A stretch of DNA of 64,000 bases. Source: Methanosarcina barkeri MS (GTDB taxonomy: Archaea; Halobacteriota; Methanosarcinia; Methanosarcinales; Methanosarcinaceae). The notes under the pieces are model-generated. The model was not told where the DNA came from. It ran no database searches and saw only the letters and a list, made by a program, of their open reading frames with translations. The stretch is taken from the NCBI RefSeq assembly GCF_000970025.1, contig NZ_CP009528.1, forward strand, positions 1,971,168 through 2,035,167. Reading direction: 5' to 3'. How positions within the stretch are numbered: the stretch's first letter is position 1; each line of letters begins with the position of its first letter. The position numbers and the translations under genes are program-made. This document shows, piece by piece, positions 1 to 64,000 of the stretch.

Positions 1-330
1 GTGTTTAGGATAGTTTCAAAAAATGGAGACACGCAACACTGGGTTACAGATGTGCAAGAGATGGATGAAGCAAAACGTGAAGATTTGGCAAAGAAGTCAT
101 GGAAAATTGAGGAATATCATAGGGGAATAAAACAGTTCTGTGGTGTCGAAAAATGTCAGGCAAGAAAGGAAGAATCACAAAGAGCACATATAATGTTCTC
201 ATTAAGAGCTTTTCTTAGACTGGAATTACAAAGAATCAAAAGTGGAATATCCTGGTTTGAAAGTGCTATGAAAATTAGAAGAGTGGCAGTGACAGAATAC
301 TTAAGGAATCCCCAATACACGTTAAATTAA
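1..330 (+). CDS. DDE transposase of IS copy A (C-terminal 109 residues)
   Basis: This is the C-terminal third of a 330-residue DDE transposase; the residues are identical to the same part of the full-length copies. It contains the catalytic glutamate region (KIEEYHRGIKQ). The first codon in the window (GTG) is an internal valine, not a start. The full protein catalyses cut-and-paste transposition of its own element. The gene is cut by the window edge, not damaged as far as can be seen. Confidence 0.92.
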   Translation: MFRIVSKNGDTQHWVTDVQEMDEAKREDLAKKSWKIEEYHRGIKQFCGVEKCQARKEESQRAHIMFSLRAFLRLELQRIKSGISWFESAMKIRRVAVTEYLRNPQYTLN

Positions 331-389
331 TTCAAATATTTGAAAGTTTGGAAAAAACAATATGCTAGGAGCCAACTGCGTAACTCCTA
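1..389 (+). mobile_element. IS copy A (IS4/IS701-like), right end only
   Basis: This is the 3' part of an insertion sequence whose left part lies outside the window. The sequence is the same as the right part of the complete copies at 16588-17726 and 53855-54993. The right terminal repeat ends at 389 with AACTGCGTAACTCCTA. The first five flanking bases, AGATT (390-394), should be the target duplication by analogy with the other copies, but the partner is outside the window. The element has landed inside the beta-propeller gene that follows. Confidence 0.93.
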
Positions 390-390
390 A

Positions 391-1695
391 GATTATAATC
401 AGAGAGGTTATTATTATGATACGAATTATAATGGTACTGTTCCTACTCCTAGTGTCACTGTAATTGACACAGCAACTAACAATATTACAGCCAGAGTGCC
501 TCTCGGCGATGGGTGGCCTATAGGAGTTGCAGTCAACCCTGCAGGAACAAGGGTATATGTAGCGTCCGCAACTATAGACGACGCCTGCATTGTTTATGTA
601 ATTGACACAGCCATAAATACGGTCAATACCAAAGTGAATATCGGAAGTAGCTATCCTTCGGAAATTACAGTTAACCCTGCAGGAACAAGAATTTATGTGA
701 CGAAACAGCATGATTACACCGATATCTCTGTAATTAACACAGCGACAAACACCTTAATGGCACCGATTATTGTGGGGCCGAGTACTTACAATGTTGCATT
801 TACACCGGATGGAAAAAAAATCTATGCTGCAAACAGTCGAAACAACACTATTTACGTAATTGATGCGGCTACAAACAAAGTTACAGCCAATGTACCTGTA
901 GGAGACAGTCCTTATGAAGTTGTAGTCACACCGGACGGAAAAAAGGTATACGTACCTAACTATAACAGCAGCACTGTGTCTGTAATTGACAAAGCCACCG
1001 ATAATGTTACAGCGACCGTGCCTGTAGGAGACTCGCCTCGGCGTGTTGCAGTCACTTCTGATGGAAATAAAGTATATATCGCTAACAACAACACTGTGTC
1101 TGTAATTGATACAGCCGCAGATATTGTAATAGCCACTGTGCCTGTAGGAACTTCTTCTTGTGAAATTGTAGTCAGTCCAGATGGAAGTAAGGTATATTTA
1201 GGAAACTTTTACAATAACAGTGTCACTGTAATTAATACAAAAACAAACACCGTCACAGCCAAAGTGCCTGTAGGAGAATGGCCCATGGGAATTGCAGTCA
1301 CACCGGATGGAAAAAAGGTATATGTGGCAAACGCTGACAGCGACAATGTCTCTGTAATTGATTCAACCACAAATAACGTTACAGCTACGGTGAACGCAGG
1401 AATATACCCTACCGGAGTTATAATTGTGCCTTTTACACATTCTAATATAACTTATCAAAGCACAAGTGCAACCTCCAATGCAACTGAAGATATAGGAGTT
1501 GAAAAAACTAACTGTTCTTCATCTGAAGAACAAAACGCTGTCGAACTCAATAAGTCAAAAAATAATACTTCTGAATCCTATAATGGTAATAGCTCAGGTA
1601 GAAATGAGTCGAGCAAAAATAACTCTACTCCAGGCTTTGGATTATTGGGAAGCTTGATCTGTCTTTATGGAGGGTGGAAGTTCAGCAAGAAGTAA
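391..1695 (+). pseudogene. YVTN-type beta-propeller surface protein, 5' end removed by IS
   Basis: The frame is open from the first base after the IS (391) and starts mid-domain with a propeller blade (SVTVIDTATNNITARVPLG), so the gene has lost its 5' part including any signal peptide. At least seven blades of about 42 residues follow, each with the pattern GxxPxxVAVTPDGKKVYVANxxxxTVSVIDTATNxVxATVPVG; this repeat is typical of Methanosarcina surface-layer-related proteins. The C-terminus has an Asn/Ser-rich linker with many N-glycosylation sequons, then PGFGLLGSL, a hydrophobic segment and KFSKK, resembling a PGF-type archaeosortase sorting signal. A GTG at 496 could be called as a start but lies inside a blade. 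The missing part should lie left of the window. Confidence 0.85.
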
Positions 1696-1840
1696 TACAG
1701 AGCTTAGATAACCAGATTGCTGGTGAATGGTAATCCATTACCTGCTGGTGTATGGAACATGAAGTACAGAAATCTGATGTATCGAAGCATTGCATATATA
1801 TGAAGAACTAAGCTCCTCATCTTTTTTAGAGGTAAAGTAT

Positions 1841-2415
1841 ATGAATAAAATTAGAAAGAAAATAGCTTTTTTATCGTTCTATTAATTCTTGTAGTATTTT
1901 ATGGGTTTATGCAAATTCCCACGTATAGAGAGACGAAAATAGCTGGTTTTCTCATCCAATTTGAAAATGGAACAACTGAGCCTGAAGCTAAAGCCGTTCT
2001 TGAAAACTACAATATGACATTGAACTATAGTCTGGATTGCAATTGGAATAATGGCGGTTACAAATACTACATAAAGGTGTACAAAGATGATTTACCGAAT
2101 GTAGTAAGAGATGGATTAAAGAAAGACGAAAACTGGACTGATTCTGCTTTACCTTCTTTTACAAAGGGAGATTATATTATATATCCGGTAACAGAACAAG
2201 TCGTCCATGATAATAATTTTCATGAGATCCTGAAAAGATATAACATTCAGGTGAAAACTTTTGTCTGGTGTCTAGTTAGCTACAAAGATAATTCAACTAG
2301 GTATGATATTCTGGGAAAGAATTGTATTACGGAGAAAGATGCAATTAGAATAACAAATGAACTTGAAACCAACGGGAAAATTTTAACTGTAATGCCTGAT
2401 TATATTTTATATTAA
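1841..2415 (+). pseudogene. UPF0228 family protein, frameshifted in its N-terminal membrane segment
   Basis: The main frame from 1909 gives 168 residues that match my memory of UPF0228, a family of unknown function typical of Methanosarcina. A better start is ATG 1841, preceded by GAGGT at 1830-1834, reading MNKIRKKIAF; this frame stops after 14 codons. The frame of the main body is open upstream and reads FIVLLILVVFYGFMQIP, a good transmembrane or signal segment. Adding one T to the six-T run at 1867-1872 joins the two. The result would be an anchored or secreted protein. Translation from ATG 1909 would give a cytoplasmic fragment without the anchor. The alternative is a sequencing undercall. 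Confidence 0.75.
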
Positions 2416-2525
2416 ATATATTTAATAGACGATGGAAAAGGTACAAGACCTGATAAAACTGCTATTCTTGAGGAATTGTTGAACACAATTAATACCAAAA
2501 TATAACTTTTTTATTGCGCATATAT

Positions 2526-4110
2526 CCTGACTTTGACAGTTACATAAAAATAAGTGCTCTCTGTTTTGTATAATTCGGTCCAATGAACATCACAAAACAG
2601 AGAGCCTTCCCTACAATTCCTAACAAGAATATATGTGTTTCTATCGGATCTATTCTTGCTGTCCAATATTTTTATGAAAAGCTTAATTTCTGTGATATTT
2701 TTAGTAATCATAAAAGTAAAGGTCTTGATCTCAATAGTTTAATCGGTTTGTTAAGCTACAAATTAACTGATAATTTTAGTATCAAAGAAGCTGGCAAATG
2801 GTTAAATCAGAAAGAGATTCTGGATATCTTAAATCTTGGAAGTTTTCACGAAAGAGTTCTTTACAGAACTCTTGAGCTTTTGGGACGTAACAAAGAGGAA
2901 ATTCTGTGTGATATTCTGGACTCTCTCTTTTCTACTTATGGTTTTGAAGAGACGAATATAAACCTGGATTGGACAAGTATAGTTCTTCACGGAACTAAAG
3001 CCAACCTTGGTAAATTCGGATATAGCAGAGATCACGGACCTGACAAGTTGCAGAGAACAGTTGGAGTTAGTGAGTTAGCTGATCCCATAAACATACCTAT
3101 CGAAGTTACAGTGAATAAAGGAAACGTTCTTGATCTTGAGCACTTTTCTGATACTTTTAACCAGGTTAAAAGTAGGCTTAAAAAAGGCTCTCTTATTGTT
3201 TTTGATAAAGGAGCTAATAACAAAGACAATCTCAACCTTATACTGGATGCTGAAATGGATTATCTCACTTCCATGAAGCTGAATAAGAGTGATGATAAAA
3301 TAATTGAGAACTTTGATCTGGAAAGAGCAGAATTGATTGATTCCAAAAAATGTATATATGGAATAAAAATCGTTAAGCTCAGTACTATTAAGTACTTTTA
3401 TTTCTCTGAATCTCTACAGAAAAAGCAGTTAGAAGTAAAAGCAAGAGCTGCTATGAGGAAATTACAGGAAGAAAAATAAGTTCAAAAGGCCATATAACAA
3501 AAAAATCTTCCCAAAAGATTCAGAGTAAATAATGAGTTGATTGAGATTAATTACTCTTTTAGAACTAAGCTCTTCGAGCTTAGTGACGAGGAAGCTATTG
3601 AACTCCTGAAAGCTTCACTGATTAATGGGAGAGAAGGATTTTTCTGTCTGAAATCAAACAGGGATTTGACACTTGAAGATGCATTGATAACATACAGAAA
3701 AAAAGATTCTATTGAGAAAATATTCCATTCATTGAAGAACGAAATAAACATTAAACCGTTGAGAGTGTGGTCGGATGATAGCATTTATGGAGCTATTATC
3801 CTTGGTTTTATCGCTCAATTATTCATATCGCTGATGCGAGATGAATTTGAAGGGATAAAACACGTATCTACAAAATTCATTAAAAAAGCTTGAAGAATTT
3901 GACACTTACAATCAAATTCAAGATAAATGGAGTAAAAAACTATATTTTTGCGAATTTTGACTGGATAAATAGCTTAATAGTAGCAAAAATGAATGTAATT
4001 ACATAGAATATATAACAAATTTTTATAAACTTAAACAAATTGTCAAGTCCATTTGGGATAAAAAGAAGGGAAATATTCAGTAACAATTAGTGGATACTGT
4101 CAAAGTCAGG
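2526..4110 (+). mobile_element. IS1634-like insertion sequence, decayed
   Basis: Perfect 15-bp terminal inverted repeats, CCTGACTTTGACAGT at 2526-2540 and its complement at 4096-4110, bound a 1,585-bp element carrying one broken transposase. I see no convincing target duplication next to the ends. About 200 bp of non-coding sequence lie between the transposase stop and the right end. Confidence 0.85.
2583..3893 (+). pseudogene. IS1634-like transposase, broken in the middle
   Basis: The first part (2583-3479, 298 residues) has the DDE-type features LDWTSIVLHG and GYSRDHGPDKLQ followed by FDKGANN, as in IS4/IS1634 transposases. The second part (3537-3893) has the region around the last catalytic acid (RKKDSIEKIFHSLK). 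Both parts lie in the same frame but are separated by stops at 3477 and 3495. Inserting one A in each of three A-runs (about 3472, 3484 and 3513) gives a continuous reading through KRPYNKKIFPKRFRVNNEL. Unless frameshifting repairs this, the transposase is inactive. The family assignment rests on motif memory. Confidence 0.8.
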
Positions 4111-4473
4111 TTTTATTTCAAAATGCTTCACCACCGAAAACTGGTACAAAAGTATCAATTAATGACCCCAGGTTGTACTTTAGAATTACAGCAGTTTCAA
4201 AAATATCTCGCACTTCGGGAAAATTCATAGATATTATCTTGCTCACTGTTTTTTTACTGGGAACACGACATCAAGTTCTTAAGAAATGTATATTATTAAT
4301 GAATTACTAATATTAATAGAATAGTTCATTGGGGTAACCAAGAAAGAAAAACTTCCATACTTAAGTCTGGAATGGAGAAAAGACAGGCGGAAAGAATGTA
4401 ATGCTTCTCTGTACTTTTGAAAGAGGTAAATAAAAGACAGTAAGTGTGAATAATACATTAGGAGTTGAAGTTT

Positions 4474-4845
4474 ATGGGAATAGATGAAGAACTGCACGTT
4501 CCAAAGAAAATGAATTTTGTGCCGACAACGAAAATAAAAGGATCTAAGGTCTTAACTATTAAAGATGAAGAACTTGGAAAGATTGAAGAAGTCATGATTG
4601 ACTCTGAACGGGGAAGAATAGCATACGTAATACTTGCTTGTGATTGTTTTATTGGTATGTCCTGTAAATTATTTGCCATTCCCTGGGAAGCTCTTAAAGC
4701 AACTCGAGGTGATTATATCCTTAGAGTTGAGAAAGGAGCATTCAAAGCGGCAGAAGGTTTGGGCGACAACGTGTGGACTTTAACTCGTAATGATTTGACT
4801 AAAATATATGAAAAGTATAACGTTCCTCCTTACTGGGAAGTTTAA
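4474..4845 (+). CDS. PRC-barrel domain protein
   Basis: A 123-residue soluble protein with a PRC-barrel: the stretch from KIKGSKVLTIKDEELGKIEEV to the strand around AYVILACDCF is the usual beta-barrel core. Archaeal PRC-barrel proteins of this size are small adaptor-like proteins, some linked to RNA or cell-division complexes; the role here is unknown. The ATG at 4474 is chosen because AGGAG at 4460-4464 is well spaced from it; a TTG at 4465 would be too close. It stands alone between two decayed transposons. Confidence 0.8.
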   Translation: MGIDEELHVPKKMNFVPTTKIKGSKVLTIKDEELGKIEEVMIDSERGRIAYVILACDCFIGMSCKLFAIPWEALKATRGDYILRVEKGAFKAAEGLGDNVWTLTRNDLTKIYEKYNVPPYWEV

Positions 4846-4906
4846 ATGCCCATTTTCGAGTAATGAGATAAAAATTGTTGCTTCCAATCCCATTTCCTTA
4901 CAGATG

Positions 4907-5043
4907 TAGGACTTATGCAGTTGAACTGAAAAATCAACAGCATCAAACCACTAACTGTAGTAGACCATTAACTGTCTAAAACAGGATTTCAATCCACAGT
5001 TTCTTCCGTGATTGATTTTGAATTTCAAGTGCGTACAGTCCTA
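4907..5043. repeat. MITE-like element related to the IS at 16588
   Basis: A 137-bp non-coding segment with imperfect terminal inverted repeats. The left end TAGGACTTATGCAGTT differs at one base from the 16-bp end of the complete IS in this window (TAGGACTTACGCAGTT). The right end, read inward, is TAGGACTGTACGCACTT, the same sequence with one inserted G and one change. It has no coding capacity. Flanking pentamers (AGATG/AGAAA) match only partly, so a target duplication is not proven. It is probably a non-autonomous derivative mobilised by that transposase. Confidence 0.55.
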
Positions 5044-5079
5044 AGAAAAAGACAGAAAAGACTTGAAGTTCTCAGAATG

Positions 5080-6346
5080 GGCAGTGTAGCGAAAGTCCTG
5101 TAAAATATGATTGACTCTATATCCATTTTCTTCATCACAAAAAATAGGATGTAGAGTCAATGATTAATGTATTCTCATTCAAAAAGATTATCTTGTCGAT
5201 CAGGAAGATGGAATTCGCCAGTTAATTACCTGGTTTTTAAATCTTGTCATGGAGAAGGAAGCCCTTCTCCAATCTTGTGCACAAAGTTATAGCGTACTGA
5301 TTCACGAAAAACCAGTAGAAACGGCTACAAATCCCGCACTCTCCTTACCAAATATGGAGAACTTGAATTGTTAAAGCCTCAGTTCCGTGAATTTCCTTTT
5401 GAAACTCAGGTATTTGAAAAATATTCCAGGGTTGAAAAGTCTATATTAGCTGCTGTAGCGGAATCTTACCTTCAAGGTGTTTCTTCCACCCGACGGGTGG
5501 AAAAGGTCATGACTGCTTTAGGATTAGAGGGAATCTCGGCCTCTTCTGTTTCCAGAATTACTAAAGACCTTGATGAGAAAGTTGAAGAATTTCTCTCAAA
5601 GCCAATAGAACATGAAATTCCTTACCTTTTTGTTGATGCGATTTATCTTAAAGTAAGAGATTGACTCCATTATGAAAATAAAGCTCTTTTTGTAGTTGCT
5701 GGAATCAGAGATGATGGTTTACGTAAGATTCTTGGAGTAAGATTGGCAGACAGTGAAGACTCTCTATTCTGGGAAGATCTATTCGAAGACCTGAAAGAAA
5801 GAGGGTTAAGAGGCGTCAAGTTAGTTGTTTCTGATGGTCATAAAGGGATACGAAAAGCATTTAGAGAATCCTTTATTGGATCAAGCTGGCAGATGTGTCA
5901 TGTTCATCTGATAAGACAAGTTCTAAAAAAGGTTCCAAAAAAGAAACAGAAAGAAGTATCAGAAAAAATAAAAGAAGCATTGGTAGACCGTCAGAAGTTA
6001 CAGGATTTGATAAGGGAACTGGAGAATATGGGATATAAAAGTGCAGCTGATACTCTTGAACATTTTCAGTATGATGTAATGAACTACATGCAGTTTCCAC
6101 AGAGTCATTGGAGAAGAATAAGGACAACAAATATGATGGAGAGAACTAACAAGGAAATAAAAAGAAGAAGCAGAGTTGTGGGAGCGTTTCCGAACCAGGA
6201 ATCAGTATTGAGACTGGTAGTCTCAATACTGATAGACATTAATGAAGACTGGATTACAGGAAACAGGTATATAGTAATGGAGCAGTAATCAAAAAAGAAG
6301 AATCAGGGGTATAGAGTAAAATTTACAGAAGATTAGGCACACTGCC
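5080..6346 (+). mobile_element. IS256-family insertion sequence, decayed
   Basis: The two ends are imperfect inverted repeats: inward from the left GGCAGTGTAGCGAAAGTCC, and from the right GGCAGTGTGCCTAATCTTC, followed by shared CTGTAAA, ACTCTAT and TTCTTC blocks. The 1,267-bp length fits IS256. The one transposase gene is broken. No target duplication is evident. Confidence 0.75.
5160..6288 (+). pseudogene. IS256-family (mutator-like) transposase, two frameshifts and one stop
   Basis: Pieces in order: ATG 5160 MINVFSFKK; then, in another frame, DYLVDQEDGIRQLITWFLN; then TDSRKTSRNGYKSRT and KYGELELLKPQFREFPFETQ; then the catalytic body with FVDAIYLKVRD, VVSDGHKG, CHVHLIRQ and RTTNMMERTNKEIKRRSR. 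The first join needs one extra A in the five-A run near 5181-5185, the second one extra base near 5293, and a TGA at 5662-5664 interrupts VRD-LHY, where a GGA glycine would fit. Each change is a single base, so the copy is a recent casualty. It is not expected to be functional. Confidence 0.85.
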
Positions 6347-6347
6347 T

Positions 6348-7264
6348 TTACTTTTCGATTATTAATTCCTTTGCATATTTTTCTGGTTGGTTATTACTTG
6401 GATTTTTTGAAATAATATTTTTTACAATACAAATCTCTAATTCTTTTCGTAGATCCTCCTTCAATTTATCTGATATTTCTCTAATCTGCAAGTCGTTTTT
6501 ATTGAAGTTAATAGGATAAAGCAAATATGTAATGTTGTTTTCTGAGTAATTATTGTATCCAATAACTAATTTCCAGCAATTTTTGTAATATATTTCTTTT
6601 ATGATAGTAAAATCTGTATCCAAATATAGGTTCAGTCGATCTAAAAATTTATGAATATTATGGAATTCAGATTTTTCTACGCCAAGTAAACTATTTTCTT
6701 GTTTTAATATTTCATATGCTTTTTCAAGGCTTGTATGTTCTTCTAATAAATCATCGTAATAGCAAATTTTTTTGCTGTAATCTTTAATAATTTTCTGCCA
6801 CTCTAATAAATATTCTGAATTTCCTTTCCGAATGATATTCTTTAAAGGAATTTTTACACTTACTGACTCTGATCCTTGCTTGATTCTTAATGCTAAATTT
6901 GTTAAGAGTTCTCTGCTGATAAAGAGCCAATAGGCAACCTCATTTTTTATATCAACTATAATCAGAAATACTGGTGATGTGCAACTTTCACAATATGGGA
7001 GGAACTTTAACGAACATTGATATTTAGGCTCTCCTGAAAATCCATCTGACACTTCTTTATTTGAACTTCTATTTTTCCAATTGGCTCATGATCTTCATTT
7101 CTAATTACCAAATATCCATCAGTATTTGGGATTTTATCCATCTCACGAATATCTGGTTTTACATACTCACTCAGTATATATTTAAGGACGGTAATCGCCC
7201 TACTTTCTGGAATATTAGTTAAAGGATATTTTGCAGGAGCAGAGGGAATTATTTTATCCATCAA
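6348..7264 (-). pseudogene. DUF4365 domain protein, frameshifted
   Basis: The N-terminal piece (7264 down to about 7040) reads MMDKIIPSAPAKYPLTN...DKIPNTDGYLVI...GKIEVQIKK, the typical opening of DUF4365 proteins, which have a restriction-endonuclease-like fold. The next piece, in another frame, continues FSGEPKYQCSLKFLPYCE...VFLIIVDIKNEVAYWLFISREL. One extra base near 7050 (giving KKVSDGFSGEP) joins them into about 305 residues. The last 150 residues are Lys/Asn-rich and contain a coiled-coil-like stretch (YYDDLLEEHTSLEKAYEILKQEN). DUF4365 genes are often found in mobile or defence islands; the function is not established. Confidence 0.7.
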
Positions 7265-7393
7265 TTGTAAAACAGTTCTAACTTTATTTAAATGTATTTA
7301 AAAATGCTTATGTGAAAATTAATGTTTGCTTCTGTTTCTAGATTGGTTTAATTCTTTATGTAAAATTAGTTTTTTCTAACGTCTGAACGATCT

Positions 7394-7768
7394 CTAACCA
7401 CACTTTTTATAAATTAATCGCCTTTCAACTCTCTGAATCCGTTTTCCTCCAAAAGCATGAATAGTTCTCGTTCCCGCAACACACTTTCCACACTGTTCTG
7501 TCCCCTTCGGAATAAATAACTCGTCCCCGGGATTGAGAACAAACTTTTCGCCATTCAATACTGCCGTATACTGGTCGCTAACACAAACCATGTACTCATC
7601 AAATTCATGAATATGTTTCTTAGAAACCCTGTCCGAATAGCAGGTCCAGAAAGCCATCTGGCTGCCGTCTGTGCCTTCGTAAAAATAGCCATCGATGTCC
7701 TCAGTATTTTGCTCTTTACTGCTGATATGGTTACTTTTACTTTTCATAAAGTCCGGAAATTCTTTCAC
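7394..7768 (-). CDS. Small cupin-domain protein
   Basis: A 124-residue single-domain cupin. The metal-binding motif is visible as KKHIHEFDEYMVCV (residues about 51-64) and the second cupin motif as PGDELFIPKGTEQ (about 80-92). The start is a GTG at 7768; an ATG seven codons further in is possible. The ligand or substrate is unknown. A diverged fragment of a gene like this is fused to the 3' end of the GrpB remnant 0.5 kb away, so a second copy once stood nearby. Confidence 0.8.
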   Translation of the reverse strand: MKEFPDFMKSKSNHISSKEQNTEDIDGYFYEGTDGSQMAFWTCYSDRVSKKHIHEFDEYMVCVSDQYTAVLNGEKFVLNPGDELFIPKGTEQCGKCVAGTRTIHAFGGKRIQRVERRLIYKKCG

Positions 7769-8066
7769 GCTTGAAACCGCCCATTATTTAAGTAATCTGC
7801 GTAATATCATATTAACGCATGAATTGTAACGTCAAATCAAAAAATAACTCATAAAGAACTTTTATTCCTTGTTCGCAAGTTAAGACAACATAAAGCAGTA
7901 CTTACAAAAATATCGTAATGTTTTATAATATTGATTTTCTATTTAATATAAGCGCAGGTTTGTATTAACAAAAAGACTCAATATCATAATTATTTCAGTA
8001 TATTTGTATCATAATTATTTCAATATATTTATTACTTTAACAGACATAAACTATTGAGGTGAAAAA
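7769..8066. other. AT-rich intergenic gap
   Basis: About 300 bp between the divergent cupin gene and the small ORF at 8067. It holds a short direct repeat (ATAATTATTTCA at about 7986 and 8011) and presumably both promoters. I see no gene in it. Confidence 0.5.
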
Positions 8067-8207
8067 ATGCCAGCAAGAAAGGTGAAGAATGATAATAAAG
8101 AAAGAGAATTAATAAAAAAACTAGAATCAATAGAAGAAATGAAAAAAGATACAGTAGAACAAATAAACATAGAAGAGGAACCCGATGAAAGTAAAAGGCC
8201 TAAATAA
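8067..8207 (+). CDS. Small charged protein (46 residues)
   Basis: A short open frame with ATG at 8067, preceded by GAGGTG at 8056-8061, a good archaeal ribosome binding site. The product begins MPARKVKNDNKEREL and is almost entirely Lys, Glu, Asp and Asn, predicted to form one amphipathic helix (LIKKLESIEEMKKDTVEQI) with an acidic tail. It has no membrane segment and no cysteines. I do not recognise the family. The strong binding site and clean frame argue that it is translated; it is convergent with the GrpB remnant. Confidence 0.55.
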   Translation: MPARKVKNDNKERELIKKLESIEEMKKDTVEQINIEEEPDESKRPK

Positions 8208-8315
8208 ACAGTATATTACAAACAAAAGACTTGATTTAATATTTTTCACGAATTAAATTCATTTTCATTTATATTTTTTAAATAAAATCAAAACGAAAGA
8301 AGAAATAAGCCTTTT

Positions 8316-8687
8316 TTAATACTGCCGTATATGGCCGCTAACATCGACCGTGTACTGATCAATCTCATATGAAGAAGGCATAAGATCATCTACAAAAGTT
8401 CTTTTAAAAGCCTTTCTGCCTTCAACACCCAAATTTCCTTCGTGTTCAAATCCGATTTTTGAAAGCCTGTCTTTTACAGTCAGAAACACATCGTATGAAT
8501 CAATGATTACGTCAATATCGATAATAGGTTTTGAAGCAAGACCTTCAACCGCTGTGCTCCCTACATGCTCAACACCAGTTATAAGATCACCAACACAATC
8601 AACAATCATTGCTTTTTTCAAAAATTCGTTTTTTCACTCAGGATCGTATGGCACAACTCTTACGATACCTTTCATTTTTACATCCAT
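8316..8687 (-). pseudogene. GrpB/UPF0157-family gene, stop codon and chimeric 3' end
   Basis: From ATG 8687 (AGGAG seven bases upstream) the frame reads MDVKMKGIVRVVPYDPE, then TGA at 8634-8636, then KNEFLKKAMIV...GVEHVGSTAVEGLASKPIIDIDVII, the diagnostic GrpB signature. The TGA stands where the family has tryptophan (PEW), so TGG to TGA is the simplest cause. The last 19 codons do not look like GrpB. They read SYEIDQYTVDVSGHIRQY and match the cupin gene 0.75 kb away (HEFDEYMVCVSDQYTAVL), also at nucleotide level. The gene is a recombination product and is very probably dead. Confidence 0.75.
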
Positions 8688-8863
8688 ACTCATTCTCCTG
8701 AAAAATGCTTGAAATATTGTAAAAACCTTGCGTGAATTCCTGACTACGTGATGGATTTATTCTTGCAAATCAGAAACAGCATAGATATGGCAGTCTTAAA
8801 TTACGCCTAATTCACACTTTATTGAATATTCATTAGAACTATAACTAACACAACCAATGATAA

Positions 8864-9358
8864 TTATTTTATCTGTTTTTCCAAGATATAGGTTCCATTA
8901 TATTTATCTCTGGGATTTTTAATTTTTACAACTTTAAATCCACATTTATTTACATAAAAATTATGGTTTCTTCTGGAAAAACCTGGCGTATCTGTGTACC
9001 ATTTTACAGTAGCAGGATATTTTGATTTTATGAATTCCCAAATTATCAACCCTAATCCTTTATCCTGGAATTCAGGATCAAGAAAAATATTCCCTAAAAA
9101 GTTTACATTGTTTTCCTTTATCCAGACTATTACAGCACCGATTGGTTTGCCGTCTTTAGAAACCTTATATGCTTGAGATGCGGGATTCAGAGCATATTTG
9201 CGTAGAAAATCTCCGTTATCATAGCCATCAGGGCCCCCAGTTGGTTGATTTAGATGCCTTTGAGTATCCTCATCAAATGCTCTTTTCATTATGGGCGTAA
9301 GAACATCAACATCTTCTTCGTTAAATATTTCAAATTGAAGGCCACCATATACTTCCAC
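8864..9358 (-). CDS. GNAT-family N-acetyltransferase
   Basis: A 164-residue single GNAT domain. The acetyl-CoA loop region is seen as IFLDPEFQDKGLGLIIWEFIK (residues about 92-112) after the central strand GAVIVWIKENNVNFLGN, and the C-terminal strand pair contains NFYVNKCGFKVVK. The substrate cannot be assigned. The start is a GTG at 9358 with AGGAG twelve bases upstream. It stands alone in an accessory region. Confidence 0.8.
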   Translation of the reverse strand: MEVYGGLQFEIFNEEDVDVLTPIMKRAFDEDTQRHLNQPTGGPDGYDNGDFLRKYALNPASQAYKVSKDGKPIGAVIVWIKENNVNFLGNIFLDPEFQDKGLGLIIWEFIKSKYPATVKWYTDTPGFSRRNHNFYVNKCGFKVVKIKNPRDKYNGTYILEKQIK

Positions 9359-9487
9359 TCAACTTGCACTCCTGTAAGTAAATTAAATTCATGTTTTTTC
9401 ACTAATACAATTATCGTCTTCAATTCTTGACTCTTCGTAAATTACGTTAAAGGAGCAAGTATTAGGCCTTAGGCCTGTTGTACCAAG

Positions 9488-9676
9488 CTAGTGCATCGAT
9501 TCCAAAGTATGTCCAAAATGAATTTTTTGAAAACCAGATCGAATCACTCTGTGACCGGCTGCGTTTTTCGTGTTACAGAATTCCATGTGACTTTAAAATA
9601 ATATTTATGTTAATATTTGCGTCATAAGCTGTAATTATTTTCATATTATGCACGTATTTAAGAATAGATGCACTAG
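9488..9676. repeat. MITE copy 1 (189 bp)
   Basis: Bounded by inverted ends CTAGTGCATCGATTC and GAATAGATGCACTAG. The interior matches the element at 10072-10356 at most positions (CCAAAGTATGTCCAAAATGAA, GCGTTTTTCGTGTTACAGAA, GTGACTTTAAAATAATATTT). It contains two units of a 12-bp repeat. No coding capacity is apparent. Confidence 0.7.
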
Positions 9677-9751
9677 ACTATGAAATCGTGTCGTTAAAAA
9701 TATGAATTAAATTTAAATGATTAAAAACTCATCAAGTAATAATGATAACTT

Positions 9752-9970
9752 ATGTTACAAAAGATATCAATCCAATCATTGTCAACAATATTTATAATAA
9801 TATTACTAATTATTGGCATTGCCTATTATATTTTCCCAGGCCATGACTCCCTGTTTATACTTATTGGTAGCATTGTAGGCGCTGGACCTATTCTAATCAT
9901 TGCAATCCTTGTTATGATAGGTTTAATAATTTCAATAGCCAAAATTGTTATTCGATATATTCATAAATAA
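9752..9970 (+). CDS. Small hydrophobic membrane protein
   Basis: A 72-residue protein with two predicted membrane helices (STIFIIILLIIGIAYYIF and GPILIIAILVMIGLIISIAKI) joined by a short Gly-rich loop. No conserved motif is recognised. No clear ribosome binding site precedes ATG 9752. It sits exactly between two copies of a MITE-like repeat, which suggests a duplicated or transposed segment. It could be a real small protein or an accidental hydrophobic frame. Confidence 0.45.
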   Translation: MLQKISIQSLSTIFIIILLIIGIAYYIFPGHDSLFILIGSIVGAGPILIIAILVMIGLIISIAKIVIRYIHK

Positions 9971-10071
9971 CAAACGTAACCTAAAACACTTCAAAAAGGC
10001 AGGGTAGATCTGCTTCTCAACCTGCACCTACGTTGTGTTTTACATTCAAAAATTTATAATCGTGATAGCCA

Positions 10072-10356
10072 CTAGTGCATTAATTCCAAAGTATGTCCAA
10101 AATGAATTTTTTAAAAACCAGATCGAATCACTCTGCGACCTGTTGCGTTTTTCGTGTTACAGAATTTCATGTGACTTTAAAATAATATTTGTGTCAATAT
10201 TTGTGTCAATATTTGTGTCAATATTTGTGTCAATATTTGTGTCAATATTTGTGTCAATATTTGTGTCAATATTTGTGTCAATATTTGTGTCAATATTTGC
10301 GTCATAAGCTGTAATTCTTTTCCTATTATGCATGTATTTGAGAATCGATGCACTAG
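10072..10356. repeat. MITE copy 2 (285 bp) with expanded internal repeat
   Basis: Same ends as the copy at 9488-9676 (CTAGTGCAT and ATGCACTAG) and the same interior. It is 96 bp longer, exactly eight extra units of the internal 12-bp repeat. Similar short sequences (TATTAGGCCT...TTGTACCAAG and TATTAGGTCT...TTGTGCCAAG) lie outside the outer ends of the pair. Confidence 0.72.
10184..10303. repeat. 12-bp minisatellite, ten units
   Basis: Unit AATATTTGTGTC repeated ten times in perfect register; only the last unit differs (GCGTC). The 12-bp period keeps both strands open for translation as tetrapeptide repeats, which creates spurious open frames that are not genes. Confidence 0.97.
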
Positions 10357-10422
10357 TATTAGGTCTTGTTGTGCCAAGACATTACACCGAAAACGTTATT
10401 ATGCGAGTGATAGAGTGTTTTC

Positions 10423-11147
10423 TTAAACCTTCTTTGCCCTGATTACTACAAATGAGGGAATTCTACAATGATACTCTTGCTCCGGATACAATTCTATTAA
10501 TTCTCTTGGAGGAACCGGTTCTCTAAGTGAACTCACGTACATTCCTGCTTTTTCAACTGCTTCCATGTACCTTGATAAAGGTCTATGATAATGCAGTGTC
10601 TTGCCCCAGAAATTTAATTCTTCTACCCTTTCCTCTAAATAATTTCCTATTTTTTTATATGTTTTTATGCTATTTTCGTTTTCTTCCCAATCACTTAAAA
10701 AGAAGCATGGATGTGTAATTGAGAAAACAAAAGTCCCAGGCTTTTTCAGTACCCTGGCTACTTCAAAAACAAGTAATTCAATCTCAGGAATATCCATTAG
10801 CAACATATTCGCCACAACAATGTCAAATGACTTATCTTCAAAAGTTAACATTCTGGTCAAATCCATATTATAATATTGAAGATTATCATGGACGTGCTTG
10901 CGTTTTGCTATATTTAACATAGCTTCAGAACTATCTACAGCTATAACTAACGCTCCTTTTTGTGCAAGTTCTAACGAAAAAAACCGTCACCACATCCTGC
11001 ATCAAGAACACGTTTTCCTTTTACGTTTCCTAATAATTCATTTACGGCAGCCAGGTATATCTGAGAATGAAAATTTCTTCCCCGATCGTTTTCTTCACTA
11101 TAATTTTCAGCAACAATGTCCCAGTGGTTTATACTGTCTGTTCTCAT
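10423..11147 (-). pseudogene. Class I SAM-dependent methyltransferase, one-base frameshift
   Basis: From ATG 11147 the frame reads MRTDSINHWDIVAENYSEEND...KGKRVLDAGCGDG, motif I of a SAM-binding Rossmann fold, then hits a stop in CGTTAG. In the neighbouring frame the protein continues SLELAQKGALVIAVDSSEAMLNIAKRKH (motif II) and on to motif IV (FDIVVANMLLMDIPE) and a C-terminal domain with ITHPCFF. One extra T in the seven-T run near 11000 restores a protein of about 240 residues. The substrate is unknown. The fragment from 10920 lacks the SAM-binding loop and would be inactive alone. Confidence 0.82.
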
Positions 11148-11341
11148 AAATTAGCAGATCCTTTCAAATGAGATTTACCTATAGTAGCCACTTTAAATAA
11201 TGCGCCATTTTATGTGTAAAATTTTGTCCGAATTCCGATTTACCTTTTTTGCCTCTGATTTATTCTGACTATATAAATATGCTCATATATCACCATAATT
11301 TATTTATTTTCTACGTTCCCATAGATTATAGGGGAATTGTT

Positions 11342-11548
11342 ATGAAATGTGAAAGCTGTGGAGCAGAGAGTGAAGGAAGATACTGCAAGAAATGTGGTGA
11401 AATACTGGATGAAGTTGTAAGACGGGTAGGAGAAGCACGCTGGGCTGCAATGGATGATTGCTCATATATCTATCCGCTTGTCCAGCGCGTAGCTAAAGGA
11501 GAACTTACAGTCCACGATATTATTCAATCCCTTGATGTGGAAGACTGA
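11342..11548 (+). CDS. Zinc-ribbon protein (68 residues)
   Basis: The start at ATG 11342 is chosen because GGGG precedes it and because the upstream 31 in-frame codons look non-coding. The product has two CxxC pairs (KCESCGA and YCKKCGE, residues about 3-20), a classic zinc ribbon, then a helical tail (EVVRRVGEARWAAMDDCSYIYPLVQRVAKGELTVHDIIQ). It is probably a small nucleic-acid- or protein-binding factor. Partner and role are not visible from context. Confidence 0.7.
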   Translation: MKCESCGAESEGRYCKKCGEILDEVVRRVGEARWAAMDDCSYIYPLVQRVAKGELTVHDIIQSLDVED

Positions 11549-11861
11549 ACCTGCTTTTCTCTCAGGGCATTGGTCCGCAGATCCCGGGACGGGCTTGCAG
11601 GGCTTTTCTTCTGAGATGTAATGTAAGGCTTTATGACGAGTTTAGCGGAGGGGCCAACCTCTTACCTGCCAGAGTTCTCGCTTGAAATTTGAGTACTGAA
11701 GGAGGATGCATTTCAAACCAGGTCTCGAACTGTACTGCAGGAACCAGTCTTTTGAAATTAATTATAGTCCAGCCTTAGCTTTAAGCCTTAAAGTTATATC
11801 TCTTTAACTTTAATATTTCAGTGTTGAGCAGTTTTCCTGCTGTCAGGAGCTGGTGCCATCT
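11549..11861. other. Intergenic gap
   Basis: About 310 bp between the zinc-ribbon gene and the PEBP lipoprotein gene. I find no open frame with a start and binding site. It presumably holds the promoter of the downstream gene. Confidence 0.4.
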
Positions 11862-12446
11862 ATGAACAGAAAGACCGGTGCAGTTGTTCTGATATTCTTG
11901 TTTGCAGCAATGGTTTTCATTTCCGGATGCGTCCAAAATGAGAAAGCCCAGGCACCTGTAAATAAGGAGTTTCCCGAAACCGGTAAAGGGGATGAAAGCA
12001 TGAACATTCAAAGTATAAAAGTTTCTAGCAGTGCATTTACATCTAATGGTAGTATCCCAGAAAAGTACACCTGTGATGGACAAAATATAAATCCGCCTCT
12101 GGAATTCGAAGGCATTCCTGAAAAGGCTGAGAGTTTAGTACTCATAGTAGACGATCCTGATGCTCCCACTAAGACATTTACACACTGGATTGTCTGGAAC
12201 ATAGAGCCTGTGGCGAAAATAGAAGAAGACAGTATACCTGGGGTCGAGGGTTTAAACGATTTCAAGGAAATTGGATATGGAGGGCCATGCCCACCCTCAG
12301 GCACTCACAGGTATTTCTTCCGGGTCTATGCTCTGGACAAGAATCTGGATCTTAAAGCAGGGGCGGGAAGAAAAGACCTTGAAAATGAAATGATAGGACA
12401 TATTATTGCTGAAGGAGAGTTGATGGGAAAATACAGAAAAAAATGA
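11862..12446 (+). CDS. PEBP family (YbhB/YbcL-type) lipoprotein
   Basis: A 194-residue protein. The N-terminus is a lipoprotein signal (VVLIFLFAAMVFISGC, Cys near residue 25) followed by a charged linker; the rest is a phosphatidylethanolamine-binding-protein fold with LVLIVDDPDAPTKTFTHWIVWNI and GGPCPPSGTHRYFFRVYALD, the two hallmark segments of the family. Members bind small anionic ligands; the physiological role in archaea is unknown. ATG 11862 is preferred over a GTG three codons upstream, which is too close to AGGAG. The msrA gene follows 21 bp later and is probably co-transcribed. Confidence 0.85.
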   Translation: MNRKTGAVVLIFLFAAMVFISGCVQNEKAQAPVNKEFPETGKGDESMNIQSIKVSSSAFTSNGSIPEKYTCDGQNINPPLEFEGIPEKAESLVLIVDDPDAPTKTFTHWIVWNIEPVAKIEEDSIPGVEGLNDFKEIGYGGPCPPSGTHRYFFRVYALDKNLDLKAGAGRKDLENEMIGHIIAEGELMGKYRKK

Positions 12447-12467
12447 TTTTCTTATGGGGGGAAAAGA

Positions 12468-13013
12468 GTGGAAGAAAATCAAAAAACTGAATTAAATCCT
12501 AATTTTTTCGAAAATCCCGGAAGCGGCCTGGAAAAAGCAACCTTTGCTGCAGGTTGCTTCTGGGGCATTGAAGAGGCTTTCCGACAAGTTAAAGGTGTGG
12601 TCGCAACTGCGGTTGGCTTCAGTGGTGGGCATTTTGAACGTCCTACTTATGAACAGGTCTGCACCCTTGATACCGGGCATGCCGAAGCAGTTCGTGTGAT
12701 TTTTGACCCTAAAGTAGTGTCTTATGAAACCTTACTTGATGTCTTCTGGAAAATCCATGACCCCACTACAAAGGACAGGCAGGGTCCTGATGTTGGAAAA
12801 CAATACCGATCAGTTATCTTTTACCATGATGAAAAGCAAAAAATTGCGGCGTTAGCTTCAAAAGAAAAGCTTGAAAAATCAGGGGTTTTCAAAAATCCAA
12901 TAGTAACTGAAATTGTGCCGATTTCCGAGTTTTATATGGCTGAAGAGTATCATCAGCAGTATTTTGAAAAAAAGGGTTTTCTGCAGAATGTACTCCGAGG
13001 CTTGAAGAAATAA
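12468..13013 (+). CDS. msrA: Peptide methionine-S-sulfoxide reductase
   Basis: A 181-residue MsrA. The catalytic motif GCFWG lies at residues 29-33 (catalytic Cys30), followed by [12 protein letters not shown], the family TGYSGG-like region, then [12 protein letters not shown] and [18 protein letters not shown]. It reduces the S-epimer of methionine sulfoxide in proteins, with thioredoxin-type reductants. No resolving CxxC tail is present; another protein must recycle it. The GTG start at 12468 follows GGGGGG. It is the second gene after the PEBP lipoprotein, with short spacing. Confidence 0.95.
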
Positions 13014-13203
13014 ACCCTAAAAAGAAAAATGCTACTTAACAATTTAAATCGAAAAAAATAACCTTTAAAATAGCCTTTTAGCGGAATAGCGCTTAACTTG
13101 TGTTCCTGTTACTTCATAGCATATTTTTTGTTTTTCTAACTCTTTTTGTTTTGTTAGATAATTTGATAAACATTCTACCAAATACATAGAGTAACTCATT
13201 AAC

Positions 13204-13267
13204 TTTTGAGACAATGTTATTTTGAGACAATGTTATTTTGAGACAATGTTATTTTGAGGCAATGCTA
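13204..13267. repeat. 16-bp tandem repeat, four units, ending at a start codon
   Basis: Unit TTTTGAGACAATGTTA occurs three times exactly, then once as TTTTGAGGCAATGCTA. The last unit runs to the first base of the ATG at 13267. The A-to-G change in the last unit turns GAGAC into GAGGC, so the ribosome binding site of the next gene is made from the repeat. Confidence 0.95.
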
Positions 13268-14091
13268 TGCGTTTTAAAATTCTAGCCGCTGCAATATTAA
13301 TTTTATTGGGGATTGCCGTTTTTGCTGTTTATTCTGGCTCCAGCAACAAAGACATCCCGGACGACAATGATATAATTCAAAAAATAGAGGTTAACAACAG
13401 CAGTTTTCTTGAGTTCTCGAAAGATTTGGATGATTTTGAAACAGTAACCATAGATATCGATAAACTCAGGAAAGCCGCAGACAGTGGCCATGTATTTCTT
13501 AGATTAATGGGAGAAGAATATAAAATTCGAATCCAGGAGGCGTCCAGATACACTGAAGATGAATACTTTTATGCGGGACCTGTTGTAGGGTATAATGAGA
13601 GTAGAGCTGACTTATATTTACAAAAAAACAGTTTTTGTGGGTCTGTTGGGCTGGGTAAACCCAGGAATGTGACATATAACATTAGACCCACTGATGAGAA
13701 ATATAATGGCAAAACAGTTTACATTGTATTTATGCAAGATTGGAAAAAAGAAAAGGAAAGGCTGGAAAAGATGGAAATTGATCCTTTACAATTTTTCCTC
13801 ATAAACAGTGATTCCAAAAAGCATGTAATGTCTATTGAGATTTTTGATTTTAATAATGAATCCGTGTTCAAAGAAAACTACACAATAGACCCTGAGGAAA
13901 AGATTTCCTCACCGAAAATAAAGGCCGAGTTGGGACAATACAGGTATGAAATTATTCTGGACAATAAATTTACTTTTGAACAGAAAATACAGGCAGATTA
14001 CGCAGCTGATGTTAGTTCTTCAGAAGCACTATACATCTACATTTCTGATGATCCAGAAAACCCTGTTACGTTCGGAATTACAGTTGCCTGA
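13267..14091 (+). CDS. Secreted or anchored protein of unknown function, paralog 1
   Basis: A 274-residue protein with an N-terminal hydrophobic segment (ILAAAILILLGIAVFAVYSG), probably a signal anchor, and the rest outside the cell. No known domain is recognised. The C-terminal 80 residues are beta-rich (RYEIILDNKFTFEQKI...YIYISDDPENPVTFGI) and clearly match the gene at 14333, so the two arose by duplication. GAGG in the upstream tandem repeat is the binding site. N-glycosylation sequons are frequent. Confidence 0.7.
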   Translation: MRFKILAAAILILLGIAVFAVYSGSSNKDIPDDNDIIQKIEVNNSSFLEFSKDLDDFETVTIDIDKLRKAADSGHVFLRLMGEEYKIRIQEASRYTEDEYFYAGPVVGYNESRADLYLQKNSFCGSVGLGKPRNVTYNIRPTDEKYNGKTVYIVFMQDWKKEKERLEKMEIDPLQFFLINSDSKKHVMSIEIFDFNNESVFKENYTIDPEEKISSPKIKAELGQYRYEIILDNKFTFEQKIQADYAADVSSSEALYIYISDDPENPVTFGITVA

Positions 14092-14105
14092 GTAAATTTT
14101 TGTAA

Positions 14106-14151
14106 CTCGTATAAAGGGTAATATGAAGCTCGTATAAAGGGTAATATGAAG
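14106..14151. repeat. 23-bp direct tandem repeat, two units
   Basis: CTCGTATAAAGGGTAATATGAAG twice head to tail in the gap between the paralogous genes. It contains no gene. The remainder of the gap up to 14332 is AT-rich with TATA-like sequences at about 14178-14200, a likely promoter for the next gene. Confidence 0.85.
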
Positions 14152-14332
14152 CTATAATAGTAAAGCTGTATATTCTCTTTATATATATTACTTTATATAA
14201 GCTAAAGTATTAATCTATTTTTTAAGTTTTTTCAATCTATTAATTATGAAGTTAAGATTTCAGCTAGTTTTTATACTTTATCGTCTAAGTTTAATATATA
14301 TCATAATAATACTTACTTTATGAGGGAAATTT

Positions 14333-15304
14333 ATGCGTATTATAATAATTACTGCAGCTCTAATCTTGTTGGGAATTGTAATCTTTTCGGTTCCTTCTGG
14401 TTCAAACAGCGGGGTCATTTCTGATAATAAAAATCTGATTCTAAAAATAGAGAATAATAGCAGTTTTCTTGAGTCTCCTATAGATTGGGGCGGTTTTAAA
14501 ATAGCAACAGCAAATATCGACAAAATCAGGGAAACCTCTGTTAGTGAAAATTCAAAGAAGAATTTGTCGGAAACTGATGAGAACGATATATTTAAAGAAA
14601 TAATACTTGACAGGAATTCAATTAAGGCTCCTGAATCATGTGATAGCTTTGAAACTGTAATAGTGAACCCTACGAAGTTCAGGGAATTAGCCTCGAACGG
14701 AACTGTAAATCTGGACCTCATGGGAGAGGACTATGAACTTAAACTTCAAGAAAGAGAGATTCAAAAACCAAATGTAAATTCTTATATGGGATACATTGCC
14801 GGAAAGCCGCAAAGTAGTGTTTTTTTCACAGTAGAAGACGATTCAATTGACGGCTGTGTCAATGTGGATTTTTTTAATCAATCATATGGGATCGCTTCAA
14901 CTGACGAGAAGTATGATGGAAAGATTGTCCATCTTCTGTGGAGGTATTATAATAAAGGAGGAGAGACAGAAATTAAGAAACATCATTCGTTAGATCCATT
15001 AGAATTTTCCCTGAGAAATAGTGATAAAAAGAGCCATGAAATCCATATCGAGATTTTTGATTTCTATAATAAATCTGTATTTAAAGAAAACTACACAATG
15101 AATCCTGAGGATGAAATCTTTTCGCCTGAAATAACTGTCGAACCGGGATACTACAGGTATAAAATTATTTTAGATAATAAATTTACTTTTGAACAAAGAG
15201 TAACGGCAAGTTACGCTACTAATTTAGGTGGTTCAGAAAAACTGCATCTCAATATCTGTGATGATCCGGATAATCCTATTGAATTCATAAGTGAAATTGC
15301 CTGA
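14333..15304 (+). CDS. Secreted or anchored protein of unknown function, paralog 2
   Basis: A 323-residue protein with the same plan as its neighbour: a hydrophobic N-terminus (IIIITAALILLGIVIFSVPSG), a charged middle part and the shared C-terminal domain (YRYKIILDNKFTFEQRVTASYA...ICDDPDNPIEF). It has an extra central segment around ILDRNSIKAPESCDSFETVIV that repeats the FETVTIDIDKLRE-like motif of the first part (residues about 50 and 105), hinting at an internal duplication. GAGGG precedes ATG 14333. The role is unknown; no cofactor motifs are seen. Confidence 0.7.
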   Translation: MRIIIITAALILLGIVIFSVPSGSNSGVISDNKNLILKIENNSSFLESPIDWGGFKIATANIDKIRETSVSENSKKNLSETDENDIFKEIILDRNSIKAPESCDSFETVIVNPTKFRELASNGTVNLDLMGEDYELKLQEREIQKPNVNSYMGYIAGKPQSSVFFTVEDDSIDGCVNVDFFNQSYGIASTDEKYDGKIVHLLWRYYNKGGETEIKKHHSLDPLEFSLRNSDKKSHEIHIEIFDFYNKSVFKENYTMNPEDEIFSPEITVEPGYYRYKIILDNKFTFEQRVTASYATNLGGSEKLHLNICDDPDNPIEFISEIA

Positions 15305-15421
15305 GTAAATTTTTCTTCCTCCTCTCTTGCCACAGTTGAAGAGAACTTTATCTCTAACGCACGACTTCCTTTATTCAAGGGTCAGGATAATTATTTACCT
15401 TCCCTTAGCCTATTTTTTCTC

Positions 15422-16519
15422 ATGATTTTTGACCCTATAACTGTCTGCAACCTGAAACTCCAGAACCACTTTGTCAGGTCCGCAACTCACGAATTTCTGG
15501 CTGAAGAAGACGGAACGCCAACTTTCCGGCTCGGAGACCTTTATGAAGAGCTTGCAAAAAATGAGGTCGGACTGATCATAACCGGCTATTCCTATGTCCT
15601 TCCGGGCGGGCAGAGCGATATCTACCAGCAGGGCATCTATGATGACCGTTTTATTGAACCCTACCGGAAAATAACCGAAAAAGTGCACAGGTACAAAAGC
15701 AAAATCGTGCTCCAGATAGTCCACGGAGGGCGTCAGGCAAGTGTTTCAGACGAATATCCTGTCCCAATGGCTCCTTCGAAAGTAAAAGACAGCCATTCGG
15801 CAGTTGTGCCGAGAGAAATGACCGAACAGGAAATCCTGGAAGTAATCGAAGCTTTTACAAAGGCGGCTATCAGGGCAAAAAAAGCAGGTTTTGACGGAGT
15901 TCAGCTTCACTGTGCCCACGGCTTTCTTTTAAGTAATTTTATTTCTCCCTATACGAACAGGCGGACTGACCGCTGGGGAGGCTCGGTAGAAAACCGGACA
16001 AGAATAGTCACGGAAATTGTCAGGCGCATAAAAGAAGAGGCTGGAGATTCTTTTCCCATTCTGGTCAAAATGAATGCTACCGATGGCTTCCAGCCCTGTT
16101 GTTCAAAGGCTGAACTGGGACTTGACATTTTCCAGGCCGTAGAAATTGCAAAGCTTCTGGAAAAGGCTGGAGTCTGCGCAATTGAGGTAAGCGGAGGAAT
16201 CAGTGAAGCAGGTGGGGTAACTATAAGGACTGCAATCAATACTCCTGCAAAAGAAGCATATTTCAGGGATTGTTCTAAAGCAATAAAAAGTGCAGTGAAC
16301 ATTCCAGTTATTCTTGTTGGCGGCATCAGGTCGCTTTCGGTTATTAATGATTTGCTTGAAAACGGGTCTGCAGACCTGATTTCAATGAGTAGGGCATTTA
16401 TCAGTGAACCTGACATTGTTTTGAAATTCAAATCAGGGAAGGTTAAAAAAGCAAGATGCGTATCCTGTAATCTCTGTTTCGATCCGGAGGGTATAAATTG
16501 CAATTTCCAGTTTGAGTAA
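15422..16519 (+). CDS. Old-yellow-enzyme-family NADH:flavin oxidoreductase
   Basis: A 365-residue TIM-barrel flavoprotein. Features in order: FDPITVCNLKLQNHFVRSAT (N-terminal strand with FMN contacts), LQIVHGGRQAS (about 99-109), AIRAKKAGFDGVQLHCAHGFLLSNFISPYTNRRTD (active-site HCAHG), RWGGSVENR, and the phosphate-binding GGI and MSRAFI near the end. The C-terminus carries CVSCNLCFDPEGINC, which resembles the Fe-S cysteine cluster of the 2,4-dienoyl-CoA reductase subgroup, but the FAD/NAD domains of those long enzymes are absent. The electron donor and substrate are unknown. No binding site is obvious before ATG 15422. Confidence 0.85.
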   Translation: MIFDPITVCNLKLQNHFVRSATHEFLAEEDGTPTFRLGDLYEELAKNEVGLIITGYSYVLPGGQSDIYQQGIYDDRFIEPYRKITEKVHRYKSKIVLQIVHGGRQASVSDEYPVPMAPSKVKDSHSAVVPREMTEQEILEVIEAFTKAAIRAKKAGFDGVQLHCAHGFLLSNFISPYTNRRTDRWGGSVENRTRIVTEIVRRIKEEAGDSFPILVKMNATDGFQPCCSKAELGLDIFQAVEIAKLLEKAGVCAIEVSGGISEAGGVTIRTAINTPAKEAYFRDCSKAIKSAVNIPVILVGGIRSLSVINDLLENGSADLISMSRAFISEPDIVLKFKSGKVKKARCVSCNLCFDPEGINCNFQFE

Positions 16520-16587
16520 GGGTTCGATCAACTCTCTGATTGATTAAACTCTTAACTTCTTATTTTACCATACATGTTTTTATTTAT

Positions 16588-17726
16588 TAGGACTTACGCA
16601 GTTAAAATGCCGAAAACTTGATATCTTTATAAATATACTTATGGCTTAGTGTTTCTCTAAAAACGTACGGAGTTATGGACATAAATCCACCTAAGTGTAC
16701 CGACATTGACTACATTAATTTTCTCATTGCGGCTTCTAACGTTTTTAGCTGTACTGAAGCTGCTAGATGTTATCCAGACATAGCTAATGCTCCTTCTCAT
16801 GATGCTTTTACTCGTTGCCTTCAAAGGCAACCTCCAGACACGGAAGCACTATGGGAGGAAGTAAAAAGTTATGTCAAGCTTAAGGGAGGATACCTAATTG
16901 TTGATGATTCAACATTAGATAAACCATACGCAGAAGAAATTGCTTTTGTTCGTCGTATGTGGAGTGGAAAACATCATCGTACTGTAAAGGGAATAGGCCT
17001 GGTTACCTTAGTTTGGACTGACGGTACAACCGTTATACCTATCGATTTTCGAATTTATAACATCGATGTAGACGACAAAACAAAGAATGACCATTTCCGT
17101 GATATGCTTGACAAGGCCGAAGAACGTGGTTTTAATCCCAAATTCGTTTTATTTGATACATGGTATGCAAGTGTGAAAAACCTTAAAGCCATTAGACAGA
17201 AAGAGTGGCATTTCCTTACAAGATTGAAAAATAATCGTTTGGTAAATCCTGACAACAAGGGAAATGTGCCACTTGAAACAGTAGATATTCCTCCAAAAGG
17301 ACGTGTGGTTCACCTCAAAGCATATGGATTTGTAAAGGTGTTTAGGATAGTTTCAAAAAATGGAGACACGCAACACTGGGTTACAGATGTGCAAGAGATG
17401 GATGAAGCAAAACGTGAAGATTTGGCAAAGAAGTCATGGAAAATTGAGGAATATCATAGGGGAATAAAACAGTTCTGTGGTGTCGAAAAATGTCAGGCAA
17501 GAAAGGAAGAATCACAAAGAGCACATATAATGTTCTCATTAAGAGCTTTTCTTAGACTGGAATTACAAAGAATCAAAAGTGGAATATCCTGGTTTGAAAG
17601 TGCTATGAAAATTAGAAGAGTGGCAGTGACAGAATACTTAAGGAATCCCCAATACACGTTAAATTAATTCAAATATTTGAAAGTTTGGAAAAAACAATAT
17701 GCTAGGAGCCAACTGCGTAACTCCTA
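16588..17726 (+). mobile_element. Complete IS copy B (IS4/IS701-like), 1,139 bp
   Basis: Ends TAGGACTTACGCAGTT and AACTGCGTAACTCCTA form a 16-bp terminal inverted repeat with one mismatch. The element is flanked by a 5-bp target duplication, TTTAT at 16583-16587 and 17727-17731. It carries one intact transposase. It lies between two genes and interrupts neither. Confidence 0.95.
16675..17667 (+). CDS. DDE transposase of IS copy B
   Basis: A 330-residue transposase. The catalytic acids are visible in YLIVDDSTLDKP (about residues 73-84), VLFDTWYASVKN (about 158-169) and KIEEYHRGIKQ (about 260-270). The arrangement fits the IS4 superfamily, nearest IS701-like enzymes by memory. The residues are identical to the copy at 53914-54906, so this element has been active recently and is probably still functional. 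Confidence 0.95.
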   Translation: MDINPPKCTDIDYINFLIAASNVFSCTEAARCYPDIANAPSHDAFTRCLQRQPPDTEALWEEVKSYVKLKGGYLIVDDSTLDKPYAEEIAFVRRMWSGKHHRTVKGIGLVTLVWTDGTTVIPIDFRIYNIDVDDKTKNDHFRDMLDKAEERGFNPKFVLFDTWYASVKNLKAIRQKEWHFLTRLKNNRLVNPDNKGNVPLETVDIPPKGRVVHLKAYGFVKVFRIVSKNGDTQHWVTDVQEMDEAKREDLAKKSWKIEEYHRGIKQFCGVEKCQARKEESQRAHIMFSLRAFLRLELQRIKSGISWFESAMKIRRVAVTEYLRNPQYTLN

Positions 17727-17931
17727 TTTATTCTACCTGTTTCACTGTCTTTCTTCTATCTGTTTTATTGTCTCTATTCCCGATATCCGGATTCTATGGG
17801 ATATTTAAAGCAAAAATAAACGTATTTATAATAGATGGATACAAAAGAGATAAGCCTTCTAGGCAATTAACAGGACTCTGGTTTATATTTTGCCGAGTCT
17901 GCTACCTTAAAATATTCATGAGGAAAGGATA

Positions 17932-18510
17932 ATGTCAGAAGAGAACCGTGTCGGTAGTAAGATACGCCAGCTTAGAGAAGCCAGGGAAATGACAATTGAA
18001 GAATTGGCTGAAGCCAGTCAGAGCAGCGCGGAGTTAATCCAGCAGCTAGATAATGGGGCCCTGGTTCCTTCCTTAACACCTCTTTTAAAAATTGCTCGGG
18101 CTTTAGGCGTCCGCCTCGGTACTTTTCTGGACGATATGCCACAGAGTGGGCCTGTAATTGTCAGGGCAGGGCTGTCTGAAAATGTAGTCCGTTTTTCGGG
18201 GAAAACTGAGAAACCCAGGAAGAGTGCTCTTGAGTTTTATTCCCTTGCCTCCGATAAAGCAGACCGCAACATGGAACCTTTCATTATTGATATTCACCCG
18301 TCTCCCGAGGAAAGCCACCAGCTCTCTTCTCACGAAGGAGAGGAGTTCATTTATATTCTTTCCGGGGAAATTGAAATCTTCTATGGAAAGGATGTCCATA
18401 GGCTAAACACCGGAGACAGCATTTATTATGACTCTATTATCCCGCATGACGTTCATGCAGCAGGGAAAAAGGACGCAAAAATTCTAGCTGTAGTCTATGC
18501 TCCTCTGTAA
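17932..18510 (+). CDS. XRE-cupin transcriptional regulator
   Basis: A 192-residue protein. Residues 6-65 form an XRE/Cro helix-turn-helix ([41 protein letters not shown]). Residues 115-190 form a cupin ([22 protein letters not shown], then [19 protein letters not shown]). Such HTH-cupin proteins are ligand-sensing regulators, often next to the genes they control. The thioesterase and acyl-CoA ligase genes downstream are the obvious candidates. The ATG at 17932 follows GAGGAAAGG closely. Confidence 0.88.
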
Positions 18511-18614
18511 AGCCGCAGTCAGGCAGAGGAGAACGTAAACACTTAATTATAACTGGCTGGAAACTCCATATTTGAGATATTAAACACAAGTACTTGAGAG
18601 TTAAGGAATCAAAA

Positions 18615-19058
18615 ATGTTCAGTACAATTGTTAGTCCGCGTTTTGGGGACATAGACGGGCTTGGGCATGTGAATAACACTGTCCTCCCGGTCTGGTTCGA
18701 AATTGGAAGAAACTCAGTATTCCGGCTTTTTTCACCGGACCTTGATCTTAGCCCTGATGTATGGCACCTGATTCTTGTCAGGACCGAGTTTGATTTTCTG
18801 CACCAGATGTATTTCAGGTCGGATGTGGAGATAAGAACTTTCATTGCAAAGATAGGAAACAGTTCCTTTACTGTAGGGCATGAGGCGTGGCAGGAAGGCG
18901 AGCTCAAGGTAAAGGGTCAGGCAGTGCTGGTTTATTACGACTTCAAGCTCCAGAAAGCAATGCCCCTTCCTGACCCAATACGCGAAATTCTGACAGCGCA
19001 TATGTTTCCTGCAATGGATAATGCTGAAACGGATACGGATTCCCCTTGCTCTATTTGA
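18615..19058 (+). CDS. Acyl-CoA thioesterase (4HBT/hot-dog fold)
   Basis: A 147-residue hot-dog-fold thioesterase. The family signature is FSTIVSPRFGDIDGLGHVNNTVLPVWFEIGR, with the active-site Asp in GDIDGLGHVNN (residues about 13-23), followed by the long helix and strands ILVRTEFDFLHQMYF and QAVLVYYDF. It hydrolyses acyl-CoA to free acid and CoA; chain length is unknown. ATG 18615 is chosen over a TTG seven codons upstream because AAGGA lies seven bases before it. It sits between the regulator and the ligase. Confidence 0.85.
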   Translation: MFSTIVSPRFGDIDGLGHVNNTVLPVWFEIGRNSVFRLFSPDLDLSPDVWHLILVRTEFDFLHQMYFRSDVEIRTFIAKIGNSSFTVGHEAWQEGELKVKGQAVLVYYDFKLQKAMPLPDPIREILTAHMFPAMDNAETDTDSPCSI

Positions 19059-19166
19059 ATTTACTTGACTGACTGCCCACAAACCGAATTTTGGAGCACA
19101 TGAGATATTTCTGTTCGCAAACAAACAGCTTCAAAAAATTAATAGTGCAAGAGAGAGGCTAATACC

Positions 19167-20822
19167 ATGCATCTTATAGAAGAGTCCCTCGGTAATTACT
19201 TTGAGAAACAGGTGGCTGTAGACCCTGACCACGAGTTTATAATTTATCCTGACCGCAACCTTCGTTTTACTTATGGGCAGTTCAACGAAAGGGTCAATAA
19301 CCTTGCAAAAGGGCTGCTAGCTATAGGGATAACAAAAGGGGATCATGTAGGAATCTGGGCAAAAAATGTTCCTGATTGGCTTACCTTCATGTTTGCCACG
19401 GCAAAAATAGGAGCAGTACTTGTTACTGTGAATACTGCCTACAAGAGCCATGAGGTCGAATATGTATTAAAACAATCCGATATGAAGGCTCTGGCTATGA
19501 TTGATAGCTACAGAGACGTTGATTATCTCGAAATAATTAATGAACTGGTCCCTGAGCTCAAAACCTCTGAGAGAGGGAGACTGAAAAGCAAAAACTTTCC
19601 CTATCTTAAGAGTATAATTTACGTAGGACAGGAAAAGCACCGGGGTATGTATAACACAAACGAGCTTATGCTTCTTGGCAGCCATTATCCCGATGACAAG
19701 CTCTGCGAGATTATGGCCAGTGTCGACTGTGACGATGTTGTCAATATGCAGTATACATCAGGGACTACCGGGTTTCCTAAAGGAGTCATGCTGACCCATA
19801 AAAATATCCTGAATAATGGACTTTCTATCGGAGACCGCCAGAAGTTCACCTATATAGATAGGCTCTGTTTTCCTGTGCCACTTTTTCACTGTTTTGGAAT
19901 AGTACTCGGAGTTATGGCCGTTCTGACTCACAGAGCAACGCTTGTTATGCTCGAGGTTTTTGATCCTCTATTAGTACTTGCCGCGGTACATAAAGAGAAA
20001 TGTACGGCTCTCTACGGCGTGCCAACAATGTTTATTGCCGAGTATACGCATCCCATGTTCGACATGTTTGACCTATCTTCTCTCAGAACGGGGATTATGG
20101 CAGGTTCGACCTGCCCTGTGGAAGCCATGAAAAAGGTCGTAAACGATATGCACTGTTATCAGATTACCAGTGTTTACGGGCTTACGGAAGCATCCCCTGG
20201 TATGACTCAAACCGCTGTAGATGATCCTCTAGAACTCAGGGTCGAAACTGTTGGCAAACATTTTCCGGGCGTAGAGGTCAGGGTTGTTAATCCCGATACC
20301 AATGAGCCGGTGCCTCTAAACACTGTAGGAGAGATATGCTGTCGCGGATATAATGTAATGAAAGGTTACTATAAGATGCCTGAAGAAACGAAAAAAGTTA
20401 TCGATGAAGGCGGCTGGCTTCACAGTGGAGACCTCGGAACCTGTGACGAAGACGGTTATTACAGAATCACAGGCAGGATTAAGGACATGATTATCCGGGG
20501 AGGGGAAAACATCTATCCAAGAGAGATTGAGGAACTCCTGCTTACCATGCCCGAAATTACAGACGTCCAGGTTGTGGGCATCCCTGACAAAAAATACGGG
20601 GAAATTGTAGGTGCTTTTGTGATTCTCAAAAAAGGTGCAGACCTTACAGAAGCCGATATCAGGGATTATGCCTTAAGCAAGATCGCACGCTACAAGGTTC
20701 CAAAACATGTATTCATTGTAGATGAATTCCCGCTGACAGCAAGCGGTAAAATTCAAAAATACAGGCTAAGGGAACTGGCTGTGGAACTTGTCAATAAGCA
20801 GGATGAGATAGCAATTGAGTAA
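19167..20822 (+). CDS. AMP-forming acyl-CoA ligase
   Basis: A 551-residue ANL-superfamily enzyme. The P-loop is [11 protein letters not shown] (about residues 195-205), the A5 motif YGLTEASP (about 341), the A7/A8 region [24 protein letters not shown] (about 422-445) and the catalytic lysine motif [10 protein letters not shown] near residue 530. It activates a carboxylic acid through an acyl-adenylate. The sequence is closer to medium- or long-chain FadD-type ligases than to acetyl-CoA synthetase. With the XRE-cupin regulator and thioesterase it forms a small acyl-CoA module that looks bacterial in style. The physiological substrate is unknown. Confidence 0.92.
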
Positions 20823-20838
20823 AGACAGTAGCTATTGA

Positions 20839-20856
20839 CAGTCATTGGCAATGACT
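20839..20856. terminator. Hairpin after the acyl-CoA ligase gene
   Basis: AGTCATTG-GC-AATGACT is a seven-base-pair stem 15-35 bases after the stop codon, inside a TATTGACAG direct repeat. No long T-run follows, so it may be only a 3' processing or stability element. Confidence 0.35.
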
Positions 20857-20947
20857 ATTGACAGCTATTGATAGCATAGGTTAAAATGTTAATCAGTTAT
20901 TATTAACCACCCAGGTTGTTTTATCGGCCATTCAGGTCGATTCTATT

Positions 20948-21050
20948 TATTCATTGAATTCTACTTCATTGAATTCTATATCTTCATTGAATTCTATCTT
21001 TATTGAATTCCATATCTTCATTGAATTCTATATCTTCATTGAATTTCAAT
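20948..21050. repeat. Degenerate 18-bp tandem repeat
   Basis: About five units of the type TTCATTGAATTCTATATC in head-to-tail order with small length changes. It is non-coding and lies in the gap downstream of the acyl-CoA ligase gene. Confidence 0.85.
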
Positions 21051-21224
21051 TTGTTAATCTTTTGCTTTAAAATTTTAAAACCATTAAAAAATAAGATACT
21101 AGCAAATTTTAAAGATTGATTACATTTTTGAAGAGCATTTTAATTTGTTCCCATATTAAAAAGTGTATGACAATACAAAAACGATGGGTAATTGAATATT
21201 TGACGTAATTTATTATATATACGA

Positions 21225-21490
21225 TTTTAGCATTAGAAGGATGTAGTTGTAAGAGAAGCGCAATAGTGCACCTTTGTGCATAGCGTATGGGGAGTTTTTC
21301 TCTAGGGGTTTCATCGATTGAGAACTCAGGTATCAAAAGGAGCTCTCAATCAATCACCACAACTAATTAAATGTCTGCACTGTTCTCTTGCAACTAAATG
21401 AAGAATATGGGGGAGTATTCTTCAAGGGGGTTTCACCGATTGAGAGCCCAAGGGTCATCATAACAGGGCTCTCAATCAATCACCAACTTT
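21225..21490 (+). ncRNA. Candidate structured RNA with two homologous stem-loop modules
   Basis: Two related modules lie in tandem, each with a GGGGAGT-like block, then GGGGTTTCA-CGATTGAGA, then a long hairpin. Module 1: GATTGAGAACTC (21316-21327) pairs with GAGCTCTCAATC (21340-21351), one mismatch. Module 2: GATTGAGAGCCC (21438-21449) pairs perfectly with GGGCTCTCAATC (21466-21477). Both are followed by AATCACCA. A TATA-like TTATTATATATA at about 21210-21222 precedes the first module at a suitable distance, and a T-rich stretch follows the second. The strand is inferred from that. No open frame spans it. It could also be a pair of transposon-derived repeats. Confidence 0.5.
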
Positions 21491-21756
21491 TAACTTAATT
21501 TTAACTTTTAACTTGAACTATTTTTGACTAAACTCTTCGCACAATTTATTGATTTGCATAAATCGTACAAATAATATAAATATAATTTTTCTCCCGATTC
21601 TCCCCACTGAAGTTCAGCTATTGTGCTTTCCCCAGTTATGACCTTTATAAATATCTTTCAAACAATTAATAACTGTCCTATTCTATTTAAGTCCTTTGAT
21701 GAGTCACTTTTAAGAGTTCATATTGTTTGTATAAGTGCTAACAAAATTTACTTATT

Positions 21757-21886
21757 GAGCTCATCCCAAAACTTGAAATTTGCGTCTTCGGCCTTGTATT
21801 TCTAATATTCAATCAAGCACAAGATTATGAAAATATCTTTGAAACCCCTCAATGATTAAGAATAAAATATCTTTCGGGATAGGCTC
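21757..21886. repeat. MITE-like element with GAGCCTATCCC-type ends
   Basis: A 130-bp segment with ends GAGCTCATCCCAAAA and, read inward from the right, GAGCCTATCCCGAAA. The same end sequence occurs at the transposase remnant at 50533 and in the element at 37593. Non-coding. Confidence 0.55.
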
Positions 21887-22457
21887 ATTCTGTAATTGCA
21901 CAGATTATTACTCAATAAATATTTTATACTCATATTCTCAAAGTGAGGCAACAAAGTTTTTGATTAATGTCAAGGTTATCAATTATGTGTATCGCTTTAT
22001 AGATTACTTTTTTCCAGTTTTTTCGTGTCTTGATATAGTATGATGTTCCTATTTTTGAGACCAGACAGGATGTCAGAATCTCAGGTGTTTACTTACCTGG
22101 CTGGTAACTTCCGTATTCACACCTGTATTACGATACATCAACTTTACGACATATCAAGGAGTTCTTTTATTTTTTCACAGAAGGGGAATAAAATAATCTA
22201 CCTAGGATACGATTGGTTTAATGTCTAGTAAGATAATGTCGACGAGACTTGTTAAATCCCGGAACTATGAATTTTCTAAGAATACGGCTAATAGATTTCC
22301 AGACTTTACAAAAATCAAAAATCATTTGCTGCCGGACAAAGATAAGAGTGGCAGAATTCAAGGTTTAAGGTGAAAATTGTAAAGGGCAGGACCAGGAGAT
22401 TGATTCCGATAGGAAAACTAATCTGGAGTAAGAACAATAGAATTAACAAGGATTATT
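21887..22457. other. Non-coding gap upstream of the helical-repeat gene
   Basis: About 570 bp with no supported gene. Short frames exist but have no binding site or recognisable product. The segment probably contains old element debris and the promoter and leader of the gene at 22458. Confidence 0.4.
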
Positions 22458-23381
22458 GTGGGGTCTGGTGTCTCGCCTGTGGATATAAATGAGCTGGATG
22501 AAGTCAGAACTATTGAAGAAGGATTCAAAAAAGCGTATAGTGGGGACCAAAAAGAAACAGTAGAAGCTATTGACAAGCTCAAGGGCTTCGCGCTCCAGTT
22601 GATTCACCTGGACGCCAATGCTGAAAACGAGCTGGATATAAAAGCGCTGATCATCTCTATAGGGGACATAGCGAGGGTATCTGCTGAAATGAAAATGGAG
22701 CAGGTATGCTCAGTTTCAGGTTGTGTCCTTGTAGATATAGCACTTGAGGCTGCCAGTCAAAAGAGGGAGCCGGTTGCTATAAAGGCTTTATCCATTGTCG
22801 GGAGCCTTGCCATGGAGTTTGCCGGAAAAGGCTTGGGTGTAGCAGCCAGAAGTACATCCGAATCGCTCGGAACTTGTGGGAAGGGCTCTTCAAGAATGAA
22901 AATGGAAACGATGATAAGCCTTTCTGAGGTTTACCTCATGCAGGTATCACTGATATCTATAGAAAAAGGACTTCATAAGGCCGGGATTGCTGCTATAGGC
23001 TACCTTGGGGAGATAGGAATCGCTTCGGCCAAACAGGCAATAGAAACCAGTACTCTGGAAGCTGCAGTCATTCTTGAAGATCTGGGTAATACCGCTGTAA
23101 GTGAAAATAACGAGTCCTACGCAAAGGCAGTAATTGAGGCACTTGAAAACCTGGGCACAGAGGCATCTCAGGGCGGAATGAAAAACGTACTTGTCCAGAT
23201 CGCGTGGTCTCTGGAAATGATCCGGGTACTTGCTCTGGATCGAGGCATGAAAGGAGCTTGCTTTGCTGCAAAGGCTGCGCTTGAATCCATCAACACGGCA
23301 GGCTTACTTGACGCAGAACAGAACCTGGAAAAAATCAGGGAAATAAAGGAATTCCATTCTGTTATCCTGAAAAAAAGTTAA
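22458..23381 (+). CDS. All-helical repeat protein of unknown function
   Basis: A 307-residue soluble, almost wholly alpha-helical protein with Ala/Glu/Leu-rich repeats of about 35-40 residues (ALIISIGDIARVSAEMKMEQ, AIKALSIVGSLAMEFAGKGL, AAIGYLGEIGIASAKQAIE, AVIEALENLGTEASQGGMK), resembling HEAT-like or TPR-like solenoids. Composition is clearly coding. There is no catalytic motif and no membrane segment. The start is GTG 22458; no strong binding site is visible, and a start slightly upstream or downstream is possible. It stands alone upstream of a tRNA on the other strand. Confidence 0.7.
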   Translation: MGSGVSPVDINELDEVRTIEEGFKKAYSGDQKETVEAIDKLKGFALQLIHLDANAENELDIKALIISIGDIARVSAEMKMEQVCSVSGCVLVDIALEAASQKREPVAIKALSIVGSLAMEFAGKGLGVAARSTSESLGTCGKGSSRMKMETMISLSEVYLMQVSLISIEKGLHKAGIAAIGYLGEIGIASAKQAIETSTLEAAVILEDLGNTAVSENNESYAKAVIEALENLGTEASQGGMKNVLVQIAWSLEMIRVLALDRGMKGACFAAKAALESINTAGLLDAEQNLEKIREIKEFHSVILKKS

Positions 23382-23578
23382 AAAAGCATTGGGGAATTTA
23401 GAGTTAAGGAAGCAGAACCTGAAAAATATATTTTTCTGTATTTAAATACAAAAAGATTCTAAAAGAAAACAAATAGTTAAAGAAAAATCATAAATCACTA
23501 GAAAAATCATTATAGAAAATTCATGAATCACTGTAGAAAATCATTATAAAAAATAAGTTCTGTGTGTATAATTTAATA

Positions 23579-23656
23579 TGGTGCTCCGGCCGGGATTCGA
23601 ACCCGAGTCTTCGGCTCGAAAGGCCGGAATGATTGGCCGGACTACACTACCGGAGC
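23579..23656 (-). tRNA. tRNA-Glu (TTC)
   Basis: On the minus strand the acceptor GCTCCGG pairs with CCGGAGC, the discriminator is A and CCA is encoded (23579-23581). The anticodon loop CTTTCGA gives anticodon TTC (plus-strand 23618-23620), glutamate. The T-arm has GGTTCGAATCC in full. The first anticodon-stem pair is C-A, the other four pair. No intron is present. The sequence is identical to the gene at 25133-25210. Confidence 0.95.
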
Positions 23657-24264
23657 ACATTGCATCTCACAGCGAGACCTTCAATAGACTTAAGTAATAT
23701 ATAAATCTGTCCCTTTGGGGGAGACGTTTTTGTAAATATATTTAAGAGTTTGCCGATAGTACTAAAACAAAAAGATTATTTTATTCTGGAGTAGTTAACA
23801 GGTCAAGATTTTTTACCTAAATGATTTTATTCTGGAATAGTTAATAGTTTAAGATTTTTTACCTGAAGGACTCAAATAAATAATGACTTCAGTTAGTTTT
23901 AAAACAGAATAAACCTATCCCAAGACTTTTTTTGTTTTAGGTACCCGCAATGAAATGACCCTTGCAACTTATAATTTATTGTAACTTTGATTGGCTACCT
24001 TGATAGTGAAAATCAAAACGTTCAATTGGAAATCTGCATAGTTTATTCTGAGACGAGGCCTAAGTTATCAGAATTTTTAGGATCATTTTTCCATGATCAG
24101 ATGTTCGATTGGTTGTTCCGAATACGATATTCAAAAATCAAATTTAAAGTTATGGGATGTACTCAATGTTAAATTTAAAAAAGAAAAAAAGAAAGTAATA
24201 AGGAAGTTTAGTTTACAGGATAGAAGCGAACCCGGACTAGCTTGTTGCCTTTATTGTCATACTG
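23657..24264. other. Non-coding gap between tRNA-Glu and a gene remnant
   Basis: About 600 bp, AT-rich, with an imperfect direct repeat (GATTTTATTCTGGAGTAGTTAA near 23773 and ATGATTTTATTCTGGAATAGTTAA near 23820). Nothing else is supported. Confidence 0.4.
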
Positions 24265-24534
24265 TCAGAAATAAAGTGGGTTTTCGTAGTATTCTGAGTT
24301 ATCAGCTTTCAGTGCATTTAGGTAGTCGAATACCCAGACATCATTTCCACCAAACTGTGTGTTAATGAGATCGATAGTATCAGGTTCCTCAGCTGCGCTC
24401 ACGTAGAAAAGATCTGTAGCATCATTCCATACAGGCTTTTTGGTAACGGTCACTTTCCCAATAATATCAAAGTAATACGTGTCGTTACACTTGACCCAGC
24501 CAGTTACATCAGTATATACAGCGTTTAATTTATA
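24265..24534 (-). pseudogene. 3' remnant of an unidentified, probably secreted protein gene
   Basis: The minus-strand frame is open from 24534 without a start codon and reads through KLNAVYTDVTGWVKCNDTYYFDIIGKV to DYLNALKADNSEYYENPLYF and a stop. Codon use and composition (Asp, Asn, Tyr, Trp-rich) look like an extracellular Methanosarcina protein. The 5' part is missing; a TAA precedes the frame. No family is recognised. An internal ATG would give only 62 residues. Confidence 0.5.
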
Positions 24535-24813
24535 TTACAAACCTAAAGATTTTTTATTAAATGAACATAAGTTAAGCAAGTATTTTGAAATGAGTATTTT
24601 AAAAAAACCAGTATATACTTATTTTTTTTGACTATTGTATACAATAATTTCCACATCTGATTAAAAACTTAAAAAAGGCATACAACATTACAAAAATATA
24701 TTATATAATTTATGTTTCTTTTTTGGTAAGATGTGGTTATTAAGTTTACTTCCTGTCTGTAAATCCAATACATTCATTCTGCATGGTTATTTAAAAACTC
24801 ATGGAGAAAATAA

Positions 24814-24914
24814 GGCTCTTCGTTGTTTTGTATGGACATCCTCATAATATTCTCATAAAAACCAATGCGGTCTTGAATTGAAAACATCTTATCCATACGA
24901 AATGGCAAAGAGTC
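24814..24914. repeat. ISL3-like MITE copy 1 (101 bp)
   Basis: Starts GGCTCTTCGTT and ends with the degenerate complement GCAAAGAGTC. The GGCTCTT end is typical of ISL3-family elements. The flanking octamers GAAAATAA and AAAAATAA differ at one base, fitting an 8-bp target duplication. The interior (TCAATTCAAGACCGCATTG-type segment) matches the copy at 41926. Confidence 0.7.
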
Positions 24915-25132
24915 AAAAATAAACATGAACTCTGAACAAACCAGAAGGTATCGTAAGAACTACTTCTGAGATCTGATACATTAAAAAACGAGAAAGTAAT
25001 CAACATCATGGAACAAAAACTGTAAATACCGGCCAGATAGAAATAAAATACTCTCCATCCTAAGAAACATAAAACTAAGAAATCCGAAACACAGTTCTTT
25101 TGGTGTCAATAGAAAAGTATTGTAGAAAAGTA

Positions 25133-25210
25133 TGGTGCTCCGGCCGGGATTCGAACCCGAGTCTTCGGCTCGAAAGGCCGGAATGATTGGCCGGACTACA
25201 CTACCGGAGC
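25133..25210 (-). tRNA. tRNA-Glu (TTC), second identical copy
   Basis: Same 78-nt sequence as the gene at 23579-23656, including encoded CCA and anticodon TTC. Similarity ends at the gene boundaries except for AATATGG/AGTATGG just after the 3' end. It is on the same strand, 1.5 kb away, with its own flanks. Confidence 0.95.
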
Positions 25211-25229
25211 TTTTATTGTATCTTATTTT

Positions 25230-25261
25230 CCCCTTATCGAAGGGGGTTCTTCAATAAGGGG
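25230..25261. terminator. Hairpin next to the second tRNA-Glu
   Basis: CCCCTTAT at 25230-25237 pairs with ATAAGGGG at 25254-25261 around a 16-base loop. It lies just outside the 5' end of the tRNA gene. It could belong to the promoter or leader of the tRNA or terminate a transcript arriving from the minus-strand genes at 25487 and beyond. Confidence 0.35.
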
Positions 25262-25486
25262 TTTTCCTATATATAGTTAGCGGCTGCCGATACCTTTCAA
25301 AATGTTAGTAGCTGTTGAATTAGAAAATCTCACAAGCCTTTTTAAAAAGGCTTGACAGAAAACCTTTTGAGAAAAGATTTGATCGAAGAGCTCTAACAAC
25401 GCAGTAGTCACAACCTTTTTAACAAAGACTTGACAGAAAACTGTCTTTGAGAATACCATTAGCTGTTGAGTTTGAGAATTCTTTTT

Positions 25487-25888
25487 TCACATTCCTTCTT
25501 CAGCTTCTTCCTTATTTTTGACATCGACTTTTATTTCACCGGTCTCTTCCGAGCTTTCATCTTCTTGCATGAGGTTACCAATCCATTCACTGAGTCTTCC
25601 GCAGTATTCGGGTTGACAGTCACCTGTGCAGCCTGTACAGGCCGAAAACAATTCTCCTGCAAGTAGGAGGTCGTATTTTTCCTTAACTTCTTCCTTTGCT
25701 TTCAGTAGATATGTTCTTGCCCCGTTTGAGACTCCAACTTCTCGTACAATAAGATCTTTATCCAGAAGTTTTTTTATGATTCTGGAGCATTTTCTGCTGT
25801 CGATATTCAACTTTTTCCAGATGACGTTCTGGAAAACGCCTTCTTTATGGCTTTTTATTATATTATAAGCTTCTTCTTCAAGATCCAT
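25487..25888 (-). CDS. Winged-helix regulator with a C-terminal cysteine cluster
   Basis: A 133-residue protein. Residues 1-65 form a MarR-like winged helix (EAYNIIKSHKEGVFQNVIWKKL, SRIIKKLLDKDLIVREV). Residues 80-95 hold four cysteines, SACTGCTGDCQPEYC, likely to bind a metal or Fe-S cluster. The tail is strongly acidic (DESSEETGEIKVDVKNKEEAEEG). It looks like a redox- or metal-sensing DNA-binding protein; the target is unknown. The LSm gene lies 32 bp upstream in the same direction, so the two are probably co-transcribed. Confidence 0.8.
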   Translation of the reverse strand: MDLEEEAYNIIKSHKEGVFQNVIWKKLNIDSRKCSRIIKKLLDKDLIVREVGVSNGARTYLLKAKEEVKEKYDLLLAGELFSACTGCTGDCQPEYCGRLSEWIGNLMQEDESSEETGEIKVDVKNKEEAEEGM

Positions 25889-25920
25889 GATTCCACACTA
25901 GTAGAGTTCCTTATGAAGTT

Positions 25921-26145
25921 TTACTCTTCTACAGGAGTGATCAGTATAATGTTATTACCGCGAAGTACTACTGAACCAAGAGAACGAACTTTTTCTCCTT
26001 TTACGATCTCCATGGTGTCCACGAGATGAAGGTTCATATAGTCGTCCACGCTCTTAAGAGTGCCTTCAAGCAGATTAAGATCGCCTTTCATTTCTACCTG
26101 GATTTTTGATCCAACAATTTTCTGAACTTTTTTATTTGGGAACAA
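25921..26145 (-). CDS. LSm/Sm-like archaeal protein
   Basis: A 74-residue Sm-fold protein. The Sm1 motif is seen in VGSKIQVEMKGDLNLLEGTLKSVDDYMNLHLVD and the Sm2 motif in LGSVVLRGNNIILITP. Archaeal SmAPs form ring-shaped heptamers that bind U-rich RNA. It precedes the winged-helix/Cys protein on the same strand. Length and both motifs are normal for the family. Confidence 0.92.
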   Translation of the reverse strand: MFPNKKVQKIVGSKIQVEMKGDLNLLEGTLKSVDDYMNLHLVDTMEIVKGEKVRSLGSVVLRGNNIILITPVEE

Positions 26146-26498
26146 ATTTAAACCCTCGCTGATTTATTCTGAATTCTCCCCGTACTTGCTTCTGTTTATT
26201 AAGTCCCAAGCCAGTGCGGAGCAAGTCGCATCAGAACCGCATCCATACCTGCGGTTTACTTGCTGCCTGTATCAGTCCTTCATGCCAGCGACTGATAATT
26301 TCTTCATATCGTCACTCCACCGGCTTTTAAGAAAACTGAGAACTACATACCCTTTACAGAGATATATAACCATCGATCTCCAGGAGCTCTCAAATGACTC
26401 CTGGATCAACTAGCTCCTTCCATAAGTTGCAGTTCAAATTTTCCGATTTACCAGCAACCGTTGGGCTGCAACCGTTGGGTCACAACCGTTGCGCCGGT

Positions 26499-26717
26499 TG
26501 ATCACACCGATAGGGTTTGGTGATAAGAGCCTCAAATCCAAACGTTATAGGGTTTTTCGCTCAAGCCTTTTTTGAAAAGGCTTGTGATCACGTCGATAGG
26601 GTTTGGTGATAAGAGCCTAAATCCAAACGTTGTAGGGTTTTTCACTCAAACCTTTTTTGAAAAGGCTTGTGATTACTCTGATAGAGTTTGGAGATAAAGC
26701 TCTTCAAACTCAAACAT
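26499..26717. repeat. 86-bp tandem repeat with two hairpins per unit, 2.5 units
   Basis: Units start at 26499, 26585 and 26670 (the last partial). Each contains GGTTTGG...CCAAAC and then CAAGCCTTTTTTGAAAAGGCTTG-type arms, both able to form stems. CAACCGTTG occurs three times just before (26455-26492). The block lies directly after the DUF3467 gene (minus strand) and before the LSm promoter. A related hairpin is at 25330-25353. It could act as tandem terminators. Confidence 0.8.
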
Positions 26718-26723
26718 AATGGG

Positions 26724-27125
26724 TCAGATGTAACCCTGGAGATCCGTACTGTCGTCAACAAGCTTTGCAGACGACTCTTTTCTTGGTCTCGGGATCGCTT
26801 TTGCAATGGGCCCAAAAACGGATTCGTATTCATTTATATGCTGGGTCAGCCAGCGGGACAGCTCAAGTGCAGCTACCGGAGAAAGTATCACTTCGGTTTC
26901 TACACGTCTCTGGATGACCCTTGATTCCGAGGCATCCCCTAACAGTTTTGGAGTGTCATTATAAAAACCAATCCTGAAATCATAGGGGCTGTGCCCACCT
27001 GCAGCTCCGATAGCATATATCTGCCTGAAGTTCTCAGGCTTCACAAACTCGATTGTAATGCTTTTCTTAATCTTTTTAGAAGCTGAGCTTTCAATATTTT
27101 CCCTGGATTCAACATCCTCGGTCAT
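26724..27125 (-). CDS. DUF3467 protein
   Basis: A 133-residue protein starting MTEDVESRENIESS at 27125, preceded by GAGGT with good spacing. The conserved DUF3467 core is ENFRQIYAIGAAGGHSPYDFRIGFYND followed by VETEVILSPVAALELSRWLTQHINEYES. The function of the family is unknown; bacterial and archaeal members are small beta-alpha proteins. It lies between the helicase gene and the hairpin repeat array, all on the minus strand. Confidence 0.85.
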   Translation of the reverse strand: MTEDVESRENIESSASKKIKKSITIEFVKPENFRQIYAIGAAGGHSPYDFRIGFYNDTPKLLGDASESRVIQRRVETEVILSPVAALELSRWLTQHINEYESVFGPIAKAIPRPRKESSAKLVDDSTDLQGYI

Positions 27126-27307
27126 GAAATTACCTCTATTTTTACTCTTAGAATATCTGATCAGATTTTGATCCATTACACTAGTAGCCGGCCCTTAAAA
27201 ACCGGTCAATCCTCTCATATAAACAAAGCATTCCCACATAAGCAGGAACATTTCAACTCATTATACACTGTTATTACAATGTTATCTGCAAAAACGTTTT
27301 TGATCTT

Positions 27308-29785
27308 TTAACCCTGAACTTTCTTTTTAAGCTTTTTTGCTTCTTCTACAACTTTCTTTTTAGAGTGCACTTTTGCTATAAGTTCCACGGCGTCAAGGTT
27401 TCTGACCGCGTTGTCCAGGTACCCGAAAACATCACCCTGATAGGCTGAGATCCCGTACTTATTTTCAAGTTTCTTTACTATCTGTGCAGGCTCAAGTGCT
27501 TCTGTACGCAACTTGATTATTTTTTCCGAAAACTTCTGTTCTGCGCAACCGCAGTAAGGTGAGTCTTTGCATTTACAGGTTAAAAAGTCCGAAGCAAAGT
27601 TTAACAGGAGTTCCTGGATTTTTGCATCAAGCTGGGAAAGGGACTCCCCATCAAAGACTATATCAAGGGTAGCTCCCTGAAAAATCCTTGAAGGCATATT
27701 CACGTGCAGGGAGCTTCCTATCTGGTTTGCATACTTGAAATACGCTGCATCAAAAAACTCCAGGTTCGTTACGATCTTCAGGGGTTCATTCTCTCCAAGC
27801 ACTGCATCTCGAATCAGAAAAGCTTTCGATATAGGAAGGAAATGTGCTGCAATAATTTTTCCAAAACGCGTAAGCATTATTCGGTTTCCTTTTCTTTCCA
27901 CAAAACGATAACTCTGAAGACGCAGAATCAACTTGTCCAAGTTGTAGCTTCCAAACATCTGGTTGTGGATCATTCTGAGATCCTGCACCGAGGAGGTGAC
28001 TGCAACCGATGCAAGTACTTCCTCGAGCTGTTCGGCTTCTCCATATTTTACGCCTGCTGAGAGCATTTCTCCCTGGAGTAGTTTAATTGCAACCTCTTCT
28101 TCGGTATCGGATTGAGAACCTGAATATGATTTTCCAGGCACAGGCATCAGCACAACAACTCCCCTATCATGGTAGTCAGGCCTCCCTGCCCTTCCGCTCA
28201 TCTGCAAAAAATCCTGAACTGAAATCCAGTCTATTCCCATTGCCAGGGACTCAAAGATCACCTGAGAAGCCGGAAAATCCACCCCAGCCGCAAGAGCAGC
28301 CGTAGTCACAATTACAGGAAGCTCTCCTTTTGCAAAGCGAGTTTCAACTTTCTTTCTTTCGTACTGAGAAAGCCCGGCATGATAGGGTGCTGCCCGAATC
28401 GAAAGGGCTCCTGCAAGTTTGTGACAGTTGCGGCGGGAGTTTGTAAAGACAATTGTCTGTCCCCTGTGCTTTTTGGAAGATAACATTGAATATTCTTCTT
28501 TCGCAAGCTGGGAAATCAACTTTGCCTTTTCGTTTTCCTGACAGAAAAGAAGATGTCTGTCAATAGGAACAGGCCTGTGCTCATAACGGACAAGCTGAGC
28601 CCCGAGTTTCTTTGCATAGCCTTCGGGATTTGCAACGGTTGCAGATAGATAGATGAATTGAGCTTCGGGTGCGACGTACCTCAGCCTTCCAATAAGCCCG
28701 TCCAGTCTGTGGCCCCTCTCCTGGTCTTCGAGAGTATGGACTTCGTCCACTACCACAGTTCCGATTTTGCCCAGAAAATCGGCATTTCCCGACCGAAGCA
28801 TATGGTCTATACCCTCGTAAGTCCCCACAATAATATCCGCACCAGGGCTAGTCTGCATCTTCACGCGCTGAGAAGTTTTTATTAGAATTGCCCCTATCTT
28901 TATGGATGTAGTAAACCCGAGTTTTGAATAGCGTTCTTTGAACTGTTCATATTTCTGGTTTGCAAGTGCAACCAGGGGGACGAGGTAGAGCATTTTTCCT
29001 TTTTTGTTAAAGAGGTTCTGGATTCCTGCCATCTCCCCTATTAGGGTCTTTCCGGTTGCTGTTGCCGAGACTACAAACTGGTTTTTTCCTTCCAGAAGCC
29101 CGGATTCTATTGATAATGCCTGTACAGGCAACAGGGTCTCGGATTTTTCGAGCAGCATTTCCTTAAATTTCTTTTGAAGAGGCAGGCTTTTTACCCTAAC
29201 TGTGACACTGACAGGTTTTGTCCTTATAGTATCATAGCGTGTGAACTCAGGGTCCAGCCTTTCAGGGGTCAACATCCGGATAGTCCTGTCAAGGTCTCGG
29301 GTTTTTGAAAGCACCTGCTCCAGGAAATCTATGGATTTTTCCCCATACTGCGCACCCGCAGAACGGACTGCACGCAATAGTTCTTCTTTTGCACAGTCCA
29401 GGCAGATGAGTTCGTTATTATACTTGATGGATTTACTGTTTACAAAGTTGAAACGTTTTTTAATCCAGCAGTGTTTACAGATTTTTACTTTATCCGCATT
29501 AAGTTGAAAACCTTTGAGCATTTCCAGAAAAGCAGCCTCATTTGCAGGATTTCCTCCTTCTGCAAGCATTATTCGGTTTGCACTGCGCAGGAGCTCTATA
29601 AACTGCGGTGGAGGAATGAATTCTTCTTTTTTCTTGCCGGTGAAGAGCCTGATTTTAAGAGGGCGCGGCCCTTTGTAACTATCTTTTATAAGGAGCTCGG
29701 CCATATAAAGAGGCTGTTTTATCCGGTCCTTTATAGCCATAACTCTAATCTTCGATTTTTCAGCGTAACCTAGGACCCAGAGCAT
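27308..29785 (-). CDS. Large SF2 DEAD/DEAH-box helicase with two cysteine clusters
   Basis: An 825-residue Ski2/Hel308-like helicase. Motifs: ATATGKT (Walker A, about residue 245), VVVDEVHT (DEVH box, about 345), YLSAT, VFTNSRRNCHKL (about 450), AGVDFPASQVIFES and QMSGRAGRPDYHDRGVVV. Before the helicase core, residues 101-130 carry CKHC...CLDC, a zinc ribbon; near residue 750 is CKCKDSPYCGC, a second metal site. The order, N-terminal Zn domain then helicase then Cys-rich tail, is that of a euryarchaeal family of uncharacterised helicases. It is probably involved in DNA or RNA repair and processing. It has no operon partner; DUF3467 follows on the same strand. Confidence 0.9.
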   Translation of the reverse strand: MLWVLGYAEKSKIRVMAIKDRIKQPLYMAELLIKDSYKGPRPLKIRLFTGKKKEEFIPPPQFIELLRSANRIMLAEGGNPANEAAFLEMLKGFQLNADKVKICKHCWIKKRFNFVNSKSIKYNNELICLDCAKEELLRAVRSAGAQYGEKSIDFLEQVLSKTRDLDRTIRMLTPERLDPEFTRYDTIRTKPVSVTVRVKSLPLQKKFKEMLLEKSETLLPVQALSIESGLLEGKNQFVVSATATGKTLIGEMAGIQNLFNKKGKMLYLVPLVALANQKYEQFKERYSKLGFTTSIKIGAILIKTSQRVKMQTSPGADIIVGTYEGIDHMLRSGNADFLGKIGTVVVDEVHTLEDQERGHRLDGLIGRLRYVAPEAQFIYLSATVANPEGYAKKLGAQLVRYEHRPVPIDRHLLFCQENEKAKLISQLAKEEYSMLSSKKHRGQTIVFTNSRRNCHKLAGALSIRAAPYHAGLSQYERKKVETRFAKGELPVIVTTAALAAGVDFPASQVIFESLAMGIDWISVQDFLQMSGRAGRPDYHDRGVVVLMPVPGKSYSGSQSDTEEEVAIKLLQGEMLSAGVKYGEAEQLEEVLASVAVTSSVQDLRMIHNQMFGSYNLDKLILRLQSYRFVERKGNRIMLTRFGKIIAAHFLPISKAFLIRDAVLGENEPLKIVTNLEFFDAAYFKYANQIGSSLHVNMPSRIFQGATLDIVFDGESLSQLDAKIQELLLNFASDFLTCKCKDSPYCGCAEQKFSEKIIKLRTEALEPAQIVKKLENKYGISAYQGDVFGYLDNAVRNLDAVELIAKVHSKKKVVEEAKKLKKKVQG

Positions 29786-30811
29786 GATTTTTTATCCTGA
29801 TATATGAGTGGTATAGTAAGCTTCCCTTCAAAACCTGTAAATTTCCCTTCAAAGTTTAAATTTTAAATTTTGAAAAGCCAACATTCAACTGTCTTCTTAA
29901 CTTCTAGCAGCATAATTTGCGTTTACAGGTAAAAGTCTATTCAAGTCTGTTACATTCTATTAAAGTCTATTATTTGAACTTTGAGTGATATTTATACTTA
30001 GATATGCACTTAGAGCATTTTTCAGTGCGCAAAATTTCTTTTGCTCTTCGTGAGCACACTGTCATATCTTCCAAATTTATCTTTTATCTCATTTGCAACC
30101 TCATCTTATGGGTACTATTATATAAATATTTTATTACTTATTTATTATATAAATGTAATTATTTGGAATTAACTGAATGTTAATACTACTGAATACGTTA
30201 TTTAGGAGATTATTTTAAGAGATTACTTAGCAAAAAATTACTGGAAAAACGATGTCAAGAAAGCAGTTAATGGAAGTATTTAGAATTTGCTTGATACTAT
30301 GTTTAGATTTCAAAGTATATCACAAGCTGTATTTTTGAATAACTCTATCAATTGACTAATTTATCGCTAAAAAAGGATTGTTATTATTTTCTCGCTAAAA
30401 AATAACCTACTAATAATTTTTATACTGAGATGTATTTATTAATAATTTTTTCGCTAAAAAATGACTTATTAACTAATCTACAGCTAAAAACGTACTATTT
30501 TGAAAGCGATTATCTTGTCACATAAAAGTATCAGATAAGAGTGCTTAAAAAGTTTGACTTTGCAGATAATATAGAAAAGTTAATATCTATAAAAAATAAT
30601 AGAATTTATCAAGGTAGAAATAGAAATTTTATAATTTTATCTTATTGAAATCCTCTTAGAGTCTTTTGAAAGGCCAATAACGGCATATTAAGTTAGAATT
30701 TCTATGATATTGAGTATACAGTTCAGTTCTGAATATACCAGTTATAAAACTCAGTGATCACAACAATTTTCGAATAAGTTCTAAGTTAAACAGATTTAGA
30801 AGGGATCATTA
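29786..30811. other. Long AT-rich non-coding gap
   Basis: About 1 kb without a supported gene. The motif CGCTAAAAAA occurs three times (about 30365, 30393, 30451) with CAGCTAAAAA a fourth time near 30482, spaced unevenly and followed by TTATTAA-type sequence. The gap separates divergent genes and must contain the promoters of both the helicase and the beta-helix gene. Confidence 0.5.
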
Positions 30812-32714
30812 ATGAAAAATTTTAAAAATTTTATGACAATATTTATCCTTACTCTTTTTTCTCTTGCGTTAATTAGCCCTGCAGCTTTGGCGGCAAATAT
30901 TGTAATTGACAAAGAAGCTGGATCAGCTGAACCAGGTTTTTTTCATACACCTAATTACGCAAACGACGCAACTTGTATTCAAGCGGCACTGGATTACTCA
31001 AAAAGTGGGGATACAATAACTATCCGCAAAGGGGACTATTATATCACAAAAGGAGTATATCAAAAAAATAAAAATCTGAATATAATAGGTGAAGGAAAAG
31101 TAACTCTTCACATTCAAACTTCTAATACAGAATATAACGATATTTATTTCGGGGGGTCGCAGATCACAAGCGGATCCCTGAGCGCTAATGCTAAGGAGGG
31201 CTCGTCTCAGGTGGTTTTAACTGACGCTTCTAAGGTTCGCAAGAACGACTTGATTAAAATCTGGAAAATGTTCTGTGGTGTCCTTTAAATTATCCTGACA
31301 ATTATCCTGATCAAATGACAGGAGAAATTTATGCTGTTAAAAGTGTGAATGGAAATGTTGTTACTTTAAATCAACCACTTCTTAGAGACTACAAATTATC
31401 CGAGACTATAAAGTTCGAAGTGTATAGACCTGTTCAAATGCATATAAAGAATATACGGCTGGAGGATACAGGTGCGTCGATGTCTCATCATGGACTGGTT
31501 ATGCAATATTGCAAGGATAGCTCTGTCACTAATTCCTGGTTCAATGAATGTGGTTTCGGTGCTATTTGTTTGTACTCCTGCTTTAATGTGATTGTTAATA
31601 ATAATGAGATTTACAATTCAGTTCGCCCCAATTCTGGATACGGTATAAATGTAGCCAGCGGTACGGCTTTTGTCAATATCGATCATAATCACATAGAGAA
31701 TTGCAGACATGCTATAACAGGCAATTCAGCTGAACTCAAGTCTTTAAGTCGAAATGTTTCTATTGCCGATAATACACTAATAGGAGCAAATATCACCGGC
31801 TCTAATGTTGTTGATGCTCATGCTGATACCATTAATTTTGTTGTAACTAGAAACAAAATATACCCGCAAATAACGTCTGAAACTCTATACTATTGTACAT
31901 TCTTAGAATACAGGTCACCACAAGAACTTCCATTCTATTTTGCATTTTCAGACGGTACACAACAGTCTACTTTCTCTAACAATGAAGTTTTTGGCGGATA
32001 TGGAGGTATATTCTCACGCGGCGCTGTAGGTAACGGAGTACATGTTTACGAAAATAACACGTTTAATGATATGTTGGGTAATATGTATGAAGGAGGAAAT
32101 GGAACCGATGAGACGCTTATTATCAGGAATAATACTCAAAACAGTGGGACGCGTGGAGTTATTTTCCCATTCAATGGAGGTTTCAAGAATATAGCAATAA
32201 GTAAGAATACTTTTAGCAATCTATCTCATCAGGGAGTATATCAGAAGTTTCTAATAAACGGGATAAACCTGGATATTTCTGAAAACACTTTTGAAAATCT
32301 GGGACGGGAAGGAATATATATCGATGGGAATTCCTTGAAAAATGGTGCTGTGAAAATACAAAATAATATCTTAACAGATGTGAATACCTCAAATTCCTCT
32401 TCCGGAATCACCGTCAAAAATGTTAAAAATCCCGACATTAGTGGAAACAAAATATTCAAAAATACGATAGTTCCTGTTGCTGCTTTTTTTGGCTCTCCAA
32501 ATTCAGGAAAAGCCCATTGAAGATACAGTTTTATGACACCAGCACTGGCTCCCCAACTTCCTGGAAGTGGGACTTCGGAGACGGATCAAAGTCATACCAC
32601 CAGAATCCGACTCACAAGTATTCAAAGGCAGGGGTATATATGGTTAGCTTAACAGTAAAGAATGCTAAAGGCAGTAATACTAAAACCATTTCTGGATATA
32701 TTAAAGTTCAGTAA
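30812..32714 (+). pseudogene. Secreted right-handed beta-helix protein with a PKD domain, two frameshifts
   Basis: ATG 30812 follows GAAGGGATC. Residues 1-28 are a signal peptide (FLTLFSLALISPAALA type). The next part is a pectate-lyase-like beta-helix opening (CIQAALDYSKSGDTITIRKGDYYI). The frame breaks in the four-A run near 31266; one more A gives IWKNVLWCPLNYPDNYPDQ and leads into 31315-32520, with many beta-helix coils (NNEIYNS, DHNHIENC, RNKIYPQ, ENTFENLG). A second break at GCCCATTG near 32513 is repaired by one extra C (GKAPLKIQFYDTSTGSP) and leads into a PKD domain ending at 32714. The repaired protein would be about 635 residues and resembles other Methanosarcina surface proteins. 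Confidence 0.85.
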
Positions 32715-33142
32715 ATAATGAATGCCTAAAATTAAAAGCAGTAAAAAAGTAAAGGATAAAGGACAGTGAGAGTCATCGAGCAAGTCTTACTAAAAAAGCA
32801 AAAGTATTCTTTTCGGATTGTATCAAAACCATTTTGAGTTTTATAATTGAGTAATTTCTGTCTCGATATTTCTCTCATTACTACAAGAATCGTATTCTCT
32901 TTAAATTCAATGGAGAATTTTCCAACTCGAAATATATGAAACAATTTTATCACACGGTTATAAAGTTAAATGCATCGGAGGTTGTTTCTCAGACTTAGAT
33001 AAATTCTTAAATTTTCAGCAAATACATGAAGTTTACTTTTACCCACACAATTTGGAGAGGATATCAAGAATCAAGAATCTATTAATTTTCACTAATCAAC
33101 ATGGTTTATCTGCTATTCTCACTATATAGTTCTCCTTTCATT
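32715..33142. other. Non-coding gap after the beta-helix gene
   Basis: About 430 bp of AT-rich DNA. I see no gene with a start and binding site. Confidence 0.4.
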
Positions 33143-33323
33143 CTAGCTCTGATTTCTTCCTACAGTAAACCTATTCAGAATCTCTTTCAGGCTTTTACCC
33201 GTTCTCTTCATGAAATCTGCTATTTTCTTTATATTGTGCACAGTAACCATCATAACAAATTCAATTTTTGCCTTTTTTCCCTCTCAAAAGAAATTCCCTG
33301 AATCCTCTGTCCTGCTTCAAATG
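33143..33323 (-). pseudogene. C-terminal remnant of an IS1182-like transposase
   Basis: On the minus strand, HLKQDRGFREFLLRGK followed, after a one-base shift at a G/A run, by KAKIEFVMMVTVHNIKKIADF and KEILNRFTVGRNQ gives the typical end of IS1182-type transposases. The upstream nine-tenths of the gene is missing. No terminal repeats were found. Confidence 0.55.
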
Positions 33324-33653
33324 ACTACAAATATAAAAATGGAGTATTTTTATGAAAAAGTAGAGTTAATAAAACTCAAAATGAAAAAATGAATTTAGAG
33401 TCAAATCGAAAAAAGCCGTACACTGCTAAAAACTTGATATTTTACCTCAATTTTCCCAGGGCGGGAAAAATTTCAGCTTTCATTCAATCAAAGCCGATTA
33501 GTTCCAGCCGCGCCTCAGCGCGGGACACGGACGACCTTGATACGCTTTTTTGTTGCCTCGGAATAACATCAAGTGATTAACAGAGGAGCATCGAAAAAAG
33601 TAAAATCTGGAAAATTATCTGGAAAATCTGAAAATTTATCTCTTTTTATCTTT
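33324..33653. other. Non-coding gap
   Basis: About 330 bp. It contains a GC-rich palindrome-like segment CCGCGCCTCAGCGCGG at about 33508-33523, unusual in this AT-rich DNA. No gene is supported. Confidence 0.4.
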
Positions 33654-33809
33654 TTACTCCAGCTTCTCCTCCGGCATATAACAACCGAAATAGGTATTTT
33701 GCTCGACCTTTTTCAGGATATTGTTAATGTTTTCGATTGAAGCTTCCATCTTTTCCATTCTCTTCTCGATCTCCTGTAGTCTGGCAAGAATTTCCTGGTC
33801 TGTGGTCAT
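33654..33809 (-). CDS. Small coiled-coil protein (51 residues)
   Basis: ATG 33809 with GGAG eight bases upstream. The product MTTDQEILARLQEIEKRMEKMEASIENINNILKKVEQ... is one long heptad-repeat helix followed by a short tail with one cysteine (YFGCYMPEEKLE). It resembles the small coiled-coil partners seen next to membrane or chaperone genes, but I do not recognise the family. An upstream start at 33908 would add codons that look non-coding. Confidence 0.6.
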   Translation of the reverse strand: MTTDQEILARLQEIEKRMEKMEASIENINNILKKVEQNTYFGCYMPEEKLE

Positions 33810-34008
33810 AATTTCAACTCCGTATACATTTCCATATATATTTTTATATATATTTATAAAATTTAGCTCAATTGAAGCTTTTGATGTATATTCCAGTATA
33901 TCCTGCAATCATTTTATAGCCAACGTAAAACTTACTGCTGGCTAATTTAAGTAAAATCAAGTTCTATTTTTCAGGGAAACGGAAAAACAAAGGGGGGCGA
34001 AAGATATC

Positions 34009-34533
34009 ATGCTGAAAATCGCAGTAACCGGCAGTCCGGGTATTGGAAAATCAACAGTTGTGGCAAAAGCTGCTGAAAAACTTGCCAACCAGCCGGGCTT
34101 CAAAATAGGCGGCATCCAGACTGCCGAAATCCGGAAAGAAGGGAGAAGGGAAGGTTTTTCGATTATGGACCTTGCTACTGGAAAAACCGGTGTCCTGGGA
34201 AGCATCAGAGGAAGTGGGCCGAGAGTTGGAAAATATCACGTCAATCTGGAAGACCTTGAAAAAATTGGGGCAAATGCTCTCAGGAGTGCTCTAGAATGTG
34301 ACCTGATAGTTATCGATGAGGTTGGGCCGATGGAGCTCAAATCCGAAGCTTTCGTTTCGGCAGTTGAAGTAGTTCTGGAATCTGATAAACCGGTTCTTGC
34401 AGTGCTGCATCGGTCAAGCAGTCACCATCTGGTTCAGAGGATGAGAAAAGAATTCGAGGTTTTGATGGTTAATGAGGAGAACCGGGATGAATTGCCTGAA
34501 ATAATTTTTGCCAGGCTGAGATATAAAAATTAG
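34009..34533 (+). CDS. THEP1-family nucleoside triphosphatase
   Basis: A 174-residue P-loop NTPase. Walker A is GSPGIGKST (residues 8-16), Walker B is DLIVIDEVGPME (about 99-110). Other family segments are KIGGIQTAEIRKEGRREGF and VLAVLHRSSSHHLV. The family hydrolyses ATP, GTP and other NTPs to NDPs; its role in archaea is unclear, possibly RNA-related. GGGGGG lies at a good distance before ATG 34009. It stands alone. Confidence 0.92.
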   Translation: MLKIAVTGSPGIGKSTVVAKAAEKLANQPGFKIGGIQTAEIRKEGRREGFSIMDLATGKTGVLGSIRGSGPRVGKYHVNLEDLEKIGANALRSALECDLIVIDEVGPMELKSEAFVSAVEVVLESDKPVLAVLHRSSSHHLVQRMRKEFEVLMVNEENRDELPEIIFARLRYKN

Positions 34534-34804
34534 TATTTTCCGTTCAATGCTTTATGCCAGGTTACCGACTAATTACCCCAGAAACATCGAAAAAATGAAA
34601 AAGTGGATTTTATTTCGGGTTAATCTGCCCATATCTCAAGATTTAAGATTTATCCATGCGTCTTCGGTTAAGGAATCAGTTAACCATAACATGACTACTA
34701 CAATTATCTACACATCTTGATTTACTTTACAAGTTTACAGAAAAACATGATAATAGTAACATGTTTCTAACAGATAGTATCTTAACCTATGACGAATGCT
34801 TATA

Positions 34805-34932
34805 GATTAGCTAACTTATGGATTAGCTAACTTATGGATTAGCTAACTTATGGATTAGCTAACTTATGAATTAGCTAACTTATGGATTAGCTAACTTATG
34901 AATTAGCTAACTTATGAATTAGCTAACTTATG
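34805..34932. repeat. 16-bp minisatellite, eight units
   Basis: Unit GATTAGCTAACTTATG, eight copies in register; three of them begin with A in place of G. A ninth partial unit follows. It lies between convergent genes and contains TTAGCTAA, a palindrome, in each unit. Confidence 0.97.
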
Positions 34933-34951
34933 GATTAAGCTTTAAGCTGGA

Positions 34952-35365
34952 TCAAAGCAGTTTCTGTCCTGGCTTGGTCCCAGTCCCGGGTTTGCACTCA
35001 TAAACATCAGTAATTTTCAGAACTGCAAGGGCTTTTGCAGGGAACCTGTCTCCTTTGCTCTTGACCATTTTATACATTTTCTCGTAATCTGCCCCTTCGG
35101 TCTTGATCTCAATATCTCCTTTTATCTGGTAGCAGCCTTTGATCTCCGGACCCCATACATAGATCGCTCCCCTGGGGTTTTCATCAAGGTTGTTGCGAGT
35201 TTTATTGAAATAATTGTCTGCGATCCAGATTGTTTCTCCATCTTCCTGTAGATCACACATACCTATTGGTATGACATTTGGTTCTCCACCTTTAGATGCA
35301 GTTGCAAACGGGAAAATTTTCATCTTTGCAAAGTCTTCCTTCATTTCATCAGTTAATTTCACCAT
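34952..35365 (-). CDS. Pyridoxamine 5'-phosphate oxidase-like flavin-binding protein
   Basis: A 137-residue split-barrel protein. The family core is FPFATASKGGEPNVIPIGMCDLQEDGETIWIADNYFNKTRNNLDENPRGAIYVW (residues about 18-70), which builds the FMN-binding barrel. Similar small archaeal proteins bind FMN or F420; which one applies here cannot be told. The C-terminus YECKPGTGTKPGQ is short. It is convergent with the NTPase gene across a minisatellite. Confidence 0.85.
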   Translation of the reverse strand: MVKLTDEMKEDFAKMKIFPFATASKGGEPNVIPIGMCDLQEDGETIWIADNYFNKTRNNLDENPRGAIYVWGPEIKGCYQIKGDIEIKTEGADYEKMYKMVKSKGDRFPAKALAVLKITDVYECKPGTGTKPGQKLL

Positions 35366-35547
35366 TTATTTCACCATTTATTACATTCTAATTGAACCTT
35401 TTTTATTAATAGTGCTTCAATGAATATATAACTTTGAACGACTCAAAAAAATAGAAAAGTCTATGATTTCGATTTTGCGTTTTATCTCAGAAAAGAGGCG
35501 AAAACTAATAGAAAAATTGAAATTCACGGATATGTTTGAAAGTCAGG

Positions 35548-36375
35548 TCAAAAAAATAGTTCACCCTTTACCCAAAGTTCATCATATTTTGTCTTGAATC
35601 GCTTTGCATATGATTCATCATATATTCTTGTCATACCGAGGTTTCTACTCATATTGAACTGGTCTTCAATATCGAGCAGTGTTATCTTGGAATCAATGAT
35701 TGAAAAATTGTATTCGGTTTCTAAAATTCTTACTTCCAACAGATCCTTAAAATAACGTTTAAATGACAGATCTTCTATTGCATCAATAAGCTCTTTTAAT
35801 GACGGTAGTAGTTGTGATCTCGGATCCAAAATTTTAACTTTTATGCCACGCTGTACTAAACCCAAATAAGCTTTGCTAAAGGTAGATACTGAGGCATCAT
35901 ATAGCTCCGATCTTTCAGGCTTGTATTTAATATGAATTACAACACATATTTCATGCTCGATTTTCTCAAAAGATGAAGTCACCATTTCATTTAGTTCATT
36001 ATTATGAAAGCTGTCAGGCCAGAAGACAGTTTCAACATTTTGTGGTGAATTGTCGTTGCAAAGTTCCCTTTCGATTTCATCAAATGTTTCTTTGAGCACT
36101 TTGAGCTCATTGAGTGTTTCTTCCTCTTTTCTTTTATACATGAATTTAAATGCGTTTTTGGGATCAACTGCACGGTATCTCTGAGGTCGAGACGGTTGGA
36201 TTTCAACAAGCTCATAATTTTTGAGGGCTTTGAGAACCTCGTAGATCTTTCCTATAGGGACTTTCGATGCATGTGATAATTTACTTGCTTCCATAGAATC
36301 TTGTTTTAGAAGTGTTAGGTAAACTGAACTCTCATACTTGTTCAATCCAATTTTTGCAAGTAATTTTTCATTCAT
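35548..36375 (-). CDS. TrmB-family transcriptional regulator
   Basis: A 275-residue protein. Residues 1-70 form the TrmB winged helix (KIGLNKYESSVYLTLLKQDSMEASKLSHASKVPIGKIYEVLKALKNYELVEI), followed by a coiled coil (FMYKRKEEETLNELKVLKETFDEIERE) and a C-terminal effector domain of PLD-like fold (about 130-275). TrmB proteins respond to sugars or other small ligands. The target is unknown; the nearest divergent gene is the damaged methyltransferase at 36616. Confidence 0.88.
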   Translation of the reverse strand: MNEKLLAKIGLNKYESSVYLTLLKQDSMEASKLSHASKVPIGKIYEVLKALKNYELVEIQPSRPQRYRAVDPKNAFKFMYKRKEEETLNELKVLKETFDEIERELCNDNSPQNVETVFWPDSFHNNELNEMVTSSFEKIEHEICVVIHIKYKPERSELYDASVSTFSKAYLGLVQRGIKVKILDPRSQLLPSLKELIDAIEDLSFKRYFKDLLEVRILETEYNFSIIDSKITLLDIEDQFNMSRNLGMTRIYDESYAKRFKTKYDELWVKGELFF

Positions 36376-36459
36376 CTTTTCACTACTTTTCAGTTTATTG
36401 TAGAGTAAAAAGGTTATCTTTCTGAATGATATTAAGACTACTGTTCTAGCATATGAAAG

Positions 36460-36594
36460 GTTCTAGCATATGAAAGTGAAGTTGTTAAGTTAAAGGCTAG
36501 GCTGACTGAATACATTCGTTCAAATAAAAGAACGATATGTGACAAAGGTTACATTGAACCTATGGAAGAACAAGTAACAAACTCCATGAAATAA
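36460..36594 (+). pseudogene. Short 3' gene remnant
   Basis: An open frame of 44 codons without a start reads VLAYESEVVKLKARLTEY, then SNKRTICDKGYIEPMEE and ends VTNSMK plus TAA. An 18-bp direct repeat (AAAGGTTCTAGCATATG type, at about 36441 and 36459) covers its left edge and looks like the scar of a rearrangement. No family is recognised. It may also be chance. Confidence 0.3.
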
Positions 36595-36615
36595 TATGAG
36601 ATAGATTAACTAAAA

Positions 36616-37331
36616 GTGGTCAAGATGATGTTTACAAAAAGTAACAAATATGATTTTGATTTTGTTAAAGAAAACATGATGGGACCAAACTCAATAAAGA
36701 TTTTTGAAGAAGTGTCCGAGTCTCTGAAGCTTGAGAAAGACATGAGAATACTTGACCTTGGCTGTGGGAGAGGGCTGACCTCAATCTTCCTGGCAAAAGA
36801 ATATGATGTTATAGTTTTTGCCACTGATCTCTGGATAAGTGCAACAGATAACTATGAGAGAATTAAGTCAATGGGATTGGAAGATAAAATAATACCAATA
36901 CACGCAGAAGCCCATGATTTGCCGTTTGCAAATGAATTTTTTGATGCTGCTATCTGTATAGATGCCTATAATTATTTCGGAGCTGAAAAGATTATCTGAA
37001 AAATCATTTTGCTCCGCTTGTAAAAAAAGGAGGACAAATTGCAGTTGCAGTTCCTGGATTGAAAAAGGATTTTACAAACGGAGTTCCGGAAGAACTACAG
37101 CCTTACTGGTTTGATGATATGAATCTTTACTCCTGTGACTGGTGGCATAATTTATGGAAAACTTCCGATCTGGTAAATATTCAGGAGTGTAAAGAGTTAA
37201 ATTGTTTTGAAGAAGCATGGAAAGACTGGCTTATGTGTGACAATGACTTTGCTCGTAGAGATATAGGAATGATGGAAGCTGAAGGTGGAAACTACTTTAA
37301 TCTGGTTTCAATCATAGCTACAAAGTTATGA
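36616..37331 (+). pseudogene. SAM-dependent methyltransferase, one-base frameshift
   Basis: The first part (36616-36999) has SAM motif I RILDLGCGRGLTSIFLA (residues about 44-60), then VIVFATDLW and DLPFANEFFDAAICIDAYNYFG. It stops at EKII. One more A in GAAAAG near 36987 gives EKDYLKNHFAPLVKKGGQIAVAVPGLKKDF and continues in the frame that ends at 37331 (about 238 residues). The conserved substrate domain (YWFDDMNLYSCDWWHNLW) suggests a small-molecule methyltransferase of the type annotated as generic in methanogens. The start is GTG 36616 or an ATG a few codons in. Confidence 0.82.
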
Positions 37332-37537
37332 TTCAAAATCTGTTGAGGAGCTTTCGACATGACCTAAAAATCTTGTATATAGTTACAAGATATGAGGAAG
37401 AAATTACAGCGGAGACTTTGCTAAATGAATTTTACAATAACTTATCTGATAAAGATAAGCTCTTGTATTCTGAAATGGCAGACTTCGCTATTGAGCTCGG
37501 TTATAAGTCAAAGCAAGAAAGCATTTCCAAGATATGA
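37328..37537 (+). CDS. Small protein coupled to the methyltransferase gene
   Basis: A 69-residue protein (MIQNLLRSFRHDLKILYIVTRYEEE...) whose ATG overlaps the methyltransferase stop as ATGA, so translation is likely coupled. It is helical and charged, with no recognised motif. It may be a truncated gene: a MITE-like element begins 56 bp after the stop. Confidence 0.45.
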   Translation: MIQNLLRSFRHDLKILYIVTRYEEEITAETLLNEFYNNLSDKDKLLYSEMADFAIELGYKSKQESISKI

Positions 37538-37592
37538 GATCAAAGAAGATCATATCTTGAAGTTATAATGTTAGCAGTAATAATCAGATTAA

Positions 37593-37744
37593 GAGTCCAT
37601 CCCAAAACTAATTTTATCCTCAAATTAGTAAAATTTCAAAATTATTTTCGTGATCAGAAAATCTATTACTTATTGTAGATCTGGGGTTCAGAAAAATCAT
37701 TTTGAGTTTTGGGATCAGCTCTAAATTAAATTTTGGATAGGCTC
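37593..37744. repeat. MITE-like element (152 bp) with GAGCCTATCC-type ends
   Basis: The left end GAGTCCATCCCAAAACTAATTT and right end, read inward, GAGCCTATCCAAAATTTAATTT are imperfect inverted repeats. A second inward copy (GAGCTGATCCCAAAACTC) lies 30 bp inside the right end, as if one element had inserted into another. Non-coding. Related to the elements at 21757 and 50533. Confidence 0.55.
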
Positions 37745-37974
37745 ACCAAATTATTATTTTTTTCGTAACTATTCAGCCTATCAAAACATGTCTGAGGATA
37801 GTGATTCTACTATAACTAAATAATCCGAAAAATAACTTATGAACAATGAAAAATGTAGTCAATCGCCAATAATCAAAGAAAATCAATTGACAGAAATTTG
37901 TCTATTGAATTTTAGTAAAGATGGCTATTGATATTGTTTTTTCGGAGCTGAATAGTTACCTTTTTTCTGTCATT

Positions 37975-38577
37975 TTATGCATTTTTAAATATTTTGTCCA
38001 AGAAATACTGATGAATCCGCAAATCCTCGGTTAATTCCGGATGGAAAGCAAGAGCCAGTACATTTCCCTGCTCTGCAGCAATAATCAGGTCATCAAGCCT
38101 GGAAAGCACACGAACCTCAGGCCCGCAGCTTACGATTCCGGGAGCCCTTATAAACACGCCGGTAAAAGGAGATTCAAGGATCTCGACATCAAGTTCGGCT
38201 TCAAAAGAATCCCTCTGCCTTCCGAATGCGTTTCTGTTGACCTTTGTATCCATAATTCCGAGCAATTCCTGGCTGGTTTTCTCAACCTGCTCGTCGCCTT
38301 CCTTTGAAAGCACAATCAAACCTGCACAGGTTCCAAGAATTGGAACTCCTCTTGCAGCTGCATCCTTAATTTCTTCTGCAATCCCCTCGCGGGCAAGCAA
38401 CCTGCAAAGTGTGGTACTCTCCCCACCAGGAATCACAATTCCGCCGCACTCCGGGATAACACTCTTATGCTTTACTGCAACTACCTCTGCATCTATTCCT
38501 CTTTCCTTGAGGGCTTTCCTCAAAGCATCAATATGCTCAGAAACCGCTCCTTGAATAGCGATTACACCTATCTTCAT
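37975..38577 (-). CDS. pdxT: Pyridoxal 5'-phosphate synthase, glutaminase subunit
   Basis: A 200-residue class I glutamine amidotransferase. The catalytic Cys84 lies in ILGTCAGLIVL and the His-Glu pair in ALAFHPELTED near the C-terminus; GGESTT (residues 51-56) is the PdxT signature. It releases ammonia from glutamine for PdxS. ATG 38577 (MKIGVIAIQGAVSEH) is chosen, as the family begins there; an upstream ATG would add four codons. pdxS lies about 320 bp upstream on the same strand. Confidence 0.95.
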   Translation of the reverse strand: MKIGVIAIQGAVSEHIDALRKALKERGIDAEVVAVKHKSVIPECGGIVIPGGESTTLCRLLAREGIAEEIKDAAARGVPILGTCAGLIVLSKEGDEQVEKTSQELLGIMDTKVNRNAFGRQRDSFEAELDVEILESPFTGVFIRAPGIVSCGPEVRVLSRLDDLIIAAEQGNVLALAFHPELTEDLRIHQYFLDKIFKNA

Positions 38578-38895
38578 GAAAAACACCATTTTACAGAATT
38601 AATTAAAATTAATTTATTATTTGTTAATCCGAAAATAAAAAATTGAATTGATTTATTCTTACAGGCCCGTAAGAAATAATCCATTTTTAAAAATTAAATT
38701 TTTAGCTCGCCTGAACGAAGTTAAATGCCAATTCTTCTAAAATTCCCGCTCAAGCGAGTTAAAAAGTAATCTAATTGTTCATAAATTATTCCGCTTGAGG
38801 GAGCGTAGCGACCGAAAAGGAGGCGTGCTGTTGCGATTACATCGCAACTTCCAGAAAACCTATGATTTTCTGTGCTCCCGAAGCGCAATTTGAGG
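38578..38895. other. Gap between pdxS and pdxT with hairpins
   Basis: About 320 bp with two hairpins, GTTGCGAT-TA-CATCGCAAC (about 38832-38851) and AGAAAA-CCTATG-ATTTTCT (about 38854-38872). They could stabilise or terminate the pdxS mRNA. The gap may contain a separate promoter for pdxT. The hairpins lie in the only GC-richer part of the gap, so they may also be remnants of a repeat. Confidence 0.45.
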
Positions 38896-39792
38896 TTACC
38901 AACCGCGCTCCTGAAGGGCTTCCTTTTCAGGGATCGTGTCTGCGCTGATGCCTTTCATGCCTGCACCCACGCCTTTTGAGATTTCTGCAAGCTTTGCAGG
39001 GTTGTCAAAGTTGTTTACGGCTTCAACAACGGCTTTTGCCATTTTCTCAGGGTTTTCGGCTTTGAAAATACCTGAACCTACAAAGACCCCGTCTGCACCA
39101 AGGCGCATCATGAGAGCGGCATCCGCAGGGGTTGCAACTCCGCCGGCTGCAAAGTTTACCACAGGCAGGCGCTGCATTTTTGAAGTTTCGACTACAAGTT
39201 CAATCGGAGCTTCAATTTCCCTTGAAACCATAATCAGCTCTTCTTTAGTCTTCCCGGCAAGGGCACGGATTTCGCCTTGAATCTGCTTCATGTGCTTAAC
39301 TGCCTGGCTGACATCTCCGGTTCCAGCCTCTCCTTTAGTTCGGATCATGGCTGCCCCTTCGTTAATTCTCCTAAGAGCTTCTCCAAGGTTTCTGGCTCCA
39401 CAGACAAAAGGCACGGTGAACTGCGTTTTGTCTATGTGGAAGTAGGGGTCGGCAGGAGTCAGGACTTCGGATTCGTCCACCATGTCAACACCCAGAGCTT
39501 CTAAAATTTCAGCTTCAACAAAGTGCCCGATCCTGGCTTTTGCCATTACAGGAATTGTAACCGTATCAATAATCTGCTGGACAATCTCAGGGTCAGCCAT
39601 CCGGGCAACCCCACCCGCTTTCCTTATATCTGCAGGAACAGCCTGGAGGGCCATAACAGCAACTGCTCCGGCTTCTTCTGCGATCCTGGCCTGTTCCGGG
39701 TTTGTAACATCCATGATTACACCCCCTTTCTGCATTCTTGCAAAGCCCCTTTTGATAAGTTCGGTCCCGTGTCTTAATTTTTCAAAGTCCAT
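38896..39792 (-). CDS. pdxS: Pyridoxal 5'-phosphate synthase, synthase subunit
   Basis: A 298-residue PdxS TIM barrel. The catalytic lysine is Lys85 in [10 protein letters not shown]; other signatures are [42 protein letters not shown], and [13 protein letters not shown]. It makes PLP from ribose 5-phosphate, glyceraldehyde 3-phosphate and ammonia supplied by PdxT. ATG 39792 ([12 protein letters not shown]) has GAGG nine bases upstream; an ATG three codons before would be too close to it. A structured segment lies 70-130 bp upstream. Confidence 0.96.
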
Positions 39793-39859
39793 GAATGTCA
39801 TCCTCTCTGTCTTGATGTGATTATAAGATTCTATGCCGTGGGTAACCCTTTACATGATG

Positions 39860-39923
39860 AAATAACTCTTGGGTCTTTTCCACTGATTGCAACCGATAGG
39901 TTGCGGTTTTCAGTTAGTTATTT
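39860..39923. promoter_or_regulatory. Nested hairpin upstream of pdxS
   Basis: AAATAACT (39860-39867) pairs with AGTTATTT (39916-39923), enclosing a second hairpin GCAACC-GATA-GGTTGC (39889-39904). It lies about 70 bp before the pdxS start on the coding side, in what may be its leader. It could be a leader regulatory structure; alternatively it is a palindromic repeat with no function. Confidence 0.4.
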
Positions 39924-40470
39924 CTTCAGTGAATTGTGAATACGCTCAATAGTCAAAAGCATTATTTAAGTTATTCCTTATGAATAAATACAAAGTAAAT
40001 CATATATAATAACTTAATATTTTTTCCGTTAACAATCAACATTTCTTATATTTGTAATGTTTATTTTACTTATTTAGACAATGTATTACAGAGCTTTAAT
40101 GCGATTTATTATTCTTTCACTATATGCTTGCCTGAGGTTAATTAGCACTATTTCTGTTTTCATATAATATATATGATCTCCTTCAGGTTCTTAGATATAT
40201 AGTTTTCCGGGGATATAAGGAAGAAGAACTTGAAAAACACTCAAATAAGTCCCTGCACAAACCCATCTGATTTCGTTTAATTCTAAAGGTTTCAGCCAGG
40301 TCTTGACAGGAACACTACATGAGAATATAGTTATAAAATATATCAAGTCCATTAAATAAGGACTATTTTTTCAGGGTATAGCTTCTGTGTTTACACTTTT
40401 AAAAGGGCTGGTAAATCCAACCCTTATAGATTTTTAAGAAATTTGTCGGGTTTTTTAAATTGAATTTCTA
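39924..40470. other. Non-coding gap
   Basis: About 550 bp, AT-rich. TATATAAT-type boxes around 40000-40015 and 40165-40200 may include the pdxS promoter. No gene is supported. Confidence 0.4.
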
Positions 40471-40642
40471 CCCATTTAGTTCTTTTTTAATAAATTACCA
40501 TTCATCTAGTTCTTTTTTAATAAATTATTACTCATCTAGTTCTTTTTTAATAAATTACCATTCATCTAGTTTTTTTAATAAATTATTACTCATCTAGTTC
40601 TTTTTTAATAAATTATTACTCATCTAGTTCTTTTTTAATGAA
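40471..40642. repeat. 30-bp minisatellite, about six units
   Basis: Units like TTCATCTAGTTCTTTTTTAA plus TAAATTATTA, each 30 bp (one is 28 bp). It lies just after the 3' end of the phosphatase gene on the minus strand and reaches to within a few bases of its stop codon. Confidence 0.95.
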
Positions 40643-40645
40643 CTT

Positions 40646-41713
40646 TTACTCCATTCCGTGCCCTGGCTGCTTGAGAGCTCCTTTTCGGTTGCTTAAGAGT
40701 TCCTTTTCAGTTCTATACAGGTTGAGCTTTGTGCAGACAACTACGGACACCCAGATTGTAGATGCGGGTATGAAAGCTTTCAAGAACTCGATGAATTTGA
40801 GACTGAAATAGGCTACGGTTTCGATATTATCGAACCCTAAATCAAGAATAAAGCTGGAGATTCCGAATAGCAGAAGCGCAATAAATATCCTCAAAACTCT
40901 CTGCTCGACACTTCCCGCATCATCAGGGAGTCCTCTGCGTATAATCAAAACGTATGCCGCATTCGTGCCAAGGAAAAAACCCGCTGCTTCTGCACTTATC
41001 ATAGATGAAGTTATAAGAACAAGAGGGATAACAAACAGGACGAAGTACAAAATAAGGTTCTTGCTCTTGAGTGCAAGTTCGAAATTATCTTTCTTGAAAA
41101 AATCATCTTTCAGGGGGCTTTTGAGAAAGAGGACAAAAGCAGTAAGGAAAAATAAACCTATAATAGCTCCTCCCAGAATATCCCCCAGAAAATGCCTTCC
41201 CAGGTACATTCTCGATAAGGCTACAAGCAATACCATAAAAGGAGCCATCATTTTGATTTTCCGGCTGTTGAAAATCGTGGAACTTCCTCCCCAGAGTGCG
41301 GTCGTAATTGCAACATGCCCTGAAGGGAAACCAAAAGGCGAAGGGGAAAGTGCTTCTTGAAGGCGGAAGGTTTCAAGAACTTTTTTATCGGGAAGTTCGA
41401 ACACATCATCAGGTCCACTTCCGTTGAAAGGGGATGTACTTTTCACTCCATATTCAAGGTTAAGTACTCTGTTGTCTACATAATCCGGCCTCGGAAAGGC
41501 AATTATTGTCTTAATGATTTCGGTAATCAGCCCTGTCCAGATTAAGAGCTGGAACAGAAGAAAACCTTTCCGGAAATTAACCCCGAAAGTTACGATAACT
41601 ACTATGGCAACCAAAAAAGCCGATGATCCCATTGAAGTTATCAGAATCATGAGGGATGTAAGCCAATCGTTTCCAAGGGATTGCAGATAGAGTATAGGTT
41701 CAGTCTGGAACAA
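40646..41713 (-). CDS. PAP2-superfamily membrane phosphatase
   Basis: A 355-residue membrane protein with eight or more predicted helices. The three PAP2 catalytic motifs are present: KTIIAFPRPDY (about residues 68-78), FGFPSGHVAIT (about 126-136) and SRMYLGRHFLGDILGG (about 167-182). It probably dephosphorylates a lipid pyrophosphate such as a polyprenyl carrier at the outer face of the membrane. A C-terminal 120-residue extension with further helices is longer than simple PAP2 enzymes. It has no operon partner. Confidence 0.88.
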   Translation of the reverse strand: MFQTEPILYLQSLGNDWLTSLMILITSMGSSAFLVAIVVIVTFGVNFRKGFLLFQLLIWTGLITEIIKTIIAFPRPDYVDNRVLNLEYGVKSTSPFNGSGPDDVFELPDKKVLETFRLQEALSPSPFGFPSGHVAITTALWGGSSTIFNSRKIKMMAPFMVLLVALSRMYLGRHFLGDILGGAIIGLFFLTAFVLFLKSPLKDDFFKKDNFELALKSKNLILYFVLFVIPLVLITSSMISAEAAGFFLGTNAAYVLIIRRGLPDDAGSVEQRVLRIFIALLLFGISSFILDLGFDNIETVAYFSLKFIEFLKAFIPASTIWVSVVVCTKLNLYRTEKELLSNRKGALKQPGHGME

Positions 41714-41925
41714 AGCTCTGACTCCTGATTAAATGTTTGCCTGCAGATATACTCAGTTTTATCCAAAAAGTCCCTGGTTAAACTGGATATCTAGAATAAG
41801 TAAAAAATTTAAATCTATTTCGTATTATTGAGTTTATAACAATGTATTCTGGAGAACTATTTTAAATTTGTATTGTTTTGTACCTGTGCATAGCGGGGAT
41901 TCTCTTAAGGGTCGGACAATATTTT

Positions 41926-42026
41926 GGCTCTTCGTTATTTTGTGTGGGTCTCTCATAGCATCCCCATAAAAATCAATGTGGTCTTGAATTGAAAATTACC
42001 TTAGACATAGAGAATGGTGAAGAGCC
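41926..42026. repeat. ISL3-like MITE copy 2 (101 bp)
   Basis: GGCTCTTCGTT at the left and GTGAAGAGCC at the right form the inverted ends. The flanking octamers AATATTTT and ATTATTTT differ at one base, fitting an 8-bp target duplication. It has exactly the length of the copy at 24814. It lies 54 bp after the stop of the RamA-like gene. Confidence 0.78.
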
Positions 42027-42080
42027 ATTATTTTTAAGTTTACTGAGTAAAATTACTCTTGTTAAATTACTGTTTTATCT

Positions 42081-43667
42081 TTATGGACTTGGGAGTTCTA
42101 GCTTAAAGTTACTTATAGAGAACATCTTCTCAGGGCACCTTTCTTCGCATCTTCTGCAGGCAGTGCCAAGACATCTTGCAGTATTGATCCTGAAACTTTC
42201 GCATTCTCTAGAAAGGGCCTCTTCCGGGCATCCTTTCACACAGGTGTCACAACCACTGCACTTGATGGTAGCGGTAAAATCCAGTTTAGATTCCATGATC
42301 TCCAGGCACTTTCCAAGTTCGTGAATATCTCTTTCGTACTTTCTTTCAATAATGCATTCCGGAAGTTCATTTGGGATAGGCTGGATACCGGATCTTTCAA
42401 GATTTGCGTTATACTTCTCAAGTGGCATACCTTCATTCCATAGGGCTATTTCCTGGACATAGATGGCTGCAAAAGTGGGGGACGAGGCAAACATTATATG
42501 ATTAGCAAGGATAGATTTTTTCATTTCATTTAGGTATGAAAGATAGTCGGGATTAAGGGCAAGGTCTTTTGCGAGTTCCAGGGAAGTATTTCCGCACTGT
42601 ATAATCCGCTTAGGGGTTGCAGGCACAATGCCTGTAAAGCGGGCTTTTATAGGGTCTACATACGTTCCGCTTGCTCCGCACATGTACATTGTTTCCAGAT
42701 CTTCGTATGCTATTCCTGCCTCGTGCATCAGGGTCAGGTGACCTGCTCTCAGGGCTCCGAAGGCTTTTCCAGCTTCTACTACATCTTCCTCTGTAAACGT
42801 AATTCCTTTTCCCAGCCTAATTATATCGCCTTCAATATGAGGAGGCTTTATTATACCAGTTATAAGCCCTGCATACATAAGAGAAATCACTCCCGTGCCT
42901 GTAATTCCCTTAGCAGGGTATCCGGTGGATTTGAAAGTCCTGCTGCGCAGGTTGATTCTTGGTCCTTCTACCAGCCTGAGTTTTTCGTCAAGGACAAGCG
43001 CTTGCCAGCCTCCGGAAAGCCTTAAATCGGCAATAGCTCCAGGTGTCGCCAGCATTCCTTTGCTAATCTGCTGTCCTTCTATGGCAGGGCCTGCAGCAGC
43101 CGATCCTGTGTATATTCTGTTACCTACCTTCAGGGCCATTTCAGCGTTTGTCCCGTAATCCGTAACCATACATGTTTTGGAAGTATCCAGAAATCCGGTT
43201 TTTATCATCATGGCAAGGGCATCGGCTCCGATTTCATGTCTTATCGAAGGTGGGATGATCACATCAACATCTGCATAGAGTCCAATTTTATTTCCTGAGG
43301 TGACGTGCCCATCCCTTTTCGGCGGCTTTACATGTATTTTTTCGAGGGCGTTTTTTCCTGCAAATGCAAGATCCCGGATCTCTATTCCTTCGAATATAGA
43401 CAACTGAATTGGATTTCCACAAACAGCTATACGTTTGAGATTTGTTGGTTTAAGGTCATTTATCAGAGAGGTTACGGCTGAGACAAGAATTTCGTGGGCT
43501 ATCTCCTGCCCATAGCTAATCGCAAAGTCCAGATGGTCAACAACGTTTGCACCCGGAAGCGGGTTTCTGGACAAAATTGCAGTCCTGAGGACAGAAGAGT
43601 CCGTAAGGTTCAAGAGTTGGGCTCTAATTCCACTGGTACCTATATCGATATTTATTGCCTGATCCAT
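42081..43667 (-). CDS. RamA-like corrinoid-protein reductive activase
   Basis: A 528-residue protein. Residues 1-440 are the ASKHA-fold activator domain (INIDIGTSGIRAQLL; VTDYGTNAEMALKVG; GSAAAGPAIEGQQI; GITGTGVISLMY). The C-terminus holds two 4Fe-4S motifs, CSGCDTCVKGCP and CLGTACRRCEERCP. This is the architecture of RamA, which uses ATP and a low-potential electron to reduce Co(II) to Co(I) in methyltransferase corrinoid proteins. GGGATC precedes ATG 43667. It lies downstream of the first corrinoid/methyltransferase pair on the same strand and probably serves it and perhaps the second pair. Confidence 0.88.
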   Translation of the reverse strand: MDQAINIDIGTSGIRAQLLNLTDSSVLRTAILSRNPLPGANVVDHLDFAISYGQEIAHEILVSAVTSLINDLKPTNLKRIAVCGNPIQLSIFEGIEIRDLAFAGKNALEKIHVKPPKRDGHVTSGNKIGLYADVDVIIPPSIRHEIGADALAMMIKTGFLDTSKTCMVTDYGTNAEMALKVGNRIYTGSAAAGPAIEGQQISKGMLATPGAIADLRLSGGWQALVLDEKLRLVEGPRINLRSRTFKSTGYPAKGITGTGVISLMYAGLITGIIKPPHIEGDIIRLGKGITFTEEDVVEAGKAFGALRAGHLTLMHEAGIAYEDLETMYMCGASGTYVDPIKARFTGIVPATPKRIIQCGNTSLELAKDLALNPDYLSYLNEMKKSILANHIMFASSPTFAAIYVQEIALWNEGMPLEKYNANLERSGIQPIPNELPECIIERKYERDIHELGKCLEIMESKLDFTATIKCSGCDTCVKGCPEEALSRECESFRINTARCLGTACRRCEERCPEKMFSISNFKLELPSP

Positions 43668-43750
43668 TTTGATCCCTGGATTTCGTCAAGGTTTTGCTCA
43701 TTCTTTCTAAGTTTTATTCATCGCATGTTCCTGTTTTTACAGATTTTATC

Positions 43751-43850
43751 TTTTCTTTCTGATTTTTATTATCTATTTCTGGTTTTTATTGTCTATTTCT
43801 AATCTTTATTATCTTATTCTGATCTTTATTGTCTCTGTCTGATCTTTATT
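43751..43850. repeat. 20-bp T-rich tandem repeat, five units
   Basis: Five degenerate units of the form ATCTATTTCTGATCTTTATT in exact 20-bp register. They fill the gap between the corrinoid gene and the RamA-like gene; on the coding strand this is a purine-rich A/G segment of the intergenic mRNA. Confidence 0.9.
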
Positions 43851-43948
43851 CATTTTACAGAAATTGTTTTCCATATTTTAAAATTCACTAAATGAAAGAG
43901 AGATAAATCTCGAACACAAAAAATAAAAAAACAGGAAGAAAAGTAGAA

Positions 43949-44776
43949 TCAATAAAGTTCGTTGCGGGCTTCTTCCCAGCTCTTTCCTTCACATATCTCC
44001 TTTGCGATTTTTACCGCATCAAGTGGTGTTCTTCCATATACCGAGTTCCCAAAGGTATCAACGAAACGCCTGTCCACAGCAGCCCCTCCGCAGGCCAGAG
44101 GGACCCCCTCGGGTTCCAGAGCATTTGCGAGGGCTTTGAGGCCTCCTTTGGTTGTGCTCATAAGGGTTGTTCCGGTGACAAGATTAGCTTTTGTTGACTT
44201 TACGGCTTCGACAGCTGCTTCCACAGTTACATCTCTTCCAAGGTCGATTACTTCGAAGCCATTTGCTCTGAGAATAGCGGCTACAATATTCTTTCCTATA
44301 TCATGCAGGTCTCCTACAATAACAAGGGATACCACTTTTCCCTGAGATGGGACTTCTCCTTTCTTTTTCTGGCAGAGTTCAACTCCTTTCATAAGAGCTT
44401 CGTTTGCCAGCAAGATTTCCGGCACATAGCTCTCCCCAATATCGTAAAGCTCACACACGGTCTGGATTCCGGGCATAAGGGCGTTCAAAACCAAATCTGT
44501 AGGATCTTTTCCTTTTTCAAGTAAGGCAGATATGAGTTTTACTGTTTCTGCATTATTTCCTTCTATCACAGCTTCTGCTACGGATGCGTATTCGGGATCT
44601 TTCGGTCTGTTCTGATTCTTTATCTGGTCGACAGTAGTTACTTCTTTATTTCCGTCTTCAAGATCTACCCCAAGGCCGATCATGATCCCTTCGTCAATGA
44701 GTCTTTTAAATTTTGCAGGCTCTTTTTCTTTCATCTCTAAAATATTCTGAACTGCAAGGTCAATGTGCCTGATCAT
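43949..44776 (-). CDS. Methyltransferase corrinoid protein, copy 1
   Basis: A 275-residue B12-binding protein. Residues 60-150 are the helical cap ([53 protein letters not shown]). The Rossmann domain has the cobalt-ligand motif GDLHDIGKN (about 158-166), the base-off His motif DxHxxG, then [16 protein letters not shown] and [10 protein letters not shown]. The N-terminal 60 residues are an extra helical segment. It carries the methyl group on cobalamin. Its ATG overlaps the upstream methyltransferase stop (ATGA), so the two are translationally coupled. Confidence 0.92.
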
Positions 44777-45876
44777 TTCTGCATCCCTCCCAGGACATTT
44801 TCCTTCATGTTTCTTCCAATACCGACTCCGATCTGCCTGATGATGTCTTCCACATCATCATATTTCGGAATCGGAGTCTCCTTGCAGGCCCTGACATAGG
44901 CCCTGAGGTTTTCAAGGGAAGTACCGAATGAAACGTCGCATGCAGTCCCAACAATATCAGCTCCCTGCAGGATGCATTCTCGAGTTCTATTATATACCTG
45001 TTCAGGGGTGCCGTTTGGCATAAGGTCTATAACGTCCAGGCTTCCAAGAATGGACATCTCGTTGCCCATCACCTGACGGCAGTACCAGACTGGCACGGCA
45101 TCAAAGGAGAAACAATCGATACCACTCTGCTTTATGTAAGGCAGAAGTTTGCTGGTATCTCCGCAGATGTGCAGGATCAAAGGGCAGCTGATTTCCTTTG
45201 CCATCCTTTTGTGGGCAGGAAGTACGAATTCTTTGTAAGTTTCCCCAGAAATCAGGTCTCCTGAGGCTGATGGATCTGCCGGAAAAAGTATATGTGCCCC
45301 GTAAGCGGTCTGTAACTTTCCGTAAGCTATCACGAAATCAGTTGCTGCCTCAATAAAAGCATGGGCTTTTTCGGGATCGGTCTTTGTCCATCTTACCAGG
45401 TTTTCAACCCCTGCTATGTGGCCAGCTACTGTAAAAGGAGATGTCAGGACTGGTATGACAGGAAGCATACCATCGTACCGCTTCCTCAGTTCCTCGATTG
45501 CTCCGAGCACTACCGGGATTCTTCCGGCTTCTTCCAGATTGTCAGGCCAGGTTATGTCGGCGGGATCGGTATAAGCAGGACCTGTTACGGGAGGTCGGTC
45601 CGGTTTGTTCCAATCAAGCTTGCATCCCAAAACCTCCGCTTCAAGAGAAATATCAAACTGGGGACGTGCAGCCTCTATGCCGCAAATTTCATAGGGAGCG
45701 GCTGCAAGGTCTGCCATCATCTTGCTGTCAAAGTGGGCTTTTGGCCAGGAAGCATTGCATATCTGCATCAGTTCTGTTGTAGTCTGAGCGAGGGGATTAG
45801 CGGGGGGTACGTAATCAACCCTGCCTCCAAGCACGGCTGCCAGAGCTCTTCGGGTTGGAGTCATTTCACTTACCAT
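44773..45876 (-). CDS. UroD-type corrinoid methyltransferase, copy 1
   Basis: A 367-residue member of the uroporphyrinogen-decarboxylase-like methyltransferase family (MtaA/MtbA/CmuA/MtvB group). The zinc ligands are in [12 protein letters not shown] (His-x-Cys, about residue 239) and a later Cys in [16 protein letters not shown] (about 313). ATG 45876 ([18 protein letters not shown]) has AAGGAG eight bases upstream and gives the same length as copy 2; the ATG at 45903 is less likely. It could be a CoM methylase or the first, substrate-specific methyltransferase. No MttB/MtmB/MtbB-type substrate enzyme is present nearby. Confidence 0.9.
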
Positions 45877-46130
45877 GATATATGTCTCCTTTTTAATCTG
45901 CACTTAAAATATTTTATATATTATATATTAATAAGTTATACTTTGCGTTTAGATCACAAAAGAGCTCGTTTTTGAAAGGAACCCATAAGGGAAAAAGGAG
46001 TGATCTGCTGTCAGGTAAAAACTTGAAATGTCCTGTTTTTAAGATTCTCTTTACAAGTTCTCTTTCAGGTTCCGAAAATATATACAATAAATGTCTATTT
46101 TTTGTAAAAATTCATAGTTTTTACACTGAC
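45877..46130. other. Long leader or gap of methyltransferase copy 1
   Basis: About 250 bp between the start codon of copy 1 and the conserved upstream block at 46131. The corresponding distance in copy 2 is about 17 bp, so the two genes differ by a 230-bp insertion or deletion in the leader. No gene is supported in it. Confidence 0.5.
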
Positions 46131-46182
46131 ATTTATTAATATGTACGTTTGAGTATTTAATTGAAGGTAGTTAGCATAATAT
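46131..46182 (-). promoter_or_regulatory. Conserved upstream block of methyltransferase copy 1
   Basis: A 51-bp block about 82 percent identical to 48651-48702 upstream of copy 2; its outer parts ATTTATTAAT and TTAGCATAATA are identical. On the coding strand a TATA-like TATTATATG lies about 25 bp before it, so the block probably starts at or near the mRNA 5' end. It is about 260 bp before the start codon. Confidence 0.6.
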
Positions 46183-46705
46183 AGAAAAAGGCATATAATA
46201 CATAAATTTAGTTTATATACATTTATTCCAATATCTAATACTATATATTAAACATGCAGAATTTTACTCACATAAATTATAGAGTTGCGTAATTCTGTCA
46301 GTAATCAAACCATATCAGAAATATCTGCTGAAAACATGTCTAAAATAACCAGAATATTTCTATTTTTCTTTTAAGAAAATATTGATGGCCCATCTTTATC
46401 CGATTGATGTTTTAAAACGCCTGAATGTCAGAAGTGTTCCTTTAAGGTCCATTTTGAGTTCAGAACTTCTCGACTTTCTTAAGTACTCCATTTATTCTTG
46501 TTTTGACTACCTGTACATAATTCAAATCATCAAAAGGAAAGTTTTCACTTTTCAACATTACTTATTTGTTATCTTAAAGCATTTATTTACCGATTTAAAT
46601 ATAAAAAATAAGATTGGAACTAAAAATAAAAAAGAAGAAAAATAAAAAAGAGAGCTAAAAGTAAAAAAAAGAAAAATAAAAAAGAGAGCTAAAAGTAAAG
46701 TAGAA
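46183..46705. other. Gap between the two methyltransferase operons
   Basis: About 520 bp of non-coding AT-rich DNA. It contains the promoter of copy 1 on its left side and the 3' region of corrinoid copy 2 on its right side. Confidence 0.45.
46637..46699. repeat. Two 29-bp purine-rich direct repeats
   Basis: GAAAAATAAAAAAGAGAGCT plus AAAAGTAAA occurs at 46637-46665 and 46671-46699, separated by five A. It is directly after the 3' end of the corrinoid gene copy 2. Confidence 0.85.
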
Positions 46706-47533
46706 TCAGTAAAGTTCGTTGCGGGCTTCTTTCCAGCTCTTTCCTGCACAGATCTTCTTTGCTATTTTTACCGCATCAAGTGGGGTTTTTCCATATACTG
46801 AGTTGCTAAAGGTCTCGACGAAATTCTTATCGATTGCGGCACCGCCGCAGGCTACGGGAACATCCTCAGAGTAAAGGATTTCTGCAAGGTCTTTAATGCC
46901 CCCTTTGGTTGTACTCATAAGGGTTGTTCCGGTAACAAGGTCAGCATTTGTTGCCTTTACGGCTTTAACGGCTTCTTCCACTGTTATATCACTTCCCATA
47001 TCAACTACTTCGAAACCATTTGCCCTGAGAATAGCGACTACAATGTTCTTGCCTATGTCATGCACATCTCCTTCAATAACAAGGGATACTACCTTCCCCT
47101 GGGAGGGAACTTCTCCTATCCTTTCCTGGCAGAGTTCCACCCCTCCGATAAGGGCTTCATTTGCCAGCAGGATTTCAGGCACATAGCTTTCCCCTATGTC
47201 GTAAAGCTCACACACGGTCTGGATTCCGGGCATAAGGGCGTTCAAAACCAGGTCTGTCGGATCTTTTCCTTTTTCAAGTAGGGCAGATGTGAGTTTTACT
47301 GTTTCTTCACTATTTCCTTCTATCACAGATTCTGCTACGGATGCGTATTCGGGATCTTTTGGCCTGTTCTGTTTCTTTATCTTATTGGCAGGGGCCATTT
47401 CTTCGTTCCGATCTGCAAGGTCTACCCCAAGGCCGATCATGATCCCTTCGTCAATGAGTCTTTTAAATTTTGCAGGCTCTTTTTCTTTCATCTCGAATAT
47501 CTTCTGAGCTGCAACGTCGATATGCCTGATCAT
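46706..47533 (-). CDS. Methyltransferase corrinoid protein, copy 2
   Basis: A 275-residue paralog of the gene at 43949 with the same plan. The cobalt-ligand motif is GDVHDIGKN, followed by [18 protein letters not shown] and [31 protein letters not shown]. Differences are spread over the whole protein, most in the N-terminal 60 residues ([16 protein letters not shown] against [16 protein letters not shown]). The ATG overlaps the stop of the upstream methyltransferase gene. The function is as for copy 1, possibly with a different partner or substrate. Confidence 0.92.
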
Positions 47534-48633
47534 TCCTGCATCCCTCCCAGGACATTTTCCTTCATGTTTCTTCCAATACCGACTCCGATCTGCCTGATGA
47601 TGTCTTCCACATCATCACATTTCGGAATTGCTGTCTCTTTGCAGGCCCTGACATAGGCCCTGAGATTTTCGAGTGATGTTCCAAATGAGAGTCCGCACGA
47701 AGTCCCAACAATATCAGCTCCCTGCAGGATGCATTCCCTTGTTCTGTTATAAACCTGTTCGGGAGTTCCGTTTGGCATAAGATCTATAACATCCAGGCTT
47801 CCGAGGATGGACATTTCATTGCCCGCTACCTGACGGCAATACCAGACCGGAACGGCGTCGAAGGAGAAGCAGTCAATTCCACTCTGCTTTATGTAGGGCA
47901 GAAGTTTACTGGTATCTCCGCAGATGTGCAGGATCTGGGGACAGCTTATCTCCTTTGCTATTCTTTTGTGAGCAGGGAGTACGAATTCTCGGTATGTTTC
48001 CGCAGAAATCAGATCCCCGGAAGCCGAAGGATCGGCGAGGAAGACAATGTGTGCTCCGTAAATAGTCTGCAGCTTCCCGTAAGCTATCACGAAATCTGTT
48101 GCTGCCTCAATGAAGGCATGTGCTTTTTCCGGATCGGTCTTTGTCCACTTTGCTATGTTTTCGACGCCTGCTATATGACTTGCTATCGTAAAAGGAGATG
48201 TCAATAGTGGGATAACAGGAAGCATACCGTCGTACCGCTTCCTCAGTTCCTCGATTGCTCCGAGCACTACCGGGATTCTTCCGGCTTCTTCCAGATTGTC
48301 AGGCCAGGTTATGTCGGCGGGATCGGTATAAGCAGGACCTGTTACGGGAGGTCGGTCCGGTTTGTTCCAATCAAGCTTGCATCCCAAAACCTCCGCTTCA
48401 AGAGAAATATCAAACTGGGGACGTGCAGCCTCTATGCCGCAAATTTCATAGGGAGCGGCTGCAAGGTCTGCCATCATCTTGCTGTCAAAGTGGGCTTTTG
48501 GCCAGGAAGCATTGCATATCTGCATCAGTTCTGTTGTAGTCTGAGCGAGGGGATTAGCGGGGGGTACGTAATCAACCCTGCCTCCAAGCACGGCTGCCAT
48601 AACTCTTCGGGTTGGAGTCATTTCACTTACCAT
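47530..48633 (-). CDS. UroD-type corrinoid methyltransferase, copy 2
   Basis: A 367-residue paralog of copy 1 with zinc motif [12 protein letters not shown] and later Cys in [16 protein letters not shown], the normal C-G of the family where copy 1 has C-D. The first 130 or so residues are identical to copy 1 except one or two positions, and the DNA there is nearly identical, while the rest has diverged. AAGGAG stands eight bases before ATG 48633. It is the first gene of a two-gene operon with the corrinoid protein; no activase gene follows this pair. Confidence 0.92.
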
Positions 48634-48650
48634 GATATATGTCTCCTTTT

Positions 48651-48702
48651 ATTTATTAATATGAATATTTGGATATTTAACTAAATGCAGTTAGCATAAT
48701 AA
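48651..48702 (-). promoter_or_regulatory. Conserved upstream block of methyltransferase copy 2
   Basis: Matches 46131-46182 at about 42 of 51 positions. On the coding strand it is preceded by TATA-like AGATATATATATTTTTCC at about 25 bp and followed after 10 bp by the AAGGAG binding site, so the leader here is only about 65-70 nt. Confidence 0.6.
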
Positions 48703-48809
48703 GGAAAAATATATATATCTCTAAAAAATACGGAAAAATTTATATATGTTTAAATTTCATTGCACGAATGTGTTCAACAACCACTTTATTTTTCCCAAGA
48801 CCCTCAAAT

Positions 48810-48851
48810 TTCACACCAGAGAGTTCACACCAGAGAGTTCACACCAGAGAG
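48810..48851. repeat. 14-bp tandem repeat, three units
   Basis: TTCACACCAGAGAG three times, perfect. Confidence 0.95.
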
Positions 48852-49058
48852 TAAAAGGCTTGCTTCTGCTTAAACAGAGTATAAAACGATCCTATAAGCG
48901 CGCATTCAAAAAAAGTTAAGTTTAAAATAATATCAAAAGTCTATATTACAGGTATATGGAAAATTCACATCAAAACTGTATTGTGAACATACACAGGTAA
49001 TTCCCAGATTTTTCCGTTAAGAAAAAACGAATCCTCATATTTTTCTACTCTTTATACA

Positions 49059-49120
49059 TTTTTTCTTGTTTTCTAATTATTATATTTTGTTTTTTCTTGT
49101 TTTCTAATTATTATGTTTTG
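49059..49120. repeat. 31-bp tandem repeat, two units
   Basis: TTTTTTCTTGTTTTCTAATT plus ATTATATTTTG, twice, with one base difference, upstream of the DUF457 gene. Confidence 0.9.
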
Positions 49121-49287
49121 TTTTTTATGTGTTTAATTTTATATTTTTATTTATTATCATCTTCAAAAGTAAGTAAAACTTTGCACACCCGAACACGGTT
49201 TTTTAAAAAGAAGAAATATATCTCTAATTCTCTATATTATTAAATATAAAAATCAAACAGAAAAATATTCCGTCAGGATACAGGATC

Positions 49288-50343
49288 ATGGTAAATGTGA
49301 TTTCCCATTTTGGAGTAGGTCTTCTCATTGCTCTGGCTTTAGGCCTGAAAGGGAATAAACTGAAAGTCGTAGCTTTATTATCCGTGCTTCCTGACCTGGA
49401 TTTTATCCTGTACTCGATATTTATCTATGCAAATAGTAGCCTGAGCCCTGCGGTAAGAAACCAGCTTTTTTATCTGGTCGGGCACAGAGAGTTCATGCAT
49501 TCTATCCTTTTCATTGTTCTGGTTACGTTTATCCTCTGGTTTAAGACAAAGAATTGGCTTTTTACGGTTGGAGGATTCCAATCTCTTTTCTTTCACTCTT
49601 ACCTGGATTATGTCACAAGCTGGAAAATGCGTCCCCTGTACCCGTTCAGTACGGATGCTTCCATTATGAGTGCGGTTTATTTCTTCGACCCTCTGTTAAA
49701 CCTGCTACCTCTCCTGCCCCTCTTTATTGTAATTTTAGTAAATCTGAGCCACACAGGAAAAATAAATGGAAGATTTAAGAGATTTTGCACTTTCATATCA
49801 AATGTTGATGATAAGCTCTATGCCTCGCTTATTCTTTTGTTACTTGTCTGGCTTACCGTCATGCCGGTCTCAAAAGCTTTTCTTATCAACCATATTTCCT
49901 GGGCAGAAAACACCGAAATAAGCTACCAGAATACCTATCCTGAATCCATGAGTCAGTTCCTGACTGCGTATTCATATAATTCAACTCATTATAGAGTCCT
50001 GGAAATAAGTTATCGTTCAGGGATTGAGAAAAGTATGTACGTTGAAAAATTATCCGTAGACGGAAATGTCCCTGACGCTGCTGCTTATGTTAAAAGAGCA
50101 GAAAACTTATACGGAGCAGGTGTTCCTCAGGAAATCGATTATCCGGTCTACTCGGTTTCCAAAACAAATGATTCTGTAACGGTTATTCTCAGTGATGCCA
50201 GAAATCCGTATATCAGAGATATAGCTTATTTTAAGTCGTTTTACAGGTTTGTTTTTGACAGGAAAAACGCAAAGAAATACGAAGTATATGCAAGTATGCA
50301 TGGCAGCCAGGAGGAGAGATTAGGCATGAACTGGTTTGGATGA
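49288..50343 (+). CDS. DUF457/YdjM-like membrane-bound metal-dependent hydrolase
   Basis: A 351-residue membrane protein. Residues 1-165 are the DUF457 domain: an N-terminal SHFGVGLLIALALG with a conserved His, then LSVLPDLDFI, then GHREFMHSI and FFHSYLDYVTS, all with His/Asp residues that suggest metal binding within the helices. The C-terminal half (about 200-351) is a soluble beta-rich domain. Family members are proposed hydrolases; the substrate is unknown. AGGATC precedes ATG 49288. Confidence 0.82.
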   Translation: MVNVISHFGVGLLIALALGLKGNKLKVVALLSVLPDLDFILYSIFIYANSSLSPAVRNQLFYLVGHREFMHSILFIVLVTFILWFKTKNWLFTVGGFQSLFFHSYLDYVTSWKMRPLYPFSTDASIMSAVYFFDPLLNLLPLLPLFIVILVNLSHTGKINGRFKRFCTFISNVDDKLYASLILLLLVWLTVMPVSKAFLINHISWAENTEISYQNTYPESMSQFLTAYSYNSTHYRVLEISYRSGIEKSMYVEKLSVDGNVPDAAAYVKRAENLYGAGVPQEIDYPVYSVSKTNDSVTVILSDARNPYIRDIAYFKSFYRFVFDRKNAKKYEVYASMHGSQEERLGMNWFG

Positions 50344-50532
50344 GCCTTTAAATGATGAACCAGAACGTTTATGCATTGGAAATCCTCTGAAAAACCACAC
50401 TTAGTCTCTTTCGTTACGGTAGCCAATAAAAGATTCTTTTTTTCATAATTTATCAGTTGCTTTATATAATATAAGTTAAATATTATGGGGCGCTATAGTG
50501 CCAAGAAATTTGTTCTCCTGAGTTTTTTGAAT

Positions 50533-50547
50533 GAGCCTATCCCAAAA
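50533..50547. repeat. Inverted-repeat end of a decayed IS
   Basis: GAGCCTATCCCAAAA, the end of the element carrying the transposase remnant that starts four bases further in. The same sequence bounds the MITE-like elements at 21757-21886 and 37593-37744. The opposite end of this element was not found. Confidence 0.6.
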
Positions 50548-50926
50548 GCTCATTTACTCTAATTATTACTGCTACCATTACAACTCCTAAATATGATGTC
50601 TCTTTAATTTCATATCTCGGAAATACTTTCTTGCATGATTCTATCCAACTAAAGAACCTTTCTACTATGCTTTTCTTTTTGTATTCTTCCTGATCTACCT
50701 TTATTGATCTTCCTCTCTTTTTTTTCTTCCGATTTCTTTTATTTACTGGTATGTTGGACTTTATTCCTCTTCTCCTGTTATATTTTCTAATTTTAGCTGT
50801 ATCATACATTGCATCATCTGTTACTTTGGAAGGTCTGTTAACAGGCCTTCCTATAGGTCTTTTTATATTGAAATTTTTAAAGTGTAGGTATATAAAGTGT
50901 AGAATCATTTTTATTTGCAGAAACAA
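50537..50926 (-). pseudogene. C-terminal remnant of an IS5-like transposase
   Basis: On the minus strand the frame contains IGRPVNRPSKVTDDAMYDTAKIRKYNRRRGIKSNIPVNKRNRKKKKRGR, then SIVERFFSWIESCKKVFPRYE and GVVMVAVIIRVNELLG. This is the C-terminal catalytic part (final Glu in the VERFF segment) of IS5-superfamily transposases of Methanosarcina. The preceding catalytic region is missing and the first 20 or so residues come from unrelated DNA. The terminal repeat at 50533 marks the 3' edge. Confidence 0.78.
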
Positions 50927-51104
50927 TGATAAAAGTTAATGAAAAAATAAATTATATCCGGGTGACTCAAATTTGCATTTTAGACTAAAATGCACTTGTG
51001 CATTAAAAAATAAGTTTTAAATCACACTTATCATTTCGTTGTATCCCTTTTTCTTCCCTTTTCAATCACTGTTATTAAATTGCTCCTTCAAAACTTGCTA
51101 TTCC

Positions 51105-51209
51105 TTAAGAGATCTCATTTTCATACTTTACTTTGCCCGTAAAAACAACTTTTACCTGATCTCCAGCTTTAAGGATGCCTTCAATCTTTTCACGGTTAAA
51201 CCTGAACAT
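51105..51209 (-). pseudogene. C-terminal remnant of a secreted-protein domain
   Basis: A 34-codon minus-strand frame, MFRFNREKIEGILKAGDQVKVVFTG...YENEIS, resembles the C-terminal domain of many Methanosarcina extracellular proteins (KFNRSEVIDLLEPGDEVEVTVTGKL-like). Nothing upstream continues it. It is the tail of a lost gene. Confidence 0.45.
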
Positions 51210-51319
51210 CCTTTCAGAAATCTGAAAGTACTTGAAAATACTTTCATGCTGATTAGATAGTGACAATAATTTATTAAAAATAATATATATGATATAGGTT
51301 CTTAACTCTACAAAATAGG

Positions 51320-51360
51320 ATGGGTGGGCCCTTTGTCATATTTGATTAATGACCCACCAC
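51320..51360 (-). terminator. Hairpin downstream of the VWA/PKD gene
   Basis: GGTGGG and CCCACC arms (about 51324 and 51353) lie 45-85 bp after the stop of the minus-strand VWA gene. The stem is short with a 24-base loop and no T-run, so the terminator role is uncertain. Confidence 0.3.
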
Positions 51361-51405
51361 TATTACTTTAGCCTTGATCTTTTTTATTGTTTTTCAACTT
51401 AGGGT

Positions 51406-53849
51406 TTATTTGTTTTCAGAATATATGCCAGGCCTTGTATTTGTTGTCACTTTTATATAATTTGTTTTTGTTATCGTATTGCCACCTGCAGCATTGCTTA
51501 CTGTAAGAGTAACCTTATATGATCCTCCCTGCAAATACTGATGTTCTGGATTCTGTTCCCTTGAAATTGTTCCGTCTCCAAAACTCCATTTCCATTTAGC
51601 CGGGATTCCTGTGCTTGTGTCAGTAAAAGTAACCTTTAATGGTGCTTTGCCTGATGTGACGTTACTGGTGAAGCTTGCAACAGGTTTTGTTATCACTTTT
51701 ATATAATTTGTTTTTGTTACCGTGTTACTGCCTGCAGCATTCTTTACTTTTAAGCTAACATTATATACCCCTGCATTTGAATACTTATGAGTCGGATTCT
51801 GGTGGAATGACTTTGATCCGTCTCCAAAGTCCCATTTCCATGCAGCAGGTGTTCCTGTGCTTGTGTCAGTAAATTTAACCTTTAATGGTGCTTTTCCTGA
51901 TGTAGCACTGCTGGTGAAGTTTGCAACCGGTTTTGTTATCACATTTATATATTCTGTTTTTGTTACCGTGTTACGACCTATATCATTCTTCACTGTTAAG
52001 TTAACAGTATATATTCCTGCCTTTGAATACTTATGACTCGGATTCTGATGGAATGACTTTGATCCGTCTCCAAAGTTCCAGAACCAGGAAGTTGGGGAGC
52101 CTGTGCTTGTATCAGTAAATTTAACCTTTAATGGTGCTTTTCCTGATGTAGCACTGCTGGTGAAGTTTGCAACAGGTACAGTATCTGTTACGTTATCATC
52201 TGTTACATGTAGATGTATAGTGCAAGAATCACTACCATTTGTACCAATTGCATTAATTTTGCCAGTATAATTCCCGGAAGTTGCACTTTCAGGTATATTT
52301 ATTGTAACTAGGATAGTTTCAGGTACTCCAGAAGAAACATTGACTGCTGCTGGATTTACTTTGATATTACTGGTATCAATAATATCACCGTTTTCTGATT
52401 GGAGTGAAGTCGGTGTTATTGCAACCGATGTTAAGGCTTGGGATGTACTGACAGTAATGTTCTTGGTAATCTTTTCCCCAGTCTTTCCCTCTATGGATAA
52501 GTTATCCGGCAAAAGCAAGATTGAATTTGTTCCCTGGATTATTTTAAAGGAACTGTCTTCGATCCTGTTGAACTGAGATCCATCAGATAAACTTCCTGTT
52601 GCTGTAGCATCAACCGTATAATCTCCCTTTAAAGAAGTATTATCGAAAAAGTTTGCATAAATTCCATCCTTTGCGCCACCGTCTCCATGGCTACCATCAT
52701 CATACAGTGTAAGGTGGTTAATACTGGAATCTGGAAGAGTGATATTGGATTTAACATCAGCAGTTGTGATCTTAGTTTCTCCATTAGAAATACCTGAAGT
52801 TATCTTTACGCTTTCACCCTGGATATACTGATCTTTATCCGTAGAAAGGGACATGGATAATGTTGATTCAGCACGGACAGTAACAGAAACATCCTCTCCT
52901 CCTGTTGGCATATCGGTCGCCGTTAATTCCATAGTCCATTCTCCAAGTTCTGGATTTGAAACTTTGTAGATCTTATAAGTGGAGCTGGCTATGTACTCAA
53001 TATCAGGATCTGACTCTGCCTCAGAAGGATCTACTATCGACCCATCAGGCTTGTGCAGTACGAGGTCTACATTACTTCCGGGCCAAAAAACACTTGCGAT
53101 TGCTTTTTTCATTGTACTGTCTGTTTTGTAAGCTATAAATGTATGGTCACCCTTAACCATATTAAAAGTGAGATCTTTAATAGGTGTCAAGCCAGTAACT
53201 TCTCCAACAATGTCATTATATATATTCTGTAACTGGTTCTCTGTAGGAGAATAATAATACTTGCCCCCTGTTTTCGTAGCGATGTCGCCTAGCAATCCTT
53301 CATCAGCATTAGAACCAAGACCAACAGTGTAAACTTTTATTTTATTATCTGTAATATCGGGAATCACTTTGTTTGGATGCTCCCCACTGTTTTGCAGTCC
53401 ATCCGAAAGCAAAACAATTGCCTGCGGAGTACTTGAATCCCCATAGGCTAGTAAATCGTTTAAACCATATCTCAGTCCACTTCCAATTGCAGTATTACCT
53501 GAGGCTGAAATTTTTCCTATCTTATCTTTAATGCTGCTCTTATTGTCATTAGTAAGAGTAGTAAGGTGATGATCATAACGTGCAGATGTACTGAACGATA
53601 CGACTCCTGCCATGTCATCAGGCTCCATGTAGTCAACAAAAAGACTTGCTGCGTTTTTAGCATTAGAAATAGGTGTACCATACATACTACCCGAACGGTC
53701 TATAACGAGCATCACATGAGCGGCCGAATCCGTAAACACCGGATGACTCAGTGTGAGACCGTCATTATCAGGACGTCGTTGTAAATCCCAATCACCAGGC
53801 TTGGTGTATGTCCTTATGAATATACTTTTTTTGTCATGTTGTGTGTCAC
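51406..53849 (-). pseudogene. 3' part of the split gene: VWA and three PKD domains
   Basis: About 814 codons from SDTQHDKKSIF to the stop. The frame also runs upstream into the IS end, which adds a spurious MKVWKKQYARSQLRNSYP start. VWA: HVMLVIDRSGSM, GNTAIGSGLRYG, AIVLLSDGLQ. The three PKD domains start PVANFTSSATSGKAPLKVKF, again PVANFTSS, and PVASFTSNV, each with FGDG. The first two are nearly the same and resemble the PKD of the beta-helix gene at 32517. It may still be expressed from the IS, but without a signal peptide it could not be exported. Confidence 0.88.
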
Positions 53850-53854
53850 TTGGA

Positions 53855-54993
53855 TAGGAGTTACGCAGTTGGCTCCTAGCATATTGTTTTTTCCAAACTT
53901 TCAAATATTTGAATTAATTTAACGTGTATTGGGGATTCCTTAAGTATTCTGTCACTGCCACTCTTCTAATTTTCATAGCACTTTCAAACCAGGATATTCC
54001 ACTTTTGATTCTTTGTAATTCCAGTCTAAGAAAAGCTCTTAATGAGAACATTATATGTGCTCTTTGTGATTCTTCCTTTCTTGCCTGACATTTTTCGACA
54101 CCACAGAACTGTTTTATTCCCCTATGATATTCCTCAATTTTCCATGACTTCTTTGCCAAATCTTCACGTTTTGCTTCATCCATCTCTTGCACATCTGTAA
54201 CCCAGTGTTGCGTGTCTCCATTTTTTGAAACTATCCTAAACACCTTTACAAATCCATATGCTTTGAGGTGAACCACACGTCCTTTTGGAGGAATATCTAC
54301 TGTTTCAAGTGGCACATTTCCCTTGTTGTCAGGATTTACCAAACGATTATTTTTCAATCTTGTAAGGAAATGCCACTCTTTCTGTCTAATGGCTTTAAGG
54401 TTTTTCACACTTGCATACCATGTATCAAATAAAACGAATTTGGGATTAAAACCACGTTCTTCGGCCTTGTCAAGCATATCACGGAAATGGTCATTCTTTG
54501 TTTTGTCGTCTACATCGATGTTATAAATTCGAAAATCGATAGGTATAACGGTTGTACCGTCAGTCCAAACTAAGGTAACCAGGCCTATTCCCTTTACAGT
54601 ACGATGATGTTTTCCACTCCACATACGACGAACAAAAGCAATTTCTTCTGCGTATGGTTTATCTAATGTTGAATCATCAACAATTAGGTATCCTCCCTTA
54701 AGCTTGACATAACTTTTTACTTCCTCCCATAGTGCTTCCGTGTCTGGAGGTTGCCTTTGAAGGCAACGAGTAAAAGCATCATGAGAAGGAGCATTAGCTA
54801 TGTCTGGATAACATCTAGCAGCTTCAGTACAGCTAAAAACGTTAGAAGCCGCAATGAGAAAATTAATGTAGTCAATGTCGGTACACTTAGGTGGATTTAT
54901 GTCCATAACTCCGTACGTTTTTAGAGAAACACTAAGCCATAAGTATATTTATAAAGATATCAAGTTTTCGGCATTTTAACTGCGTAAGTCCTA
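53855..54993 (-). mobile_element. Complete IS copy C (IS4/IS701-like), 1,139 bp
   Basis: Same length and ends as copy B, with TAGGAGTTACGCAGTT at 53855-53870 and AACTGCGTAAGTCCTA at 54978-54993. The 5-bp target duplication TTGGA lies at 53850-53854 and 54994-54998. It is inserted in the VWA/PKD gene in the same orientation as that gene. Confidence 0.95.
53914..54906 (-). CDS. DDE transposase of IS copy C
   Basis: The 330 residues are identical to those of copy B, including the three catalytic acid regions (YLIVDDSTL, VLFDTWYAS, KIEEYHRG). The start is ATG 54906, about 87 bp inside the left end. Identity between copies means recent transposition; this copy is probably active. Confidence 0.95.
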   Translation of the reverse strand: MDINPPKCTDIDYINFLIAASNVFSCTEAARCYPDIANAPSHDAFTRCLQRQPPDTEALWEEVKSYVKLKGGYLIVDDSTLDKPYAEEIAFVRRMWSGKHHRTVKGIGLVTLVWTDGTTVIPIDFRIYNIDVDDKTKNDHFRDMLDKAEERGFNPKFVLFDTWYASVKNLKAIRQKEWHFLTRLKNNRLVNPDNKGNVPLETVDIPPKGRVVHLKAYGFVKVFRIVSKNGDTQHWVTDVQEMDEAKREDLAKKSWKIEEYHRGIKQFCGVEKCQARKEESQRAHIMFSLRAFLRLELQRIKSGISWFESAMKIRRVAVTEYLRNPQYTLN

Positions 54994-55984
54994 TTGGATT
55001 AGAATATGCCCAGATCTCAATTTTCTGAGCATCATCGTAAGTATAATAATATTCATAACTTTTGGCTTTATTTCCTTCAGGAAGTTTTTTGGCATGAATC
55101 AACCAAGTGGAAAGATCTTTATTAAGTTCTATCGTATCTCCGTTATAGTTTTTAACGCCGTCTCCTTTAGAGATTGTCCATTTTCTCATGCCGATATCTT
55201 CTACTGCTTTGCTTTCAACTTCACTTTCATCTTTTAATTCTTTTTTTATTACTTTCCAGTCTAATGGAGAATTTGCGGTTTCTTTGTTTGTATATTTTAC
55301 ATCATTCCAATTGGTTCCTGTTGCTTCTTTCCATTTCTCCTCAAATTCTCCCCCACCTTCAGACGAGAGCCTATAGGCAAACCACTGATTTTTTAACTTA
55401 GACCTGACATCTTCAATATTTTCAAAGGAACCTTTACTATACGTTTTATGTCGTATTATTGTATCATCGAGGGCTTTTTTGGAATTCAATTTATCAATTG
55501 TAGTCCATTTATCAGTTGCGGTTATTTGAAACGGTCCAAGCCCACTACTAAAGTGAAAATTATTTGGTAGATCTTTATGCCATTTATCAGCTGTATCGCT
55601 GCTATGTGCTGCATATCTACATTTTCCATCAGGATTGCCTTCTCCCCAGGCCAAGACAGCAAGCATTATCTTAAATTGGTCTTTGGATATTCCCCAGTTG
55701 TCAACATATGTTAATGAGTCAACCTCTTTATCGATATCATTAAGAAGAGCTGCAGGAATCTTCGCAGTTATTTGTGTTTTTCCAGAAACTGTGGAAGATT
55801 TATACTCATTGGTATTTACTGCTTCTTGATGCAGCGACGTAGTATCCGATGTCATCAAGTTATTCCCTTCATTCACCGACACAGAGTCAATTGTGCTGTT
55901 TAACGAATCTTCAGCACTGACAGTGCTCACCGTAAGAGCGAGCATTAGTATAGCGGCGATCACTACAACAAGTTTTTTCTTCAT
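54994..55984 (-). pseudogene. 5' part of the split gene: signal peptide and possible lysozyme-like domain
   Basis: 330 codons from ATG 55984. Residues 1-24 are a signal peptide (KKKLVVVIAAILMLALTVSTVSA). The domain at about 75-200 contains FKIMLAVLAWGEGNPDG and, 40 residues later, FHFSSGLGPFQITATDKW. A Glu in a helix followed by GLGPFQI resembles the layout of lysozyme/lytic-transglycosylase folds (ES...GLMQI). This is a weak similarity seen by eye only. The natural continuation is in the 3' part; read straight, it ends in IS-derived residues (IGLTQLKCRKLDI). Confidence 0.82.
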
Positions 55985-56437
55985 TTTACCACCAACTATT
56001 TACAAGCACCCCAGCAACTCAATATTGCTGAGTTTTAATTTAGGGATACCGACACACGCAGTTTGGATCGAGTCCATCAGAAATGAAATTGCTGCATTAG
56101 CGTTTTTAAGTATTAACTTTTTTATACAACTAGTGAAATATTATGTAAAGTGAAAATGAGAGAATAATAGATAAATGTTTCTTTTTATTAATAAATAATA
56201 AAATATGGGGAGAATTTTAATAAAAAACATATAAAAAGAATAGAAAAAAACTAACTTTTTAATATATAAATATAAAATTTGGAAGAATCAAAATATAAAG
56301 AAATTTGTTTTTCAGGGTGTTTTTTGGATTTAAAAGCAGTTAAAAGAAATAAAAAATCAATGGGAAAGCACTACTAAACTATCACCTACCAAAAAGAAGA
56401 AAAGAGATGAAGCCACAAAAGCAGCTTTACTCAAAAC
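55985..56437. other. Gap between the VWA gene and fpoO
   Basis: About 450 bp. It should contain the VWA gene promoter (minus strand, near 56100-56200) and the 3' end of the fpo transcript. The gene-proximal part holds the VWA leader with GGTGG just before the start. Confidence 0.45.
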
Positions 56438-56824
56438 TCAATGCTCGTGAATGTATCCATGCCCGTGTTCAAAACTCGAACTCTTTATCTGCTCTCTTTT
56501 GAACCTGATATAAGTTTCATTGATAGAATCCAGGCATTTTGTGCAGACATTTACCTTTTTTATTACGACTCCTTTTGAAAAATCAGGAATCTGGATTTCC
56601 ACAGGGTAAACCCTGCCCTTTTTACCGCACAGGATGCATTTGTTTCTCCTGCAGGAGATTTCGTCTTTATTGATGCTTAAATAGGTCTTCTGGGAGGAAT
56701 CGAGACAGGTCTCACAGAGCCCTTTCCAGACACCCTCAGGATAGGCGAATTTGAGGCGGGAACGGAAAACCCGGACAGGAATAACGCTCGGGAGTGCACG
56801 TCCGCAAAGATCACAATCTGTCAT
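56438..56824 (-). CDS. fpoO: F420H2 dehydrogenase subunit FpoO
   Basis: A 128-residue protein with four CxxC pairs (CDLCGR, CETCLD, CILCGK, CTKCLD) that suggest metal or Fe-S binding, and a His-rich C-terminus (EHGHGYIHEH). It is the last gene of the fpo operon as known from Methanosarcina mazei; its function in the complex is not established. It is 13 bp downstream of fpoN. Confidence 0.9.
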   Translation of the reverse strand: MTDCDLCGRALPSVIPVRVFRSRLKFAYPEGVWKGLCETCLDSSQKTYLSINKDEISCRRNKCILCGKKGRVYPVEIQIPDFSKGVVIKKVNVCTKCLDSINETYIRFKREQIKSSSFEHGHGYIHEH

Positions 56825-56837
56825 TTCTCATATCTCC

Positions 56838-58283
56838 TTAGATCAGTACCTTTGCTGCTTCCATCGCCCACTGCAAGAAGGGTTCAGGCCAGAATCCCAT
56901 TGCAAACACGCCGGCTGTTGCAAGCAGGAGAGCTGCTGCATATGGGAAAGGCAAGCCGATCTTTTTGCCTTCAGGAGGAAGGAAGTACATATACCTTACA
57001 AGCCGTGCGTAATAGAACAATGAAAGAGCACTGTTCAGAATTGCAATTACCGCAAGCCATGTCATGCCTGCCTGAATGGCTGAAGAGAAGAGCACTAGCT
57101 TGGCCATGAAACCGGAAGTCAGTGGGATACCTGCAAGGGCAAAGACGAAAACCGTCATGCAAAGAGCTACCAGTGGCATCCTCTTCCCAAGGCCTCTGAA
57201 GTTATCCAGGTGATCGGGAACCTGCAGGTCCCCTGTTCTTTGAGTAGTTATCATCCAGACAACTGCGCCGGCTGCAATAAAGGCCCCTCCTTTCATAAAG
57301 GCGTGGGCAAGGGTATAGAAGATTCCACCTGTAAGAGCCATTGGGGTCATTACCACAAAAGCCATTGCAATGTATCCTGCCTGAGCCAGTGAAGAGTAAG
57401 CAAGCATGCGTTTTACGCTGGTCTGAGAGACTGCAACCACATTTCCAAAGGTCATGGTTACGACTGCCAGAATTGTGAAAGCGAACTGCCAATCAGGCTG
57501 GAGTGCAGCAAGCGCCAGGATGAAAACCCTGAAAGCTGCCACAAAACCCATTTTCTTCGACCCGGCTGCAAGCAGGGAAGAGACAACTGAAGGGGAACCC
57601 TGATAGGTATCCGGAGCCCACATATGGAAAGGTACAAGAGCCATTTTAAAGCCGAAACCTGCAATGAGCAGCACGACTGCAACAAGTCCTATGGGGTTTT
57701 CTGCCAGGAGAGAGACATTTTCAGCAATCATTGGAATGCTGGTAGTGCCTGTTGCTCCATAAACAAAAGAGATCCCAAACAGCATAAGCGCTGAAGAAAC
57801 CGCACCCATCATAAAGTATTTCATGGCCCCTTCGAGGGACTTTGGGTTCTGTTTCTCAAAACCTGCAAGGGCATAGGTAGCAAAGCTTGCCAGCTCAAAG
57901 GCACAGAAGAGTAGGATAAAGTCGTTTGAGGAGGCAACAACCATCATCCCAAGGGTTGCGAAAAGCACCAGGGAATAAAACTCTTCGGTATGGTCACTGT
58001 TTTCATTATACTTAATTGAAGCAATTGAAACAACCAGTGCAACTGCCAGGAATACCAGTTTGAAGAACTGGGAAAGGGCATCAATGCTGACAGTGCCATA
58101 GAACATTGTAGCTTCGGTCCCGAAACTCTGTACCGTCAGGACCAGAGCTGCAAGGACTCCAAGGGTTGCCAGGTAGCCCAGCACATTTTTGGTCCGGGAA
58201 GACATGAAAACCCCTGTAAACAGTATAATCAGGCCGGCTGCAGCGAGTGCAATTTCAGGTGCAAGAAGCATTAAATTTTTCAT
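56838..58283 (-). CDS. fpoN: F420H2 dehydrogenase membrane subunit FpoN
   Basis: A 481-residue antiporter-like subunit (NuoN type) with about 14 membrane helices. Conserved lysines of the proton channel are in the segments FKMALVPFHMWAPDTYQGSPSVVSSLLAAGSKKMGF and VSQTSVKRMLAYSSLAQAGYIAMA. It translocates protons during F420H2 oxidation by methanophenazine. It is preceded by fpoM with a 3-bp gap and followed by fpoO. Confidence 0.96.
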   Translation of the reverse strand: MKNLMLLAPEIALAAAGLIILFTGVFMSSRTKNVLGYLATLGVLAALVLTVQSFGTEATMFYGTVSIDALSQFFKLVFLAVALVVSIASIKYNENSDHTEEFYSLVLFATLGMMVVASSNDFILLFCAFELASFATYALAGFEKQNPKSLEGAMKYFMMGAVSSALMLFGISFVYGATGTTSIPMIAENVSLLAENPIGLVAVVLLIAGFGFKMALVPFHMWAPDTYQGSPSVVSSLLAAGSKKMGFVAAFRVFILALAALQPDWQFAFTILAVVTMTFGNVVAVSQTSVKRMLAYSSLAQAGYIAMAFVVMTPMALTGGIFYTLAHAFMKGGAFIAAGAVVWMITTQRTGDLQVPDHLDNFRGLGKRMPLVALCMTVFVFALAGIPLTSGFMAKLVLFSSAIQAGMTWLAVIAILNSALSLFYYARLVRYMYFLPPEGKKIGLPFPYAAALLLATAGVFAMGFWPEPFLQWAMEAAKVLI

Positions 58284-58286
58284 TTT

Positions 58287-59774
58287 TTACACCCCCAGAA
58301 CAACCGTAAGGCTTACTATTGCTTCCGAATTCGTAATCATCATATTAAGTACCGGATTCGGGTTCCAGCCGAAATAGACCACAAGCAGAGCAATTACTGC
58401 CATGGAAAAGACCTGAAGGGAGGTAATGTCCCTGACATCTCCAAGCTTCTCGTTATAAACTCCGAACATTGCCCTCTGCATTGCCCAGAGGTGGTAGCCT
58501 GCAGTAATCACTATTGCCAGAAGGGCAAGCAAAACAAAACCAGGCAGGTTAACATAGCTGAAGGCCAGCACCAGGAACTCGGCAATAAAACCAGTTAACC
58601 CTGGCAGGCCAAGGGATGCCATAAAACCGAGCATCATAAGTACAGCCAGCATCGGCATCTTCTTTGCAAGCCCGCCAAGATTATTGATTATCCTTGTCCC
58701 CGTGCTTGTCTGGATCGCTCCTGCAGACATGAACATGATACTCATTATAAGCCCGTGGGAAAACTGCTGGAACATAGCTCCTGAAACCGAAAGAGCAACA
58801 AAGCCTGCCGAACCCAGTAAAACATATCCCATATGGCTTAAACTGGAATAAGCGATCATGCGCTTGAGGTCTTTCTGTCTCAGAGCCAGAAGCGCCCCGT
58901 ACAGTATACTGAAAGCTCCAAGCAAACCCAGCATGGTAATCATAAGCTCAGGGTTACCAGTATTCGGGAGCATAGGAAGTGAGATCCTAAAAAGCCCGTA
59001 TCCTCCTATCTTGAGTAGAATAAAGAGTACACTGCCTGCGGTCGGGGCTTCGGTATAAGTATCCGGGAGCCAGGAATGGAAGGGGAAAGTTGGCAGCTTT
59101 GCCAGGAACCCGAAAATGATTGAGAGGAAGATTGCATTTCTAAAAAGGCCGGACCCTAAGAACTGGAACTGTGCAACCAGCTCCCTTATATCAAAGGTAG
59201 GGATACCGGTCTGCTGCCAGGAGGCATAGAAGAGCCCGAAGATCCCAAGAAGCATTACCAGAGAGGCAACATGCGTGTAGATAAAGAATTTATAAGATGC
59301 ATGGGCCCGCTTTTCTCCTCCCCAGATGTTTACCATGAAGAAGAGAGGAATCAGGGTAAGCTCCCAGAATACATAAAAGACCACGAAATCAAGGGCTACG
59401 AAGACTCCTATAACAGCAGCCTGCATGGTAAGGATCAGCCCATAAAACCTGTTCGAGTCTTCTCTTTCTTCCTTCCAGCTATAAAGGATCAGGACCGGGA
59501 TAACTATTGCATTCAGGAGGATAAGAGGCATGGAAATGCCATCAATTCCAACTGAATATTTGACTCCTAGCAAGGGAATCCAGTCTATCGACTCAAAGAA
59601 CTGCATGGCAGCCGTACTGCTGTCAAAGTTCAAGTAGACATACAAGGTAAGGCCAAGAGTTGCAATGGACCCTAAAAAGGCCAGTCCTGCAGCCTGTTCT
59701 TTCGTTTTTGTGAAAAAGGTCACTGCTGCGAAAATCAGCGGCACCAGAATCAACAGTGATGCGACCGGCAGCAT
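58287..59774 (-). CDS. fpoM: F420H2 dehydrogenase membrane subunit FpoM
   Basis: A 495-residue antiporter-like subunit (NuoM type) with about 14 helices. Signatures: YSVGIDGISMPLILLNAI, VFWELTLIPLFFMVNIWGGEKRAHASYKFFIYT, AKLPTFPFHSWLPDTYTEAPTAGSVLFILLKIGGYG and LRQKDLKRMIAYSSLSHMGYV. The Glu in VFWELTLIP and the Lys residues belong to the proton path. It starts one base into the end of fpoL (ATGA-type junction). Confidence 0.96.
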   Translation of the reverse strand: MLPVASLLILVPLIFAAVTFFTKTKEQAAGLAFLGSIATLGLTLYVYLNFDSSTAAMQFFESIDWIPLLGVKYSVGIDGISMPLILLNAIVIPVLILYSWKEEREDSNRFYGLILTMQAAVIGVFVALDFVVFYVFWELTLIPLFFMVNIWGGEKRAHASYKFFIYTHVASLVMLLGIFGLFYASWQQTGIPTFDIRELVAQFQFLGSGLFRNAIFLSIIFGFLAKLPTFPFHSWLPDTYTEAPTAGSVLFILLKIGGYGLFRISLPMLPNTGNPELMITMLGLLGAFSILYGALLALRQKDLKRMIAYSSLSHMGYVLLGSAGFVALSVSGAMFQQFSHGLIMSIMFMSAGAIQTSTGTRIINNLGGLAKKMPMLAVLMMLGFMASLGLPGLTGFIAEFLVLAFSYVNLPGFVLLALLAIVITAGYHLWAMQRAMFGVYNEKLGDVRDITSLQVFSMAVIALLVVYFGWNPNPVLNMMITNSEAIVSLTVVLGV

Positions 59775-61792
59775 CAGAGTACCTCCATTATTAACTTAAC
59801 AAGTATTATCAGCAGGCTCACACCCGCAATTACTACAATTGCATAGGTCTGGACAACTCCGGTCTGGACTCTCCTGAGCTCCTCACTTACACCAACTGTA
59901 AGAATTCCGATTCCTTCCACGATACTGTCAATGATCACATCAAGCACCTGAGAAAGGAGAGCAATGATTCCGTATATGATTCCGAGTGAGAAGAACTCGG
60001 TATAGATTTCATGCTGGTAATAGCGTTTGTAAAGCAGCCTGTAAACCGGATTCTTCATGGAAGCAAGCGGCCCGAGTTTAATTATCCTCAGATAATAGAT
60101 CACAAAAGCAACTGCAAGACCTGCAATGGCAACTATCATCGGAAGCCACTGGACAAAGAGAGATTCATTTCCTGCTGCCCCTACAAGCTCATTTCGACCT
60201 AAGGCTGCAAGGCTTCCTATGTCAAGATTCACGAAGCTGTTTGCAAATGTTTCTTCAAGGAAATCCATGAACCCTGTTTTTGTCAGCCCTCCAAATAAAA
60301 GGGAAAAGATTGCCAGAATTGCGAGGGGAATTGTCATAATAGCGGGAGATTCGTGTCCGTGGTAGTCACTTCTCGGCTTCCCTGTAAAGGTCATGAAGAT
60401 CAGCCTGAATATGTAAATTGAAGTGAGGAGTGCAGCCGCAATTGAAAATACATAGGGAATCCAGTTGTTGCTGTTCTCTCCAAAGAGATAGGCAGCTTCA
60501 ATAATCGCATCCTTTGAGAAGAAACCACTTGTTCCTATTGAGGTTCCGGGTATCCCGAAGCCTGCCAGAGCCAGTGCTGCAATTGCCATAGTAGCAGCCG
60601 TAACTGGCATTACCTTTCTTACGCCTCCGAGTTCCCTCATATCTTGGGTACCTACTGCGTGGATTACGCTACCTGCACAGAGGAAAAGAAGAGCCTTAAA
60701 GAAAGCATGGTTGATCAGGTGGAAGAGAGAAATGCCTACTGCTTCAAGCCCGATTGCCGAGCCGAGGCCAAGGCCAAGCATCATGTATCCGAGCTGGCTT
60801 ATGGTTGAATAAGCAAGCACACGCTTGAGGTCATTCATCACAATGCCCATCGTGCCCGCAAAGAGCGCTGTAAAGCCTCCAAGGTAGGCAACTACCATGA
60901 GGGAGTCAGGAGCTGCAATAAACATCGGGAAGGTTCTTGCTACCAAATAGACACCGGCAGTAACCATTGTTGCGGCATGGATAAGGGCAGAAACCGTTGT
61001 CGGGCCTTCCATTGCGTCAGGCAGCCATACATGCAGAGGGAATTGCCCGGACTTTCCTACGGCCCCTCCGAAGAAGAGCAGGGTGATGATGGTAAGATGA
61101 CTTACTTCAAAACCGAAAATGTTTGAATGAAGCGCAGAAAGCTGCGGGATATAACTAAAGATTTCGTCAAAACGGAGTAGATATGTCCCTTCCTGGAATC
61201 CGCCTGCAAGTTTCAGGAGATCGGAGGTCAGTACAATTATCCCTGTAAGGAACATCACATCTCCGATCCTGGTTGTCAGGAAAGCCTTCTTGGCAGCCGC
61301 TGCAGCTGAGGGCCTTTCGAACCAGAAACCAATTAAGAGATAAGAACAGAACCCTACAAGTTCCCAGGAAACAAAGAGCTGAAGGATGTTGTCCGAAAGT
61401 GCCAGGGAAAGCATTGCTGCGGTAAAGAGTGAGGTTTCTGCAAAATACCTTGCTTCTCCCGGGTCACCGGACATATAGCTAACTGCATAGATATGTATCA
61501 GCAGGCTCACAAAAGAGACCATTGACAGCATTACTGCGGCCAGGGGATCAATCAACACTCCTATATTGAGCACTGCAAACCAGGGATAGGACTGGCTTAT
61601 AACCTCGTTGGGGTTTACCAGCAGCCTGAGCGTAATCATTAAAGAGATTACGAAGGAAGCGGCAATTGCCAGTATAGGGACAACGGCGCCACCTGATGGC
61701 ATTTTCCTGCCAAAAAAGAAGGTGATTACAAAAGCCAGTGCCGGAAGCAGGGGAATTAAAAATGCTAATTCTTCCAGAGCCGTTTTTACCAC
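59774..61792 (-). CDS. fpoL: F420H2 dehydrogenase membrane subunit FpoL
   Basis: A 672-residue antiporter-like subunit (NuoL type) with about 16 helices and the long C-terminal lateral helix. Signatures: [73 protein letters not shown], and [24 protein letters not shown]. It forms the distal proton channel. Its start overlaps fpoK by 7 bp. Confidence 0.96.
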
Positions 61793-62088
61793 CTCAGGAT
61801 CTTGAGCTCATTAAGGTTGATCTTATCGTGCATTCTATAGATTGCCATGAGGATTGCAAAACCGACTGCTGCTTCGGCAGCTGCAAGGGCAATTGAGAAT
61901 ACGGCAAAAACCTGCCCGTTCAGGGTATTCGTGTAGCTGGAGAAAGCTACCAGGTTCAGGTTTGCGGAGTTGAGCATGAGTTCAATGCACATAATCATCC
62001 TGATACCGTTTTTATGTGTCATTACACCATAGAGTCCTATTGAAAAGAGCAGGGCTGCAAGCCCGAGGTAAAAGATTAAAGGAATCAT
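61786..62088 (-). CDS. fpoK: F420H2 dehydrogenase membrane subunit FpoK
   Basis: A 100-residue NuoK-type subunit with three helices: [43 protein letters not shown] (with the conserved Glu) and [22 protein letters not shown] (second Glu). It is proton-channel related. A 44-bp tandem duplication covers its start region, so a mini-frame precedes it and ends in the start codon. Confidence 0.96.
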
Positions 62089-62132
62089 TGGTTGCTCTCC
62101 CCTTTTGCCAGATAAAAGTTTAAAGGAATCAT
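62085..62132 (-). other. 15-codon mini-frame created by a 44-bp duplication
   Basis: ATG at 62132 overlaps the stop of fpoJ2 and reads [15 protein letters not shown], ending in a TGA that overlaps the ATG of fpoK. It joins a copy of the fpoK start to a copy of the fpoJ2 end. GGGGAG lies before both ATGs at equal spacing. It is probably translated because of coupling, but the product is a by-product without known role. Confidence 0.6.
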
Positions 62133-62389
62133 TGGTTTTCCTCCCCTTTTGCCAGGTAAATCGCTCCTATGAGGGAGGCGAGCAGGACAATTGAAAGGAC
62201 CTCAAAAGGTGCTACGTAATGGGTAAAGATCAGCATGCCAATGCCCTCTATATTACTCTGGTCAGCCGGGTTTTGGGGGAGTTCGGAAACCGTGTTCCAG
62301 GAAGTCCCAAAAGCCCCGATTACCACAATAGCTGTAAAGAGCAAGACTACGAGAAAGGCTAAGGGTCGGTTAGTCCTCACCGGGTTCAC
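62129..62389 (-). CDS. fpoJ: F420H2 dehydrogenase membrane subunit FpoJ, second part
   Basis: An 86-residue protein with two helices ([19 protein letters not shown] and [22 protein letters not shown]). It corresponds to the C-terminal half of bacterial NuoJ; in Methanosarcina NuoJ is split into two genes. It overlaps the first fpoJ gene by 20 bp and is followed by the mini-frame and fpoK. Confidence 0.93.
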
Positions 62390-62660
62390 CTCCGATCTCG
62401 TGCTTTGTCAGCATAACTGCAAAGAGGATGAGCACCCCGATTGCTCCAATGTAAACCAGTACCTGAATGATTCCCAGGAACTGGGCATTCAAAAGGATGT
62501 AGAGAGCTGCAATTCCAAACATGCACATGATCAGGGCAAGCCCGGCTCGGACAATATCCTTTGCAGTTACCACGAAAACTGCAAAGAATACTGTAGAGAT
62601 GGCAAGAACCCAGAAGACAGCCATTTTCAGGGCTTCTCCGATTGTTTCGAGTCCGATCAT
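62370..62660 (-). CDS. fpoJ: F420H2 dehydrogenase membrane subunit FpoJ, first part
   Basis: A 96-residue protein with three helices, the N-terminal half of Nuo[68 protein letters not shown]. The last stretch with [15 protein letters not shown] is the typical NuoJ third helix. The start overlaps the end of fpoI. Confidence 0.94.
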
Positions 62661-63067
62661 TTCTCGTCACCTTCCTCAAGATCGACTTCCCTTGCAAGTT
62701 TTTCAGGAGTCATGAGCAGGTCTTTGTGCTTCCATTTAACGAGACCTTTAGCGTATTCCTTTCCGCTTGAAAGTGCACCTTTCGGGCACTGGTCGATACA
62801 GAGCCCACAGAAAAGGCAGTGTCCGATGTCAATCTGAGGGAACCAGCGTTGTTTTGTGCTGCCTGGTGCAATCGGGGCTTTTACGATCTTGATTGCGGCA
62901 TTGGGACAGGTATTGGCACAGATGCCACAGCCTATACATTTACTTTTATCAAGTATCTGAAGCCCCCTGAACCGACCGGAAAGCTCGCTTTGTTTTTCCG
63001 GGTACATCCTGGTTACGGGAGGCCTTGTGATGTTTCTAATTGCGTATTTAATGTTTTTGAGGACCAT
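62657..63067 (-). CDS. fpoI: F420H2 dehydrogenase Fe-S subunit FpoI
   Basis: A 136-residue NuoI-type protein with two 4Fe-4S motifs, CIGCGICANTCPNA (about residues 41-54) and CLFCGLCIDQCPKG (about 84-97). It passes electrons from FpoB/D side to the quinone-like site. A basic N-terminal helix (VLKNIKYAIRNITRPPVTRMYP) lies along the membrane. It is 4 bp from fpoH. Confidence 0.96.
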   Translation of the reverse strand: MVLKNIKYAIRNITRPPVTRMYPEKQSELSGRFRGLQILDKSKCIGCGICANTCPNAAIKIVKAPIAPGSTKQRWFPQIDIGHCLFCGLCIDQCPKGALSSGKEYAKGLVKWKHKDLLMTPEKLAREVDLEEGDEK

Positions 63068-63071
63068 GATT

Positions 63072-64000
63072 TCACACCCCCAGGTAGAGTCCGAGCCCTA
63101 CAGCCCAGACAAGGTTTAAAAGAGCAAGAGGAAGCAATTTTTTCCAGCTCAGGTCAACAACCTGGTCAATCCTGAACCTCGGGACAGCCCATCTGAGCCC
63201 TATAATTACCATAAGTACAAAGACAACTTTTACAATCAAGAAGCCTGTTGGAACAATAATGCCAAAGAAAGAGTTATTTGCAATAAAGCCTGGTACGTTC
63301 CAGCCGCCAAGGAAGAGAAGGGCTACAAGGAAAGAACCAAGGATCATGTGGATGTATTCGGCAAAGAAACCTAGCCCGAAACGCATTCCACAGTATTCTG
63401 TAATCCACCCTGCTATCAATTCTTCTTCGGACTCGTTCTGGTCAAAGGGGAGTCTTCCCATATCAGCCATAAGTGATACAAAGAATACAAAACATCCCAG
63501 GGGCTGGAGGAAAATATTCCAGTGCAGGCCCTGCGCAGTCGAAATGTCTACTATATTAAGCGAACCTGTCATAGCAGCTACACTTATGACAGTTATTCCA
63601 AGAGGTACTTCATATCCTACCATTCGGGCAAAGTTTCGAAAAGCCCCTAGCAGGGAGTATTTGTTATTAGAGCCGTAAGCCACCATGAAAATCCCGAAAA
63701 TAGATAATGCGGACACCGCTTCAATGTAAAGCACGCTGATGTCCATCTGGGTAACCGCAAGCGGGTATTCGACCCCATTAATAAAGACCGCGCCCACAGG
63801 AAGGGCAACAAGCATAAGAAAAACCGAACCAAGCATGAAAATATTAGCATTATTAAAAAGTAAACTGTCAGCATTCAGCGGCTTTAAGTCTTCTTTTGTA
63901 AAAAGTTTGATTGCATCGGCTACAAGCTGCAGAAGCCCATATTTCCCTACGCGGCAGGGCCCCATCCTGGTCTGGATGTCAGCAGAAAGCTTCCGTTCAA
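63072..64000 (-). CDS. fpoH: F420H2 dehydrogenase membrane subunit FpoH (N-terminus outside window)
   Basis: A NuoH-type membrane subunit, open to the window edge: ERKLSADIQTRMGPCRVGKYGLLQLVADAIKLFTKED is the conserved loop that follows the first helix. An internal ATG at 63965 is not the true start. Further signatures are YGSNNKYSLLGAFRNFARMVGYEVPLG and FDQNESEEELIAGWITEYCGMRFGLGFFAEY, the methanophenazine/quinone-site region with its conserved acids. It connects the peripheral arm to the proton pump. Confidence 0.96.
   Translation of the reverse strand, partial: ERKLSADIQTRMGPCRVGKYGLLQLVADAIKLFTKEDLKPLNADSLLFNNANIFMLGSVFLMLVALPVGAVFINGVEYPLAVTQMDISVLYIEAVSALSIFGIFMVAYGSNNKYSLLGAFRNFARMVGYEVPLGITVISVAAMTGSLNIVDISTAQGLHWNIFLQPLGCFVFFVSLMADMGRLPFDQNESEEELIAGWITEYCGMRFGLGFFAEYIHMILGSFLVALLFLGGWNVPGFIANNSFFGIIVPTGFLIVKVVFVLMVIIGLRWAVPRFRIDQVVDLSWKKLLPLALLNLVWAVGLGLYLGV

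Follow-up and report, generated by a model that had tools for sequence, protein, structure and literature searches.

The unit described here, 869 bp in length, lies within a 64-kb window (the whole stretch of DNA that was analysed). It is composed of a first MITE copy, a cargo segment carrying a small gene and a second MITE copy in the same orientation, with CTAG at both outer ends (Table 1).

Table 1. Features of the unit and its borders, in window positions
Feature	Positions	Strand	Basis
Imperfect host-repeat copy left of the unit (TATTAGG...CCAAG)	9460..9487	+	
CTAG, left border of the 869-bp unit	9488..9491	.	
MITE copy 1, 189 bp, CTAG to CTAG	9488..9676	+	sequence and direct-repeat comparison
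Two degenerate 12-bp units in copy 1	9600..9623	+	
Cargo, 395 bp between the copies	9677..10071	.	DNA search
72-aa gene, hydrophobic product	9752..9970	+	ORF list, protein searches
MITE copy 2, 285 bp, orientation as copy 1	10072..10356	+	sequence and direct-repeat comparison
Ten-unit array of 12 bp in copy 2: nine identical AATATTTGTGTC, last AATATTTGCGTC	10184..10303	+	
CTAG, right border of the 869-bp unit	10353..10356	.	
Near-perfect host-repeat copy right of the unit	10357..10378	+	

Both copies start with CTAGTGCAT and finish with ATGCACTAG. The lengths given to them by the original prediction were borne out to the base by the direct repeats that pair them (9488–9624 with 10072–10208, 93%; 9600–9676 with 10280–10356, 91%), and the 96-bp difference in length is indeed 8 × 12 bp, with two units in copy 1 and ten in copy 2. 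The inverted ends are imperfect, 32–33 bp long (78% and 73%). The outer (left) end of copy 1, CTAGTGCATCGATTCC, is intact, and its inner (right) end, GAATAGATGCACTAG, carries one change; the outer (right) end of copy 2, GAATCGATGCACTAG, is also intact, and its inner (left) end, CTAGTGCATTAATTC, carries two. Neither copy contains a transposase ORF, and both are shorter than ~500 bp, within the size of MITEs. Of 177 positions, copy 1 differs from the family member at locus L059 at 7 and from copy 2 at 12, so copies 1 and 2 are not recent duplicates of each other.

The gene between the copies had been predicted to encode a small membrane protein, and the sequence agrees: the ORF encodes a hydrophobic product of 72 residues, has homologues in the genus and, by its sequence, probably specifies a small membrane protein. 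Near full-length profile matches were obtained in 5 of the 29 other Methanosarcina genomes compared (G006, G008, G010, G012 and G021); another 11 matches, all weak, cover 31 residues inside longer frames. Searches of Pfam and NCBIfam with the protein gave no match, and comparison of the protein and the locus DNA with plasmids returned nothing. Judged from these searches, the protein family is patchily held, and it is not known at this locus elsewhere. No pair of MITE ends was found at the five homologue loci (a stretch of ~3.2 kb each). At the DNA level, the cargo has no close relative in the 29 genomes (best other match 32 bp, E = 3.7e-5), and its borders are therefore those of the MITEs.

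The MITE family, its target site and related insertion sequences

The genome that contains the window (G000; 4.57 Mb, two contigs) was compared with the 29 others, one genome per species. The plasmid of Methanosarcina barkeri 227 covers 77% of the initial 12 kb of the smaller G000 contig at 100% identity, which points to M. barkeri or a very close species. With copy 1 as query, matches at E ≤ 0.001 were found in 14 of the 30 genomes, the match pieces numbering 49 in G029, 47 in G004, 27 in G002, 25 in G011 and 17 in G000. We sampled the family as 74 stretches around matches, which hold part of the matches listed. Among the matches listed, the usual element is ~260 bp long; ~80 bp of its interior is missing from copies 1 and 2, from L059 and L061 in the same genome and from L068 in G004. 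The identification as a MITE made in the original prediction is upheld by the inverted ends, the many dispersed copies, the CTAG target and the presence in relatives of IS630-family elements with the same ends. The sequences flanking the array are related to others outside the locus, as members of a dispersed family.

A two-unit pattern, allowing up to 3 mismatches, matched the genome of the window at 14 places, all inside family members, and the reversed control gave 0 matches; the pattern is therefore not a product of chance. In a wider contig collection, from which records very near G000 may be absent, it yielded four isolated matches, all in unrelated bacteria, which we take as chance. Exact matches to a 22-base end pattern were not found in viral contigs. 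Besides the family, G000 contains CTAG-flanked miniature elements with related ends, of ~108 bp and ~172 bp (L080, L083, L084, L085 and L088), which brings the size classes in G000 to at least three. At L059, no alignment runs across the element, so no empty site was obtained, and the right flank is repeated DNA. A segment of ~0.5 kb in the window (3586–4112, minus strand) is 94% like the L059 flank and recurs at several places, both in G000 and in relatives.

Among the matches listed, CTAG lies on both sides of 34 of the 55 copies with both ends located. The flanking 4-mers are identical in 37 of the 55, including CTAC/CTAC twice and GTAG/GTAG once, and differ in 18. Where elements are neighbours, a single CTAG is common to both. 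L061 in G000 and L068 in G004 occupy one locus (a single 1,216-bp alignment, 84.8%), and here G000 has an extra element of ~50 bp at a site where G004 has just one CTAG. For ISY100, a member of the IS630 family, duplication of TA has been reported (PMC2170065). Agreement within the CTAC and GTAG pairs suggests that four bases, rather than TA, may be duplicated by the Methanosarcina elements.

Matches to Pfam DDE_3, present in 25 of the 30 genomes, led to insertion sequences of ~1.25 kb with the ends CTAGTGC[A/T]TCGATTC (up to 3 mismatches). G002, G007 and G009 have copies with both ends (L150, L161, L151 and L163); the same insertion sequence occurs in G015 and G017 with its genes broken. Its transposase belongs to the IS630 family (128.6 bits to NF033545, cut-off 100), and CTAGTGCATCGATTCC is common to the MITE and the insertion sequence at L161. 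By its ends, which are those of IS630-family insertion sequences in other Methanosarcina species, the family is classed as an IS630-type MITE. RUP elements of pneumococcus, a bacterium, are also described as a short IS630-related MITE family.

The distribution of the two partners is uneven. The cognate transposase gave 0 matches at E ≤ 1e-20 in G000 and in G029, the latter having many MITEs without the insertion sequence. Conversely, G007 and G009 have the insertion sequence without a MITE match at E ≤ 0.001, and G002 is the only MITE-rich genome with both. As co-occurrence is partial, the link between insertion sequence and MITE rests more on shared ends and target. Four other DDE_3 matches are present in G000, three of them with a stop, and MITE-like ends were found at none. 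A row of two short MITEs and one IS630-family element of ~1,248 bp is present in G009 (L151:627–2084), the insertion sequence beside a short MITE, with CTAG shared by neighbours. In G004, the left part of a MITE abuts a decayed fragment of an IS630-type transposase on the opposite strand (L187; G004:C2:198500–199800).

The insertion site in relatives and the origin of the unit

When a 2,551-bp query spanning the locus was compared with the other genomes, relatives aligned to the left and right of the unit but never across it. The 869 bp are absent from all nine aligned loci (G001, G002, G003, G004, G010, G024, G025, G027 and G029); G006, which gave a right-side match only, lies outside these nine. 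The G004 alignment stops on the left at query base 893 and picks up again on the right at base 1754, 20 bp further on in G004, where the site reads uninterrupted as ...CCAAG-CTAG-TATTAGG.... It falls among three copies of a 25-bp host repeat (3.2 copies at L095:2369–2446), with CTAG targets formed at both junctions between them. In the window, ...CCAAG precedes the first CTAG and TATTAGG... follows the last, with one repeat copy on each side. The two sides lie close together in G029, G003 and G027 with no CTAG junction, G029 having one 25-bp repeat copy. The adjacent GNAT gene is likewise unaligned in G001, G002, G010, G024 and G025, which makes these five less informative on the junction.

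Two further observations concern genes of the window. To the right of the unit, a methyltransferase gene (10423–11147, minus strand) is apparently split into ORFs 10423–10920 and 10971–11147, the former matching Methyltransf_11 from profile position 33 on. On the plus strand, the ORF at 5743–6285 matches the C-terminal half (positions 163–336 of 338) of profile NF033543, which represents IS256-family transposases.

Because a relative has the empty site, we infer a single insertion event. Two copies of a MITE bound a cargo, the whole appears to be one insertion, and direct repeats stand at its outer borders, as in a composite transposon. Copy 1, the gene and copy 2 appear to have been inserted jointly, which goes beyond what was originally claimed for this locus and is of more interest than the array. 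The best reading of the sequence is that the unit is probably a composite transposon bounded by MITEs, similar to TIME-COMPs, in an archaeon. The chances are about even for a more specific version, in which IS630-type MITEs move a gene as a unit between CTAG sites, the inner ends decaying so that only the outer pair works. Under the composite reading, copies 1 and 2, which are non-autonomous MITEs with IS630-family ends lying at CTAG sites, with CTAG on either side, would have come to bound the 395-bp piece that carries the gene. The outermost ends would then have been used by a transposase in trans, the left one of copy 1 and the right one of copy 2, and the 869-bp unit would have moved, in this lineage, into the CTAG between two 25-bp host repeats.

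Two independent MITE insertions beside a resident cargo, or replacement by the cargo of host repeat lying between two MITEs, would yield a similar arrangement. Side-by-side insertion is feasible, since G004 has two CTAG junctions here; it predicts host repeat between the copies, whereas 395 bp of unrelated DNA ending exactly at the MITEs is found instead, and the cargo is absent from this place in relatives. We consider such a history improbable.

More serious, although still unlikely, is homologous recombination, in which a circle carrying a second MITE and the cargo, set free at another locus by recombination, integrated into a single resident MITE at the CTAG, the unit then not being a transposon. 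Integration of this kind would give the same product, and the copies are direct and 93% and 91% alike, as such an exchange needs; that the cognate transposase was not found in G000 (E ≤ 1e-20) also speaks for it. However, a single MITE occupies this place in none of the nine aligned relatives, and no other locus with a MITE and cargo was found in the 30 genomes. The state of the ends is a further, weak hint against recombination, under which there is no reason to expect the outer ends to be intact and the inner ones changed. Among the matches listed, left ends are intact in 27 of 55 family copies and right ends in 17 of 55, and from these frequencies the pattern seen here would arise by chance with a probability of ~0.05. 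It is likewise a weak hint in favour of the composite transposon, as is the closeness of the copies: if the 11 copies in G000 were independent, two would lie within 584 bp of each other with a chance of ~0.014 (55 pairs × 2 × 584 / 4.53 Mb).

Against the composite transposon stand the lack of a cognate transposase match in G000, the partial co-occurrence of MITE and insertion sequence, the evidence that the two copies are not recent duplicates, and the searches for a donor, a second copy of the unit or a second composite, none of which was found (the unit is present in only one copy among the 30 genomes). A MITE pair in G002 (contig C1, ~126 and 130 kb) was considered as a possible second composite, without support: the DNA between its two MITEs matches genes that lie apart in other genomes (2.39 and 2.70 Mb in G000), and no empty site was recovered.

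In 1991, Tenzen and Ohtsubo reportedly described an IS630 composite transposon inserting at the TA in CTAG. It resembles the Methanosarcina unit in its IS630-type ends, its composite form and its preference for CTAG; the difference is that IS630 itself is associated with it, whereas both ends of the Methanosarcina unit are MITEs. A close parallel is provided by TIME-COMPs, described as cargo bounded by Tn3-derived miniature elements in Pseudomonas and Enterobacteriaceae (PMC4133298; PMC13367494). There too, two miniature elements lacking a transposase, direct or inverted, lie at the ends of a cargo; a target duplication surrounds the whole TIME-COMP (PMC4133298), and the Methanosarcina unit has CTAG at both outer borders. 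TIME-COMPs belong to the Tn3 family, generate 5-bp duplications and were shown to move in a trap plasmid (PMC4133298), whereas the unit described here has IS630-type ends at CTAG, resides in an archaeon and is known from its sequence. A review of prokaryotic MITEs names, in its available part, Sulfolobus, Halobacterium, Haloquadratum and others as archaeal carriers, and Methanosarcina is not named there (PMC10969869). We found no report of an archaeal composite of this kind in the titles and abstract starts of the open-access papers that literature searches listed. MITE-bounded composites are reported gene movers in bacteria and, if the composite reading is correct, the present case would extend this to archaea. 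The small, defined unit is suited to testing whether an IS630-type transposase moves genes in trans.

The 12-bp array

In copy 2, Tandem Repeats Finder reports positions 10184–10304 with period 12 and unit AATATTTGTGTC; with tandem units that differ little (10.1 copies, 99% match), the array is a minisatellite. The original prediction assigned the same unit to both copies. Nine exact AATATTTGTGTC units are present in copy 2, whereas neither unit of copy 1 is an exact AATATTTGTGTC, the two being AATATTTATGTT and AATATTTGCGTC.

To count units across the family, we used the spacing between two conserved anchors in 71 distinct matches among those listed. One unit is present in 59 of the 71 (including the second of two L230 matches), two units in four (copy 1, L059, L060 and L068), three in one (L061) and ten in one (copy 2); the remaining six are interrupted or unreadable (L063, L066, L187, L197, L215 and one L230 match). 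Among these matches, one unit is thus the norm; a form with two units arose inside the family, and far expansion is seen in copy 2 only. The proposal that the array expanded inside the element is supported, the two-unit form standing at four places and ten units being confined to copy 2 among the matches listed. At the place shared by L061 and L068, the unit number is 3 in G000 and 2 in G004, and hence differs between species at one locus.

The copy 2 array has truly expanded, probably in recent times, but such growth is ordinary. Its recency, also part of the original prediction, is weakly supported by the nine identical units: outside the array, copy 2 differs from L059 at 10 of 177 positions, and nine identical units against this background fit a recent event. 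Separately from the movement of the unit, copy 2 would have grown from about two units, the presumed earlier state of its subfamily, to ten. Replication slippage is the simplest mechanism and a plausible one, with unequal recombination as an alternative.

BrickBuilt of Porphyromonas gingivalis is a MITE with a 23-nt minisatellite (PMC4596501). It shares with copy 2 a tandem array inside a MITE and a varying unit number, which in BrickBuilt varies between loci and strains. The array is a usual component of BrickBuilt, whereas one unit is the norm in the Methanosarcina family; sequence, unit length and domain of life also differ. The Porphyromonas MITE is reported to hold promoter elements (PMC4596501), and the ten units of copy 2 are in phase, nine of them identical, as might be expected if the array were a promoter, a protein site or an RNA selected for its length. 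We regard such a function as very improbable: the single-stranded DNA fold of copy 2 is no better than that of shuffled sequences (z +0.49, 134 of 200 as good), Rfam gave no match at E ≤ 1, and arrays are common in this window. The fold of copy 1 is better than that of shuffles (z −3.21). Taken alone, the 12-bp array has little significance beyond possible use as a strain marker.

Tandem arrays are frequent in the 64-kb window, for which Tandem Repeats Finder returned 30 rows, some for one array. Further examples are 34799–34937 (16 bp × 8.7), 40469–40651 (30 bp × 6.2) and 51440–52177 (246 bp × 3.0).

Follow-up and report, generated by a model that had tools for sequence, protein, structure and literature searches.

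Species of Methanosarcina are the main genetic models among methane-producing archaea. Several described RNAs offer points of comparison for the locus analysed here. The non-coding RNAs CsrB and RsmZ display repeated GGA or GGG sequences in hairpin loops and linkers, with the motif ANGGA, and have the CsrA protein as their partner. Archaeal H/ACA guide RNAs are short and consist of one or two hairpins, containing an internal pseudouridylation pocket, followed by an A-rich or ACC tail. The cuckoo/CcsR and ar14-type RNAs are multi-copy families of sibling sRNAs in bacteria, and the motif shared among such siblings is C-rich (anti-Shine-Dalgarno).

Small RNAs have also been described in Methanosarcina itself, only a few of them having known targets (PMC5867862). 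In M. mazei, those whose targets were studied (sRNA154, sRNA162 and sRNA41) all act by base-pairing (PMC3510493, PMC5867862). The sRNA154 RNA, 130 nt long, is encoded between MM3337 and MM3338 and has an NrpR operator; sRNA162, of 191 nt, adjoins an ArsR-family gene (PMC3177094, PMC3510493). Both are reported in Methanosarcina only, sRNA162 forming a duplicated pair with sRNA171.

The locus described here lies in a 64,000-nucleotide stretch of DNA (the whole of which is called the window) from the M. barkeri MS chromosome of 4,533,209 bp. Its predicted product resembles sRNA154, sRNA162/171 and sRNA41 in being a stand-alone intergenic archaeal sRNA with stem-loops, theirs measuring 130-200 nt. 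Identity with sRNA154 was rejected: the locus is different, the NrpR operator GGTA-N6-TACC is absent from the promoter of the window RNA (the closest match in the window, 24321-24334, is 3 kb off) and the sRNA154 primer fragments (PMC11549558) are missing from the loci examined (L021, L024, L085 and L090). The sRNA162/171 pair was rejected as well; it maps between an ArsR-family regulator gene and MM2442, and in the window the RNA is flanked by an AMP-binding synthetase gene on one side and, on the other, by an unrelated gene with no Pfam match. The structured family is undescribed in the papers and databases searched, a comparison to which the M. mazei 2009 dRNA-seq list and the sRNA41 sequence did not belong, and single members may already bear an sRNA number. 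As a separate observation, the window holds three exact GGTA-N6-TACC sites (1729-1742, 24321-24334 and 60883-60896), against 0.3 expected.

Gene layout and fold

A stand-alone, intergenic RNA gene of about 250 nt, comprising two modules of about 85 nt each, probably occupies positions 21239 to about 21490 (+) of the window. The RNA would be transcribed and would act in trans. The features of the locus are listed below, R1 being the covariance model of the module.

19167 to 20822 (+): AMP-binding acyl-CoA-synthetase-type gene (Pfam PF00501, E 9e-98), the upstream neighbour; synteny anchor, outside the RNA
21192 to 21221 (+): promoter, conserved TTGAATATTTGACGTAATTTATTATATATAC, with the TATA box inside it at 21211-21220 (26-species conservation)
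21236 to 21242 (+): predicted transcription start region, from the TATA spacing
21244 to 21256 (+): 5' arm of the long-range helix P1, TAGTTGTAAGAGA, pairing with 21384-21396
21266 to 21281 (+): small variable hairpin within P1 (GTGCAC...GTGCAT), a predicted fold with 3 consensus pairs only
21278 to 21360 (+): module A (R1, 73.7 bits)
21289 to 21294 (+): G-rich loop of module A, GGGGAG
21304 to 21315 (+): linker of module A, AGGGGTTTCATC, 99% conserved
21316 to 21351 (+): hairpin of module A
21352 to 21358 (+): tail of module A, AATCACC
21384 to 21396 (+): 3' arm of P1, TCTCTTGCAACTA, partner of the 5' arm at 21244-21256
21400 to 21486 (+): module B (R1, 92.7 bits, E 5e-23 in the window)
21400 to 21423 (+): first hairpin of module B, with its GGGGGA loop at 21409-21414
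21424 to 21437 (+): linker of module B, AAGGGGGTTTCACC
21438 to 21477 (+): 12-bp hairpin of module B
21478 to 21484 (+): tail of module B, AATCACC
21486 to 21530 (+): T-rich stretch, the likely 3' end or terminator region by its sequence

The initial annotation of this DNA had proposed a tandem stem-loop RNA at 21225-21490, with a TATA-like box upstream. The box is present at 21211-21220, and the element lies where it was placed; a start at 21225, however, takes in DNA between promoter and transcription start, the RNA probably beginning at 21236-21242. Promoter positions are mostly at least 90% conserved in 26 species, conservation declining farther upstream, and TTGAATATTTGACGTAATTTATTATATATA is the best conserved part of the 26 orthologues outside the transcribed region. 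At the other end, conservation falls off past AATCACC. An AT-rich tandem repeat (20940-21045, about 6 copies of the 18-bp unit ATTCTATATCTTCATTGA) separates the RNA promoter from the AMP-binding gene.

The further statement that no reading frame crosses the element is borne out in part: the plus strand carries no ORF with a species-conserved stop, but a minus-strand ORF of 75 aa with a TTG start overlaps it (21109-21336). The test of stop conservation covered the plus strand, where candidate starts in the 26 species have scattered stop columns and short ORFs occur in single species only. A small-protein mRNA was rejected, since no plus-strand frame keeps its stop between species.

Both modules follow one plan, in which a GGGGA-loop hairpin is joined by the invariant linker AGGGGUUUCA to a 12-bp hairpin that ends in AAUCACC. 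The repeats and 12-bp stems previously noted in the two modules were found as claimed: direct repeats of 31 nt (81% identity) and 18 nt (100%) recur at a spacing of 122-126 nt, module B contains a perfect 12-bp inverted repeat (21438-21449/21466-21477), and the corresponding stem of module A (21316-21327/21340-21351) has 11 pairs and one A.C mismatch. The reported CTC/GAG versus CCC/GGG difference amounts to one T-A to C-G change on both arms. One covarying pair within the window is weak evidence, yet the pairing data from 26 species confirm the structure. Folding of 21240-21490 yields -83.1 kcal/mol (z -5.3), with none of 200 shuffles equally good; taken singly, module B reaches z -5.2 and module A merely z -1.5.

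The 26 orthologues were aligned after minus-strand loci had been reoriented. In their consensus fold the 13-bp P1 encloses module A, both modules have a 12-bp hairpin, and module B has a further one of 9 bp with the GGGGGA loop, making 46 pairs with 98.9% of cells paired, versus only about 37-50% when the structure was slid along the alignment as a control. Double changes affect 11 of the 46 pairs, compared with 5.0 in shuffles (0/500 shuffles match). In P1 alone, 99.1% of cells in the 13 pairs are paired and 10 species show a G-C to A-U change. When the modules themselves are compared, 9 of 20 pairs have changed on both sides, a figure matched in 0/500 shuffles. Sequence comparison thus supports the proposed tandem stem-loop RNA and the covariation of its arms.

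The mazei-like clade has a well-formed GGGG-loop hairpin in module A (GAATACTTGGGGAGTATTC); in the barkeri-like clade, to which the window RNA belongs, this hairpin has decayed. Among unpaired elements, conservation is highest in the linker AGGGGUUUCA (99% in either module), followed by the AAUCACC tails. The linker is predicted to be about half to two-thirds unpaired, and in one module parts of it are predicted to pair with the tail's ACC; the GGGGGA loop of module B is predicted to be 94% unpaired. In each RNA of this type (subfamily 1) there are 6-9 G-tracts at least three nucleotides long, and several fall within loops or the linker. Within one RNA, the hairpin-2 loops of modules A and B are more alike than when species are re-paired (0/5000), a likeness that comes from the mazei-like clade (0/5000) and not from the barkeri-like clade (1081/5000). 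It fits gene conversion or a shared partner.

Distribution and related subfamilies

In a DNA search of 60 relatives, 26 of the 31 Methanosarcina genomes proved to carry the complete element, and one sister genus yielded a single-module relative. In genome G008 the orthologous locus is G008:C1:2888715-2888992. With R1, the module was found in 31 of 112 family genomes, the 26 of Methanosarcina and 5 in two sister genera, and nowhere in the rest of the order. The covariance-model search that had been suggested thus proved favourable, recovering the module across Methanosarcina. The comparison with Rfam yielded no family match at the element, which counts as new: at the Rfam 15 gathering threshold, none of the related loci of subfamilies 1-3 is matched and the window gives two tRNA-Glu only. 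These tRNA-Glu (TTC) genes (23577-23656 and 25131-25210, both -) are identical over 80 nt and 1.55 kb apart.

Module number differs between genera. Methanosarcina has two per RNA, genus g2 a single one-module gene and genus g21 two or three R1 matches; one g21 genome (G064) carries three single-module genes about 650 bp apart. Single-module genes in the sister genera, these three included, possess TATA boxes of their own. One Methanosarcina genome (G027) has two two-module genes, the second 0.9 kb downstream of the first. Subfamily 1 is missing from G005, a 99% complete genome, so the gene is dispensable and can be lost.

In 23 of 26 loci the AMP-binding synthetase gene precedes the RNA gene and is read in the same direction (20 recognized by motif, at 212-919 bp from the TATA box), and two of the remaining three loci end at contig ends (L017 and L020). 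The downstream gene is not the same in every species; its start is roughly 1 kb off, the one in the window being the gene at 22458. The module was also detected on a contig from a 'Bacteroidales' bin (L150, DCFT01000224.1). Horizontal transfer was rejected, as the same Methanosarcina AMP-binding synthetase gene adjoins the module there; a misbinned Methanosarcina contig is the likelier and probable explanation.

Beyond what the initial annotation described, the window RNA proved to be a branch within a larger, multi-copy family. Weak R1 matches (1.9e-5 to 0.002 per genome) led to subfamily 2, itself matched at 1.9e-5 per genome. A model built from subfamily 2 RNAs only (R2) in turn matches the window RNA (21387-21504, 6.5e-6 per 64 kb) and uncovered a third, multi-copy subfamily. 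Members of both are found elsewhere in the source chromosome:

G000:C2:649658-649787 (-): subfamily 2 RNA (loci L059/L120)
G000:C2:2971789-2972680 (+): subfamily 3 locus L108, one single-module and one two-module RNA gene

The plan of the superfamily, a GGG-loop hairpin followed by a GGGGUU linker and a second hairpin, is that of the window RNA as well. In subfamily 2 it takes the form CGAUUAAGAG-UUAAGGGGUUUUU-CUCUUAAUCG, UAGGGGUUGAAUCACAC, AAUUGGGAGCC-loop-GGCUCCCAAUU. Throughout the genus this RNA hardly varies, even in species that have no window RNA; its promoter is conserved (GTCGTATAGGTTATATACCTCTATAACATAAAG), the Shine-Dalgarno-like GAGGTGG of its second loop is invariant in 28 RNAs, and an FmdE-like gene, so named from its sequence, follows about 0.9 kb further downstream. 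The plan of subfamily 3 is AGAUUGAGAG-UUAAAGGGUUUC-CUCUCAAUCU, GGGUUGGAUCAUC, GGUAGGG...CCCUACC. At the loci examined its genes lie mostly downstream of an ornithine/DAP-decarboxylase-type gene, often in tandem; those of L108 lie between such a gene and a 2-oxoacid oxidoreductase operon. The subfamily 3 structure shows double changes in 29 cells (0/500 shuffles); counting only the pairs affected gives a weaker result (37/500). Three or more tracts of GGG or longer are present in most of the single-module RNAs from subfamilies 2 and 3.

Subfamily 2 is present in about one copy per genome and subfamily 3 in up to about 12. R2 and the subfamily 3 model, R3, have matches in 37 and 35 genomes, respectively, up to about 12 in each. 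The R3 matches, some of which are subfamily 2, come from 35 of the 186 genomes of the order, at most 12 per genome, and from genera g1, g2 and g21 only; in 393 genomes drawn from the phylum R3 found no match elsewhere. As judged by these model searches of 186 order and 393 phylum genomes, the superfamily is confined to Methanosarcina and the sister genera closest to it. R3 matches subfamily 2 at about 1e-12, and subfamilies 2 and 3 are by this comparison clearly homologous. R3 scores the window RNA at 0.0008, partly aligned through another hairpin. Homology of subfamily 1 to the other two appears likely but is not proven, because scores are reciprocal but weaker and R3 aligns its own hairpin 1 to hairpin 2 of subfamily 1.

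Possible modes of action

The window RNA would most likely be a trans-acting regulatory RNA presenting repeated G-rich single-stranded motifs. It can be proposed, tentatively, that the stems are stands for G-rich motifs that bind a protein or RNA partner. Each RNA would hold out several such motifs, namely the hairpin-1 loop GGGA, the linker GGGGUU and the hairpin-2 loop GGG, through which the partner would be bound. A protein titrated or scaffolded by the repeated sites seems the more likely partner, an mRNA engaged by short base-pairing the less likely one. The repetition of identical motifs, each on its own stem, in a multi-copy family whose module number varies by genus looks more like a set of protein sites than like a single antisense seed. 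The working principle would be that of CsrB-type RNAs, but with a different protein: CsrA (PF02599) was not found in the source genome (controls from E. coli, B. subtilis and T. maritima were positive) and was rejected as partner. A broader and rather doubtful extension would unite the three subfamilies in one archaeal class of protein-titrating or scaffolding RNAs, with GGGG loops and linkers sequestering a putative RNA-binding regulator, as a functional counterpart of CsrB/RsmZ. An LSM-domain protein gene lies 4.4 kb downstream of the RNA gene (25924-26145, -) and is not adjacent to it; an Sm-like protein is a natural candidate for an RNA partner.

The serious rival is a base-pairing sRNA, whose linker GGGGUUUCA or AAUCACC would pair with target mRNAs near ribosome-binding sites. 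This is possible, though on the unlikely side, and has the better prior for the genus because all three M. mazei sRNAs with studied targets base-pair. The linker, unpaired, 10 nt long and 99% conserved, resembles an sRNA seed, and AAUCACC, which could pair with GGUGAUU, includes the AUCACC found at the 16S 3' end; M. mazei sRNAs are known to mask ribosome-binding sites (PMC3510493, PMC5867862). Against this, exact 11-nt complements outside the RNA number 0-2 per genome, about the level of reversed controls, ORFs contain nearly all such sites, and the eight loci include just two mutually similar pairs. With self matches removed, perfect complements of the subfamily 1 linker are no commoner than reversed-pattern controls and none is widely recurrent, which leans away from long antisense pairing; pairing via short or imperfect seeds is possible. 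Two loci from two genomes (L189:1501-1511 and L194:1501-1511) share a conserved intergenic TGATTCAACCCC, the complement of the subfamily 2 linker, upstream of a thiL-like gene; this site is missing in the other four genomes searched.

Two other readings of the G-rich motifs are improbable. In the first, the RNAs would act as decoys, either for the 16S 3' end or for Shine-Dalgarno sequences, titrating ribosome or mRNA ends, as the superfamily linker GGUUGGAUCAUC mimics the 16S tail GGCUGGAUCACC and the subfamily 2 loop contains the Shine-Dalgarno-like GAGGUG. The subfamily 3 linker shares 10 of 12 positions with the tail, the differences being two transitions, the tail occurs 3 times in the source genome, and GAGGUGG is unchanged in 28 subfamily 2 RNAs. 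The resemblance was noticed post hoc, however, the window RNA linker GGGGUUUCAUC lacks the GGAUCA part and the anti-Shine-Dalgarno core CCUCC occurs in no subfamily. In the second reading, the more improbable one, the tracts of GGG or longer (6-9 per subfamily 1 RNA, at least three in most single-module RNAs of subfamilies 2 and 3) would form an intra- or intermolecular G-quadruplex that senses K+ or binds a quadruplex protein. Part of these tracts sit in hairpin-2 stems, though, covarying stems keep the remainder apart, and in some species GGG shrinks to GGA or UGGG.

A cis-acting leader (riboswitch or attenuator) of the downstream gene would account for a structured RNA in an intergenic region, but is highly improbable given that this gene varies between species and lies about 1 kb off, and that a T-rich stretch follows the last module. 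That the modules are inverted or direct repeats at the ends of an IS or MITE is barely credible: the superfamily has several related copies per genome and a DDE transposase gene (PF01609/PF13546; 16675-17667, +), unrelated to the window RNA, lies 3.6 kb upstream, but the place is orthologous in 26 species with the same gene adjoining in 23 of 26 loci, no transposase or other coding sequence separates the modules, a conserved promoter of its own precedes each gene, pairs show compensatory changes and 2.9 million viral contigs contain no match.

Comparison with described RNAs

The trans-acting RNA with G-rich motifs favoured here recalls H/ACA guide RNAs in its hairpins and its tail ending in ACC. 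Assignment to that class was rejected in view of 12-bp stems without internal loops in 26 species, no evident k-turn signature and no Rfam match. With CsrB and RsmZ it shares multiple G-tract motifs (6-9) in hairpin loops and linkers; the motifs are GGGG(U/A), as opposed to ANGGA, and CsrA being absent, the comparison holds for the working principle only. A covariation-supported superfamily that is absent from Rfam, reaches about a dozen copies per genome and carries up to 9 G-tracts per RNA suggests a regulatory RNA system that none of the sources searched recognises as a family. From the bacterial sibling sRNAs the family differs in that its motif is G-rich rather than C-rich, and the two have no sequence relation. 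In organization, it resembles multi-copy siblings such as LhrC of Listeria (PMC4132741), with paralogous copies, tandem arrays, two stem-loops and a shared unpaired motif.
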